Positions 1-35,453 of a stretch of DNA of 35,453 nt are shown here, one piece after another. This DNA comes from a virus. The translations under genes and the position numbers were made by a program. Positions within the stretch are counted from its first letter, which is position 1. Each line of letters begins with the position of its first letter. The stretch lies in the IMG/VR virus record IMGVR_UViG_3300031566_000190, positions 1-35,453 of that record. One strand, written 5' to 3'. A model generated the notes under the pieces. It was given only the letters and a program-made list of their open reading frames with translations. It had not been told where the DNA came from and did no database searches.

Positions 1-580
1 CCTGAATCCCGGGCGCTTCCAGCTTCGGCGCCAGATCATTCATGCCTTCGATCCATCCTCTCGTTTCTGGATCACTCCCGGGCGTAGGATAACCACTATG
101 AAAGTTACCGTTCTTGTCCATATCATAGCCAAGCAGGTATATCTCCTTTGAACCCAAGCCAACGGCAAGCTGAATCGCCGCATATCCGCTATTCCCACCC
201 GTGTAAATTCCTTCTCTCAGTGAGGTCAACAATCCGTTGCGGCCAATGAACTTCACAAGCAAAACATCATTCTCGAAACTGGCTTCCTTGTGATCCGTCC
301 ATATCCGCAAGCCGCGATAGGCGTTAAATTTCTCATAGGCATCATCCGGCAGTTTCCTTCCGCCGCGCCCCTTGTACCAGGTATAAAGTCGCGAGTCCAT
401 GGAAAACATGATCTCGGCAAACGGCGCATATTCAACCGCCCTGTTTATGGCAATAATATTCTCACCCCGAAGCATTTCAAAGTCAAAGCCCTCCAATGAC
501 TTCCCACCGCCTATAATAAAACAGCGCTGCCCCACCCAAGGCTTATCAGGGATCTCGTCAACCAAGTATCTATTTGACAT
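1..580 (-). CDS. MptE-like (DUF115-type) Rossmann protein, partial
   Basis: This gene runs off the left edge; about 193 codons are visible. The ATG at 580 overlaps the end of the portal gene by 11 bases, so it is read directly after portal. Near the N-terminus (about residues 22-29) is a glycine-rich IIGGGKSL loop, followed by a strand ending AIN, an FSMDSR segment, and later an IYLLGYDMD strand. This resembles the DUF115/MptE-like Rossmann proteins (6-hydroxymethylpterin diphosphokinase MptE superfamily) that phages often carry near structural genes. The family assignment is from remembered motif layout. Its role in phages is not established; nucleotide or sugar-nucleotide binding would be inference. 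The C-terminus is outside the window, so total length and any fused domain are unknown. Confidence 0.75.
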   Translation of the reverse strand, partial: MSNRYLVDEIPDKPWVGQRCFIIGGGKSLEGFDFEMLRGENIIAINRAVEYAPFAEIMFSMDSRLYTWYKGRGGRKLPDDAYEKFNAYRGLRIWTDHKEASFENDVLLVKFIGRNGLLTSLREGIYTGGNSGYAAIQLAVGLGSKEIYLLGYDMDKNGNFHSGYPTPGSDPETRGWIEGMNDLAPKLEAPGIQ

Positions 581-2066
581 TTCCAAATCGTCCGGGCTTC
601 AATGCCGGTGGTTGAACTTTATTTTCGTTCTGAAACCCTGCCTCTCCAATGGCTGCCTCCGGCTCCATCTCTCCGGTTATCGTATTGAAGAACTTATCAA
701 AACTGAAGCCCTGATTTCGCATATCCTTGTATTTCTTCAAGTTAGCAGCCATGCGTTTTTCAGCTTCCTTTTCATCGACTATATCGGGATTGAATTTCAT
801 AAAGAACTGACCTGGGGACAAAACACCGTTTTGAACATCCCATTGATACTGCTTCCTTTTCTCCATCGGCTCAATGTAGGTCTCCAGTTCCGCAAAATCA
901 ATTTTGAATTCAAGTGATTCTGGGATCGCGCCCGGGTTGTAGGTATTGTAAACCAATCGAATCATCTCGAATAGTTCACCTTCTACCCTGCGAAATACCG
1001 GCAACTGCGCCTCCCTGATTTCCCGCAAGCCCCGGTTTTTGATATTCAATGCCTTACCACTGGCCTCCTCCCCGCTCACTGCAAACATATCAATTGATAA
1101 TCCATAGGTTGCCAGGAAGGCATTGATGTCAGCCTGGAGCGATAATTCCATTTCATTGAATTGCGCAACCAAATCCAGAACCCCAACCTCTGAATTCTCT
1201 CCGGTCAATAAAAATGCAGTCAATGGATCGGATGCCATCTTGGGGGCAACGTCTCCTTTTTGCGACCGAAACCAAAGCTGCTTGAATGACTGGTGCTTGA
1301 ATAGATGATCCTTCAGCGTCCGCTTGAATCCTGTCGCAATTGTACCGTCAACTATATCGCTGCCTTCGGTAGGATTCCAGAACATCCCCGGCAACTGATT
1401 CATGTGAACAATTACAAACGGCAGTTTGCCATAAGGGTTGATCATTTCGGGGTTGTCCTCTGTTGGGGGTCTCACATCTCCTTTTTCGTTGAAAAGAAAA
1501 TGCTCAAAGTCAGACCAAAAGACATTGATCATTTCAACCTTAAATTCGCTATCGATGTATTCGATTTCGTAGTAAATGGCGGCAGCCTGCTGCGGGTATC
1601 TATCCCGCTGAATGACTGATGTGTTGGCCGGAGTCTGTAAATCTAATGTAATCTTTTCCGTATCCTCATCCCATCCTACCCGGATTAATACATCATTCAA
1701 GGCTGTCCCATATCGGTTGCACTGCTTCATGAATTCGTTGATGCCTAGATAATCGTAAATGTCATCTATGATTTCATTCTCGCCATAGTCCCGCGTAGGG
1801 GCAACCTTGTAAACGACTGAAACATCATTGACAACCTTTTTATAAATGTTCTGCGTTGTGTTTTTCAGTAATCGAATCCTTTCATAATTTTCCTTGATGA
1901 ATTGCCCAGCTAACGTTTTCTCTAGAATTTCGCTCCAATCATCATGATATACAGCCAGGCGCACATTAGCTTTATCTTGCCTCGATATTTCCTCTTGCTT
2001 CTTTGCTTCCAGAAACGATTTCAAAACAACCGCCGCCGTCTTGCTCTCAAATAATTGATCCGGCAT
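570..2066 (-). CDS. Portal protein
   Basis: At 498 aa, this has the size and layout of an SPP1 gp6-like portal protein, the dodecameric ring at the capsid vertex through which DNA enters and leaves. The N-terminal third is helical and charged. The middle has the beta-rich wing-like region with conserved-looking tryptophans and PYGKLPFVIVH. The later part has the long helix pattern (SLQADINAFLATYG, then SGEEASGKALNIKNRGL) typical of portal stem/crown segments. It follows the terminase large subunit by 11 bases, the standard packaging order. The C-terminal tail is proline/lysine rich and overlaps the next gene. I am confident of the role from layout and context, and less sure of the exact portal subfamily. 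Confidence 0.88.
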   Translation of the reverse strand: MPDQLFESKTAAVVLKSFLEAKKQEEISRQDKANVRLAVYHDDWSEILEKTLAGQFIKENYERIRLLKNTTQNIYKKVVNDVSVVYKVAPTRDYGENEIIDDIYDYLGINEFMKQCNRYGTALNDVLIRVGWDEDTEKITLDLQTPANTSVIQRDRYPQQAAAIYYEIEYIDSEFKVEMINVFWSDFEHFLFNEKGDVRPPTEDNPEMINPYGKLPFVIVHMNQLPGMFWNPTEGSDIVDGTIATGFKRTLKDHLFKHQSFKQLWFRSQKGDVAPKMASDPLTAFLLTGENSEVGVLDLVAQFNEMELSLQADINAFLATYGLSIDMFAVSGEEASGKALNIKNRGLREIREAQLPVFRRVEGELFEMIRLVYNTYNPGAIPESLEFKIDFAELETYIEPMEKRKQYQWDVQNGVLSPGQFFMKFNPDIVDEKEAEKRMAANLKKYKDMRNQGFSFDKFFNTITGEMEPEAAIGEAGFQNENKVQPPALKPGRFGNVK

Positions 2067-2077
2067 AATTCACCTCA

Positions 2078-3436
2078 CTATAAAGTACTTACGCTATCAC
2101 CCCGCAGGGGGTATTTCCAGGTTACGAAAAACTCAAGCGCGGTCATCATGTGCGAAGCCCAGTTATGGATCGGCTTGTCGCTCGTTGGCCGCCCTTCATC
2201 GTCAACAGGAAACCGATAGTTTGAAACACGGTCCTGAAATAAAACACAACGCTTTGAAACATAGAGCTTCGGCATGATCTTTCGAGTAGCCAATATCCGT
2301 TCATCATAAGTATGAATCCATGGCGTTCTGATTTCAATGCCGCATTCATGCAACCATGATACCCATGATTTCTTTGTAACTCCCCGCGCCTTGCCCGCCG
2401 GGTCTCCAATATGATCCTCATATTTGTTTTTGTATTTGCCCTTGACAAGCTCTGCAAAATACGGCGGCTCTTCTTCATTGAGTTCAAATTCATCGACTAT
2501 CAAGATATCACCCAAAGGATTAATTTGCAACCATATAATCGATGTAGGATCCCCGATGCCAAAATCCCAGGTTGAGTAAAGCGGCAGGTGTGGATCATAC
2601 TCCAAGTCAATGACATGCAATAGATCGAAGTTATAATAGACCTGGCCTTCGACGGAACCGGCATAACTGATCTCATATTCCCTGGCTATCTGCTCGCGGG
2701 TCAAGCCTTTGATTTCCTGTTCATACCATGCCTGCGTTTTCTCCGGATTCATTTTCCAATGCCAAGTATTTATTTTGAAGCCTGTTTCTTTTTGATCTGA
2801 GAATCGAAGCCTTGCAAAGTTATTTCCCTTACCATTCGGAGTGCTGCCGAATTTTTTATTATTTGGACAGGCCGAATGAATGCCCGCGAATATACTTTCC
2901 GAGTTATCACAATAAGCCCATTCATCCGCCTTGATCTTATTATAGACCCCGCCACGCCCGGCCTTAACGTTCGTACTTTCACCTTTAACAAAAGAGCCAT
3001 TGACCGTATTGGTTATTTTCAGGTTACTAAAGGCAAGGGGCGCTTTCAGAAATGGCGGCAATTTATCCCACATGAAAAACAAGCGGCCAAAAAGTGAATC
3101 AGTCGTGGCGTTCATCCCGCCATCATCGACAAGATTTTCCTTGCGGCTTATAACCTTTTCTGAATAACTGTCCTCGAAAGTGATGCAATGCAAACTGTCC
3201 ACCATGACCGCCCATGACCAAAGCATCTGCCTGGATTTTTCGTCAAGTGTATTGCCCGGATTGTGAAGCGAAAGTAATAGTTCCCGCAAATAGGGATAAT
3301 CCGGGAAAGGGACAATATCGGTTTTGATCAAAGCGCCGTCGCGGAGTTTCTTTTCGGTCAAACAATACTTTGTGGCGAAGTAAACTACATCTTTTCTGCA
3401 TCGCAAATATTCAGCAGCATATTCATAGTTGGTCAC
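2078..3436 (-). CDS. terL: Terminase large subunit
   Basis: This is the motor ATPase and nuclease that packages phage DNA into the prohead. The 452-aa protein shows an adenine/Walker-A-like region with EKSRQM (about residues 66-71, a degenerate P-loop as in many TerL proteins), a Walker B strand IKADEW (about 168-173), and a C-terminal RNase H-fold nuclease. Likely nuclease acidic residues are D291 in STWDFGIGDP and D345 in IGDPAG, and the end carries the HNWASHMMTALEF helix that usually supplies the last metal ligand region. The start is GTG and overlaps the terS stop as GTGA, so the two subunits are translationally coupled. The Walker A lysine/threonine pattern is non-canonical. Confidence 0.93.
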   Translation of the reverse strand: MTNYEYAAEYLRCRKDVVYFATKYCLTEKKLRDGALIKTDIVPFPDYPYLRELLLSLHNPGNTLDEKSRQMLWSWAVMVDSLHCITFEDSYSEKVISRKENLVDDGGMNATTDSLFGRLFFMWDKLPPFLKAPLAFSNLKITNTVNGSFVKGESTNVKAGRGGVYNKIKADEWAYCDNSESIFAGIHSACPNNKKFGSTPNGKGNNFARLRFSDQKETGFKINTWHWKMNPEKTQAWYEQEIKGLTREQIAREYEISYAGSVEGQVYYNFDLLHVIDLEYDPHLPLYSTWDFGIGDPTSIIWLQINPLGDILIVDEFELNEEEPPYFAELVKGKYKNKYEDHIGDPAGKARGVTKKSWVSWLHECGIEIRTPWIHTYDERILATRKIMPKLYVSKRCVLFQDRVSNYRFPVDDEGRPTSDKPIHNWASHMMTALEFFVTWKYPLRGDSVSTL

Positions 3437-3993
3437 GTTTCTTTTTCAACAGCAGCGATTGCTTTTCTAACCTCTTCATAAGATGGGCCAATATTAATGT
3501 TCCCGGAATGCTTGACCTCTTCTTTTAAATATCCCAGGTGCTTGCCGATCTTTTCCAGACTGTCGTTTTTTGAAATGAGTTTGATTTTTTTCAATAAACC
3601 AATAGCCATCTTTTGATCACCTTCAGCGGCATCAAATATCTCTGTTACCTCAAGACCGTTAATTGCTCGCCTTGCAGATTCAGGCATATTCTTAATGAGC
3701 TTCAAAGATCCATCATCCTCAAATAAATCTATTGGATCGAGAAACCCTGAATGGCATAGTTCCTGCAACCATCGCTCTAATGTGATTCCAACTCTTTCGG
3801 CAATAGTTTTTTGAGCCTCAGCAATAGCAGCAGCTATGTCAACATTTGTCAACAATCTTTGCCCTATCGATCTTGCCGTCTTTTTACTGTAACCAGCTCC
3901 AATTGCCGACTTCGTAGCATTGAAATATGTATCACTACCTGGCTTTAAATATAATAATACAAAGTGAGCTTTTTTGGGAGTAAACTTATTCAC
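3433..3993 (-). CDS. terS: Terminase small subunit
   Basis: This is probably the DNA-recognition subunit that binds the packaging site and regulates TerL. The 186-aa protein begins with a predicted helix-turn-helix region (about residues 20-55) containing NATKSAIGAGYSKKTARSIG, which matches the Terminase_2-type small subunit pattern. A helical oligomerisation region follows (ITLERWLQELCHSGFLDP), and the acidic/charged C-terminus ends VRKAIAAVEKET. It overlaps terL downstream (GTGA) and the 62-aa ORF upstream (ATGA), giving an unbroken coupled string. The identification rests on the N-terminal motif and position next to terL. Confidence 0.88.
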   Translation of the reverse strand: MNKFTPKKAHFVLLYLKPGSDTYFNATKSAIGAGYSKKTARSIGQRLLTNVDIAAAIAEAQKTIAERVGITLERWLQELCHSGFLDPIDLFEDDGSLKLIKNMPESARRAINGLEVTEIFDAAEGDQKMAIGLLKKIKLISKNDSLEKIGKHLGYLKEEVKHSGNINIGPSYEEVRKAIAAVEKET

Positions 3994-4178
3994 TTTTCAT
4001 CAAACCCTCGCACCGGCATATACCGGGCGATGTACTTTTTGTCTATCTGTTTTTCACTGTACTGTAGAAATGCGGCCTGGGCTTTAAGCCAGGCGATTAT
4101 TTGCTTCAGCATTTTTGGAGATGTGTTGTTGATCATCAGTGTAGCGGCAATGAAATTAGGTTTTAGTTTATCGCCCAT
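3990..4178 (-). CDS. Small hypothetical protein before terS
   Basis: A 62-aa protein with no family I recognise. It is basic and helical, with a short hydrophobic stretch in the middle (IIAWLKAQAAFLQY) that is too short and too polar to be a sure membrane segment. It is linked by ATGA to terS downstream and overlaps the preceding membrane-protein gene by 11 bases. The tight coupling on both sides is the main evidence that it is translated. A packaging accessory role would be a guess from position only. Confidence 0.65.
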   Translation of the reverse strand: MGDKLKPNFIAATLMINNTSPKMLKQIIAWLKAQAAFLQYSEKQIDKKYIARYMPVRGFDEK

Positions 4179-4395
4179 AGTGCGCCCCTAAAATAAATCC
4201 AATTATAAAGCCAAGGACAAATGAAATTCCGATAGTAATCAAAAATGGAATAATCAATTTCCTGATTTCCATCAATGGAACCATCGTCAATTTTGTTATT
4301 TCAGATTGAACTTTTTTAATACCAGCAATACTTTTTTTTACATTGATTGCCATTTCAAAATTTAATTTATTCGATTTCTTTGGTATACTTGCCAT
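4168..4395 (-). CDS. Small single-pass membrane protein
   Basis: A 75-aa protein with a basic, helical N-terminal half and one strong hydrophobic segment near the C-terminus (about residues 49-70, LIIPFLITIGISFVLGFIIG) ending in HYGR. An AAGGTG ribosome site lies 5' of the ATG. It lies between a membrane coiled-coil protein and terminase genes, close to the lysis enzymes. It could be a holin, an antiholin or an unrelated membrane protein; a single-pass topology with a long cytoplasmic N-terminus does not settle this. Confidence 0.7.
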   Translation of the reverse strand: MASIPKKSNKLNFEMAINVKKSIAGIKKVQSEITKLTMVPLMEIRKLIIPFLITIGISFVLGFIIGFILGAHYGR

Positions 4396-4404
4396 TATAG
4401 CACC

Positions 4405-5058
4405 TTAATTGATTGCCCATATCGCATAAATTCCAATACTGCCCTTGCCGTCAATGCTGAATCCACCACCCGGCCCGATTTTGATATTTCCGAATAACTT
4501 AAACAGCCAGCCTTTTTTCAGTATGCTGGCTGTGTTCGCAATGCTAATATCGAGCAGGCGCTGGCACTTTACAAATTTCATTTCCAGGCCCGCTATGTAT
4601 TCAATATCCTCATTATGTTGACATTCCATTTCGCTGATTGTCAACTTCAGCAATCCGATCGTTTCATCCTGTGCCGCAACCTTCGCGGTCAACTGTAGGG
4701 CTTCTGGCTCCAATCGGTTGTATCTATCTTCCCATGACCCGACAGTGAAGCGTAAAGCCTTGATCTCATTCGCTTGCTTCACTACAATCAATTGAGAGGC
4801 ATTATCTTTTTCTATTGTCTGTTGTTTCAGCGATAGAATGATAATGTTTTTCGCCTTGTCCTTTTTGATACGTTCTGCCCTATCACTGGAATAGCTTTCA
4901 GCCAATATCCGCTTTTCCTCTATCAGCCTGACCTGCGTCAACTCCGCCTTGGCAAACTTCTGCTTATAGAACAGACCGGCCGCCAGGGAGATGAAGAGAA
5001 TGACCGCTAAAATCCAGGGGGAATACTTTTTAACCTTAAGTAATAGTTTTTTGATCAT
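4405..5058 (-). CDS. Membrane-anchored coiled-coil protein, spanin-like
   Basis: I chose the ATG at 5058, which overlaps the upstream stop as ATGA, giving 217 aa; a TTG 24 bases upstream is possible but has no better ribosome site. Residues about 10-30 are a transmembrane segment (SPWILAVILFISLAAGLFY) after a Lys-rich N-terminus, so the body is probably exported. Residues about 40-170 are heptad-rich coiled coil. The C-terminus is glycine-rich (IKIGPGGGFSIDGKGSIG). The shape and position next to a transglycosylase and an endopeptidase fit an inner-membrane spanin (Rz-like), but it is longer than usual, no Rz1-like lipoprotein is seen, and the glycine-rich tail is unusual. Confidence 0.65.
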   Translation of the reverse strand: MIKKLLLKVKKYSPWILAVILFISLAAGLFYKQKFAKAELTQVRLIEEKRILAESYSSDRAERIKKDKAKNIIILSLKQQTIEKDNASQLIVVKQANEIKALRFTVGSWEDRYNRLEPEALQLTAKVAAQDETIGLLKLTISEMECQHNEDIEYIAGLEMKFVKCQRLLDISIANTASILKKGWLFKLFGNIKIGPGGGFSIDGKGSIGIYAIWAIN

Positions 5059-5183
5059 TTCATATCCCGCATATAATGCCAAGGTTGTAAAACGTTCTGC
5101 TCTTTTTCTTCATAGTGCCTCCACATTTTTAAAAATATTCTGCCAGCACGCCAAAGCCGATATCTTATAAGCAATGATCTCAT
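5055..5183 (-). CDS. Small basic protein (42 aa)
   Basis: I take the ATG at 5183, which has a strong AAAGGAGG site 7-8 bases upstream and overlaps the preceding stop as ATGA; a longer reading from 5249 lacks such support. The 42-aa product is very basic and aromatic (LLIRYRLWRAGRIFLKMWRHY). It ends in an ATGA overlap with the coiled-coil membrane protein. It could be an amphipathic peptide, but no family is recognised. Confidence 0.6.
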   Translation of the reverse strand: MRSLLIRYRLWRAGRIFLKMWRHYEEKEQNVLQPWHYMRDMK

Positions 5184-5404
5184 TTTACAACCTCCTTTGT
5201 AGACACTGCCAAAACAATACTCAAAGCTGTTCTGGCTATTATTTCCCAATCGTCAATATCGGTTAACTTTATTTTCCCTGAAATGATATCCGTGAAAACA
5301 GAAACGGGGATGATATGAACTTTATTGTCTAAAGTCTGCAACGTCAAATGCGGCGTGTCAGGCTCTTTCGGCAACCCGGTTTTGATATCTATAATTTCAC
5401 CCAT
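5180..5404 (-). CDS. Hypothetical protein (74 aa)
   Basis: The ATG at 5404 is preferred because GGAAACGGCC places a ribosome site before it; the upstream ATG at 5416 has none. The protein begins MGEIIDIKTGLPKEP and has an alternating beta pattern followed by a helix. The start resembles short phage proteins that open with an IIDIKTG strand, but I do not recognise a family. It is coupled by ATGA to the 42-aa basic protein downstream. There is no export signal or Cys motif. Confidence 0.6.
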   Translation of the reverse strand: MGEIIDIKTGLPKEPDTPHLTLQTLDNKVHIIPVSVFTDIISGKIKLTDIDDWEIIARTALSIVLAVSTKEVVK

Positions 5405-5445
5405 GGCCGTTTCCATAAATTTTGATTATTCGACCATCGCTTAAA

Positions 5446-5658
5446 TCAATTCGCATTGGCCCTTTGCCATGTGCACAACAGGAAGCCCTGTCTTTTCTCC
5501 AAAACATTCCACTTTGAATAAACTTTGCCGTCCTTCGTTTTGAAATAGACTGAATGCTGCGACCCGCACTTACAGCAAATATGCGTCTCTCGCTTTTCCC
5601 AGGGATACCAAATGCCAGTGATTACATCGGTGATTTTATCGGGGCGCAAGCGGCTCAT
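5446..5658 (-). CDS. Small zinc-ribbon-like protein
   Basis: This is a 70-aa protein if it starts at the ATG at 5658, which overlaps the endopeptidase stop as ATGA (GGGATGGG lies just upstream); a start at 5667 is also possible. It has a HICCKCGSQH motif (CxxC followed by His) and one later Cys, consistent with a half zinc ribbon. It sits in the lysis region but has no signal peptide. Function is unknown; nucleic-acid or metal binding would be inferred from the Cys motif only. Confidence 0.6.
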   Translation of the reverse strand: MSRLRPDKITDVITGIWYPWEKRETHICCKCGSQHSVYFKTKDGKVYSKWNVLEKRQGFLLCTWQRANAN

Positions 5659-6164
5659 TTCGCCCATCCCGGCGCTTCCGATTCGGGAAACGATATCTGC
5701 ATGTCCCTGTATCTCCTGGGCATTCCGATGTGAATGAACCCGATCTTGGTATATACCCGCATTTGATAGAAACTGAGACCATGGTTGAATATCTTAAAAG
5801 CTACCATTTCAACCTTTTGGCCTGGCACTGTAATGTCATAAGCTCCATCATTCATCCTGGCAAATAGATGCTGGCTTGTCGATACCCCGCCAACCGCCGC
5901 ATTGAGTTCCGGGAAACGCCCGCCATTATTTACTATCACCGGCGCATCGACTATTTCCCTAATCCCTTCGAGCATATATTCACTGCCGAAAATCAGGCGG
6001 TCCAGGTACGGCTGGTGCGAAAAATATTCCCGGTTCGCTTTTACGAGTTCCGGGTGATCCCTTGATTTCGTGCACTCAAAAAAACTGAAATGCTTGGAGA
6101 GCCAAAAATCACCTGCTTTAAGTTTCATTGCCATTATAGTAGTATTTGTTTTACCGTTTGTCAA
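5655..6164 (-). CDS. Peptidase M15-type endolysin
   Basis: A 169-aa protein resembling Peptidase_M15_3 (D-Ala-D-Ala carboxypeptidase or L-Ala-D-Glu endopeptidase fold), which cuts peptidoglycan cross-links. The zinc-site signature is visible as STSQHLFARMNDGAYD (H99 and D110 counted from the TTG) and FIHIG (H145). The N-terminal phrase FWLSKHFSFFECTKS is common in phage lysins of this group. The start is uncertain: the TTG at 6164 gives 169 aa with AAAGG very close to it, while internal ATGs at 6134 and 6128 would remove only the non-conserved N-terminus. It follows the transglycosylase directly. No signal peptide is present, so release would need a holin. Confidence 0.85.
   Translation of the reverse strand: MTNGKTNTTIMAMKLKAGDFWLSKHFSFFECTKSRDHPELVKANREYFSHQPYLDRLIFGSEYMLEGIREIVDAPVIVNNGGRFPELNAAVGGVSTSQHLFARMNDGAYDITVPGQKVEMVAFKIFNHGLSFYQMRVYTKIGFIHIGMPRRYRDMQISFPESEAPGWAK
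6133..6164 (-). promoter_or_regulatory. Possible promoter at the endolysin start
   Basis: On the minus strand a perfect TTGACA lies at 6164-6159. A TACTAT hexamer follows after 17 bases, and an overlapping perfect TATAAT follows after 20. If it is active, transcription would begin inside or just after the ATG cluster of the M15 gene, so it might serve terS and packaging genes instead. The coding context makes chance plausible. Confidence 0.3.
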
Positions 6165-6167
6165 CCT

Positions 6168-6749
6168 TTACTGCGGCGCTTGGTAAAACTTTGAACTTTG
6201 TATCCGTGGGACATACCGGGGATTGGTCAATTTATACCCACAATTGTAGAGCTCTAGCGCCCTAATTTCATTTCCGCCCGCTTCATCAAGATACATCCGC
6301 ATGATCTTACAACCGGCATCTATATTTTTCTCGATGTCATAAATAGACGCTTCATCCAAAGCCAGGGGTTCGGCCCAAACATTATAATTTATTTGCATGA
6401 CCCCCCTGGCAACCGAACTCTGAGCAAATGGATTAAAATTACTTTCCCGATGCGCCACCGCAAGCATCAGGTCCGGCCGCAATCCATACTCACTTGCCTT
6501 GCGATATATAGTCTTGGTTATCAGCGCCCAGTCTGCATGGTTCAGTTCCGTTGCCCGGCGCATCCAGATCAGCTCGTCCATTTCCTGATTGCGGTCCCGG
6601 GCACGATCGATCTCCCATTGCTGATTTGCCAGGGCCTTGCGATTCAGTTTCACCTTGACGGCCAATCGATCCCGCTGATGCCTCATGTCAAGACAGATGA
6701 AAAACAAGAACAGGCACAACCAGGAAACGAATACTAATTTCCTAGCCAT
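6168..6749 (-). CDS. SLT-type lytic transglycosylase, membrane-anchored
   Basis: This enzyme should cleave the glycan strand of peptidoglycan to form 1,6-anhydromuramyl ends. Residues about 4-21 form a signal anchor (LVFVSWLCLFLFFICL), then a charged coiled stretch, then the SLT domain from about 80 to 185. The catalytic Glu is E102 in AHRESNFNPFAQ, followed by GVMQI and ALELYNCGY, which are the standard motif order of soluble lytic transglycosylase domains. At 193 aa it is a compact version. It is 3 bases from the M15 peptidase gene, so the two wall enzymes are made together. Export by the signal anchor means it could act without a holin; a role in DNA entry rather than lysis cannot be excluded. 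Confidence 0.85.
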   Translation of the reverse strand: MARKLVFVSWLCLFLFFICLDMRHQRDRLAVKVKLNRKALANQQWEIDRARDRNQEMDELIWMRRATELNHADWALITKTIYRKASEYGLRPDLMLAVAHRESNFNPFAQSSVARGVMQINYNVWAEPLALDEASIYDIEKNIDAGCKIMRMYLDEAGGNEIRALELYNCGYKLTNPRYVPRIQSSKFYQAPQ

Positions 6750-6943
6750 TCGTCAACCTTTAATCGAAAAATCGCATAGGCTACATTCGTGTCCCCTTCG
6801 CCCGTGAACGGATACAATTCCTCGATTTCATCAGGATTACAGCCTGCCAGCAGGTCATCCATGATCCGCTCATAGTGCCTAACTGAGCATGGCTCCCCGT
6901 TGCGCCTGGCACTCTCAAAGACCCGGCGGCTGTATGCGGTCAT
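6734..6943 (-). CDS. Hypothetical protein (69 aa)
   Basis: The ATG at 6943 has GAGGTG about 7 bases upstream and just follows the previous stop; a GTG one codon earlier is also possible. The protein is acidic in its second half (LLAGCNPDEIEELYPF) and helical. It overlaps the transglycosylase start by 16 bases. No family is recognised; a small helical regulator is possible but unsupported. Confidence 0.55.
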   Translation of the reverse strand: MTAYSRRVFESARRNGEPCSVRHYERIMDDLLAGCNPDEIEELYPFTGEGDTNVAYAIFRLKVDEWLGN

Positions 6944-7272
6944 CACTTCACCTCTTCGATGGCGGTGATTGCTATTGCTTTAACGTGCGGCCAATTCTCA
7001 ATTGCCACCTCTATCGCCGCCCCTATCTCCTGCTTCATGTCGGAGCGGCCATGGTCGTATGCTTGATTAACTTTTTCACAAATAATTTTTCGGCCGGATT
7101 CTGGGCATTCAATTATTCCCCTTACAGAATCCCCCACCCGCACTTGACGGGATGGCCAGGGGCATTGCTCAAAATTTCCAACACTTTCAAAACTATGGGC
7201 GCAATATTTCCCATGCTGATTATCACGATAGTTATGACAATTACATTTCCCTTTCGGGCACCACTTATTCAT
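6943..7272 (-). CDS. Cys/His-rich protein
   Basis: A 109-aa protein whose N-terminal third is rich in metal-ligand residues (WCPKGKCNCHNYRDNQHGKYC), followed by another Cys pair region (ECPESGRKIICEK) and a C-terminal helix. This looks like a small zinc- or iron-sulfur-binding protein, but it does not match a family I can name. GAGGGGAAGG precedes the ATG inside the end of the upstream gene. It is one of a run of Cys-rich small proteins in this phage. Confidence 0.6.
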   Translation of the reverse strand: MNKWCPKGKCNCHNYRDNQHGKYCAHSFESVGNFEQCPWPSRQVRVGDSVRGIIECPESGRKIICEKVNQAYDHGRSDMKQEIGAAIEVAIENWPHVKAIAITAIEEVK

Positions 7273-7567
7273 CCTTCCCCTCCCTTGCGGCGAACGCCTC
7301 GTCCTCCGCTATCATGTCCTCTGCAATCAGAGCATCGGCCATGTCGCCAATAGCTTCTCCAAAATGCGCCAAAACTGTTTTTACTTCTTCGGGCTTGTCT
7401 TTGTGTTCATATATTTCGACAAGGCATTGCTTGGATAAACCGCCAGACGCAAGCTGACTTTTATACCATTGCCGAAGCGTCATGCCGGGGATATCTCTAT
7501 GTGCTGTGTTTTTATCACTGCCCGTCCATTGTGTTCTCGGGAACGCCGCCCCGCCGTCATTCTTCAT
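7265..7567 (-). CDS. Phage hypothetical protein (GGAAFP / GMTLRQW type)
   Basis: The ATG at 7567 has AAGGAGG 6 bases upstream; a longer start at 7591 has none. The 100-aa protein starts NDGGAAFPRTQW and contains PGMTLRQWYKSQLASGG, a pairing I recognise from many small phage proteins of unknown function. The C-terminal half is helical and acidic, ending AAREGKDE. It overlaps the Cys/His-rich gene by 8 bases. Function is unknown in all cases I know of. Confidence 0.75.
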   Translation of the reverse strand: MKNDGGAAFPRTQWTGSDKNTAHRDIPGMTLRQWYKSQLASGGLSKQCLVEIYEHKDKPEEVKTVLAHFGEAIGDMADALIAEDMIAEDEAFAAREGKDE

Positions 7568-7643
7568 GGTTGCCTCCTTGTTTATTTTCACACACCGGGC
7601 ATTGTTTAAAAAGCAAAGCCTTTTGTTTTCTCGCGGATTTCAT
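7557..7643 (-). CDS. Micro-ORF A with CPVC motif (28 aa)
   Basis: This ATG lies inside the end of the 72-aa gene and the frame continues through the intergenic gap into the next gene, ending TGA at 7559-7557. The product has FKQCPVCENK near its middle, a CxxC zinc-knuckle-like motif, and ends GGNHEE. There is no clear ribosome site. I list it because similar CxxC micro-ORFs occur at neighbouring junctions (8653-8715, 9035-9139, 9844-9909). Part of its C-terminus is simply the AAGGAGG site of the next gene read in another frame, so it may be chance. Confidence 0.35.
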   Translation of the reverse strand: MKSARKQKALLFKQCPVCENKQGGNHEE

Positions 7644-7824
7644 TTGCAATGTCTGGTCTGATAATGTCCAATCTGACAACTGCTTCGCGAAGTCCGTTTC
7701 TAATTTCATCATCCGTTTCAGCATTGTCTATTAACTCTATGGTTTTCTTTGATGCCAAATCATCGTCATGTCGTAAGATATCAAACACCAAAAGACAGGC
7801 TTTTGTAATGTTCTCATAATTCAT
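7606..7824 (-). CDS. Hypothetical helical protein (72 aa)
   Basis: The ATG at 7824 has AAGGAGG 6-7 bases upstream, lying within the end of the radical SAM gene, which it overlaps by 11 bases. The protein is acidic and all-helical, with a repeated pattern of D/E-rich turns (DDDLASKK, NAETDDEIRNG). It resembles in composition the 108-aa protein at 8712-9038; both mention a region of repeated Ile/Leu with charged turns, but I cannot call them homologues. Function unknown. Confidence 0.7.
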   Translation of the reverse strand: MNYENITKACLLVFDILRHDDDLASKKTIELIDNAETDDEIRNGLREAVVRLDIIRPDIANEIREKTKGFAF

Positions 7825-8656
7825 TTGTTTCCTCCTTACATTTCGGGCACGGTTCCCCGGCCTTTAAATGTTTCATCCAAGTTTTCCACCTTGCTGGTCG
7901 CGTCCATTTATTTTGAAGCCGCAACCATTTTGCTGAATAATATTTTGGATCCTCAGATTGATACAACATCATAAAGGGGTATGCGCCAATCTTTGCAACA
8001 TCCATACACCTGGCCTCGGCCTTCTCTAATGTGTCCCCTTGATAACCAGCTAATAAATAAACCCAAAGCTTTCTCCCAATATCCAAATATCGCGAAACCT
8101 TTTTTATGGTTTTGAAATCACCTGGCCGATCGTAAGCCAGGAATACCCGATATAGTTTCAACCGTTTTATTTCATCAGCAATGTCCCTTGTGATCAACCT
8201 CGCATCAAGCCCCTGATTGAAGTCGATCTGCCTTTTATCAGATAACATTTTAAATACTTCGGCGATGTGCTTCTCTGAGCAAGCCAGCAAATTATTGTCC
8301 ATGATAATATTGCCATCATGGATTTGTAATTCCCTGATCCCGCCCTCTCGTTTGGGGACAAAGCAATACCAGCAATTATTCGGGCAACCCCTGGACGTAA
8401 AAACACAGCCCGGTTTTATAAATTTCCCCGGCTCAAACTCCGCGCCGGGATCGTTAAAAGCCGGACCACCTATAATAACCTCGCCATGATCTTCCCATTG
8501 CTTTGCCAACCACTGAGCATGGGGGATGTCCCAGGTGAAAATTGTTGAAATATAAACCTGATCATATTTTGGCGTCCAGTATCCCGGAACATCAAAATAG
8601 GCGTGTTCATCCATCGGTGAAAATTCTGTTTTTGACGGGAACACGCGGGCGATCAC
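7814..8656 (-). CDS. Radical SAM enzyme
   Basis: A 280-aa protein with the radical SAM cluster motif CxxxCxxC at C91, C95 and C98 (SRGCPNNCWYCFVP), which binds a [4Fe-4S] cluster and cleaves S-adenosylmethionine. The first 85 residues include an IIGGPAFNDPG segment that resembles the cobalamin-binding-like region of MiaB/elongator-type enzymes, but no DxHxxG motif is seen. A final CPKC pair (about 269-272) may bind a second metal. Start is GTG, overlapping the upstream micro-ORF as GTGA. Related phage proteins of this layout exist from memory; the substrate is unknown. Its partner nearby is a PAPS-reductase-family enzyme, which suggests a nucleic-acid or nucleotide modification, by inference only. 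Confidence 0.85.
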   Translation of the reverse strand: MIARVFPSKTEFSPMDEHAYFDVPGYWTPKYDQVYISTIFTWDIPHAQWLAKQWEDHGEVIIGGPAFNDPGAEFEPGKFIKPGCVFTSRGCPNNCWYCFVPKREGGIRELQIHDGNIIMDNNLLACSEKHIAEVFKMLSDKRQIDFNQGLDARLITRDIADEIKRLKLYRVFLAYDRPGDFKTIKKVSRYLDIGRKLWVYLLAGYQGDTLEKAEARCMDVAKIGAYPFMMLYQSEDPKYYSAKWLRLQNKWTRPARWKTWMKHLKAGEPCPKCKEETNEL

Positions 8657-8715
8657 GTTACGACCTCGTTGTGGTCTTTATTACAAACGCAACAAGGGAA
8701 AACATAATCTTTCAT
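8653..8715 (-). CDS. Micro-ORF B with CCVC motif (20 aa)
   Basis: The 57-base gap between the 108-aa gene and the radical SAM gene is filled exactly by a 20-codon ORF. Its ATG overlaps the upstream stop as ATGA, and its stop overlaps the radical SAM GTG as GTGA. The peptide has VFPCCVCNKDHNEVV. The C-C-x-C-x-K-x-H-N-E pattern recurs in micro-ORF C at 9035-9139. Only a weak ribosome site is visible, so translation would depend on coupling. Confidence 0.55.
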   Translation of the reverse strand: MKDYVFPCCVCNKDHNEVVT

Positions 8716-9038
8716 TTTGATTTACGGGCAAGCTCTTCTTCGAGTTTGTCCATTGGATTTCCCTGTGAGGGGCCACATTCAACCCATCCCGTCAAATATA
8801 GTGCCTGTTTCAGGGCGACCCTAACACCGGGACGTTTTTCATTTTCTATCATCTCGGTTAATTTTTTATCTCCCCCCAATATCCTGTCGGCGACAAGTGC
8901 GAAACACGTTGCGTTATAATAGTAATCATCAAAATAATCTTGCAGTTTTCTTGCAATTTCATTTGCGATTTTAACACTCATTGTTGGTGCTTCCCTTGCG
9001 AACTGTTCAATCAAGTAAACATAATGGATGTTGTTCAT
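8712..9038 (-). CDS. Hypothetical protein (108 aa)
   Basis: The ATG at 9038 has a strong AGGAGG site 6 bases upstream. The protein begins MNNIHYVYLIEQFAREAP and is helical, with one Tyr/Asp-rich stretch (YFDDYYYNATCF). It contains no recognised catalytic motif. It lies between two micro-ORFs and the PAPS-reductase-family and radical SAM genes, with ATGA overlaps on both sides, so it is probably part of the same functional unit. Function unknown. Confidence 0.7.
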   Translation of the reverse strand: MNNIHYVYLIEQFAREAPTMSVKIANEIARKLQDYFDDYYYNATCFALVADRILGGDKKLTEMIENEKRPGVRVALKQALYLTGWVECGPSQGNPMDKLEEELARKSK

Positions 9039-9139
9039 TTATTCCTCCTAATAAATTTACCTTCATTGTGCGGCTTGTGGCAGATACAGCAATCAAATGA
9101 AAACTCACGGTTCAAATATGAATTGCTTTTGGTTCTCAT
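9035..9139 (-). CDS. Micro-ORF C with CCIC motif (34 aa)
   Basis: The ATG at 9139 lies within the end of the PAPS-reductase-family gene in another frame. AAGGGAG lies about 9-10 bases upstream, and the TGA overlaps the next gene start as ATGA. The peptide contains FDCCICHKPHNEGKF. The core C-C-[IV]-C-x-K-x-H-N-E is shared with micro-ORF B. Three features agree (ribosome site, coupling and motif recurrence), so this is the best supported of the micro-ORFs. Confidence 0.62.
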   Translation of the reverse strand: MRTKSNSYLNREFSFDCCICHKPHNEGKFIRRNK

Positions 9140-9878
9140 CTATTTTTACTCCCTTGTCGTTTGCCAACCACCAATCCATTACCTCTTGGCCTGTCGCCCA
9201 GGTTGTCTTAAGGTTACGCTCTTTTCTCAGAGCAAGCATACGTTCAAATGCCAGCAAGTATGATTTTTTGATTTTAAGATTATCTTCCAGTTGCCGCTTT
9301 TGGTCTGGAGAATTAGGGCAACCGATACAACCTATTCGGTTATATCCCCGGTCGTAGAGTTCGCACCAGTAGCCTATTTCTTTTCTGATGAAGTCCCAAA
9401 CATCGGTTTCGTCCCAATCTATGATGGGGTTTAAAATATGGCCGTGTCTGCGCTTGCAGGGTTGGAACATCTGCCATGATCTGCGGCGTATGCTCTCGGC
9501 GGCTCGGACTCCGGTTACGACCGTGCGGCGTTCTCCTCCATGTTCCTTGAGTTCCTCGCAGCAGTAACGCGCTATTCTTGTTGGGGGCATAAGTTTGTCT
9601 GGTATCAGTTGCCACATGGTACGTTTTGGTCTATCAAAAATAACGGTTGGATATTTATTTTGCATGAACCGGATAATTTCGGGCGGATCAACGGTGGTTA
9701 AATTGTAGTGGGCATCAAACTTACAGCCCGACATCTCCATAAGTTTGTAAATGACTTGGCTATCTTTGCCACCGGAAAAGGCGAGGTAGTAGCCATCTAG
9801 CGGCTCAAATGTTTTTAGCCGTTCGATGGCGATGGAAACCTTATCAATTAACATTTTTATAAAATAATCCAGATCCAT
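9105..9878 (-). CDS. PAPS-reductase-family PP-loop enzyme
   Basis: A 257-aa protein of the phosphoadenosine phosphosulfate reductase / DndC-like ATP pyrophosphatase superfamily. The PP-loop is SGGKDS (35-40), followed by GVRAAESIRR (about 123-132) and PIIDWDETDVWDF (151-163), the usual order. Four further cysteines are notable: C106 and C107 in RYCCEELK, and C184 and C187 in GCIGCPNS, an arrangement compatible with an iron-sulfur cluster as in DndC or TtcA-like proteins. These enzymes activate a substrate with ATP and often transfer sulfur. The start lacks a ribosome site and lies inside micro-ORF D. The phage substrate (DNA, tRNA or nucleotide) is not known. Confidence 0.87.
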   Translation of the reverse strand: MDLDYFIKMLIDKVSIAIERLKTFEPLDGYYLAFSGGKDSQVIYKLMEMSGCKFDAHYNLTTVDPPEIIRFMQNKYPTVIFDRPKRTMWQLIPDKLMPPTRIARYCCEELKEHGGERRTVVTGVRAAESIRRRSWQMFQPCKRRHGHILNPIIDWDETDVWDFIRKEIGYWCELYDRGYNRIGCIGCPNSPDQKRQLEDNLKIKKSYLLAFERMLALRKERNLKTTWATGQEVMDWWLANDKGVKIDENQKQFIFEP

Positions 9879-9909
9879 TATTAAAACAATAACAATGTTT
9901 ACATTTCAT
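9844..9909 (-). CDS. Micro-ORF D with CxxCxC motif (21 aa)
   Basis: AAGGGGG lies just before two adjacent ATGs at 9912 and 9909; the first overlaps the stop of the DnaC-like gene as ATGA. The peptide opens MKCKHCYCFNNGSGLF. It overlaps the start of the PAPS-reductase-family gene by 35 bases in another frame, and that gene has no ribosome site of its own. The layout recalls phage Mu com, a small zinc-finger protein gene overlapping and controlling mom, but homology is not shown. Confidence 0.48.
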   Translation of the reverse strand: MKCKHCYCFNNGSGLFYKNVN

Positions 9910-10793
9910 CATTCCCCCTTCGCCTCGCTGTGGAGGGAGGCTTTATTTCTCCGATAGTCCTTACCTTTCAACATGATCGCCCGGCAGTTCTCAAATATGC
10001 GGGATACGATCTTGTCATTGAGTTTTGATTCCATTTGCGTTTTGGTTAAATTTGTAGTAACGACAATTTTTCCCCGGCGTTCATCGAGGAACATCTTGAA
10101 CTGCTCTTTAAAAAACTCAGAGTATTCCCGATCAGCAGTCCCGAGGTCATCAATCACAACGACATCGGCCCGACGCATATCAATTATGGCCTGCCGGGAT
10201 TCAATATCTATTTCATCCCTGGTCGGTTGTGATTCCAGAAACGTCTGAACCAATCGCTCACAGGCCACAAAGTGCGTATCCCTGCCGTCCCGTAAAAAAT
10301 CATTCTCAACCATTTTAGCAAGTGAGGTTTTCCCAAACCCACAGGATCCGGAAATAATCAGCGAACCAAAATCGGATTTATAAAAATCCTTCGCAACATG
10401 GAAGGCGGCAACGTCTCGCGGGTCAATAGAAAGCTTGGCCCAGGGATCTGGCGCTGTCGCCCGCAAGGATGATCGCACCGCCTGTTCAGGATTCCGGTCA
10501 ACCCAGTCAGGGCAAAGCTGAAACATCGAATCACAAAAGCTCTTATTCGATATTTGCACCTGGCCGTCGTCACCGGTCCTGGAAATGAGGCCGAAATAAT
10601 GCCAGTGGTATTTACCATCGCAAAAAATATAAGTTTTATTTTCAGCGTCACTGAATAATTCACCGGCAAAGCGTTTCATGTTTCGGCTATGCTCGATATC
10701 CCTGAATCTGGAATATTCATCGGTCCGCTTGTCCGTCCATTCGTCAAATTCGTTTTTAACGCGGTCCGCTTGCTTAGTTATAGTGCAGATCAT
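9909..10793 (-). CDS. DnaC/IstB-like AAA+ ATPase, helicase loader
   Basis: The ATG at 10793 overlaps the upstream stop as ATGA with GGAG 8 bases before it, giving 294 aa. The first 130 residues are an N-terminal domain of unknown type. The ATPase core has Walker A SGSCGFGKTS, Walker B VVVIDDLG, a sensor-1 strand VVTTNLT, and an arginine-finger region IVSRIFENC near the end. This is the DnaC/IstB/DnaI arrangement, so it probably loads a replicative helicase at the phage origin. No phage helicase gene is seen, so the host helicase is the likely client. It is coupled to the initiator-like gene upstream. Confidence 0.85.
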   Translation of the reverse strand: MICTITKQADRVKNEFDEWTDKRTDEYSRFRDIEHSRNMKRFAGELFSDAENKTYIFCDGKYHWHYFGLISRTGDDGQVQISNKSFCDSMFQLCPDWVDRNPEQAVRSSLRATAPDPWAKLSIDPRDVAAFHVAKDFYKSDFGSLIISGSCGFGKTSLAKMVENDFLRDGRDTHFVACERLVQTFLESQPTRDEIDIESRQAIIDMRRADVVVIDDLGTADREYSEFFKEQFKMFLDERRGKIVVTTNLTKTQMESKLNDKIVSRIFENCRAIMLKGKDYRRNKASLHSEAKGE

Positions 10794-11758
10794 TTTGATT
10801 TCTCCAAAATAGCTAATCGCTTGCGCCAATTTTCCAATCGAATCATTCCTTCAGGGCTAACATCATTTATTTCGGATTTATATTCAGATATTGAATTCCT
10901 AAGTCTTTCCTTTTCTATTTCAGGCGGGTCTATATTATCGTCACCATCGGCATCATATTTATGGATTTTCTCCCATGGTGATTCCTGGAGCTTTAATCCT
11001 TTGCCTTTATTTGATTTCGCGGTTGCCGCCATTTTTATATCAAAGTTTTCATCCGAAATGAAATAATCAATTTTCTCGTACAGATTCCTCCAGTACTTAC
11101 TAATGACATATTCAGTCCATTTATTTTTCTTTACCATATCAAAATAGAATCTCATTCTATTTACGGCCGCAAGCATTTTTTCGAGACCATAAAGTTTTAA
11201 TAATCCTTCGGTTTGTTTTTTATCGCTCAAAGAAATTTTCAAAACATTCAAAAGGTGTTCAGAAAAAATATCTATGTCTTTTGATTTTGTTGTATCTTCT
11301 TCTGAGTCTGTTGTTGTATCTGTTGTTGTTGTTGTTGTTAGTTTCGGATTGACTTCCCAAAGTCCATTATTAAGTCCTTCGCAAAGTCCTTCGTTAAGCG
11401 CTTTAAAGTCTTTTAATATAGGGGTTTTTGGAAGTTCAAGTAATGTTTTTTTTGCCGCTTTTGTCTGGTTTGGGTTGGTGATCGGATTATGCCGAAGGAA
11501 GTTTTTAATCAATACCACCTGAACTTGAGCATCATATTTTACAAGTCCCGTAGCGCATAGCTTCGCTAAGTCCTTTTGAAAGTCCTTTGCTGAGGTCTTT
11601 AAATCCTCACAAGCATATCCTTCTTTTAAGACATACATTCCGAGAATATTCCCATGCGGGCAAGTTAGAATATAAAAAAACAATCTTTGTTGCGCCGGTG
11701 AAAGCTGAATGAATTTCTCGTCGTTCCAAATTTGAGATTGGATTTTTTGATATCTCAT
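10790..11758 (-). CDS. Replication initiator-like protein
   Basis: The 322-aa protein opens MRYQKIQSQIWNDEKF and has an N-terminal region (to about 110) with the winged-helix pattern of phage replisome organisers, including the SPAQQRLFFYIL helix. A Thr-rich linker follows (about 140-158, TTTTTTDTTTDSEED), then a C-terminal helical domain. Position directly before a DnaC-like loader supports a role in origin binding and helicase recruitment, like phage O/DnaA-like organiser proteins. Near the C-terminus is an EF-hand-like loop, DADGDDNIDPPE. The family is assigned from layout; no exact match is remembered. An origin might lie within or near this gene, but no iteron array is visible. Confidence 0.72.
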   Translation of the reverse strand: MRYQKIQSQIWNDEKFIQLSPAQQRLFFYILTCPHGNILGMYVLKEGYACEDLKTSAKDFQKDLAKLCATGLVKYDAQVQVVLIKNFLRHNPITNPNQTKAAKKTLLELPKTPILKDFKALNEGLCEGLNNGLWEVNPKLTTTTTTDTTTDSEEDTTKSKDIDIFSEHLLNVLKISLSDKKQTEGLLKLYGLEKMLAAVNRMRFYFDMVKKNKWTEYVISKYWRNLYEKIDYFISDENFDIKMAATAKSNKGKGLKLQESPWEKIHKYDADGDDNIDPPEIEKERLRNSISEYKSEINDVSPEGMIRLENWRKRLAILEKSK

Positions 11759-11775
11759 TTTAACCTATAAAAAAA

Positions 11776-11851
11776 GAAGGAGCCGTTTGCAGGTGGAATT
11801 ACTTATGCCTCTGGCGAGGTTGGGTAAACTCCCGGCTCCTTCATAGTTTAC
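11776..11851 (-). promoter_or_regulatory. Structured leader with attenuator-like hairpins
   Basis: On the minus-strand transcript a 10-bp stem (11833-11842 with 11776-11785) is followed by seven U (11775-11769), like an intrinsic terminator, only about 10 bases before the initiator gene. Its 47-base loop contains a CCUC/GAGG hairpin (11808-11811/11816-11819). An upstream 7-bp hairpin (11845-11851 with 11824-11830) places the terminator 5' arm in its loop, so the two pairings exclude each other. This looks like transcription attenuation. Confidence 0.55.
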
Positions 11852-11891
11852 GTTTAATCCGATCATAAATAACTCCAGCCTGCATAACCAC

Positions 11892-11920
11892 ATCTTACCC
11901 CTTGAAATCCCCATTGTCAA
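11892..11920 (-). promoter_or_regulatory. Promoter for the replication operon
   Basis: A perfect TTGACA (11920-11915) and TAAGAT (11897-11892) are separated by 17 bases on the minus strand. The TGA stop of the preceding gene lies inside the -35 box. Transcription would start near 11885 and read a leader of about 125 bases before the initiator gene. The -35 and spacing are ideal; the -10 matches 4 of 6. Confidence 0.7.
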
Positions 11921-12207
11921 GACTTTATTTTATTTTCTTTCCGCTCCGCCGCCCTCACCTGCTGGCCCAGCCACTTGACGAACCGGCGCCGGAATACCCA
12001 GGTGAAGCCGTCTACCTGATAGCCGCAACCCTTCGGCCAGGGCTTGTCGTAAAAGTACAGATCAAAGTCGTGCCGCCACTCGCGCAGGCGCCTTTCCGCG
12101 GTCCCGGGCTTCATCCCCTTGACATGCCGGAATACATCACAATGGCAGATCAACCCGCCGTCCAGCTTTTCCAGCAAATACTTTACGCAAAGTATTTTTT
12201 CGGTCAT
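11917..12207 (-). CDS. Small basic protein, possible DNA-binding
   Basis: A 96-aa basic protein, coupled by ATGA to the methyltransferase upstream. The N-terminus has a helical pattern with ICHCDVFRHV and PGTAERRLREWRHDF, which could be a winged-helix or helix-turn-helix, and the C-terminus is rich in Arg/Lys (FRRRFVKWLGQQVRAAERK). It is the last gene of the recombination/methylation transcript before the replication promoter. I do not recognise a family. A DNA-binding regulator is plausible from charge and pattern only. Confidence 0.6.
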   Translation of the reverse strand: MTEKILCVKYLLEKLDGGLICHCDVFRHVKGMKPGTAERRLREWRHDFDLYFYDKPWPKGCGYQVDGFTWVFRRRFVKWLGQQVRAAERKENKIKS

Positions 12208-13598
12208 GTGGCCTCCTTGAAGTTTAGTTTTTTATTTACAAGCGTAGCATCTATGCGCTTGCGGGCGATTTCGCAGTATTCGGCCTCACGTTCAATGCCG
12301 ATGTAGTTAAGGCCTTCGAGTTTAGCGCCCTTGCCCGTGGAGCCTGAGCCGATGAACGGATCTAAAACTATGCCGTTGGGCGGCGTTACGAGGCGGCACA
12401 GATAGCGCATGAGGGCGGTTGGCTTAACGGTGGGGTGATTGTTGCGACTTATCCCTGTCCATCCAGTCGGTTCCGGGCATTCACAATGACATCCAGATTT
12501 TTCTCTCTGTTCCGAATAAGTATGTCCACATTTATTACATTTGAAATGCCAACTCGTTACGGTTTGGCCTTCCATCCCCTCGCACCCCTCATCCCTATCC
12601 TGTTTGCTTGCCTTGGCGCAGTAGAAAAAGCGGGCGGCTGAGCCGGAGTCGCCGATACGGGTGCCGTTACCCTCATGATTTCCACAAAACATTGATCTCC
12701 CATTTTGGGATAATCCACCACCCCGCACATATCCAGCACCATGAACAACCGGAAACCCCGCCAGCACTTCCTCGCTGCCGTCGTGTATGAGGTTCGCGGG
12801 GAAGCGGCCTTGTTGAGCACGTTCCTTAGCTTCCGCATTGTGTTTTGAAACTTTATCGGCATCTGCCATCCACGGACGGCACCATCCCTTGTCGCTTAAA
12901 TCTTTACGGCGGAAGGCATCTCCAGACAAGGCCGCATCTTTATCAAAATCAGAAGCATATTCAACCCTGCACCCATCCACATTGATCCCCCCCGTGCCGT
13001 ATTGCAGTACATTGGCGGCAACCGTGCCGATCAGCGGCTTACGGGCCAGCGTCCACAACTCCATTGCGGGCTTGAGGGCGGTTCCCCAGCCCTCCCATTT
13101 GGAAGTGCCAACGGTATTATAAACCTCAATGCGTGGTTTTTGGGTGGCAATGCCGCCATGTAATTCCGCTATACCGGTTTCTTTGTCCCTACGAATATCG
13201 GCATAGGTTCCATTTTTTTTACCTGTAATCTCCCGGTCATTCCCCCGTATCTTATCCACCGCCTTGCCAATATTCAGCGATTTCGGAAAACCTGAGCCGT
13301 ATATCCAGGCGATCAAATCTCTAATCTCAAATCCAGCATCCTCGATGTTTACCGCCATGCGGTGCTGCGTCCTGGTTCCGCAAGCGCACAAAATATGCCC
13401 GCCGGGTTTCAGCACCCGCAAGCACTCGACCCATACCTCAACTTTTGGCACATCATAATCCCAATGCTTACCCATGAACGAAAGGCCGTAGGGCGGGTCG
13501 GTGACTATGCTGTCAATGGAGTTATCCGGCATGGTCTTTAGAATCTCAAGGCAATCGCCCTGCAAAACCTTGTTGATATAATTAATTGGCCAAATCAT
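12204..13598 (-). CDS. Beta-class DNA N-methyltransferase
   Basis: A 464-aa S-adenosylmethionine-dependent DNA methyltransferase. Motif IV TDPPYG lies near residue 33 and motif I DPFIGSGSTG near residue 420, so the order is beta class (N6-adenine or N4-cytosine). The long middle region (about 100-370) would hold target recognition. It includes a Cys-rich insert, CNKCGHTYSEQREKSGCHC (about 355-375), that looks like a zinc ribbon. GAGAGGTAGGA gives a good ribosome site. Its ends resemble the smaller methyltransferase at 17613: both have INKVLQGDCLEI-type openings and RIDxTLVNKKL endings, so they are paralogues. No restriction enzyme is nearby; self-protection or regulation is likely. Confidence 0.9.
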   Translation of the reverse strand: MIWPINYINKVLQGDCLEILKTMPDNSIDSIVTDPPYGLSFMGKHWDYDVPKVEVWVECLRVLKPGGHILCACGTRTQHRMAVNIEDAGFEIRDLIAWIYGSGFPKSLNIGKAVDKIRGNDREITGKKNGTYADIRRDKETGIAELHGGIATQKPRIEVYNTVGTSKWEGWGTALKPAMELWTLARKPLIGTVAANVLQYGTGGINVDGCRVEYASDFDKDAALSGDAFRRKDLSDKGWCRPWMADADKVSKHNAEAKERAQQGRFPANLIHDGSEEVLAGFPVVHGAGYVRGGGLSQNGRSMFCGNHEGNGTRIGDSGSAARFFYCAKASKQDRDEGCEGMEGQTVTSWHFKCNKCGHTYSEQREKSGCHCECPEPTGWTGISRNNHPTVKPTALMRYLCRLVTPPNGIVLDPFIGSGSTGKGAKLEGLNYIGIEREAEYCEIARKRIDATLVNKKLNFKEAT

Positions 13599-13650
13599 TC
13601 CTACCTCTCAATACGGGACACGGCGGACCGGGCCCCGGTTCAGGGGAAGG

Positions 13651-14388
13651 CTATCGGGAGCGGCCAGCAAAGCCGTATTTCGGCGTAATCCTGCAGCCGG
13701 GGATGACGGGGAGATTGTTGCCGATCCTTTTCCCTTCCGCATATCTTTTTATCGGTCCGCCCTTGAATTCGATGAAGCCGTAATTGCCGCCGCCTAAAAC
13801 AACCATCTTGATAAACATATCAGGATTTTCAACAACGATGTCGAAATCCTTTCTGCTCGATGTCCCCCCTGCTTCTGTTTTTACTGTCTTATCCAGCGAC
13901 GGCGGCAGGACAGTAGGAGGAATATAGACATCCTCAGCTTTTTGCAAAGTTTCCTCTGCCTTTTCTGTTTTGCCATTATCGGCTTGCTTGACGGCCAGCT
14001 TCAGCAAGCGTTCCCTTTCGGCATCCTCACGCCGCTTTGTTTCGGCATCGATCTTGGCCTGGGCTTCCTGGTGCTTGCGATCCTCCTCAAGTAGATACTG
14101 GTTCATCTTGCCATCGGCGATCTTGATGACACGATCTGCCGGGCCGAATGTCTTTTTTTCCAGGTCGCAAATTTTGGTATGCGCAAGATCCGCGGCTTCC
14201 TTTGATTCCTTGAACCATGCCTGTACACTCTTTTTGAACTGCCGGGCCCGCTCCCGCATATCCGACATCTGGGCACGGCTGATCTCATCCTTGACCTCAA
14301 GGGCAACGGCAGCGGATTCGATCTCCGTCCCTTCCCCTTTAAATTTTTCAACCTCTTTTGATTCGAGTAAAACTTCGACGTTCTCCAT
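13651..14388 (-). CDS. Coiled-coil protein of the recombination block
   Basis: A 245-aa protein with AAAAGGAGG upstream of the ATG. Residues about 30-155 are strongly coiled coil, with Ala/Glu/Lys/Arg-rich heptads (AQAKIDAETKRREDAERER). The C-terminal part is beta-like and contains VVLGGGNYGFIEFKGG. Proteins of this shape commonly sit beside RecT/nuclease pairs in phages, but I cannot name a family. It lies between the PD-(D/E)XK nuclease and a methyltransferase, in one transcript. A scaffold or DNA-end accessory role is inferred only from context. Confidence 0.65.
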   Translation of the reverse strand: MENVEVLLESKEVEKFKGEGTEIESAAVALEVKDEISRAQMSDMRERARQFKKSVQAWFKESKEAADLAHTKICDLEKKTFGPADRVIKIADGKMNQYLLEEDRKHQEAQAKIDAETKRREDAERERLLKLAVKQADNGKTEKAEETLQKAEDVYIPPTVLPPSLDKTVKTEAGGTSSRKDFDIVVENPDMFIKMVVLGGGNYGFIEFKGGPIKRYAEGKRIGNNLPVIPGCRITPKYGFAGRSR

Positions 14389-14399
14389 TTGTCCTCCTT

Positions 14400-15029
14400 T
14401 TAAGACAAGTTATAACGATTTTGTAAACTGTACGCCATGAAAAAAAAGGGTAGCTCGACCTTGTAACTGAACGGCTGCATACGGCAGCGGCCATCTTTTG
14501 AAATGCATATTTCTGCCAGCTTCAGCCGCCCGGCAGTTGTCAGCCCACGCTCAATAGCCATCAAGCCATAAGCCGCAAGCTGCAGACCTGTTACCGTGTC
14601 GGGTTGCCCCGTCTTAATATCGATCAGCCAATCCCATTTTTCGGTCTCAAACAGGCGGTCAAGTCTCCCGGCAATCAGGTATTTCTCGGAGCAGTTCGGG
14701 AACTCGGCCAGCATCTTTTTTGTGTCCCATACCTGCCGCTCCCTGAATTCCGTCCAGCCTAAAATGTACGGCATCATGCGGGGATCTCCACCGGGGAGCA
14801 GTTTGCCGAGGTCGTGCAAGTACAGATAATTGTGGGCATGGCTCCCCCATTCAAGATCGATAGAGTTGACGAACGAATGGTCGCGGAGTCTGCTGGTGTA
14901 GCCGGTGATTGATTTTAGCGGCCTGCTGTTCAGCGCGTACTTGTGCGCTTCGGGGTCAAAAGTGAAGCCTGGGATAGGGGCAACCTCTTGCCCCTTCCAG
15001 ATGGTAACTCCCCCGGCCCCGATGGTCAT
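14400..15029 (-). CDS. PD-(D/E)XK nuclease, Cas4/RecB-like
   Basis: A 209-aa protein with the RecB/Cas4-type nuclease core. The residues are visible as IAGRLDRLFE (GxxD, about 118-127), WLIDIKTG (DxK, about 134-141) and LQLAAYG (about 149-155, the QxxxY motif). An upstream SITGYTSRL segment and WGSHAHNYLYLH (with the metal-ligand His) complete the fold. It is coupled by ATGA to a Cys-rich small ORF and lies two genes after RecT, so it probably supplies the 5' exonuclease for single-strand annealing recombination. The Cys ligands of true Cas4 iron-sulfur clusters are not evident in this chain. Confidence 0.85.
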   Translation of the reverse strand: MTIGAGGVTIWKGQEVAPIPGFTFDPEAHKYALNSRPLKSITGYTSRLRDHSFVNSIDLEWGSHAHNYLYLHDLGKLLPGGDPRMMPYILGWTEFRERQVWDTKKMLAEFPNCSEKYLIAGRLDRLFETEKWDWLIDIKTGQPDTVTGLQLAAYGLMAIERGLTTAGRLKLAEICISKDGRCRMQPFSYKVELPFFFMAYSLQNRYNLS

Positions 15030-15199
15030 TGATCGCCCATGTATAGATCGTCAAACGGGGGCATGTATACGTCGGTATCGCGCTCTTCATCACGCTCACT
15101 TTCCCAATTTATCACTTCTTGGCAATCAGCCTCCATGTCCATGCGCTCAGTTATGCAATGCCCCTCGAATTCGCAACCTTCACAGGCGGGGTGTTTCAT
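15026..15199 (-). CDS. Cys-rich acidic small protein (57 aa)
   Basis: The ORF fills the gap between the 64-aa Cys/His-rich protein and the nuclease, with ATGA overlaps at both ends. It begins MKHPACEGCEFEGHC, a CxxC plus nearby Cys pattern, with another Cys about 11 residues on, then becomes very acidic (NWESERDEERDTD). Metal binding is likely. Since the adjacent nuclease resembles Cas4 but lacks its cysteines, a partner role can be imagined, but nothing shows it. Confidence 0.65.
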   Translation of the reverse strand: MKHPACEGCEFEGHCITERMDMEADCQEVINWESERDEERDTDVYMPPFDDLYMGDQ

Positions 15200-15390
15200 T
15201 CCCGATACCTATCAATACCATTCTCGTCAATAAAATGATCCCGCTCTTGACTTTGATGTTGATTTTGGTCTTGATCCCCAAAATATTTGTCCCCCCGATC
15301 CCCGCCGTTACAGTGACGACAAGGGTTGCACTCTGGGCAATTCCCGTGATTACAAATCCTCGATCCGCAATTTCCGCAATGTTCTGACAT
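15196..15390 (-). CDS. Cys/His-rich zinc-finger-like protein (64 aa)
   Basis: The N-terminal half has eight cysteines in close CxxC spacing (CGNCGSRICNHGNCPEC, then CRHC), consistent with two compact zinc sites. The C-terminal half is polar and Gln/Asp/His-rich (DQDQNQHQSQERDHF), suggesting disorder. It lies 5 bases after recT with a weak ribosome site and overlaps the next Cys-rich ORF as ATGA. No family is recognised; nucleic-acid binding in recombination is inference. Confidence 0.65.
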   Translation of the reverse strand: MSEHCGNCGSRICNHGNCPECNPCRHCNGGDRGDKYFGDQDQNQHQSQERDHFIDENGIDRYRE

Positions 15391-15395
15391 GATCG

Positions 15396-16322
15396 TTACC
15401 GTTCGCCAGCGACTTCATCACGGAGCTTTTTCAGCGCCGATCCAGCCCAGGCTGTCGAATTTTTCATCCGCAAATCACTGACATATTTTTTCCCAGGAAT
15501 AATCTTGCCGGTAGGCTCCTTGGTCTTTTTGCCATCCCCGTCCTTTTTCATTTCGGGGAACGATGTCAGCGCCTGGAGCTTTTCCTGCATGGCATCGGTG
15601 TCGCCATCGCAAAATTCGGCCAGCTCTTTCTCCAGGGTGGAAAAGACATCGTCAACGGGTTCCTTGAAAAGTTCACCTTTAGGCGCTTTGTCCTCTGGCT
15701 TGTCATCGGTCGACTGCGCGGGCTTGACGTCGGCTTTGGGATTTGCATTATTATCAACAACCCATTGTTCACTTTCATCATAGGTCCCGGCAAAGACACC
15801 CTGATATGCGCCGCGTAAACCTTGGGCCTCGGATACCTTTTTGATCAACGTTTCTTTCATCGTTTTCCAGAGCGAAAATCCCTTGTCGTATTCGCTGAGT
15901 TTTACGAAAACAAAAAACGGCTTGTCGATGGATTTCCGATATACGGCAGTATAGGCCCCGATCAATTCGCCACGTTCAACAAGGGAATATGAATGTTCGG
16001 GAATACCATTGACGACCTTGAAGTCATCGTTTGTATAGACCGCATCGGTAACATGGCCATTATAGTCCGGCTGCTCCTGCGCCTTTCTACGGAAAAAATC
16101 GCGGCCACAAAAAATAGATGCTGGCTTTGACGCATCATATTTGACAGCCCAAATTTCCCGTTTAAACGGATTTGCTCCCAGGCCTTTGCCAAGGGTCATG
16201 AAAAATGTAAACTCCGCTTCACTCAGACCGGCGGCGAATAACTTTCTGATCTCATTTACATTTGACCAGATTTCAACTGCCGCATCCTTCAAACTCTTTC
16301 TCTTCTCAATAGCTTCGCTCAT
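15396..16322 (-). CDS. recT: RecT/Bet-family single-strand annealing protein
   Basis: A 308-aa protein with the RecT/Bet family pattern: FAAGLSEAEFTFFMTLGKGLG, NPFKREIWAVKY, then SIFCGRDFFRRKAQEQPDYNG, a beta-rich middle (SYSLVERGELIGAYTAVYRK) and KETLIKKVSEAQGLRGAYQG before the variable tail. Such proteins anneal complementary strands during phage recombination and replication. Residues about 195-308 form a low-complexity acidic/lysine tail (KPAQSTDDKPEDKAPKGE) and a final helical piece, which may bind host SSB, by inference. AAAGGAGG precedes the ATG. The partner nuclease is at 14400-15029. Confidence 0.88.
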   Translation of the reverse strand: MSEAIEKRKSLKDAAVEIWSNVNEIRKLFAAGLSEAEFTFFMTLGKGLGANPFKREIWAVKYDASKPASIFCGRDFFRRKAQEQPDYNGHVTDAVYTNDDFKVVNGIPEHSYSLVERGELIGAYTAVYRKSIDKPFFVFVKLSEYDKGFSLWKTMKETLIKKVSEAQGLRGAYQGVFAGTYDESEQWVVDNNANPKADVKPAQSTDDKPEDKAPKGELFKEPVDDVFSTLEKELAEFCDGDTDAMQEKLQALTSFPEMKKDGDGKKTKEPTGKIIPGKKYVSDLRMKNSTAWAGSALKKLRDEVAGER

Positions 16323-16357
16323 TTTTTATATTCCTCCTTTAGAAATATTTTAACAAA

Positions 16358-16624
16358 TCAATCCCACGGATAACGCTTCCCCGGCGCGATACATTTGCCA
16401 TCAGTGGCCATGCACCCATCGGGGATCCCATCGCTATCCAGATCGTTGAGCCTGCAATGATAGCAGTCCTCGCGGGTTGCCTTGGGGAGCATCTCCGGGT
16501 AGAATATCTTTTTGCAGTCAGGACATATTCCGTGGCTGTCCCGGTCCGTGGCCGGGCGGTCGGGCACGATCACCCACTCGCCGTTTACCTTGATGCGGGC
16601 GCAGCCAGCGCATGCGATAATCAT
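16358..16624 (-). CDS. Zinc-ribbon protein with Ca-loop-like segment
   Basis: An 88-aa protein with CAGCARIKVNGEWV and HGICPDCKKIFYPE, the two halves of a four-Cys ribbon like the short zinc ribbons attached to some bacterial signalling proteins. A second Cys group follows (CYHC, C, C) around LNDLDSDGIPDGC, which looks like a thrombospondin type 3 or EF-hand-type calcium loop. It is linked by ATGA to the small membrane protein upstream. Function is unknown; DNA or RNA binding is possible. Confidence 0.65.
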   Translation of the reverse strand: MIIACAGCARIKVNGEWVIVPDRPATDRDSHGICPDCKKIFYPEMLPKATREDCYHCRLNDLDSDGIPDGCMATDGKCIAPGKRYPWD

Positions 16625-16764
16625 CGGTCACTCCCGATCATCGAATTACTAAGCATGGCACATCCGAGCATGGCAAGCGCCCAGCCGAAATGCCCTCGCA
16701 GTATGCAGCAGGCGGCCAGGATGATGCAGAGAATTTCCAGGGCGAGGAATTGCCGGGAAGTCAT
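16621..16764 (-). CDS. Small membrane protein (47 aa)
   Basis: The ATG at 16764 lies 2 bases after the previous stop, with CAGGG upstream; a longer frame from 16830 would overlap that gene heavily and is rejected. Residues about 8-40 are hydrophobic with a Cys-Cys pair (LEILCIILAACCILRG, then WALAMLGCAML), giving one or two membrane segments. It ends in an ATGA overlap. Early-expressed small membrane proteins in phages may act in exclusion or host takeover, but nothing here shows that. Confidence 0.6.
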   Translation of the reverse strand: MTSRQFLALEILCIILAACCILRGHFGWALAMLGCAMLSNSMIGSDR

Positions 16765-16766
16765 GA

Positions 16767-17030
16767 TTACGCCCTGATATTTTTTGGACCTAAAAATCCG
16801 ATCATTTCCTGGATAGTATCGAAATTCCAAAATTTGGGATGTGGGTTAGCGATATATAATTTGAATTTCAACTCGATCGGTTCTTTTTTAATATCATGAT
16901 GCCACAATACCATTTCAATACTTATCGGCATATTCGGGAAAACTTCCATCGCCCGTTTCATTGCTTCCATCATCTGCTTTTGGGTTGCGCCTTGGTTTTT
17001 TTTGCCAAACCATTTTTTTAATAAATTCAT
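16767..17030 (-). CDS. Hypothetical protein (87 aa)
   Basis: The ATG at 17030 has AAAGGAGG 5 bases upstream; a 114-aa reading from 17111 would overlap the zinc-ribbon gene and is less likely. The protein opens MNLLKKWFGKKNQGAT with a basic helix, then QMMEAMKRAMEVFPNMP, then a beta-like section with HHDIKKEPIELKFKLYI. It is an alpha+beta protein of unknown function within the early block. Confidence 0.65.
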   Translation of the reverse strand: MNLLKKWFGKKNQGATQKQMMEAMKRAMEVFPNMPISIEMVLWHHDIKKEPIELKFKLYIANPHPKFWNFDTIQEMIGFLGPKNIRA

Positions 17031-17041
17031 ATTTCCTCCTT

Positions 17042-17212
17042 TTAATACAACCGTAAAACCTGCAGCAACCTGAACCACCGCCACGGTTTGCCACTCGCTT
17101 TGCGCCAACACGTGCGGCAGATTTCCTTGTACCGCGTCCCGATCAAATGCCCGGTATCAGCCCTGACGCTTCGCAAATGCTTCGCCTCAAACCCGCAATC
17201 AGGGCAGGTCAT
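17042..17212 (-). CDS. Zinc-ribbon protein (56 aa)
   Basis: The ATG at 17212 is coupled by ATGA to the upstream 46-aa ORF, with GTGAAGAG before it. The protein is basic and contains CPDCGFEAKH and a later CRTC (about 36-39), a four-Cys treble-clef or ribbon layout. The C-terminal tail is Arg/Trp rich (KPWRWFRLLQVLRL). It is likely to bind zinc and nucleic acid; the exact role is unknown. Confidence 0.65.
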   Translation of the reverse strand: MTCPDCGFEAKHLRSVRADTGHLIGTRYKEICRTCWRKASGKPWRWFRLLQVLRLY

Positions 17213-17349
17213 CTCTTCACCGCCGCCCACAGCGCCGCCCGGACCCATGCCGCCGCCTTGCGCCCCTTGCGCTTCAGGATGACCAACAATTCAGGTTCAA
17301 CCCGCTGTGTCCAGAGTACCATCTTTTTGGGATCTTTTATGCGAGGCAT
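17209..17349 (-). CDS. Small basic protein, ribbon-helix-helix-like (46 aa)
   Basis: A 46-aa ORF starting at ATG 17349 and ending in an ATGA overlap. It is strongly basic, with a short strand (MVLWTQRVEPELL) followed by helices (ILKRKGRKAAAWVRAALWAAVKR). That order of strand, helix and AAAWVR is what small ribbon-helix-helix regulators look like, but the match is loose. As the second gene behind the promoter at 17537-17565 it could be an autoregulator; this is inference. Confidence 0.55.
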   Translation of the reverse strand: MPRIKDPKKMVLWTQRVEPELLVILKRKGRKAAAWVRAALWAAVKR

Positions 17350-17510
17350 TTTATACCCAAAACATAAACGTCGATTGAATATAAAATATCAGCAAGGTAA
17401 ACTGCTTTCGCAGACAGCATCCCAGGGCGGCCGTCCTTCCTATTCGCTTTACCGATCTTGTCAAAAAAGTAATCCCATGCCAAATCCATTTTAGCAAGTT
17501 CGTTTTTCAT
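17337..17510 (-). CDS. First gene of the recombination operon (57 aa)
   Basis: The ATG at 17510 has a strong AAAGGAGG 5 bases upstream and is the first start after the promoter. The product is 57 aa, helical, with WDYFFDKIGKANRKDGRPGML and then SAKAVYLADILYSIDVYVLG. It overlaps the 46-aa gene by 13 bases. No family recognised. First position after an early-type promoter suggests an early host- or regulation-directed role, by position only. Confidence 0.65.
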   Translation of the reverse strand: MKNELAKMDLAWDYFFDKIGKANRKDGRPGMLSAKAVYLADILYSIDVYVLGIKCLA

Positions 17511-17536
17511 TCAAGCCTCCTTTGTCGTACATATAA

Positions 17537-17565
17537 GTTATACAATAAAATGTTATACTTGTCAA
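17537..17565 (-). promoter_or_regulatory. Promoter of the recombination operon with operator-like repeats
   Basis: TTGACA (17565-17560) and TATAAC (17542-17537) are separated by 17 bases on the minus strand. On the plus strand GTTATAC occurs twice, at 17537-17543 and 17552-17558, so both copies sit within the promoter. A TGTATA-AAA-TATACA dyad lies just upstream at 17584-17598. These are candidate repressor sites. The non-coding gap 17511-17612 holds nothing else I can see. Confidence 0.72.
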
Positions 17566-17612
17566 CAATAAAATGAGCGAATGTATAAAATATACACACA
17601 AAACTTCTGAGC

Positions 17613-18296
17613 TCAGGATTTTGTTTCCAGGGCGGCGAAATCCAATTTCTTGTTGACCAACGTACCGTCTATGCGCTTTTGGGCGATTTCGCAGTATTTC
17701 TCTGATATCTCTATACCGATAAACTGGCGGCCCAATAGCTTGGCTGCAACGCCGGTTGTGCCTGAGCCGAAAAAGGGGTCGAGGATGATGTCGTTTTCAT
17801 CTGAATAATTATTGACTATATCCTTCCAAAGGCGAATTGGTTTTGGACAAATATGACCAATGGCACTATTGTCATTCAAAAAACCATTGTCAACATAATG
17901 TTCAAATACATCGCTATCACGTTGACGTTTATGTTTTCCATAAAAAAGTATTGGTTCCCATTTTGCGAAATGAGCGATTGAAGCGCCACCATGAGCATTG
18001 GATTTTATCCAACTTCCTATCTCTGCTGGAAATAAAGATAACCATAAATTGAGATTTTGTCTTCCGGGAGTAATTATAATATTTAAGCAAATCCTTCTTA
18101 TGGCGTCAAACCACAAATTTACTAATTCACAATATTCGGATTGAGATTTATTGTCGTCGTAATTATCATACTTCAAATTGATATTATACGGTGGATCGGT
18201 CAGCACCAAGTCCACGCTCTTGTCGGGGATGCCTTTCATTATCTCCAGGCAATCGCCGCAAATAATTTTGTTTACAAAGTCACCGGGGTATATCAC
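17613..18296 (-). CDS. Small beta-class DNA N-methyltransferase
   Basis: The GTG at 18296 overlaps the stop of the cytosine methyltransferase as GTGA, giving 227 aa. Motif IV TDPPYN is near residue 37 and motif I DPFFGSGTTG near residue 182, the beta-class order, so it should methylate N6-adenine or N4-cytosine. It is close to a minimal catalytic domain, with a short recognition region (about 60-165). Opening GDFVNKIICGDCLEIM and ending RIDGTLVNKKLDF mark it as a paralogue of the 464-aa enzyme at 12204. A longer reading from 18350 would extend into the 38-bp repeat and is not favoured. It is the last gene of the methylation block. Confidence 0.88.
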   Translation of the reverse strand: MIYPGDFVNKIICGDCLEIMKGIPDKSVDLVLTDPPYNINLKYDNYDDNKSQSEYCELVNLWFDAIRRICLNIIITPGRQNLNLWLSLFPAEIGSWIKSNAHGGASIAHFAKWEPILFYGKHKRQRDSDVFEHYVDNGFLNDNSAIGHICPKPIRLWKDIVNNYSDENDIILDPFFGSGTTGVAAKLLGRQFIGIEISEKYCEIAQKRIDGTLVNKKLDFAALETKS

Positions 18297-18330
18297 TTCC
18301 CCTCCCGGTCCCGGACGTACTGCTCCAGGG
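18293..18330. repeat. 38-bp direct repeat, copy 1 (end of cytosine methyltransferase)
   Basis: Identical at 35 of 38 positions to 19072-19109 in the same orientation. It covers the stop/start overlap and last codons of the methyltransferase, encoding LEQYVRDREGK. The pair flanks the methyltransferase gene. Confidence 0.9.
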
Positions 18331-19075
18331 ATGCAGTCAAGATATTCCATGCCATTGCAGCCACTGCCGGAACTTGTCCATTTCCAATAGCTGCAAGTCT
18401 GTCCATTTGATAGGCCAGCCCATCCACAATTCCCCGATGACCGGATTCAGTTTCCCAGCTTTGCAGATTGTCTTTGATTTTATAACAGTCGTCAAAGATG
18501 CTCCCCATCTTCTTCCATCCTTCGCTATTTCTGATGTTCCTTCCAATGTTCTGCACCCCGTTGAGTCTATCTCTGTTTTGCATATAGTTGGCCATAATCC
18601 AGATTCTATCTCGTTTATGCGGCGCCCCGGCGTCAACAGCTCCCAGCACTCCCCAAATTGCATCATACCCCATCGTGGCCAAGTCTCCAAGGACTGTTCC
18701 AAGTCCACGAATAACCAGCGCTGGGGAATTTTCCACGAAGCAGTAACGAGGTTGTATTTCGCGAATGATCCTGGCAAACTCTCCCCACAGTCCAGATCGT
18801 TCTCCACCGATACCTTTTCTTTTCCCTGCGACTGAAATATCTTGGCATGGGAATCCTCCACAGACAACATCGACTTTTCCTCGCCATGGCTTTCCGTCAA
18901 AGGTTCTGACGTCATCCCAGATCGGGAACTTTGGCAAGATTCCGTCTCGTTGTCGCTGCAATAAGACTTCTCGGCAGTAAGGTTCAATTTCAACAGCACA
19001 TACTGTGGTATGTCCGAGAAGGATTCCGCCGAGGATACCCCCCCCTGCTCCTGCAAATAAGTGTAGCTCATTCAC
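18293..19075 (-). CDS. C5-cytosine DNA methyltransferase
   Basis: A compact 260-aa C5 methyltransferase starting at GTG 19075, which overlaps the preceding stop as GTGA. The motifs are in the standard order: I ELHLFAGAGGG (residues 3-13), IV with catalytic Cys GGFPCQDIS, VI ENSPAL, VIII RDRIWI, and IX-X AIGNGQVPAVAA near the end. The target-recognition part is short (about 170-215). The C-terminus LEQYVRDREGK repeats the C-terminus of the upstream zinc-finger protein, because the gene is flanked by a 38-bp direct repeat. A second long frame (18337-19071) runs inside it. Modification of phage DNA against host restriction is the likely job. Confidence 0.9.
   Translation of the reverse strand: MNELHLFAGAGGGILGGILLGHTTVCAVEIEPYCREVLLQRQRDGILPKFPIWDDVRTFDGKPWRGKVDVVCGGFPCQDISVAGKRKGIGGERSGLWGEFARIIREIQPRYCFVENSPALVIRGLGTVLGDLATMGYDAIWGVLGAVDAGAPHKRDRIWIMANYMQNRDRLNGVQNIGRNIRNSEGWKKMGSIFDDCYKIKDNLQSWETESGHRGIVDGLAYQMDRLAAIGNGQVPAVAAMAWNILTASLEQYVRDREGK
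18337..19071 (-). CDS. Second frame inside the cytosine methyltransferase (244 codons)
   Basis: An ATG 4 bases after the methyltransferase start opens a +1 frame that stays open for 244 codons, covering 94 percent of that gene. It begins MSYTYLQEQGGVSSAESF and ends with MGWPIKWTDLQLLEMDKF. I recall phage proteins with this kind of start (SSAE, FSDIP) and with a WMGWPIxWTDL ending next to C5 methyltransferases, but I cannot confirm this here. Random sequence would rarely stay open so long. The alternative is that constraint on methyltransferase codons keeps it open. Whether it is translated is unknown; it is rich in Ser, Glu and Trp and has no catalytic motif I recognise. Confidence 0.45.
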   Translation of the reverse strand: MSYTYLQEQGGVSSAESFSDIPQYVLLKLNLTAEKSYCSDNETESCQSSRSGMTSEPLTESHGEEKSMLSVEDSHAKIFQSQGKEKVSVENDLDCGESLPGSFAKYNLVTASWKIPQRWLFVDLEQSLETWPRWGMMQFGECWELLTPGRRINEIESGLWPTICKTEIDSTGCRTLEGTSEIAKDGRRWGASLTTVIKSKTICKAGKLNPVIGELWMGWPIKWTDLQLLEMDKFRQWLQWHGIS

Positions 19076-19109
19076 TTTGCCTCCCGCTCCCGGACGTACT
19101 GCTCCAGGG
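19072..19109. repeat. 38-bp direct repeat, copy 2 (end of zinc-finger ORF)
   Basis: The partner of 18293-18330, with 3 mismatches. It encodes LEQYVREREAK at the C-terminus of the zinc-finger protein and includes the GTGA start of the cytosine methyltransferase. Confidence 0.9.
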
Positions 19110-19281
19110 CGGTGAGGCGGGTTTCGACCTGTGCAATCTTCGATGCCAGATTTTTCCCCTTCCAAAAAGCATCATGGCAATCAGGCCCGCAATCCATCTG
19201 CCAGCTCGTAACCGGGGAAAAGATTTTTTGGCAATTTCGACAAGGTTTGTCTGGGTAACGCTTTGTCCTCACTTTGGCCAT
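19072..19281 (-). CDS. Zinc-finger/coiled-coil protein (69 aa)
   Basis: The first gene behind the consensus promoter, with AAGGAGG 8 bases before the ATG. It opens with a basic stretch (MAKVRTKRYPDKP), then a four-Cys finger, CRNCQKIFSP and CGPDCHDAF (CxxC...CxxxC), then a short coiled coil ending LEQYVREREAK. Zinc and nucleic-acid binding is likely. It sits directly before the cytosine methyltransferase, overlapping as GTGA, so it might regulate the methylation block; that is inference. Confidence 0.7.
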   Translation of the reverse strand: MAKVRTKRYPDKPCRNCQKIFSPVTSWQMDCGPDCHDAFWKGKNLASKIAQVETRLTALEQYVREREAK

Positions 19282-19304
19282 ATCATACCTCCTTATTCTA
19301 TATC

Positions 19305-19321
19305 TAATGCGTTAATGCATT
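19305..19321 (-). promoter_or_regulatory. Operator-like TAATGC repeats
   Basis: On the plus strand TAATGC occurs at 19305-19310 and 19313-19318, the second inside the palindrome AATGCATT (19314-19321). These lie between the promoter -10 and the first gene, where a repressor could block transcription. No matching regulator is identified. Confidence 0.4.
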
Positions 19322-19329
19322 GACACACT

Positions 19330-19358
19330 ATTATAGGCGATATTACAGCCCATGTCAA
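19330..19358 (-). promoter_or_regulatory. Consensus promoter of the methylation block
   Basis: A perfect TTGACA (19358-19353) and perfect TATAAT (19335-19330) with a 17-base spacer on the minus strand, the full sigma70-type consensus. It lies between the late-operon terminator and the zinc-finger gene and should be a strong early promoter for the host polymerase. Confidence 0.85.
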
Positions 19359-19387
19359 TACCCTAAATGATTATTATAAAGAAATGC

Positions 19388-19414
19388 TCCCCGGAACCAT
19401 GGGCACTCCGGGGA
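19388..19414 (-). terminator. Probable terminator of the late operon
   Basis: An 8-bp GC-rich stem, TCCCCGGA (19388-19395) with TCCGGGGA (19407-19414), and an 11-base loop lie 15 bases after the last late gene. On the minus strand it is followed by GCATTTCTTT, an imperfect U tract, so termination may be partial. It separates the structural operon from the methylation promoter. Confidence 0.7.
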
Positions 19415-19429
19415 ACACAAAGGAGGAGC

Positions 19430-19783
19430 TTACTTGCGCTTGCCGTTTGTCTTGCGCTTGTCAATCCAGGCGTAAATCTGCCTTGTCATCTCGGCGTTTT
19501 TGATCGACGTTTCATTGAGGCCTTTTATCTCGGTTTCGATGATGGCTATTTTTTCCAAGATATAGCCGTAGTTCATTTCAAGTTTCAGGATGCGGTCCTT
19601 TCGTGCGGCGGCCTCTCGTTCTATCGTTGCGATATTGTCGCTGTTCTCTTTGAATTTTTCATGGCAAGGTCGTTTCACTTCGGTAGAATCTTTTTTCAAT
19701 ATGGCCTCCGTTACTATTTTGACAGCGCCGAGGATAGCCAGAAGTCCGGCGCAGACCAAAACGACAAATTGATATTGCGGCAT
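19430..19783 (-). CDS. Membrane/coiled-coil protein, haemolysin XhlA-like shape
   Basis: A 117-aa protein with one N-terminal membrane segment (about 5-28, QFVVLVCAGLLAILGAVKIV) and a long coiled coil after it (ENSDNIATIEREAAARKDRIL...), ending in a Lys/Arg tail. In shape it is like lysis-accessory proteins, but orientation differs from XhlA, whose membrane segment is C-terminal. It is the last gene of the late operon, following two other small membrane proteins. Function in lysis or membrane remodelling is inferred from these neighbours only. Confidence 0.65.
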   Translation of the reverse strand: MPQYQFVVLVCAGLLAILGAVKIVTEAILKKDSTEVKRPCHEKFKENSDNIATIEREAAARKDRILKLEMNYGYILEKIAIIETEIKGLNETSIKNAEMTRQIYAWIDKRKTNGKRK

Positions 19784-19785
19784 TA

Positions 19786-19956
19786 TTATTTTTCGATTTT
19801 CTTTTGGTAGACATTAGCCCCAAAATAAAAACCGATCTCGCCCAGGACAACGACCGTCCATTCGGCAAACGTTCCGATTTTAAAGAACATTGCTGCAGAC
19901 GCTACGACAAACACCGCCCAAAGAAACAGATATTTTCTCCCACCTAAACGTCCCAT
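19786..19956 (-). CDS. Small two-segment membrane protein, holin candidate (56 aa)
   Basis: The ATG at 19956 has AGGGAGG 6 bases upstream. The product has a basic start (MGRLGGRKY), a hydrophobic stretch FLWAVFVVASAAMFF, a short turn, a second stretch EWTVVVLGEIGFYFGA, and a basic end (QKKIEK). This two-helix, short-loop, basic-tail form is that of many small phage holins. It lies between two other small membrane genes. No direct proof; an antiholin is equally possible. Confidence 0.65.
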   Translation of the reverse strand: MGRLGGRKYLFLWAVFVVASAAMFFKIGTFAEWTVVVLGEIGFYFGANVYQKKIEK

Positions 19957-19957
19957 G

Positions 19958-20143
19958 TTAACCTCCCTTTACAATTTTGATCACGTAGGAAATGAATATG
20001 CCTACAATAAAAATAATGGTTGCGCTGACCTTTTTGGGCAATACCAGAATGGCCGTTGCGATAGCCGTGGAACATATCAATCCCAGCTTTATTTCCCACG
20101 CCACCGCAACGATCAATCTCAGAACATTGATTATCTTTTTCAT
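19958..20143 (-). CDS. Small membrane protein (61 aa)
   Basis: AGGAGG lies 6 bases before the ATG. Two hydrophobic segments are visible (about 8-35 and 40-58, including IIFIVGIFISYVI), with a short PKKVS turn between and a KIVKGG end. It is directly followed by the 56-aa holin candidate. The pair could be a holin/antiholin set. No export signal or enzyme motif is present. Confidence 0.65.
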   Translation of the reverse strand: MKKIINVLRLIVAVAWEIKLGLICSTAIATAILVLPKKVSATIIFIVGIFISYVIKIVKGG

Positions 20144-20152
20144 GCTAACCTC

Positions 20153-21538
20153 CTAACATCCTTTTAAAATAAATATAAAAACTACCAGGGCAATCACCCC
20201 GCCTATGATCCACCACTTGTTGTTGTTCCACTCACCGCGCCAGTTGATCGGCGGCTTGACCTCCGGTTCATCGGGCGGCTCAATCGGTGTTGGCACTGGC
20301 GGCTCAATGGGCGCTGGCGGTGGCGGTGGCGGCTCAATTTCAGGGTACATTTCCTCATAAGTTTTTACCTTCCCGCGCAGTTCGGGCCATTTCCCGGTCA
20401 ACTTGTGAACCGCCTCGGCCATCTTTCTGGCGATCAAAACCAACTCAAAATTCTCCTCTCCGTTCGGTAAAAAGTTGATTGTGAATTTTGAATGTTTGCC
20501 AGTCATCCAGGCGCTTTTTGGACAATCACCCACCAACTTAACGATCATGTCGTACATCCGCTGCGCCGATGGTCGGCCAGTATATCCGTCCGCATGATCG
20601 CAACCATCAGTATCAAGCCAACACCGAACCGAAGTCACAATACGTTTGACCTTGACCCACCAGTCGTAGACCTGCCAAAAGATTTCACCGAAGGGACGCC
20701 GAATTGGATCCTCGATATAATCGCCAAAACTGTGCGCTACCCAGCGAACTTCATGGGTAGAGTTCATAAACAGTTTTTCGGATTCATAAACCTTGACCAG
20801 ATAGGTGCAGATTTCATCCATGTTCGTCCGCTTGTTTGCGCAACTATACCAGGTTCCCGGCTTGTCGGGATCAACATAGCCAAGGAATTTACAGCGGATC
20901 ATCATGGCCCCGAGAGTGATTCTCCAAGGCTCGATCTTTTCTTTGTAGAGTTCGTCAATGATGACCCTTGCCAGTTCCACGCCGCCCTTTGGATTATTGA
21001 GTTCATTGCCGATCTCAAAGGTGGTTCCCGTCTGGCCGTTTTTCAGTTTCTTGTTTTTCAGCAATCGCAGTACACGCCGGACAAAGTTCGCATGGTAAGA
21101 AAACATCTTGTCGTCATAGACGCCGATTGAATTCAGGTTGTTATGATAATAGACGCTCTGTGCTTGCCTGTCCGCCCCATGCCCCTGACATTCATCGGCC
21201 AGGGAATAATTGACAACCACGCCCATTTCGTTGAAGGTGTCGACCATATGATCCAGGATGAAAAAATACTCGTCGTTGAGATAAAAGAAATTCCAGACAT
21301 CCCTCATTTCGTCAAATAGAAATGGCTTCAGCAATGAGCCGCGACCGCCTTCGGGCATTTTCCCGCCGCTACAATCGGGGAGCATGCGGGTTTCGGACGG
21401 GCCTTCGTTGAAAATATCCCGCCACCATTCGTAGAATACCTTTTTATCAAAGAACCATTTGCCATCAACTCTGTAAACATAAACTTTACAGGTGATATTG
21501 CAAAGCCTACTCATTGCCAAAGTGATTTTGTCAGCCAT
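20153..21538 (-). CDS. Glycoside-hydrolase-like protein with C-terminal membrane anchor
   Basis: The ATG at 21538 has AGGAGG 8 bases upstream (461 aa). Residues about 1-385 look like a TIM-barrel glycoside hydrolase: TTFEIGNELNNPKGG has the strand-Asn-Glu ending (E179) typical of the acid/base residue of clan A hydrolases, with aromatic-rich segments (FWQVYDWW, WYSC) around the expected cleft. The nucleophile is not certain. Then comes a proline-rich linker (about 399-430, EPPPPPPAP and EPPVPTP) and one transmembrane segment (about 442-457) ending in Cys. No signal peptide is seen, so an export route and side of the membrane are open. It is in the late operon between baseplate/fibre genes and holin-like genes. 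Confidence 0.62.
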   Translation of the reverse strand: MADKITLAMSRLCNITCKVYVYRVDGKWFFDKKVFYEWWRDIFNEGPSETRMLPDCSGGKMPEGGRGSLLKPFLFDEMRDVWNFFYLNDEYFFILDHMVDTFNEMGVVVNYSLADECQGHGADRQAQSVYYHNNLNSIGVYDDKMFSYHANFVRRVLRLLKNKKLKNGQTGTTFEIGNELNNPKGGVELARVIIDELYKEKIEPWRITLGAMMIRCKFLGYVDPDKPGTWYSCANKRTNMDEICTYLVKVYESEKLFMNSTHEVRWVAHSFGDYIEDPIRRPFGEIFWQVYDWWVKVKRIVTSVRCWLDTDGCDHADGYTGRPSAQRMYDMIVKLVGDCPKSAWMTGKHSKFTINFLPNGEENFELVLIARKMAEAVHKLTGKWPELRGKVKTYEEMYPEIEPPPPPPAPIEPPVPTPIEPPDEPEVKPPINWRGEWNNNKWWIIGGVIALVVFIFILKGC

Positions 21539-21539
21539 T

Positions 21540-21881
21540 TTATACCTCCTGTAAAACAACATCTTTAATTAAAAACAGCCCAGGATCGCCAAGCGTTCTT
21601 ATCAGCGTCCTGGCTGCATCATAGAGTTTCAATTCATAGGTATTTTTCCCGGGAGCAATGGACATGTCCGTATGAGTGAGCGACAGAACGCCAATCCCGG
21701 TAGCAGGCACCGAAAACACCACGGCCTTATTTATCAGTGCATTAGCGTCGAGATCGCTGAGACTTTTCTTCACGACAAACTTCAGCGTATAGCCAGTCAT
21801 GTCAAAAGCTACACCGCCTGATGTAATCGTGATGGTTCTCGTGTCCGTGTTTCCGCGATAAATTACAATATCTGGACCCAT
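21540..21881 (-). CDS. BppU-like baseplate/fibre N-terminal domain protein
   Basis: A 113-aa beta-rich protein with the pattern IYRGNTDTRTITI, FDMTGYTLKFVVKK, PATGIGVLSLTHTDMSIAPG and YELKLYDAA. This matches the N-terminal domain of BppU-type upper baseplate proteins and related short phage tail proteins, which bind to tail tip or fibres. AGGGG is 4-8 bases before the ATG. It contains only this one domain, so it may bridge two structural proteins. Family assignment is by remembered motif layout. Confidence 0.7.
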   Translation of the reverse strand: MGPDIVIYRGNTDTRTITITSGGVAFDMTGYTLKFVVKKSLSDLDANALINKAVVFSVPATGIGVLSLTHTDMSIAPGKNTYELKLYDAARTLIRTLGDPGLFLIKDVVLQEV

Positions 21882-22039
21882 ATTCCCCTCCCGTTTATTT
21901 TTTTGCCCTGCCGTTTTTTCTCTTCTTTCGATTTCGCGGTCATTGGCTTTGCTTGTTTGGCCGCATCATTGTCAAGCGGGATTGTCAAGTTGCCGCCTAT
22001 TCCCGCCGCTGTCTGTCCAGTAAAGATGTGTTCCGTCAC
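21863..22039 (-). CDS. Possible small Lys-rich overlapping ORF (58 aa)
   Basis: A GTG at 22039 opens a frame different from the fibre gene and runs through the 90-base gap into the start of the BppU-like gene. It gives 58 aa, with a neutral first half (TGQTAAGIGGNLTIPLDND) and a strongly basic second half (AKSKEEKKRQGKKINGRG). There is only a weak ribosome site and it overlaps the fibre gene for 68 bases. I list it as a possibility for the gap, not as a firm gene. Confidence 0.3.
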   Translation of the reverse strand: MTEHIFTGQTAAGIGGNLTIPLDNDAAKQAKPMTAKSKEEKKRQGKKINGRGIWVQIL

Positions 22040-23048
22040 TCTCTACATTCCCGCTAACGGGAGTTGTTGCTACAACTCCGGCGTCGATCTTTAGCGAGGC
22101 TAAGTTCGCGGCGGCAGCGCTTGCGGGTAGGTGTAATTTTGCGGTAGGTGTGGCTATGAGGATTCCGACCTTACCTGTGGCATCTATTACATTTAATACT
22201 GCATTGGCGGAATTTTGTATTTCAAACAGATTTGCAGTTTGTGCGGCAAATCCTTGTATAAATAGGCCTTTTACAATAGCCGATTCGGGGAACACGCCCA
22301 ATTGTCCATAGTCGAGCCATTTATTAAACCCAATATTCACATGTCCATTATTACGGATTATGAATGGGTACCCCCCTAACTGTGGAGTGTATAAACTAAA
22401 ACATCCACCACCCGACGGCGCTCCGGAACCTGTGGAAATAAACGAGTATTTATAGCCTCCATTTGGCGTTGCATCTAAACTTAAAGCACATCCAATAACT
22501 CCATCAGAAGTTATTAACAATGGCCCAGTGGCAGTGACATCGCAATGACCAATAATATGTAAAGGTTGTAATGGTATGGCAATAGCCAAACCCATTCGTC
22601 CATTTACCGCATCATAATAGATCCCGGAATTCCCAAGTACATTCGCTTCGGTGAAATAAGGAATGTGGCCGATTGTCCCGGAGCCGAGAATCCTGGCCGC
22701 ATAGTCAGCGGCAGTCATGTGATAGTACTGCCCGGCCTGTCCGCCCTGCAATCCGGTCAGGTCATTGTGCGCCCCTGTTCCAAGTGCGGCATATTCGGCG
22801 GCGCTCAAATGGTAGTGCTCGTTCGCTATGCCGCCCTGTACATCGGTCAGTGCGTCGTGTAAATATTTATTTGCGTACTCCGCGGCGGTCAGATGATAGA
22901 AATCATAAATGCTTCCACCTTGCAAGCCCGAAAGTAAATTGTGAATTGAAACTCCTGCATCCAACGAAAATGCCAGTGGACTCGGCAAGGCAATGTCGAT
23001 CTCTATCGGGCTGGGTTCGGAAATATTAATTAAGATGTCATCGGCCAT
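21972..23048 (-). CDS. Tail fibre protein with HxxLxGLQGG repeats
   Basis: A 358-aa protein whose N-terminal part holds three repeats of about 28-30 residues from residue 36: HN-type opening, LQGG, then YHLTAAEYA (near 51, 79 and 109). This repeat is common in phage tail fibres and side fibres. The rest is a beta-rich shaft with alternating Gly/Ser strands and no chaperone or peptidase domain that I can see. It ends WTDSGGNRRQL, the typical end of a trimming-free fibre. Receptor binding is the likely role. Confidence 0.8.
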   Translation of the reverse strand: MADDILINISEPSPIEIDIALPSPLAFSLDAGVSIHNLLSGLQGGSIYDFYHLTAAEYANKYLHDALTDVQGGIANEHYHLSAAEYAALGTGAHNDLTGLQGGQAGQYYHMTAADYAARILGSGTIGHIPYFTEANVLGNSGIYYDAVNGRMGLAIAIPLQPLHIIGHCDVTATGPLLITSDGVIGCALSLDATPNGGYKYSFISTGSGAPSGGGCFSLYTPQLGGYPFIIRNNGHVNIGFNKWLDYGQLGVFPESAIVKGLFIQGFAAQTANLFEIQNSANAVLNVIDATGKVGILIATPTAKLHLPASAAAANLASLKIDAGVVATTPVSGNVESDGTHLYWTDSGGNRRQLDNPA

Positions 23049-23057
23049 CCCGTCCTC

Positions 23058-23465
23058 CTAATACAAAAATCCGAATAAATGGAAGGCGTTTGTCGCGCCC
23101 AATGCGGCAGTCCCGGTCATGGTTGCCCCGGTAGTGTAGACATGGAAAAATACCGTGCCCGCGCCCTGCACCGGCTCGACCGGGATAATGCGAACCGCCG
23201 TTGAACTCATTATCAGCAATATGTTTTCAAAGGTATTTGCCGATGAACGGTCTGACAGCATGGCGGTTTTCGATGTCCACGGCCTGAACGAGTAGCCGAC
23301 CTCAATACGTAGATCGGTTTCCGCGCCCTTCGTGTAGCAGCCGCTGGTGTACGCAAAGGAATACCAACCGGCCGAAACAGTTGTCAGATTTCCGGCGGTG
23401 ATGACCGGGAAAACAAACGCACCCAAAAACAAAATCCCCAAAACTAAGCACATGATTTTTTTCAT
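23058..23465 (-). CDS. Protein with signal peptide, between fibre genes
   Basis: A 135-aa protein with a clear N-terminal signal sequence (MKKIMCLVLGILFLGAFVFP, cleavage likely after about 23-24) and a beta-rich mature part (SAGWYSFAYTSGCYTK ... FHLFGFLY). It has AGGAGG upstream and no coiled coil or Cys pairs beyond two. A secreted protein encoded between two virion-fibre genes is unusual: it may be exported by the host and act on the cell surface (for example superinfection exclusion), or be a virion protein whose hydrophobic start is misleading. No family is recognised. Confidence 0.7.
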   Translation of the reverse strand: MKKIMCLVLGILFLGAFVFPVITAGNLTTVSAGWYSFAYTSGCYTKGAETDLRIEVGYSFRPWTSKTAMLSDRSSANTFENILLIMSSTAVRIIPVEPVQGAGTVFFHVYTTGATMTGTAALGATNAFHLFGFLY

Positions 23466-23479
23466 GTTTGCCTCCTATT

Positions 23480-25324
23480 TTACCATGTTATTAAAGTTCG
23501 CCACGCTGTGTCGGCGTATATTTTAACGTTGTCATCAAACGTATTGATGCAGATTTCTCCTTCAATTCCGCTGGCCGGGTCGCCAGTATCGATCTTCGTT
23601 GTCAGCTTGCACTGCGTCAGCCATGACCTCACACCAGCTGCTGTGGAGACCGCTGACATTCCATCCGCTGCAGGATTGCCAAGCACTGGCTCTTTCTCTG
23701 TGTCCAGTTCATCAATCGCCGCTTGAACCGTAACCGCTTCAATGCCCCCGGCCGGAGTGTTGACGACATCGCTTGCCGGGATCACCTGGTAAACCGGGAG
23801 ACCTCCGGGAGTGGCCGGCGCGGCAACGTATGTTTTAGCAACTCCCGGTGCGAGCCATTTATTGTAATTCGGCGCATCGGACATTAGCAGGCTGCCCTTG
23901 ATCCCTGCTGCATCCCCCGGCCTGAGCTGGCCCCAAACCGTACTATGACCAAATACTTGTAAACTCGGCGCGGGAATGTAGGTGTTGTCGGTATAGGCGT
24001 AAATCTTCCCGAGGTTGCTTGTCCCGAGATAAAGGATATTGCCGTAAAGGGCGAAACAATATACCTTTGTTTCCGGAGAATCATAAAATGCCGCCCAGGT
24101 CAAACCGTCAGATGTTTCGTAAACCTTATCGTTTGATGTGGTCAACAATTTCCCGGAATATTCTATAAAATCTCTGGTATTGCCAACGGCTGGCAAGGCA
24201 ACAGGAGCGGACCAATCTGTCCCATTCGCAGATGAATAAATATCACCGTAAGCAGTCCCGGCATACAGTTTGTTATTCCAAACACAAATTGCTTGAAAAC
24301 CATAGTTCGAAGTTATCAATAAAACTCTGGTCCAGGTTATGCCGTTAAATTTATAAATAGCACCGGTGGTATCGCCTTCCATCGCAACGTAGAGGTTCGA
24401 TCCCAAGATTGCAAACCCCCAGCCATATAGCATACTATCAGCTCGCGCCATGGTCTGAGTCCAGGATGTTCCGTTGGTCGTGTACCAAACCTCTCCCCAG
24501 GGACGGGCAACATACATAACGCCTTTCCAAACTATTGATGCCGATCCAAATAAAGTGCTCCAATCAACCGGCGTAACATTTGTCCATGAAATCCCATTAG
24601 ACGTTCTATAAACATAAGCAGAATCCCGGAAAAAAGCATAAAGTTGCGAATTAAAAATACATAAGGTATGACAATAAGAAGTCGATGCAACTGTCAGAAC
24701 TCGCGCCCATGCCCCGCCGCTGCGCCGATAAACTCCATTGCCTCCAGCTGCGTATAGATCGCCCTCGAATTCGACCAGCCGATAGATTACGCTGGTGTCG
24801 GAATCATACGACAGTGCCCAGGTGCCGCCCGTTCCCGGCTGCGTCGGTGTGTCCCCGATGTCAACGTCACCGCCAAGCATTTGTAGCAATTTGGCGGCAT
24901 CGCGATAGACCTGGCGCGGCCCGGTGACAACTCCGATCTGTGCGCCCTCGATCAGATTGATGCAGTTATCGCTACCGGCAGTCTTGATCCCCAGCCCGGC
25001 GAATTGAGGCGTTGCGGCAACTTCCAAGCCGCCGACATCGGCCTGAACAACGTGCTCAAAATCCCCGGTATCTCGCAGGAACTCTTTTGGATCGCTGGGG
25101 GTGACTGCCGGAACAGCGCCTTTCTTGGTCGTGCTGATTTCCGGGAGTCGGTCGCCGTCAATAGTGCCGGTGGTTATTACCGGGCCATCCAGAGCGGTAA
25201 CTTCGTCGGCCCCGCCCTTGTTATGGGATGGGCCATGAGGAGGCGGCGGCTTGATCACCGGGTCAAGGTCAGTCGGCAAGGAATCATGGAGATGGAAAGG
25301 TACGATGGGCGGTTTAATAGCCAT
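23480..25324 (-). CDS. Large fibre protein with beta-propeller repeats
   Basis: A 614-aa protein. The N-terminus has HGPSHNKGGADEV, a motif frequent in phage fibres. From about residue 170 to 440 there are repeated blades of 40-45 residues with motifs such as SNGISWTNV, TNGTSWTQT, FNGITWTRV, ANGTDWS and SDGLTWA (kelch/BNR-like, with S/T-x-G-x-x-W). A C-terminal beta region follows. The ATG overlaps the hub stop by one base (TGATG). Propellers in fibres usually bind glycans or proteins, so receptor binding is the likely role. The last 100 residues resemble the trimming/attachment regions of other fibres. Confidence 0.78.
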   Translation of the reverse strand: MAIKPPIVPFHLHDSLPTDLDPVIKPPPPHGPSHNKGGADEVTALDGPVITTGTIDGDRLPEISTTKKGAVPAVTPSDPKEFLRDTGDFEHVVQADVGGLEVAATPQFAGLGIKTAGSDNCINLIEGAQIGVVTGPRQVYRDAAKLLQMLGGDVDIGDTPTQPGTGGTWALSYDSDTSVIYRLVEFEGDLYAAGGNGVYRRSGGAWARVLTVASTSYCHTLCIFNSQLYAFFRDSAYVYRTSNGISWTNVTPVDWSTLFGSASIVWKGVMYVARPWGEVWYTTNGTSWTQTMARADSMLYGWGFAILGSNLYVAMEGDTTGAIYKFNGITWTRVLLITSNYGFQAICVWNNKLYAGTAYGDIYSSANGTDWSAPVALPAVGNTRDFIEYSGKLLTTSNDKVYETSDGLTWAAFYDSPETKVYCFALYGNILYLGTSNLGKIYAYTDNTYIPAPSLQVFGHSTVWGQLRPGDAAGIKGSLLMSDAPNYNKWLAPGVAKTYVAAPATPGGLPVYQVIPASDVVNTPAGGIEAVTVQAAIDELDTEKEPVLGNPAADGMSAVSTAAGVRSWLTQCKLTTKIDTGDPASGIEGEICINTFDDNVKIYADTAWRTLITW

Positions 25325-26796
25325 CAGGCACCCCAGAGGCGAAGCATCTCGATCCCCACGTTCCCATTGATCCAGTCAGGAGTCTCAGATATAATCAGAT
25401 ATTTTCCAGTCCCTCCGATCTGTCGGCTATGGGTTACATTGGCGACCTTGAGCAATTCTAGGCCGATGATTTCATATTGGTCCATGTCAACGATTCCGCT
25501 TGCGATTTGCCTTACCCGGTCGTAGAACCGCAGTTTCTCGACAATCGGATTCGTGGCCCCGCCGAATGCAGCAAGCAAATACTCCTCAGGCCGCTCCATA
25601 GGCAACGTGGCCGGGAGATAATCCCCATCGGTGCTATCAGTCACGACCTCGGAATTCCAGGCTGCGTTACCATATTCAAATTTCGACCGTGAGCGATTCG
25701 CAAATTCGCTCATGTCCGGCGCTTCGGCAAATCCATCAAAATGCTGCTCGGTCAATGTCCCGTCTGCTACAATCGCAGCCCAGTCGAAATGTTTGATATG
25801 CACCGCCCCGGCAGCATCAAGCCGCCAGAAGCAGTTGAAATTCTGGCACCAGGTCTCCAGATAATCTTTCGTCTTAGGCGCACCTTCAGGAGCCGCGCCC
25901 ATGTTCCAGGTCTGCGCCGTGCAAAAGTCCTTAAAGTCACTCGTTCCGCCTGCGCCATCGTCAACTAGCGTGACCCCGGCAGCAGTCAGCACTCCGCGCA
26001 GGGCATCGACAGGATTCGCCCCGGCAGTGCCAGGGTTGCTAACAGCCGTACAATTGATCCTGATACGGTTCATGTCTCCATTGTAATTGACATATTCCCA
26101 GCCGTCGGAAACTCCGGCACCATCCAGACCTTTGACCAATTCATAGCGGGATACCGGGAGCACCCTGACCCCATCCTCGTAAACCGTATCAATAGAAACA
26201 ATGCGAGCGGCAGCCGGAGCCGGTTCGCTTTTGGTTATCAGGTATTTCGCATCAATGCCCGCGCCAACATTTCGCTTAATCACTTTCCAGCATTCGATCT
26301 TTCCAAAATGCGAATAGCAAACCCCGGTTGGAAACAGCACCGGCTTGCCCAGCGCCCGGGTAGGTGCATCTGGGAAATCGGTTGAGTTTATGACCAAATC
26401 CTGGGCCGCTGGAATGGCATCCATGGCCCCGGAAAATTCCTGTACGCAGGTAAAAACGATATTCGGCTCAACGCGCGGCCAGGCACGAATAGTAGCCACA
26501 ACCGTTTCGGCTATCGTCACCCCGTCTTTTTTATACGCATAGAGGGTGACGGTCTTGCCATAGATTTTACGATTAGTTTCATTGGCAAACATGGCCTTGT
26601 AAGAACCATCACTATCATCAACAGTGAGGGTAAACCCACCACGTTCGAATGTTCGGTCAAGGGAAACATTCCTTTTCAGGGCGGTCAAGGCAACGATCTT
26701 CCGCTCCCACTGCCCTGAGCCATCGGCAACATATCGGTTAGCAATGAGATGATCTCCGTCAACCAGAGAGAGTTTGACTTTTACCAAACGGCTCAT
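25324..26796 (-). CDS. Baseplate hub-like tail protein
   Basis: A 490-aa beta-rich protein directly before the fibre genes and after the 281-aa tail protein, to which it is coupled by ATGA. The N-terminus (KVKLSLVDGDHLIANRYVADG) and the middle section with TLYAYKKDGVTI, LVKGLDGAGVSDG and VDALRGVLTAAGVTL fit a tail-tip or hub protein of the gp27/Tal-like fold region. Several Cys are spread without pattern. I base the call on gene order (tape measure, distal tail, hub, fibres) and length, not on a specific motif. No lysin domain is visible. Confidence 0.62.
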   Translation of the reverse strand: MSRLVKVKLSLVDGDHLIANRYVADGSGQWERKIVALTALKRNVSLDRTFERGGFTLTVDDSDGSYKAMFANETNRKIYGKTVTLYAYKKDGVTIAETVVATIRAWPRVEPNIVFTCVQEFSGAMDAIPAAQDLVINSTDFPDAPTRALGKPVLFPTGVCYSHFGKIECWKVIKRNVGAGIDAKYLITKSEPAPAAARIVSIDTVYEDGVRVLPVSRYELVKGLDGAGVSDGWEYVNYNGDMNRIRINCTAVSNPGTAGANPVDALRGVLTAAGVTLVDDGAGGTSDFKDFCTAQTWNMGAAPEGAPKTKDYLETWCQNFNCFWRLDAAGAVHIKHFDWAAIVADGTLTEQHFDGFAEAPDMSEFANRSRSKFEYGNAAWNSEVVTDSTDGDYLPATLPMERPEEYLLAAFGGATNPIVEKLRFYDRVRQIASGIVDMDQYEIIGLELLKVANVTHSRQIGGTGKYLIISETPDWINGNVGIEMLRLWGA

Positions 26797-27638
26797 TTCG
26801 GAGCCTCAGTGAATACTGCACTAACTGAATATGTGGCGTTAGCTATGCTTTTTGCTGATATATTCCTTGGCCGTTGTAATTCCCACAACCCAAAAAGTGC
26901 TTTACCATTTTCACCCGATGGAGAAAATATCACGTGACCATTTAAAGCGGCCGCTTGTAATGCAGTCAACTGTGTTACTGAGATATCTGTAAATTCAAAT
27001 TCAGGCCGTTCGCGCACCCATTGAGCAACCATCCTCGGAACGCCAGGTAATCCATGATTGATGACTTTTCCGATTTCACGTTCAGGAATGAAGCCTTTAT
27101 TATAATTCCTATCAAAGGACAATGGCGCCCCACCAATTAAAAACACTTCACCCATTTGCCATGCTATTGAAGAGGAGAACTGAATGCGAAGTCGCCAGCG
27201 ATCCATACCCGACGCTACTGCTGATAGTAATTTATAAACCGGGGTCAGTGTAGCCGCATTAATTATCAAGTCCTCAGTGATATCAGTATAATTACCATTA
27301 CCGCCCTCGAACTTGGCCGTGACCATCGAAGCGGCGACCAGATTGTGGTTTACGATCGCTACCCCGTAAACATCCGGCTTCACCGCACCATCCAGGACCA
27401 TGGTCAACGTCATCTCGGCATCGCTGGCAGCGGTTTTGTATAAGGTTTTGGGATCCTTATCAGCAATAAACGCCGCCCCATACCCAGCCGCCCCAGCAGT
27501 GCCGCCCAGGGTGAAGGCAGGCCGCGCCAAAGGATTGTCGTATGCGTCAAGCAGTAATGGGCTGTAAAGCAAATTTGTATGAATTAAAGTGCCATGACCC
27601 GTGATTCCGCCACTAACAGGGATGCCGCCGAATGCCAT
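26793..27638 (-). CDS. Distal tail-type protein
   Basis: A 281-aa protein between the tape measure and the hub-like protein. The start MAFGGIPVSGG is followed by beta-rich segments with HNLVAASMV and, near the end, FSPSGENGKALFGLWELQ and ISAKSIANATYSVSAVF. Gene order suggests the distal tail protein (Dit) that connects tube to hub. The sequence does not show a sure Dit motif, so this is positional. It overlaps the hub gene by 4 bases. Confidence 0.58.
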   Translation of the reverse strand: MAFGGIPVSGGITGHGTLIHTNLLYSPLLLDAYDNPLARPAFTLGGTAGAAGYGAAFIADKDPKTLYKTAASDAEMTLTMVLDGAVKPDVYGVAIVNHNLVAASMVTAKFEGGNGNYTDITEDLIINAATLTPVYKLLSAVASGMDRWRLRIQFSSSIAWQMGEVFLIGGAPLSFDRNYNKGFIPEREIGKVINHGLPGVPRMVAQWVRERPEFEFTDISVTQLTALQAAALNGHVIFSPSGENGKALFGLWELQRPRNISAKSIANATYSVSAVFTEAPK

Positions 27639-27639
27639 A

Positions 27640-30420
27640 TTAATTCTCCAGCAGGGATCTTAAACCCTGCGTGTTATTTATATATGCAGTTCTTATTGCA
27701 GGAGCTACATTTTCCGGGGTAATCACATTGTAGAGATGAAAATTATTAATCGTTGTTTTTGCCCCACCGCTTGAAGGAGCCGCATCACTGCCACGATATT
27801 TTGATCTGGGAATTATGGAGACATGTTCATCCTCGCCGCCAGGTTCTCCGGTCAAGAATCGTTTGTTGCTACCACGGGCAACCCAACCTTCCCATCCAGA
27901 CGCGGCAGGTTCTTCGTCGGGTCGTTTCGGATTATAAGTGCTGTTTGGGTCAAAATTATTAGCTACATCGTTTAGCTTCCTGAAAGCAACCGTAGTTTGA
28001 TCAATTGCAATCGGGAATACATTTCTGAATATGTCCACCAACTCAGCAAGTGAACCAGCCATGTCCCCGAATACTTCATCCTGAGATTTGACAAGCGAAA
28101 GATCAATACCATCCTTTTTTGCCTTATCAATCAGCGCCTGGGTGGCATCATCAATGGCCAGACCATATTCTTTTTGTAGATAAATCATCCGGGAGAGCAT
28201 AGGCTGCAACTGCATCAAAGCTTCCTTTGAAGTAAAGTTTTGCGTTATCAATTTGTCATAGGCATCACGGCCAGCCATTTCAAATTTATCAAATTCCTCT
28301 TCCGTTAATTCGATAACATTGCTCATACCGATCAAAGCTTGGGTGATTCCCGCTATTCCGTCGACAAGTACCTGGTTCGCGCCGACCTTCTTTTCATAGG
28401 CCAGCAAGTATTCAAACACCCCGATCGTAGCCGTGGAAAAATCACCTTCAAGATATTTCTTGTACCCTTCAAGCCCAGCCTTCCAGTTGGCGTTGATGTA
28501 ATCCTGGATTTCCTTGACGCGCATCCCCCGATTCGCCAGGTCCTCAAACATAGCAATCAGTGACTCAGAACCTTCGGTCCCAAGATCTTTTGCTTTTGTA
28601 ATCAATGCCGAAAATGCTTTACCCATATAAAGAGTAGTTTCAGCGGCGGTAAACATGCCCCTATCATAATCAGCTAGTATATCCCTGGTTCGCTGCGCCC
28701 ATTCATCAAAGGTTTCAATTGACATATCAGTCTGCGCAATGATATCGCCAAGGAGCTTTGATGTCGCTGCCGCAAATTCATCCCAACTCGGATCAATATT
28801 AAATTTAAGTGGCATATTCCATTTTTCATAAAACTCTTCTGATCTACTACTGAGATTAGCCACTTCCTGTGCAAGCACTCTTATTTTTTCAGCCATTTCA
28901 TCCGAAACTTTTATTCCATCATTCATGCCTTTAATGAATGCACGTTGTTGCCCTTGGGTATAAGCATCAACTGCATTACTCAATGCCATAAATCCGCCAA
29001 TCACTGCTCCGGCCATTCCAAGAAAACCGCCAAGGGTTGCCGTCCCTGCGGCACTGGCGGCGGCAAATTTAGTCGTAGCTTCGTATGCACCCATGATCCC
29101 ACCGATTACTTTGCCAAGGCCAGGGATCAAATCATCGAAAACATTTGCCAGCGCTGTCAACCCGGCCGTCAGGTCCTGGGCATCCTTGTACCATTTCTCA
29201 GTTGCGATGGATGTCTCTTCAATCGTAGGGATTGTTTTCCCCAAAGTCTCCTCATACCGTGCTTGTTCTTCTTCAGCCGCTTTAACTATATCTACGTTAT
29301 CAGCCCAATGATCAGACGCGCTGTCTATGGCCGGACCTAACTTTGATAAAACAAAATCCGAATAGGCTTCATCCTGGACAATATTTTTATTGAATGCCGC
29401 CCAGCGCTCGTTCATGACTTCGGTCAAGGTTTTTTCAGCTTCAACTAATTTTCCTGTACTTTTTGCGGCCTCGTCAATTGCAGCAACAAAAGTTTTATAT
29501 TGAGCCTCTCCTGCCGCAAGATCAGATTCTATATCTATAAACCCCAACTGATTTAATGACGGCGCCGATTGTAAACCGCTGGTAGACTTAAAACGATTCA
29601 AACTGGATGCGGCAAGATCATCGAATCGCTGCTTAGCCGTTGCCATATCCCGCGCCCATTCTTTTACGATCTGTCGATTGCCCATAAATGCCATATCGGC
29701 AAGATGTATGCCCTTGACAATTCCTTCGCCTGCTGACTTTTTGAAATCATCCCACCAGTTTGCCAACTCCTTTAAAGCGCCAGCATTGGTTTTCATAGCT
29801 TCGGTTGATATTTCAAAACCTTCGGCTATCTTTCTCTGCAATATGTCCATCCGTTCCGATTCGGTGTTTGCGTTGCGTATTTCAGGGATTAATTTGCCGA
29901 GCTGGGCCCAATTGCCATTATAAGCATTGGCTATCGCTTTCAGATTACTTTCAAGGGTTCCGCCGATTTCGGTCAAAGCGATAGCACCTTTTATTGATTC
30001 ATCGATTCGATCTTTCTGAATTTCATATTGACGAGCAAGTATTTCGAGGGACTTTATTTGATCATCATCGACTCCGGTGAGATATTCCATTTTTTCGGCA
30101 TAGTCAGAAATATGTTTATTTGCATCAACAATGTTCTCACCGGAATATTTTAATGCTACGTTCAGCTTAGTCTGCTGTCTTTCGGCTTCAATAAATGCTT
30201 TTGCTGAATCCTTGACAAATTTGGTAAGTTCACTAATACCCTTTGTTAAAAAACTGGCAGCGGTGACGCCCCCAACAATGGTCCCAAATAACCCGGCAGA
30301 TGATTTGTCCGTTGTTTGCGAAGTTTTACCAAGTTTATCAACCTCAGTATTGAGCGCCTTGACTCCTTGAACAGCGCCCTTGCTGTCAAGCTCAATGAGT
30401 AATTCTAGTTTTGTGGACAT
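27640..30420 (-). CDS. Tape measure protein
   Basis: The longest gene (926 aa), directly after the frameshifted tail chaperones. It has long helical, coiled stretches in the first third (LDSKGAVQGVKALNTEVDKLGKT), a hydrophobic/glycine-rich central part (about 435-490, LIPGLGKVIGGIMGAYEA and FLGMAGAVIGGFMAL) and a helical C-terminal half. This is the standard composition of tape measure proteins, which set tail length and help DNA entry. Tail length would be roughly 1.5 angstrom per residue of the helical part, by the general rule. The ATG overlaps the stop of the chaperone extension as TAATG. No peptidase domain is evident. Confidence 0.88.
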   Translation of the reverse strand: MSTKLELLIELDSKGAVQGVKALNTEVDKLGKTSQTTDKSSAGLFGTIVGGVTAASFLTKGISELTKFVKDSAKAFIEAERQQTKLNVALKYSGENIVDANKHISDYAEKMEYLTGVDDDQIKSLEILARQYEIQKDRIDESIKGAIALTEIGGTLESNLKAIANAYNGNWAQLGKLIPEIRNANTESERMDILQRKIAEGFEISTEAMKTNAGALKELANWWDDFKKSAGEGIVKGIHLADMAFMGNRQIVKEWARDMATAKQRFDDLAASSLNRFKSTSGLQSAPSLNQLGFIDIESDLAAGEAQYKTFVAAIDEAAKSTGKLVEAEKTLTEVMNERWAAFNKNIVQDEAYSDFVLSKLGPAIDSASDHWADNVDIVKAAEEEQARYEETLGKTIPTIEETSIATEKWYKDAQDLTAGLTALANVFDDLIPGLGKVIGGIMGAYEATTKFAAASAAGTATLGGFLGMAGAVIGGFMALSNAVDAYTQGQQRAFIKGMNDGIKVSDEMAEKIRVLAQEVANLSSRSEEFYEKWNMPLKFNIDPSWDEFAAATSKLLGDIIAQTDMSIETFDEWAQRTRDILADYDRGMFTAAETTLYMGKAFSALITKAKDLGTEGSESLIAMFEDLANRGMRVKEIQDYINANWKAGLEGYKKYLEGDFSTATIGVFEYLLAYEKKVGANQVLVDGIAGITQALIGMSNVIELTEEEFDKFEMAGRDAYDKLITQNFTSKEALMQLQPMLSRMIYLQKEYGLAIDDATQALIDKAKKDGIDLSLVKSQDEVFGDMAGSLAELVDIFRNVFPIAIDQTTVAFRKLNDVANNFDPNSTYNPKRPDEEPAASGWEGWVARGSNKRFLTGEPGGEDEHVSIIPRSKYRGSDAAPSSGGAKTTINNFHLYNVITPENVAPAIRTAYINNTQGLRSLLEN

Positions 30421-30713
30421 TATTTTTTCGGCCGCCTGCTAGCCCTATCTTTCGCCTTTTGATCGCCAATATAATCTAATGTCTGCCGAATCTCGTTAAA
30501 ATTGAATAGTATTTTGGCTTTCATCTCATACCCCTCAATTCCTGCTTCACGCAGTAAAGGAAATATCGCCCCGCTCTGTAAATTGACTTCATGACACAGT
30601 TCTTTAAAAAGCCGGATCGAAAGCCTGTCAAAATCGGTGAGCTGTGTGGCGTAACCTTGCTCTCTGTCCTTCCAGTCACGCCACCAGTCTCTCCACGCCT
30701 CTAAATACTGGCC
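30420..30713 (-). CDS. Tail chaperone frameshift extension (GT-type)
   Basis: This -1 frame has no start codon of its own and is entered from the 141-aa gene by a slip at 30713-30719. It adds 97 aa, beginning GQYLEAWRDWWRDWKDRE and ending in Lys/Arg-rich KAKDRASRRPKK, stopping at TAA 30422-30420. The fused product is about 235 aa. As in phage lambda gpG/gpGT, the long form probably recruits tail tube subunits to the tape measure. Its place right before the tape measure supports this. The annotation should be read as join of 31126-30713 and 30713-30420. Confidence 0.85.
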   Translation of the reverse strand, partial: GQYLEAWRDWWRDWKDREQGYATQLTDFDRLSIRLFKELCHEVNLQSGAIFPLLREAGIEGYEMKAKILFNFNEIRQTLDYIGDQKAKDRASRRPKK

Positions 30714-31126
30714 AAAAAAGAAGTATCTGCATCCTCCGTGAATATGTCAGATTTGTTGACCTTCCTGACCAGCCAAGTGGACAGGTAACCGCCGCCGATA
30801 ACAGAACAAGCGAAAAGCACATCAGTAAATTGCACATTGGCAAGCATCTCTTTGCTGAACGGAATTTCAGCCCCGTCAGCATCCAGCAGCTCCCGCCAAT
30901 TCATAATCTTTGAAACCAATGCCTTTTCCCGCTCCCTGGCAATAACGGCTTCCTTGTCAACAATCTTTTCATCATTTTGGATGACATTGATCCTGGCATT
31001 CAGCGCATATTGTTCACCTGGCAGCAGTTGTTTAATTTGCAGATAGAACTCTCCGGAAGTAGCCGGGACTTTTACCCACCGGCCCTCTTCAATGGCCTTC
31101 AAGACATTTCCAATTTTTAAACTCAC
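30701..31126 (-). CDS. Tail assembly chaperone (G-type)
   Basis: A 141-aa protein (MSLKIGNVLKAIEEGRWV...), with helical and charged content and no enzyme motif, between the tail tube and the tape measure. This is the position of lambda gpG-like tail assembly chaperones. The last codons hold a slippery heptamer, so a fraction of ribosomes continue in the -1 frame. AGGAGG-type ribosome site upstream (AAAGGAGGATCGAAAGTG context). The short form normally stops at TAG 30703-30701. Confidence 0.82.
   Translation of the reverse strand: MSLKIGNVLKAIEEGRWVKVPATSGEFYLQIKQLLPGEQYALNARINVIQNDEKIVDKEAVIAREREKALVSKIMNWRELLDADGAEIPFSKEMLANVQFTDVLFACSVIGGGYLSTWLVRKVNKSDIFTEDADTSFLASI
30713..30719 (-). other. 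-1 ribosomal frameshift site T TTT TTG
   Basis: The canonical X-XXY-YYZ heptamer T TTT TTG on the minus strand is in the right register (codons TTT and TTG of the zero frame), 10 bases before the zero-frame stop. The -1 frame then stays open to the tape measure start. No stimulatory hairpin was scored. Confidence 0.85.
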
Positions 31127-31152
31127 TTTCGATCCTCCTTTTTATTTTTTGC

Positions 31153-32193
31153 TTATGAAGCCGGATATCCGGTCAATGCCGGAACTTCGTTCAGCATGTA
31201 CGCATAGGGCAGCACGTTGGTCATCCCTGTTGGATTCGTGGGTACGCGAAAGGTTGCCAGCTTTACACTAGTAGGAATCGGGGACTCCATCGCATAGACA
31301 GGCGGCTCAGGCAAATACAAACCAGGTAAATTGATCTCGAATGTGTACTTGCTGGTTTTGCCGCTGATAACCGCTTCGCTCTCCATCTTGATCCGCATTT
31401 TGTATTTCGTAGCAACATCGAAAGACGGCAAGTACAGAGCATTGACGGCATCCTTTTCCGGGAAGGCGATGTCAACAATAAATCCCGGGTGTTCATCACT
31501 TTGTCTATGCTCGGATATGCCCTCATACCCCGTGGTTATCGGCAATGTTTTGTATTTGATATCAATGCCGATTTCCAGTTTGTTAACATGAATCACATCC
31601 CCGGGGCCAAAGTCGGCTCCACCCTGAGCATTGATTGAAACGGTGGTATTCAGCAAACGCCAAATCCCCTTACCATCGCTCGGATAGGTGATAGTCAGCG
31701 GTTCGCTCCATCCAGTGATCGTAACCCGATCCCCGCCAAAATCGACATCGAATTGAAAGCCATCGTCGTAGGATATTTTCCCGCTTTTAATTTTAGCGGA
31801 CGGGACGCACTTGACCTCGTCGCCTTCATCCCACCCGATGGTGTAGAAAATCGATCCGATGATCGGCTTGAATGAGAATTCATGCCGAACCACACCCGCT
31901 TCAGGGGGAGTACCCACTACGTAGACGCCGAACAATGAGGCAATTATCCGCTCGATACCTTCGAAGTAAAGCCGCCCGCCCATGCTGCCAGGCTGCTCGG
32001 GATAGTCACCCGGCATAATGAGAGTTGGCATGTCATGGTCAAATTCGTCACCATTGGTTGTCAGGCCCCGGTCACCTTTGGGCGGCGTGAATCGTTTCAA
32101 ATAAATCCCATCTCCGGTTGTCGGCTCAACGGCAATTCCCCAGTCAGTAGCCTTGGCCAGCCCGATACCCCTTTCGCCTTTTATGTTACTCAT
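31153..32193 (-). CDS. Major tail tube protein
   Basis: A 346-aa beta-rich protein before the tail chaperones. It opens MSNIKGERGIGLAKATDWGIAVEP, continues with IYLKRFTPPKGDRGL and later strands such as ITGWSEPLTITYPSDG, and is longer than the minimal tube fold, suggesting an added domain (about 220-346). AGAGAGGTGA lies before the ATG, which overlaps the upstream 46-aa ORF as ATGA. I assign it from position and composition: abundant, soluble, no coiled coil. It would be a major virion protein. Confidence 0.78.
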   Translation of the reverse strand: MSNIKGERGIGLAKATDWGIAVEPTTGDGIYLKRFTPPKGDRGLTTNGDEFDHDMPTLIMPGDYPEQPGSMGGRLYFEGIERIIASLFGVYVVGTPPEAGVVRHEFSFKPIIGSIFYTIGWDEGDEVKCVPSAKIKSGKISYDDGFQFDVDFGGDRVTITGWSEPLTITYPSDGKGIWRLLNTTVSINAQGGADFGPGDVIHVNKLEIGIDIKYKTLPITTGYEGISEHRQSDEHPGFIVDIAFPEKDAVNALYLPSFDVATKYKMRIKMESEAVISGKTSKYTFEINLPGLYLPEPPVYAMESPIPTSVKLATFRVPTNPTGMTNVLPYAYMLNEVPALTGYPAS

Positions 32194-32330
32194 TTAATCA
32201 CCTCTCTTTTGATATACCCAAAGCGCGGATGATACGTTGTAATTATCCGCTTAACCAACTTTTTCTCTGCTGGTAACGGCGGGTATTTAGCAACTATTAC
32301 CTCGACTGGTTTTTGTTTTTCAGTTTTCAA
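32190..32330 (-). CDS. Small protein with TTG start (46 aa)
   Basis: This ORF fills the gap between the 134-aa neck gene and the tail tube gene. The TTG at 32330 overlaps the upstream stop as TTGA, with GGAGGGA 5 bases before it; the stop overlaps the tube ATG as ATGA. The product is basic (KTEKQKPVEVIVAKYPPLPAEK ... is broken here: key parts are PVEVIVAKYPPLP and HPRFGYIKREVIK). No family is recognised. Coupling on both sides supports translation. Confidence 0.6.
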   Translation of the reverse strand: MKTEKQKPVEVIVAKYPPLPAEKKLVKRIITTYHPRFGYIKREVIK

Positions 32331-32731
32331 ATGTCCCTCCAATACGTGAAGTTAAATCCCACGTTAAAAATGATGTAATTCCCGACCAGCTTCGACATGA
32401 CCGTTTTTAGCACCATGCTTGGAATTGTTGACAGCGCTTTGAGCAGTGTATCTTCCACAGTTTCGATCTTGTCCAGCATCGCTATGACTGCCGCCTTCCG
32501 ATCCCCGCCTGCAGTCAACTTATAGGCAAACCACAAATCCAGCATCTTGGCTTTTTCCACCCTGGACCCGCTCAACTCCTTGACTTCATCGGTACTGATC
32601 TCCCAACGATATGCCTGATCCATTATCGATGAAGGCACGGCATCAAAGTCAAAATTGTCCTTTGAAAGTCCATACCCCAAAGCATCAATTGCCGTGATCA
32701 CATTCCCAACATAGGTGCTTTGACTGCTCAC
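32327..32731 (-). CDS. Neck / tail completion-type protein
   Basis: A 134-aa protein, GTG start overlapping the connector stop as GTGA. It begins MSSQSTYVGNVITAIDALGYGL, a helix followed by FDFDAVPSSIMD, then a long helical region (AAVIAMLDKIETVEDTLLKAL) and a beta end (NYIIFNVGFNFTYW). The position between the connector and tail tube is that of tail terminator or neck proteins, whose beta C-terminal end often looks like this. I call it by position; the exact role is not certain. Confidence 0.6.
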   Translation of the reverse strand: MSSQSTYVGNVITAIDALGYGLSKDNFDFDAVPSSIMDQAYRWEISTDEVKELSGSRVEKAKMLDLWFAYKLTAGGDRKAAVIAMLDKIETVEDTLLKALSTIPSMVLKTVMSKLVGNYIIFNVGFNFTYWRDI

Positions 32732-33414
32732 CTTACCAACTCCACATTGCCGAAGCTGGCCGTTTCATCGACCGTACCGCTCTCGTCGCTGTCATAGGCA
32801 ATATGCAAGCTTTCAAAATCAGTGACGAACTGCTCTGCCTTTTTCAGATAACGATTCCACCAGATATCTTCTGTGTCCTTGGCAAAGTCAAAAAACACAA
32901 GCTCCAGTGCATGACAAACAATCACGTCCTTAATCTGCGTCGCATCGATCATCATTCGCGCCCGACGCCCGCGTTCTTTCAGTTTTCGCTTTATGTCTGC
33001 AAATGCCTTTTCAATTTGTGGTAGAAACGTTGTCTGCCCAGCCCAGCATTCACTTGCCAAATCGGGATGAAGTTCTATTAAGTCATCGTCACTGACAGGA
33101 TTCAGCAAAACAAATCTACAGACATCGAAAAGCAAATTCAGTTTATACGTTACCCCGCCGATGATATACGAAAGCAGCAACCGCCAATCTTCGGACAGCG
33201 CGTCGATTTCTGTAAATGCAGCTGTGATCTTCTTGGTAGTACCGTTAATCGTACAAATTCGCGTGGCAACCTTTTCCGTCCCATCTGGATCATAAAGCGT
33301 CAATGTAGCAGAGGACGGGGCTGTTTTAGTCCCGTCCACGCTAACTATGATTTCTGGCGTATAGTTGGCCTCATAGAGCGCCTCGTTATTGAGGTACTCA
33401 TAGGAATGGGCCAT
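32728..33414 (-). CDS. Head-tail connector-type protein
   Basis: A 228-aa protein. The first 100 residues are beta-rich (EIIVSVDGTKTAPSSATLTLYDPDGT) and look like a domain on their own. The rest is helical with DLIELHPDLASECW, typical of gp6-like adaptor helices. The C-terminus carries DSDESGTVDETA, an EF-hand-like loop missing the last Glu. It is placed after the major capsid protein and before the neck gene. The two-part build is unusual for a small connector; the N-terminal beta domain may decorate the neck. Confidence 0.65.
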   Translation of the reverse strand: MAHSYEYLNNEALYEANYTPEIIVSVDGTKTAPSSATLTLYDPDGTEKVATRICTINGTTKKITAAFTEIDALSEDWRLLLSYIIGGVTYKLNLLFDVCRFVLLNPVSDDDLIELHPDLASECWAGQTTFLPQIEKAFADIKRKLKERGRRARMMIDATQIKDVIVCHALELVFFDFAKDTEDIWWNRYLKKAEQFVTDFESLHIAYDSDESGTVDETASFGNVELVR

Positions 33415-33417
33415 GTC

Positions 33418-33645
33418 TTACTTCCCTTTGCGCTTTGCTTTTTTAACTACAGGCTTTACTACCACAGGCGACGGCTTTATCAATTCAACAATCACAGGCG
33501 GAGCTAGTGGTTGCAGTTTTGGCTTGGGCGGGACGTAGATATGCCAGTCAGGATCTTTGTGCAATCCATTTTCCCAAGTAACCAGCGGTACAGTTACTAT
33601 CTTGCCTTCTTTGTTTTGGATTGTTAAACACAAAATGTCAACCAT
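33418..33645 (-). CDS. Small Pro/Lys-rich protein after capsid (75 aa)
   Basis: The ATG at 33645 has AAAGGGGG 5-6 bases upstream; the longer start at 33669 would overlap the capsid gene. After a short beta part (LCLTIQNKEGKIVTVPLVT) the C-terminal half is Pro/Val/Lys-rich (PPKPKLQPLAPP, SPVVVKPVVKKAKRKGK). It may be a head accessory or cement-like protein, but it has no known domain. Its basic, proline-rich tail could contact DNA or capsid; this is inference. Confidence 0.6.
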   Translation of the reverse strand: MVDILCLTIQNKEGKIVTVPLVTWENGLHKDPDWHIYVPPKPKLQPLAPPVIVELIKPSPVVVKPVVKKAKRKGK

Positions 33646-33656
33646 GCTGTCCCCCT

Positions 33657-34529
33657 TTAAGAGGCCCACCAGGCTTTCAACAATCCATTGGCCAGGCCGG
33701 TATAAAACATCTTGCCGCCGTACACAGTTAAACCTTTGACCTGAGTACCAAACCGTTTTTCAGGTTCGAATACTTTCAAAGCTCCAACTCCTTCCAGCGG
33801 AATCTGTTTTGCCAAGGTGATGCCAATGGGATGGCCAGCCAGGCAGTTATGGACAACTTCGGTCGATCCGGTTCCGCTCACATCTTCAGCGGTGGCCGGG
33901 ACATTGTGAGATTGATAGATGTCGAATCCGGCAAACTTGCCGACATAGCCATTGGTTGTGGCATTGTCACCAAGCGAGGTATTTTTCCCGGCCAGATAGG
34001 AATTGATGATTTCCAGGACACGCGGGGAAACAGTCAGGAACCGGTTATCAAGCGGAACCTTCGAATCAGTGAGTTTGCGATAGAGAGATGCGATCTCTGC
34101 ATAGACATTGGTACTAGTCAGAGTTAAAGCCGGAGTGACCGTGTTGTTGGCGTGGACATTGACATACTTGCCGAAAACGAACTGGTCGATGGTATCCCGG
34201 ATAGCATACATGGCGCGTTCAAAATAAGCGCTCTGCATTGCAACCGGAACCTGCTTGATATCGATTCCATCCAGGAAAAAGTTAATAGCTTTTTGCTGGT
34301 CGATGTCGATATAACTGACAGTTTCAGTAGTGACCTGAGCAGCGCCCAAATCGGTATTCTTTGTGTAATCGACAACGGTGATGTCGCCGGGAGTGAACAC
34401 ATTGACTTTATTGCCAATAGCCACGTCGCCCTCGTAGAACCTGTTGCAGATTTTGTCTGCAACCAAAAACTTGTCAAGCTGATCAAGAATTCTCCTTGAC
34501 CATATTGTAGGTAAAAAGGTAATTGCCAT
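33657..34529 (-). CDS. Major capsid protein, P22 coat-like
   Basis: A 290-aa protein opening MAITFLPTIWSRRILDQLDK, then NRFYEGDVAIGNKVNVFTPG and VVDYTKNTDLG, the signature run of P22 gp5-like/HK97-fold coat proteins. A-domain and E-loop-like regions follow (IDIDQQKAINFFLDGID; LDNRFLTVSPRVLEIINSY). The end has VKGLTVYGGKMFYTG. It follows the scaffold gene, as expected. No N-terminal delta domain is fused, so assembly should depend on the separate scaffold. Confidence 0.88.
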   Translation of the reverse strand: MAITFLPTIWSRRILDQLDKFLVADKICNRFYEGDVAIGNKVNVFTPGDITVVDYTKNTDLGAAQVTTETVSYIDIDQQKAINFFLDGIDIKQVPVAMQSAYFERAMYAIRDTIDQFVFGKYVNVHANNTVTPALTLTSTNVYAEIASLYRKLTDSKVPLDNRFLTVSPRVLEIINSYLAGKNTSLGDNATTNGYVGKFAGFDIYQSHNVPATAEDVSGTGSTEVVHNCLAGHPIGITLAKQIPLEGVGALKVFEPEKRFGTQVKGLTVYGGKMFYTGLANGLLKAWWAS

Positions 34530-34542
34530 ATTTAAGCTCCTG

Positions 34543-35175
34543 TTATTTGATTAGCCCAGCGGTCATCTGCTGCGTGATTTCGGGCCAGTTTTTATCACGC
34601 TGCTCTGTAGTCATGGCGTTAATCTCTGATTCGGTAAAGACATGCCCGGCCTTCCAACTTGCCCCGGCATTTTGCGTGCCAGGTTTTTTATCAAGTTCAG
34701 GTTGCGTGAAAAGAAAAGGTTTTTTCTCTTGCAATTCCTTGAAAAGTTCATCGCCATTTTCCAGTTCGTCCTGGTCATTGAATTTTGCAGACTTTATCAG
34801 GATATCAACATAGTCCATATCCTGCAATCCAGCGCCCTTCGCGGCAACTTTCAGTTCAGCCCGGCGGATACGCTCCGTTTTGGCAGCAATATCCTTTTCC
34901 TTTGATTCGACAAGCTCCTGCAGTTTCCCATCGGCCTTCAATTTGTCATCAGCCGCTTTTTTCTTTTCAACTTCATGCTTGTCGATCTGGGCCTGGAGTC
35001 TATCCGCCCGTTCCTTTTCCTTTTTCTTTTCCGTCAATAAACCATCCCATGACTCTTTTGAAACGTGCTTTTCAGCATCCTGCTGACCAGCCTTCCCATC
35101 CTGGGACTTGTCGCCCTTCAGGGCATCGTCGGCCTCTTTACCACCCTGGTCTTTAGCCTGCTTGTCTTCCGCCAT
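34543..35175 (-). CDS. Scaffold protein
   Basis: A 210-aa, highly charged, helical protein with low-complexity Lys/Asp/Gln content: KQAKDQGGKEADDALKG, then a coiled coil (about 45-110, ERADRLQAQIDKHEVEKKKA), then SAKFNDQDELENGDELFKEL and a C-terminal helix-turn section. Such proteins guide prohead assembly and then leave or are cleaved. It is directly upstream of the capsid gene, with AGGAGG before its ATG. No serine protease motif is seen, so a separate or no head protease is used. Confidence 0.85.
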   Translation of the reverse strand: MAEDKQAKDQGGKEADDALKGDKSQDGKAGQQDAEKHVSKESWDGLLTEKKKEKERADRLQAQIDKHEVEKKKAADDKLKADGKLQELVESKEKDIAAKTERIRRAELKVAAKGAGLQDMDYVDILIKSAKFNDQDELENGDELFKELQEKKPFLFTQPELDKKPGTQNAGASWKAGHVFTESEINAMTTEQRDKNWPEITQQMTAGLIK

Positions 35176-35193
35176 AATTTCCTCCTATTGATT

Positions 35194-35218
35194 TGTGTAG
35201 AAATGATACACCTGTGTA
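35194..35218 (-). promoter_or_regulatory. Operator-like repeats before the head operon
   Basis: TGTGTA (35194-35199) and the dyad TACAC-CT-GTGTA (35207-35218) lie in the leader of the scaffold gene. Three half-sites of similar sequence suggest a regulator site. No matching regulator is seen. Confidence 0.35.
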
Positions 35219-35221
35219 AAT

Positions 35222-35266
35222 ATTATACATTGAAAAAGAAATAGCATAAATTTCGCCACCTGTCAA
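35222..35266 (-). promoter_or_regulatory. Possible promoter of the head operon
   Basis: On the minus strand TTGACA (35266-35261) has a poor -10, TATTTC, 17 bases on. A perfect TATAAT (35227-35222) lies further down but its -35 is weak. The gap between the partial gene and scaffold (35176-35283) is otherwise AT-rich and non-coding. One of the two is likely used, perhaps with a phage activator. Confidence 0.45.
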
Positions 35267-35283
35267 CTTATTTAATTTAATTG

Positions 35284-35453
35284 TCATCTTAGACTTCGCA
35301 TAATGTCTCGCCATTTTTCGGTTGATAGTTCCTTGATTGCTTTCGTTATTGCCTTATCAATTCCAAAAAATTCAGCCTTCGGCATTGTAAACCCAGACCC
35401 CCGCCCAGACCTCATTCCAAAATTGTGGACACTTGCGAGAGTATGAACGCTCA
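35284..35453 (-). CDS. C-terminus of an unidentified protein, partial
   Basis: One frame stays open from the window edge to TGA at 35286-35284. The 55 visible residues begin SVHTLASVHNFGMRSGRG, include FTMPKAEFFGIDKAITKAIKEL and end KWRDIMRSLR. It is mostly helical and basic. It lies upstream of scaffold, where head-assembly genes are expected (for example a MuF-like or minor head protein), but nothing in the visible part decides this. Confidence 0.5.
   Translation of the reverse strand, partial: SVHTLASVHNFGMRSGRGSGFTMPKAEFFGIDKAITKAIKELSTEKWRDIMRSLR

Follow-up and report, generated by a model that had tools for sequence, protein, structure and literature searches.

Extremely short genes packed between larger genes of an uncultured tailed phage, one of them a candidate translated gate for a radical SAM gene

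In an uncultured tailed phage, represented by a window of 35,453 nucleotides (the whole stretch analysed, IMG/VR record IMGVR_UViG_3300031566_000190), two or three extremely short genes are packed between larger genes. Four short ORFs, here called A to D, lie on the minus strand of this region and are not equivalent to one another. The explanation we tentatively prefer, at somewhat under even odds, is that B and C are translated micro-genes of one knuckle type, that C in addition gates the downstream radical SAM gene through RNA structure, that A serves as a coupling leader and that D is not a gene. The features concerned are the following, with predicted anti-Shine-Dalgarno (SD) energies in brackets.

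9844 to 9909, minus strand: micro-ORF A, 21 aa, MKCKHCYCFNNGSGLFYKNVN, between a DnaC-like gene and the PAPS-reductase gene (SD -10.8).
9105 to 9878, minus strand: PAPS-reductase-family gene, 257 aa; PF01507 at 1.4e-19 and phrog_424 at 2.3e-34.
9035 to 9139, minus strand: micro-ORF B, 34 aa, ...FSFDCCICHKPHNEGKFIRRNK, with an FxCCICxKxHNE knuckle (SD -7.9).
8712 to 9038, minus strand: 108-aa gene without functional assignment, between B and C (SD -10.2; start-region opening 4.7 kcal/mol).
8653 to 8715, minus strand: micro-ORF C, 20 aa, MKDYVFPCCVCNKDHNEVVT, with an FxCCVCxKxHNE knuckle and 4-nt overlaps at both ends.
8651 to 8709, minus strand: predicted RNA hairpin with stems of 9 and 8 bp, formed by C together with the start of the radical SAM gene, whose SD and GTG it buries.
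7814 to 8656, minus strand: radical SAM gene, 280 aa; phrog_9298 at 2.1e-32; lineage-specific C-terminal CPKCKEETNEL tail.
7606 to 7824, minus strand: 72-aa gene following the radical SAM gene, with its SD AAGGAGG (-12.1) and ATG inside the radical SAM tail codons.
7557 to 7643 as first named, minus strand: ORF D, whose open frame runs from an ATG at 7724 (55 aa); no SD.

A sequence-only reading of this DNA had placed four CxxC micro-ORFs at successive gene junctions, two of them with clear ribosome sites. All four ORFs are present, although the D start at 7643 is an internal ATG, and the two clear sites are indeed those of A and B, as their anti-SD energies indicate; C reaches only -1.9 and D +0.1 (start 7643) or -2.4 (start 7724), on a scale where -8 is attained by 7.5 % of all minus-strand ATGs. 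The ATGA/GTGA overlaps attributed to three of the ORFs exist for B (ATGA at its end) and for C (ATGA at its start, shared with the 108-aa gene, and GTGA at its end, shared with the radical SAM gene), and the start of A lies on the DnaC-like stop, but the overlap of D is 11 nt long and not of the ATGA type. The motif C-C-[IV]-C-x-K-x-H-N-E, noted in two of the ORFs, is shared by B and C beyond chance and is lacking in A and D. A set of four is thus not supported, all the more since D has no start signal and the radical SAM tail, which had been likened to the knuckles, overlaps the next gene's Shine-Dalgarno and start. Codon usage is uninformative on coding at micro-ORF length and lends no support to it, Pfam and PHROGs returned nothing reliable for the micro-ORFs, and Rfam and tRNA searches gave no matches.

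The case for B and C begins with their resemblance. The full motif common to both is F-x-C-C-[IV]-C-x-K-x-H-N-E, and of the 107,828 pairings among short ORFs of the window theirs matches best (score 64, the next reaching 51), a score not attained in any of 20,000 composition-preserving shuffles. Over 13 compared codons they differ at 4 first, 3 second and 11 third positions, a pattern expected for protein-level conservation. Judged from these comparisons, B and C seem to be genuine micro-genes constrained at the protein level. They would be ancient duplicates of one another or else convergent versions of a C-x2-C-x3-H knuckle, employed by this phage in several of its small proteins. Other small CxxC proteins do occur in the phage; one of 73 aa (5446-5667) contains ICCKCGSQH, and its score against C is reached by 2 of 1,000 shuffles.

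Probably B and C are also the source of a knuckle peptide, perhaps a zinc-binding one; each has three Cys and one or two His, within 34 aa in B and 20 aa in C. No Cys or His follows HNE in either, so that the second ligand pair of an HNH or treble-clef zinc domain is absent, and a single-sequence AlphaFold prediction for B, made with no alignment, gave no usable structure (pLDDT 58). One could suppose that the peptides are all that matters, i.e., that single zinc knuckles bind a partner protein or RNA, as enzyme subunits or as a Com-like trans regulator, and that the hairpin is incidental. We regard this as unlikely: B and C agree in the non-Cys residues F, K, H, N and E as well, with synonymous third-position changes, and the other small CxxC proteins of the phage would fit, but one knuckle offers only three or four possible ligands in ten residues, lacks the second half found in the four-Cys finger of Com or in a treble clef, and shows no association with PAPS-reductase or radical SAM enzymes in other phages. 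Phage Mu Com (PMC6483171) resembles the present case as a small Cys-rich phage protein with a downstream start region held in RNA structure; however, it has 62 aa and combines a four-Cys zinc finger with a disordered tail, whereas B and C carry one CCxC-x3-H knuckle, their RNA binding being hypothetical, and neither has a four-Cys finger in a protein of about 62 aa. A similar string, CCICGKEHNE, occurs in the putative nuclease HNHc_6 (PF16784) of other phages, where it is part of a larger enzyme with further metal ligands; B and C contain nothing else.

The second line of evidence concerns the junction occupied by C. The GTG start of the radical SAM gene is right, since 80 homologs (about 37-50 % identity) begin at the same IARVFP motif; they lack the tail, which in a structural model is its poorly predicted part (pLDDT 57 for the tail block against 90 for the model). 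Opening this start is predicted to cost 15.4 kcal/mol, the 99.4th percentile of sites and the highest among 23 starts, while homologous radical SAM starts with a GC content of at most 0.52 have a median of 4.7 and a maximum of 13.9. The predicted hairpin responsible has a fold z of -2.85; 1 % of shuffles reach it, a figure that is modest because this was one of five junctions folded. Under amino-acid-preserving codon randomisation, the hairpin is stronger than in 99.2 % of sequences encoding the same C peptide (p=0.008).

With overlaps to both neighbours and a predicted hairpin that hides the ribosome site and GTG of the radical SAM gene, C most likely acts, when translated, as a gate for that gene. 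Ribosomes ending the 108-aa gene would re-start on C via the ATGA overlap, their passage over C would melt the hairpin, and the same or new ribosomes would then start the radical SAM enzyme at the GTGA overlap, whose synthesis would in this way be slaved to translation of both the 108-aa gene and C. A ribosome footprint blocking the 5' arm of the hairpin lowers the predicted opening cost to 3.9-7.6, but a ribosome halted at the 108-aa stop alone already halves it, from 15.2 to 7.5, so C would be helpful rather than strictly needed. B is assigned no coupling role, since the 108-aa gene has its own strong and open start. The 3' end of B overlaps that gene by ATGA and holds its SD, AGGAGG. The earlier suggestion that the ORFs might act as translation regulators therefore survives for C, which has the anatomy of a cis-regulator, but not for a four-member set.

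Comparable arrangements are known. C has the layout of an intergenic coupling micro-ORF, a short ORF in a gap whose stop overlaps the next start, and, by prediction, also the feature of a downstream ribosome site sequestered by a structure overlapping the ORF. In the Salmonella mgtCBRU operon the 8-aa ORF mgtQ likewise lies between operon genes, and its translation frees the next ribosome site from a stem-loop (PMC8092293). The two differ in that mgtQ, within a gap of 219 nt, is preceded by a strong SD and acts via Asp/Glu codons that destabilise the ribosome, while C lacks an SD, takes up its whole gap, reaching 4 nt into each neighbour, and codes for a Cys/His knuckle. Coupling at ATGA overlaps, with structures melted only by an upstream ribosome, has been described in archaea and bacteria (PMC6728339). 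Such termination-reinitiation pairs share with C the ATGA/GTGA overlaps, an SD inside the upstream gene and a structure over the stop and start; they consist, however, of two ordinary genes, whereas the upstream cistron in the present case has 20 codons.

The same junction could be read as a frameshift site, B and C being C-terminal knuckle extensions of the preceding genes. For C this would involve a -1 slip on AAAA before the 108-aa TGA: C is in the -1 frame, the sequence AAA TCA AAA TGA permits re-pairing of Lys-tRNA on AAA, the hairpin lies 5 nt downstream, and the radical SAM enzyme carries an in-frame CPKC tail of its own, which C resembles (score 33, reached in 0 of 2,000 shuffles) even if part of that tail overlaps the ribosome site and start of the next gene. 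Nevertheless, there is no canonical two-codon slippery heptamer, B, which is read in the +1 frame, follows a CCG TGA that is not slippery and is provided with an SD, and ATGA re-initiation accounts for C more simply; we consider frameshifting improbable. About as improbable is a more elaborate version of the gate, in which the B and C peptides would be zinc-dependent RNA-binding micro-proteins that recognise the radical SAM start hairpin, or a similar one, and open or lock it. If true, a 20-residue knuckle would be encoded by a coupling element and would also switch it.

At the other end of the region, A extends over 9844-9912, or over 9844-9909 with a better-spaced ribosome site. An alternative ATG of the PAPS-reductase gene, at 9854, precedes the stop of A by 8 nt, and the PAPS-reductase start at 9878 has no SD (+1.0); the encoded protein is 47 % identical to a protein of Methanosarcina virus MetMV. 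A is unrelated to B and C, against which it gives no match above shuffles, and probably serves the PAPS-reductase gene, which lacks an SD, as a coupling leader. Because A, B and C each contain three Cys codons, immediately upstream or in the neighbourhood of PAPS-reductase or radical SAM genes, they might also be taken for cysteine-sensing leaders, in which a shortage of charged Cys-tRNA pauses ribosomes at clustered Cys codons and alters expression of the sulfur-type genes; polycysteine leader ORFs have been reported in mycobacteria, according to work cited in PMC9094748. Such sensing would need the Cys codons only, whereas conservation extends to F, K, H, N and E; folding at the A and B junctions is not above that of shuffles (z of -0.14 and +1.21), and the coding strand at these two junctions has no terminator-like site. 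Of all the alternatives we find this one the hardest to believe.

ORF D overlaps the 72-aa gene by 38 nt and the next gene by 11 nt, and shows no similarity to B or C above shuffles. It is unlikely to be a gene, having no ribosome site and a tail, KQGGNHEE, made up mostly of the next gene's SD and ATG.

Conservation at the same junctions, proposed as the check on these ORFs, was largely missing at the family level: a matching micro-ORF was found at none of 80 PAPS-reductase and none of 80 radical SAM viral loci, whose proteins are distant relatives (about 39-58 % and 37-50 % identity, respectively). B, C and the hairpin are kept in no relative found. At the DNA level no phage record matched the whole region, and scans of viral contigs with single proteins (PAPS reductase, radical SAM and the 108-aa protein, which also has no family match in Pfam or PHROGs) returned no relatives; a terminase scan retrieved contigs of the same virus and one 58 % relative, none extending to the micro-ORFs. 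The pattern F.C.[IV]C.K.HNE was absent from viral contigs. The looser CC.C.K.H[ND][ED] had 7 matches, mostly HNH nucleases, and CC.C.K.HNE occurred at 2 places in about 85,000 genomes, in an HNH protein also seen with the looser pattern and in a 39-residue open stretch. The supposed tie to a sulfur-type island did not hold either, PAPS-reductase and radical SAM genes of other phages being without such micro-ORFs: CxxC mini-ORFs precede 14/86 PAPS-reductase genes against 95/941 other genes (p=0.06) and 6/87 radical SAM genes. Specificity for sulfur enzymes was rejected for want of a clear enrichment.

This absence from relatives, the dissimilarity of A and D, and the occurrence of CxxC in antisense gap ORFs as well (19/635, versus 32/629 in sense) would suit neutral ORFs, that is, gaps between packed genes left open by accident, with Cys-rich strings arising by chance. 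We think this unlikely, since the B-C similarity lies far above chance and has a coding-type codon-position pattern, and since double overlaps are confined to the sense strand: a survey of about 180 viral loci for ORFs of 18-45 codons that overlap both neighbours by 4 or 1 nt counted 7 in sense, C included, and 0 in antisense.

Genes of 20-34 codons usually fall under the limit of gene finders. Here the reality of B and C is argued for, with no database relative, from three independent signs: a paralogue in the same genome whose changes favour third codon positions, overlaps with both neighbours, and a hairpin at a start site that exceeds what the coding requires. Their combination offers an inexpensive means of detecting genes of this kind in phages represented by a single contig. 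A micro-ORF that unlocks the next enzyme gene appears to be an already known kind of arrangement, conserved here in no relative found; if C does gate the radical SAM enzyme, it would be a phage example of an intergenic coupling micro-ORF.

The window is the entire IMG/VR virus record (35,453 bases), and the micro-ORFs A to D lie in a block with the following gene order.

Minus strand: DnaC-like helicase loader gene
9844-9909, minus strand: micro-ORF A
9105-9878, minus strand: PAPS-reductase-family gene (PF01507; phrog_424)
9035-9139, minus strand: micro-ORF B (34 aa)
8712-9038, minus strand: 108-aa gene
8653-8715, minus strand: micro-ORF C (20 aa)
7814-8656, minus strand: radical SAM gene (phrog_9298)
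7606-7824, minus strand: 72-aa gene
7557-7643, minus strand: micro-ORF D
Minus strand: 'NDGGAAFP' phage gene

The four ORFs and their motifs are present. The sequence-only reading's grouping of all four as possible knuckles holds only for B and C, which share F-x-C-C-[IV]-C-x-K-x-H-N-E and are related beyond chance, but A and D match neither of them above shuffles. Chance was tested by all-pairs ORF alignment, residue shuffling and codon-position differences. In ungapped alignments of all non-overlapping ORFs of 18-60 codons, taken pairwise across the window's two strands, B-C gave the top score, 64, among 107,828 pairs (runner-up 51), a value reached by none of 20,000 shuffles of residues within B and C, which leave Cys and His content unchanged (maximum 49). 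Along the common 13-codon stretch, 4/13 first, 3/13 second and 11/13 third positions differ, and this third-position excess points to a conserved protein pattern rather than a copied DNA element. Against the 73-aa CCKC protein at 5446-5667, C scores 34 (2/1,000 shuffles reach this), and against the radical SAM C-terminus 33 (0/2,000). The likeness of that CPKC tail, noticed earlier, and of the tail of D to HNE is partly imposed by the junction, since its KEETNE and the KQGGNHEE of D both encode the next gene's Shine-Dalgarno (SD) and start in another reading frame.

In anti-SD energy, A (start 9909) reaches -10.8, B -7.9, C -1.9 and D +0.1, and the start of C sits on the stop of the 108-aa gene. 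In a survey of ~180 viral loci, seven sense gap ORFs between 18 and 45 codons long, C among them, overlap both neighbours by 4 or 1 nt, and no antisense one does. We accept B and C as genes and consider A a likely one; D, with its poor anti-SD energy, imposed tail and lack of relation to B and C, is rejected. This leaves two real micro-genes, perhaps three.

RNA folding of five junctions gave a single clear case, that of C with the radical SAM start. The latter is placed at the GTG at 8656, since homologous proteins share its opening IARVFP motif. A predicted hairpin (8709-8651; stems of 9 and 8 pairs) encloses the GAGG SD and this GTG; its fold has a z of -2.85, matched by about 1 % of dinucleotide shuffles. 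The predicted cost of opening this start region, 15.4 kcal/mol, is the highest of 23 starts tested and lies at the 99.4th percentile of start-like sites; it is 13.9-15.4 in contexts of 120-300 nt and 9.3-11.5 in shorter ones. In other phages, radical SAM starts of similar base composition cost 4.7 at the median and at most 13.9. Only 0.8 % of codon randomisations preserving the C peptide reach this cost, so that peptide coding does not account for the hairpin. With a ribosome modelled as covering the first half of C, the cost falls to about 4-8, and a footprint at the 108-aa stop alone already lowers it to 7.5.

The simplest reading is a translation relay from the 108-aa gene through C to the radical SAM gene. 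The 108-aa gene would be translated first, C would then start via ATGA re-initiation, and the radical SAM gene would follow, either by re-initiation at the GTGA or by de novo initiation once its start is freed. Coupling of this kind is established both between ordinary genes (PMC6728339) and through an intergenic micro-ORF, mgtQ (PMC8092293). The translation-regulator role proposed earlier is supported by prediction for C, which likely doubles as a cis gate. Coupling of A to PAPS-reductase translation is plausible: the ATG at 9878 lacks an SD (+1.0), in contrast to the strong SD of A, whose stop lies 8 nt beyond an alternative ATG at 9854. Folding found no structure in this start region.

The neighbour of B, the 108-aa gene, has a strong, open start of its own. 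Gating therefore leaves the C-like peptide of B unexplained, and the peptide itself probably matters. It would most simply act as a putative metal-binding knuckle, C-x2-C-x3-H, with three or four possible ligands within ten residues; unlike the Com finger and the treble clef, it has no second half. That B and C are instead frameshift tails, or the micro-ORFs cysteine sensors, is less likely. In fold, the radical SAM model (pLDDT 90) comes closest to MiaB, a tRNA methylthiotransferase (TM 0.56 by query, E 8e-7); the match is too weak for substrate assignment.

Relatives were gathered from viral contigs as 80 PAPS-reductase loci (best 58 % identity) and 80 radical SAM loci (~37-50 %). In neither set does any locus carry an ORF resembling B or C at this junction, or a CPKC tail, and the conservation looked for in related phages is not seen among these distant relatives. 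The exact string CC.C.K.HNE occurs in only two places in ~85,000 species genomes, one being an HNHc_6 nuclease in which it forms part of a larger domain. As far as the collections searched show, the micro-genes are restricted to this virus. A terminase protein 100 % identical to its own is encoded on contig loci L002, L003, L004 and L006, which belong to three further IMG/VR sets, and this indicates that the virus recurs across samples; none of these contigs extends into the micro-ORF region past ~7585.

For the PAPS-reductase protein, the match to phrog_424 is confined to the middle (143-369) of that 460-position profile, and the protein's nearest named relatives include archaeal viruses (MetMV, Altiarchaeum virus). 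Several phage contigs, Bacteroides phage LoVEphage and Dulem virus 39 among them, have PAPS-reductase-type and radical SAM genes at most ~4 kb apart (loci L041, L047, L050, L058, L065, L081, L124, L138, L140, L170, L117 and L118); the two genes may form a module.

Six more small CxxC proteins (57-88 aa) are encoded in the window.

5446-5667, minus strand: small CxxC protein (CCKC)
15026-15199, minus strand: small CxxC protein
15196-15390, minus strand: small CxxC protein
16358-16624, minus strand: small CxxC protein
17042-17248, minus strand: small CxxC protein
19072-19281, minus strand: small CxxC protein; weak NinG match (PF05766, 3e-4, below family cut-off)

Among the DNA methyltransferase genes, 12204-13598 and 17613-18350 are 55 % identical over their last 73 residues and end alike (...YCEIA[RQ]KRID[AG]TLVNKKL[ND]F), as if these ends had been exchanged or duplicated. 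The nearly identical starts (PGAVRPG[PA]GG[EK]V) of 17613-18350 and the adjacent 18293-19165 suggest a gene-start duplication.

The proposed association of CxxC micro-ORFs with sulfur genes did not emerge: they lie upstream of 14/86 PAPS-reductase and 6/87 radical SAM genes, not clearly more often than for other large genes (95/941). A sulfur-linked zinc-knuckle set of four members is thus not supported. Among gap ORFs, CxxC is found in 32/629 in sense against 19/635 in antisense (p=0.04). Taken with the counts beside sulfur and other genes, this sense excess indicates that small CxxC ORFs are not a sulfur-gene feature but a general phage habit.

What the first reader, a model, noticed from the sequence alone, without database searches (positions are those of the whole stretch)
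18337..19071. A 244-codon second frame inside the cytosine methyltransferase gene
Seen: an ATG 4 bases after the GTG of the C5 methyltransferase opens a +1 frame that stays open across 94 percent of the gene. With three stops in 64 codons, a random stretch of this length would stay open only about once in 100,000. The product has distinct ends (SSAESF near the start, MGWPIKWTDL near the end) that I recall from phage proteins next to C5 methyltransferases. Either this is a true dual-coding locus, for example a methyltransferase plus a partner or anti-restriction protein, or codon constraint in the methyltransferase removes stops from this frame.
Basis: partly seen in the sequence, partly recalled or inferred. 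Interest (0 to 1): 0.75.

Follow-up and report, generated by a model that had tools for sequence, protein, structure and literature searches.

The report
Two-frame gene for split cytosine methyltransferase
One stretch of phage DNA is read in two overlapping frames, giving a DNA-methylating enzyme that lacks one conserved part and a second protein that seems to carry that part; the arrangement recurs in over a hundred distinct phage and bacterial versions, yet the database records checked list only one of the two proteins.

Summary
The +1 ORF (beta, 18337-19071, minus strand) lies inside the C5-methyltransferase gene (alpha, 18293-19075). Across 103 non-redundant relatives the +1 frame has 3 core stops; 452 are expected from synonymous-codon shuffles that keep the protein and codon usage. 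The +2 frame shows no deficit, nor do 30 canonical C5 methyltransferases (444 observed, 437 expected). The beta start codon, its amino acids and the alpha third-codon positions beneath them are conserved (98/98 GGG at one Gly codon). All beta-profile matches in 398 proteobacterial genomes lie in the +1 frame of an alpha-type gene. Alpha carries motifs I-VIII and X but not motif IX. Beta ends in a motif-IX-like LNPxxxEWLMGWPxGW. M.EcoHK31I divides the motifs in the same way (PMC3404938; its nested beta frame is from my memory). I infer a naturally split, overlapping-gene C5 methyltransferase in which beta supplies motif IX and perhaps target recognition. This variant has twin starts (GTGAATG) under one ribosome site and almost complete overlap. 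Dual coding is shown by sequence evolution. The subunit role is inferred: the profile match to motif IX is weak, and AlphaFold2 gives no confident fold for beta alone. Expression is untested.

The parts
18293..19075 (-). alpha: C5-cytosine DNA methyltransferase (260 aa, GTG start), motifs I-VIII and X, no motif IX
   Evidence: PF00145 3.3e-34, matched only to profile position 171 of 324; phrog_363 4e-66; profile alignment to canonical MTases covers motifs I-VIII and, weakly, X
18337..19071 (-). beta: +1-frame ORF, 244 aa, ATG 4 nt after the alpha start
   Evidence: open and conserved in relatives; phrog_1008 1e-11
19080..19085 (-). GGGAGG ribosome-binding site, 4 nt from the alpha GTG and 8 nt from the beta ATG
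   Evidence: sequence; same geometry in relatives with strong SDs, mostly 4-5 nt to alpha, hence 8-9 to beta
18578..19075 (-). alpha residues 1-166, C5-MTase motifs I-VIII (PCQ at residues 76-78, 18842-18850)
   Evidence: aligned to canonical C5 MTases, 1e-30, and to M.HhaI 15-178
18338..18412 (-). alpha motif X (residues 222-246, YQMDRLAAIGNGQVPAVAAMAWNIL)
   Evidence: second, weak profile alignment to canonical columns 283-312; invariant G and Q of GNGQ in relatives
18403..18450 (-). beta motif-IX-like segment (residues 208-223, LNPVIGELWMGWPIKW)
   Evidence: only alignment of the beta profile to canonical C5 MTases, at motif IX
18583..18759 (-). beta conserved core (residues 105-163; SWKT, PxWGMM, GECWE, G..PTP)
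   Evidence: invariant or near-invariant columns; strongest third-position constraint of alpha lies here and at motif IX
19072..19281 (-). upstream ORF, 69 aa; its TGA overlaps the alpha GTG and directly precedes the beta ATG
   Evidence: weak NinG match 3e-4, below Pfam's cut-off
17613..18350 (-). downstream N4/N6 DNA methyltransferase, overlapping the ends of alpha and beta
   Evidence: PF01555 1.3e-34
19072..19109 (-). 38-nt direct repeat, copy 1, at the end of the upstream ORF
18293..18330 (-). 38-nt direct repeat, copy 2 (92% identical), at the end of alpha; spacing 779 nt

Best explanation
The locus encodes a naturally split C5-cytosine DNA methyltransferase from two overlapping frames. 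Alpha, the large domain, binds AdoMet and carries the catalytic PCQ and ENS motifs (I-VIII) and motif X. Beta, started 4 nt later from the same ribosome-binding site in the +1 frame, carries motif IX and probably part or all of the target-recognition small domain. The subunits assemble into one active methyltransferase, which in this phage sits next to an N4/N6 methyltransferase and probably protects phage DNA from host restriction. Shown here: both frames are conserved, constrained coding sequences, and alpha lacks motif IX. Inferred: that the beta segment is motif IX, that beta is the missing subunit, that both proteins are made and assemble, the target-recognition role and the anti-restriction use.
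For: Openness: 3 core +1 stops vs about 452 expected in 103 non-redundant relatives; all four regions depleted; canonical control 444 vs 437. Amino acids: beta similarity exceeds codon-shuffled versions in 400/400 random pairs at z>3, median 6.8. Synonymous sites: third-base identity at fourfold codons 0.51 vs 0.31 expected; 98/98 GGG at alpha G136, 96/98 third base C at A133, all Val codons at 114 are GTG. Codon-position pattern shifts from alpha-like in codons 1-95 to shared constraint at the 3' end. Start: 86/102 loci have ATG at +4; Asn2 is AAT in 85/85 where alpha begins xNE, though AAT is 41% of Asn codons elsewhere. Partnership: all beta hits in 398 genomes lie +1 within alpha-type genes. 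Complementarity: alpha aligns to canonical columns 1-166 and 283-312; beta's only alignment is 260-276, motif IX (shuffled columns reach the score in 8/150 and 4/200). A motif-IX pattern occurs in the +1 frame of 59/100 alpha-type genes and in the alpha frame of none. Precedent: M.EcoHK31I, large subunit I-VIII and X, small subunit IX (PMC3404938).
Against: The motif-IX profile match is short and weak alone (hhalign E about 0.1), as is the motif X alignment (E 0.07). AlphaFold2 gives no confident fold for beta (pLDDT 52 and 58) and Foldseek finds nothing, so the small-domain role is not shown structurally. Pfam, NCBIfam and PADLOC have no model for beta. The strict motif pattern was tuned on beta and matches only 7 of 30 canonical MTases. 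No expression or activity data. The first ~95 residues of beta are weakly constrained in sequence, so their role is unclear. A few loci have one stop in beta (L110, L004).
Confidence: 0.77

Rival explanations
1. Beta is a genuine overprinted protein with its own function (for example anti-restriction, host take-over or control of alpha) and is not a methyltransferase subunit.
For: Coding constraint shows only that beta is a protein, not what it does; the N-terminal third has no counterpart in canonical MTases; the motif-IX match is statistically weak.
Against: No beta was found outside an alpha-type gene. Alpha-type genes lack motif IX while many canonical MTases show it in frame and none as a group shows +1 constraint. 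The beta segment lies where motif IX belongs, between VIII and X. A characterised enzyme is split the same way.
Confidence: 0.15
2. The +1 frame is open only because of amino-acid and codon constraint in alpha; there is no second protein.
For: For the window gene alone the openness is only p=0.008; some high-GC genomes give few expected +1 stops.
Against: 3 vs about 452 stops over 103 genes, no deficit in +2 or in canonical MTases, near-invariant synonymous third bases, start-codon selection, beta amino-acid conservation above shuffles.
Confidence: 0.02
3. Beta is reached by programmed frameshifting from alpha rather than by its own start, giving a fusion of the alpha N-terminus and the beta C-terminus.
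For: Same strand, +1 relation; in a distant branch only the C-terminal part of beta is recognisable, so an N-terminal start matters less there.
Against: Beta has its own conserved ATG (or GTG) 4 nt after the alpha start in about 90% of loci, at good distance from the ribosome site; two loci without it that were checked (L045, L098) have an upstream start in the beta frame.
Confidence: 0.05

Closest known systems
M.EcoHK31I (YGGCCR) two-polypeptide C5 methyltransferase
   Same: Large subunit has motifs I-VIII and X, small subunit supplies motif IX (PMC3404938). From memory, not verified here: the small subunit (about 176 aa) is encoded inside the large-subunit gene in an alternative frame, and M.EaeI is alike.
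   Different: Here beta is longer (about 230-310 aa in most relatives), starts 4 nt after alpha under one ribosome site and covers about 94% of the gene; mostly phage-borne. For M.EcoHK31I the cited paper assigns the predicted target-recognition domain to the large subunit; in the window the alpha VIII-X gap is only about 55 residues.
M.AquI (CYCGRG) split C5 methyltransferase
   Same: A C5 MTase made of two polypeptides that complement each other.
   Different: Divided after motif VIII within the variable region, with motifs IX and X both in the small subunit; here X is in alpha.
Monomeric phage and bacterial C5 methyltransferases (M.HhaI, M.HaeIII; PF00145)
   Same: Alpha aligns to M.HhaI 15-178 and PF00145.
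   Different: Canonical enzymes carry the TRD and motif IX in one frame and show no +1 coding constraint.
PHROG 1008 ('DNA methyltransferase')
   Same: The beta product matches it (1e-11); alpha does not.
   Different: The label describes a methyltransferase, but for this locus the match is to the overlapping beta frame.

Membership tests
M.EcoHK31I-type split C5 MTase | Large subunit with motifs I-VIII and X but no motif IX | tested here: met
   Profile alignment to canonical columns 1-166 and, weakly, 283-312; strict motif-IX pattern 0/100 in the alpha frame
M.EcoHK31I-type split C5 MTase | Small subunit carries motif IX | tested here: inconclusive
   Beta aligns only at motif IX but weakly (E about 0.1; 8/150 and 4/200 shuffles reach the score); pattern in 59/100 +1 frames
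M.EcoHK31I-type split C5 MTase | Small subunit encoded inside the large-subunit gene in another frame | tested here: met
   that EcoHK31I itself has this feature is from memory
M.EcoHK31I-type split C5 MTase | Both polypeptides needed for methylation | not testable with these tools
   Needs a reconstitution assay
M.EcoHK31I-type split C5 MTase | Sequence homology to the EcoHK31I/EaeI subunits | not tested
   Those sequences were not identified in the held collections and the 1995 paper is not held
M.AquI-type split C5 MTase | Motifs IX and X both in the small subunit | tested here: not met
   Motif X (GNGQVP) is in the alpha frame
Canonical monomeric C5 MTase | TRD and motif IX in the same frame as motifs I-VIII and X | tested here: not met
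   PF00145 match ends at position 171 of 324; no motif IX in alpha
Dual-coding (overprinted) gene | Stop depletion and synonymous-site constraint beyond the first frame's needs | tested here: met

The most novel reading that the evidence does not exclude
A large phage and bacterial family of C5 methyltransferases in which a module (target recognition plus motif IX) was moved into the +1 frame of its own gene, after which each frame evolved new sequence over the other: a roughly 95-residue N-terminal extension of beta over the first motifs of alpha, and a linker of alpha over the beta recognition region. Twin start codons under one ribosome site set the subunit ratio, and the two frames cannot be separated by recombination.
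Probability: 0.4. Interest if true: 0.78.

Novelty: new variant of a known kind. Interest (0 to 1): 0.64.

Why it matters
Long same-strand overlapping genes are hard to prove; here the statistics are unusually clean and replicated over more than a hundred non-redundant sequences. The records checked list only one frame, so either the methyltransferase or its partner is missing. In two phages only the beta frame is listed, as a hypothetical protein, and the methyltransferase is absent. If beta is needed, alpha expressed alone may be wrongly judged inactive. The family offers naturally split methyltransferases and a system for studying how one DNA stretch evolves under two protein constraints.

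Tried and rejected
Chance or codon-bias explanation: rejected by shuffles and by canonical controls. The +2 frame as a control was open no more than expected; its amino-acid similarity is also raised, as expected when third bases are held by the +1 frame, so one search was not used alone. Stand-alone beta genes: sought in 398 Pseudomonadota genomes, none found. Known families for beta: Pfam, NCBIfam, PADLOC and PDB sequences gave nothing; the profile search of the PDB gave one weak, unconvincing match (E 0.2). AlphaFold2 on beta with 43 and 134 sequences stayed at low confidence, and Foldseek on the second model found nothing. Which frame carries the target-recognition domain: codon-position rates in the variable region are nearly flat (0.43/0.34/0.41), so undecided. 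Literature: no paper found in the held library describes this phage family; M.EcoHK31I is named in four papers.

Full report
OBSERVATION. On the minus strand the C5-methyltransferase gene (alpha) runs from GTG 19075 to the stop at 18293-18295, and the reported ORF (beta) from ATG 19071 to the stop at 18337-18339, +1 to alpha. The beta ATG directly follows the TGA of the upstream ORF. A GGGAGG motif lies 4 nt from the alpha GTG and 8 nt from the beta ATG.

IS IT CHANCE? Shuffling synonymous codons within the gene keeps the alpha protein and codon usage. The window gene then expects 3.4 core stops in +1 and has none (p=0.008), suggestive only. I therefore took 80 viral loci selected by the alpha protein, not by beta. 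In 46 non-redundant ones (the window included) there is 1 core +1 stop against 193 expected, while +2 has 586 against 525. A second, wider scan plus phages and bacterial contigs gave 57 more: 2 against 259, with +2 at 798 against 697; this second set includes a few loci that were found through beta. Every part of the frame is depleted (1/70, 0/51, 1/172, 1/146). As control, 30 canonical C5 methyltransferases from Pseudomonadota show 444 against 437.

IS THE BETA PROTEIN CONSERVED? Among 400 random pairs at about 60% alpha identity, beta similarity exceeds codon-shuffled versions with median z 6.8 and minimum 3.1. The +2 frame also rises (median 3.8), as expected when third bases are held. Directly, third-base identity at shared fourfold codons is 0.51 against 0.31 expected; alpha G136 is GGG in 98 of 98 sequences, the third base at A133 is C in 96 of 98, and every Val at position 114 is GTG. 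These bases create conserved W, P and G residues of beta. Constraint is weak over beta 1-95 and strong over about 105-160 and from motif IX on. Substitution rates by alpha codon position in 62 closer pairs agree: 0.098/0.056/0.278 in codons 1-95, but 0.231/0.140/0.240 at the 3' end, where the position mostly silent for beta is as free as the position mostly silent for alpha. In the variable region the three rates are nearly equal, so neither frame dominates.

THE START. In 86 of 102 loci an ATG stands at +4, usually as ATGAATGAG or GTGAATGAG. In all 85 where alpha begins xNE, Asn is AAT, though AAT is only 41% of Asn codons elsewhere. Strong Shine-Dalgarno motifs, where present, sit mostly 4-5 nt from alpha, hence 8-9 nt from beta; about half the loci show none. 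Some loci lack a start codon for alpha at this place and appear to begin alpha upstream while keeping the beta ATG.

PARTNERSHIP. A beta profile found matches in 25 of 398 Pseudomonadota genomes; every match fetched lies in the +1 frame of a gene matching the alpha profile. No stand-alone beta was found. In one E. coli prophage both frames carry stops. Two viral loci carry a single beta stop with good beta sequence beyond it.

WHAT BETA IS. Alpha matches PF00145 only to position 171 of 324. Against a profile of canonical enzymes, alpha aligns to columns 1-166 (motifs I-VIII, 1e-30) and weakly to 283-312 (motif X, E 0.07); the gap holds the target-recognition domain and motif IX. The only alignment of beta to the same profile is to columns 260-276, motif IX: LNPVIGELWMGWP against LSPREAARLQGFP. 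This match is short and weak alone (column shuffles reach it in 8/150 and 4/200 cases), but it falls where the missing motif belongs. A motif-IX pattern lies between VIII and X in the +1 frame of 59 of 100 alpha-type genes and in the alpha frame of none (the pattern was tuned on beta). A distant prophage-like branch has LLNPEHTRWLMGFPPGW in the +1 frame. AlphaFold2 does not fold beta confidently on its own and Foldseek found nothing; this neither supports nor contradicts a subunit that folds only with alpha.

COMPARISON. PMC3404938 states that M.EcoHK31I has motifs I-VIII and X in the large subunit and only motif IX in the small one. That the small subunit is nested in another frame is my recollection of the 1995 paper, which is not held. 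M.AquI is divided differently. The present family works like M.EcoHK31I; homology to it could not be tested. It differs in its near-complete overlap, twin start and phage distribution. Annotators of the records checked kept only one frame: alpha in Salmonella phage S9-5 and E. coli PT62, beta in Vibrio phage 1.236 and Pseudomonas phage VB_PaD_phPA-G.

STATUS OF EACH STEP. Shown: dual-coding constraint; selected beta start; absence of motif IX in alpha; no beta outside alpha genes in the genomes searched. Inferred: translation of both proteins, identity of the beta segment as motif IX, assembly, the target-recognition role, protection against restriction. An origin by frame-swap of a module is a hypothesis.

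Noticed in passing
window 18293-18330 and 19072-19109: A 38-nt direct repeat (92% identical, spacing 779 nt) ends the upstream ORF and ends alpha, each copy covering the last 12 codons plus the stop and including the ribosome site of the next gene. The alpha/beta gene looks like a cassette bounded by direct repeats, and the LEQYVRDREGK tail of alpha comes from the repeat.
   Followed up: partly
L288 and L289 (Vibrio phage 1.236, Pseudomonas phage VB_PaD_phPA-G): Public records annotate only the beta frame, as a hypothetical protein, and miss the methyltransferase; PHROG 1008, labelled DNA methyltransferase, matches the beta frame of the window locus.
   Followed up: partly
window 12204-13598 and 17613-18350: Two N4/N6-type DNA methyltransferases in the same 35-kb phage contig besides the C5 enzyme.
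   Followed up: no
L117 (same contig as L014): The beta frame runs past its usual end (439 aa) into a sequence with the alpha motif X, suggesting an indel or assembly error that joins the frames.
   Followed up: no
L354 (E. coli PCP07014): Prophage copy with stops in both alpha and beta a few bases apart; RefSeq marks alpha as a pseudogene.
   Followed up: partly
L304, L305, L310-L317: A distant alpha branch (HFFAGIGGW...) in proteobacterial genomes also has a +1 ORF; in the two members read in full only a shorter WPTPTARD...LLNPEHTRWLMGFPPGW-like part of beta is recognisable.
   Followed up: partly
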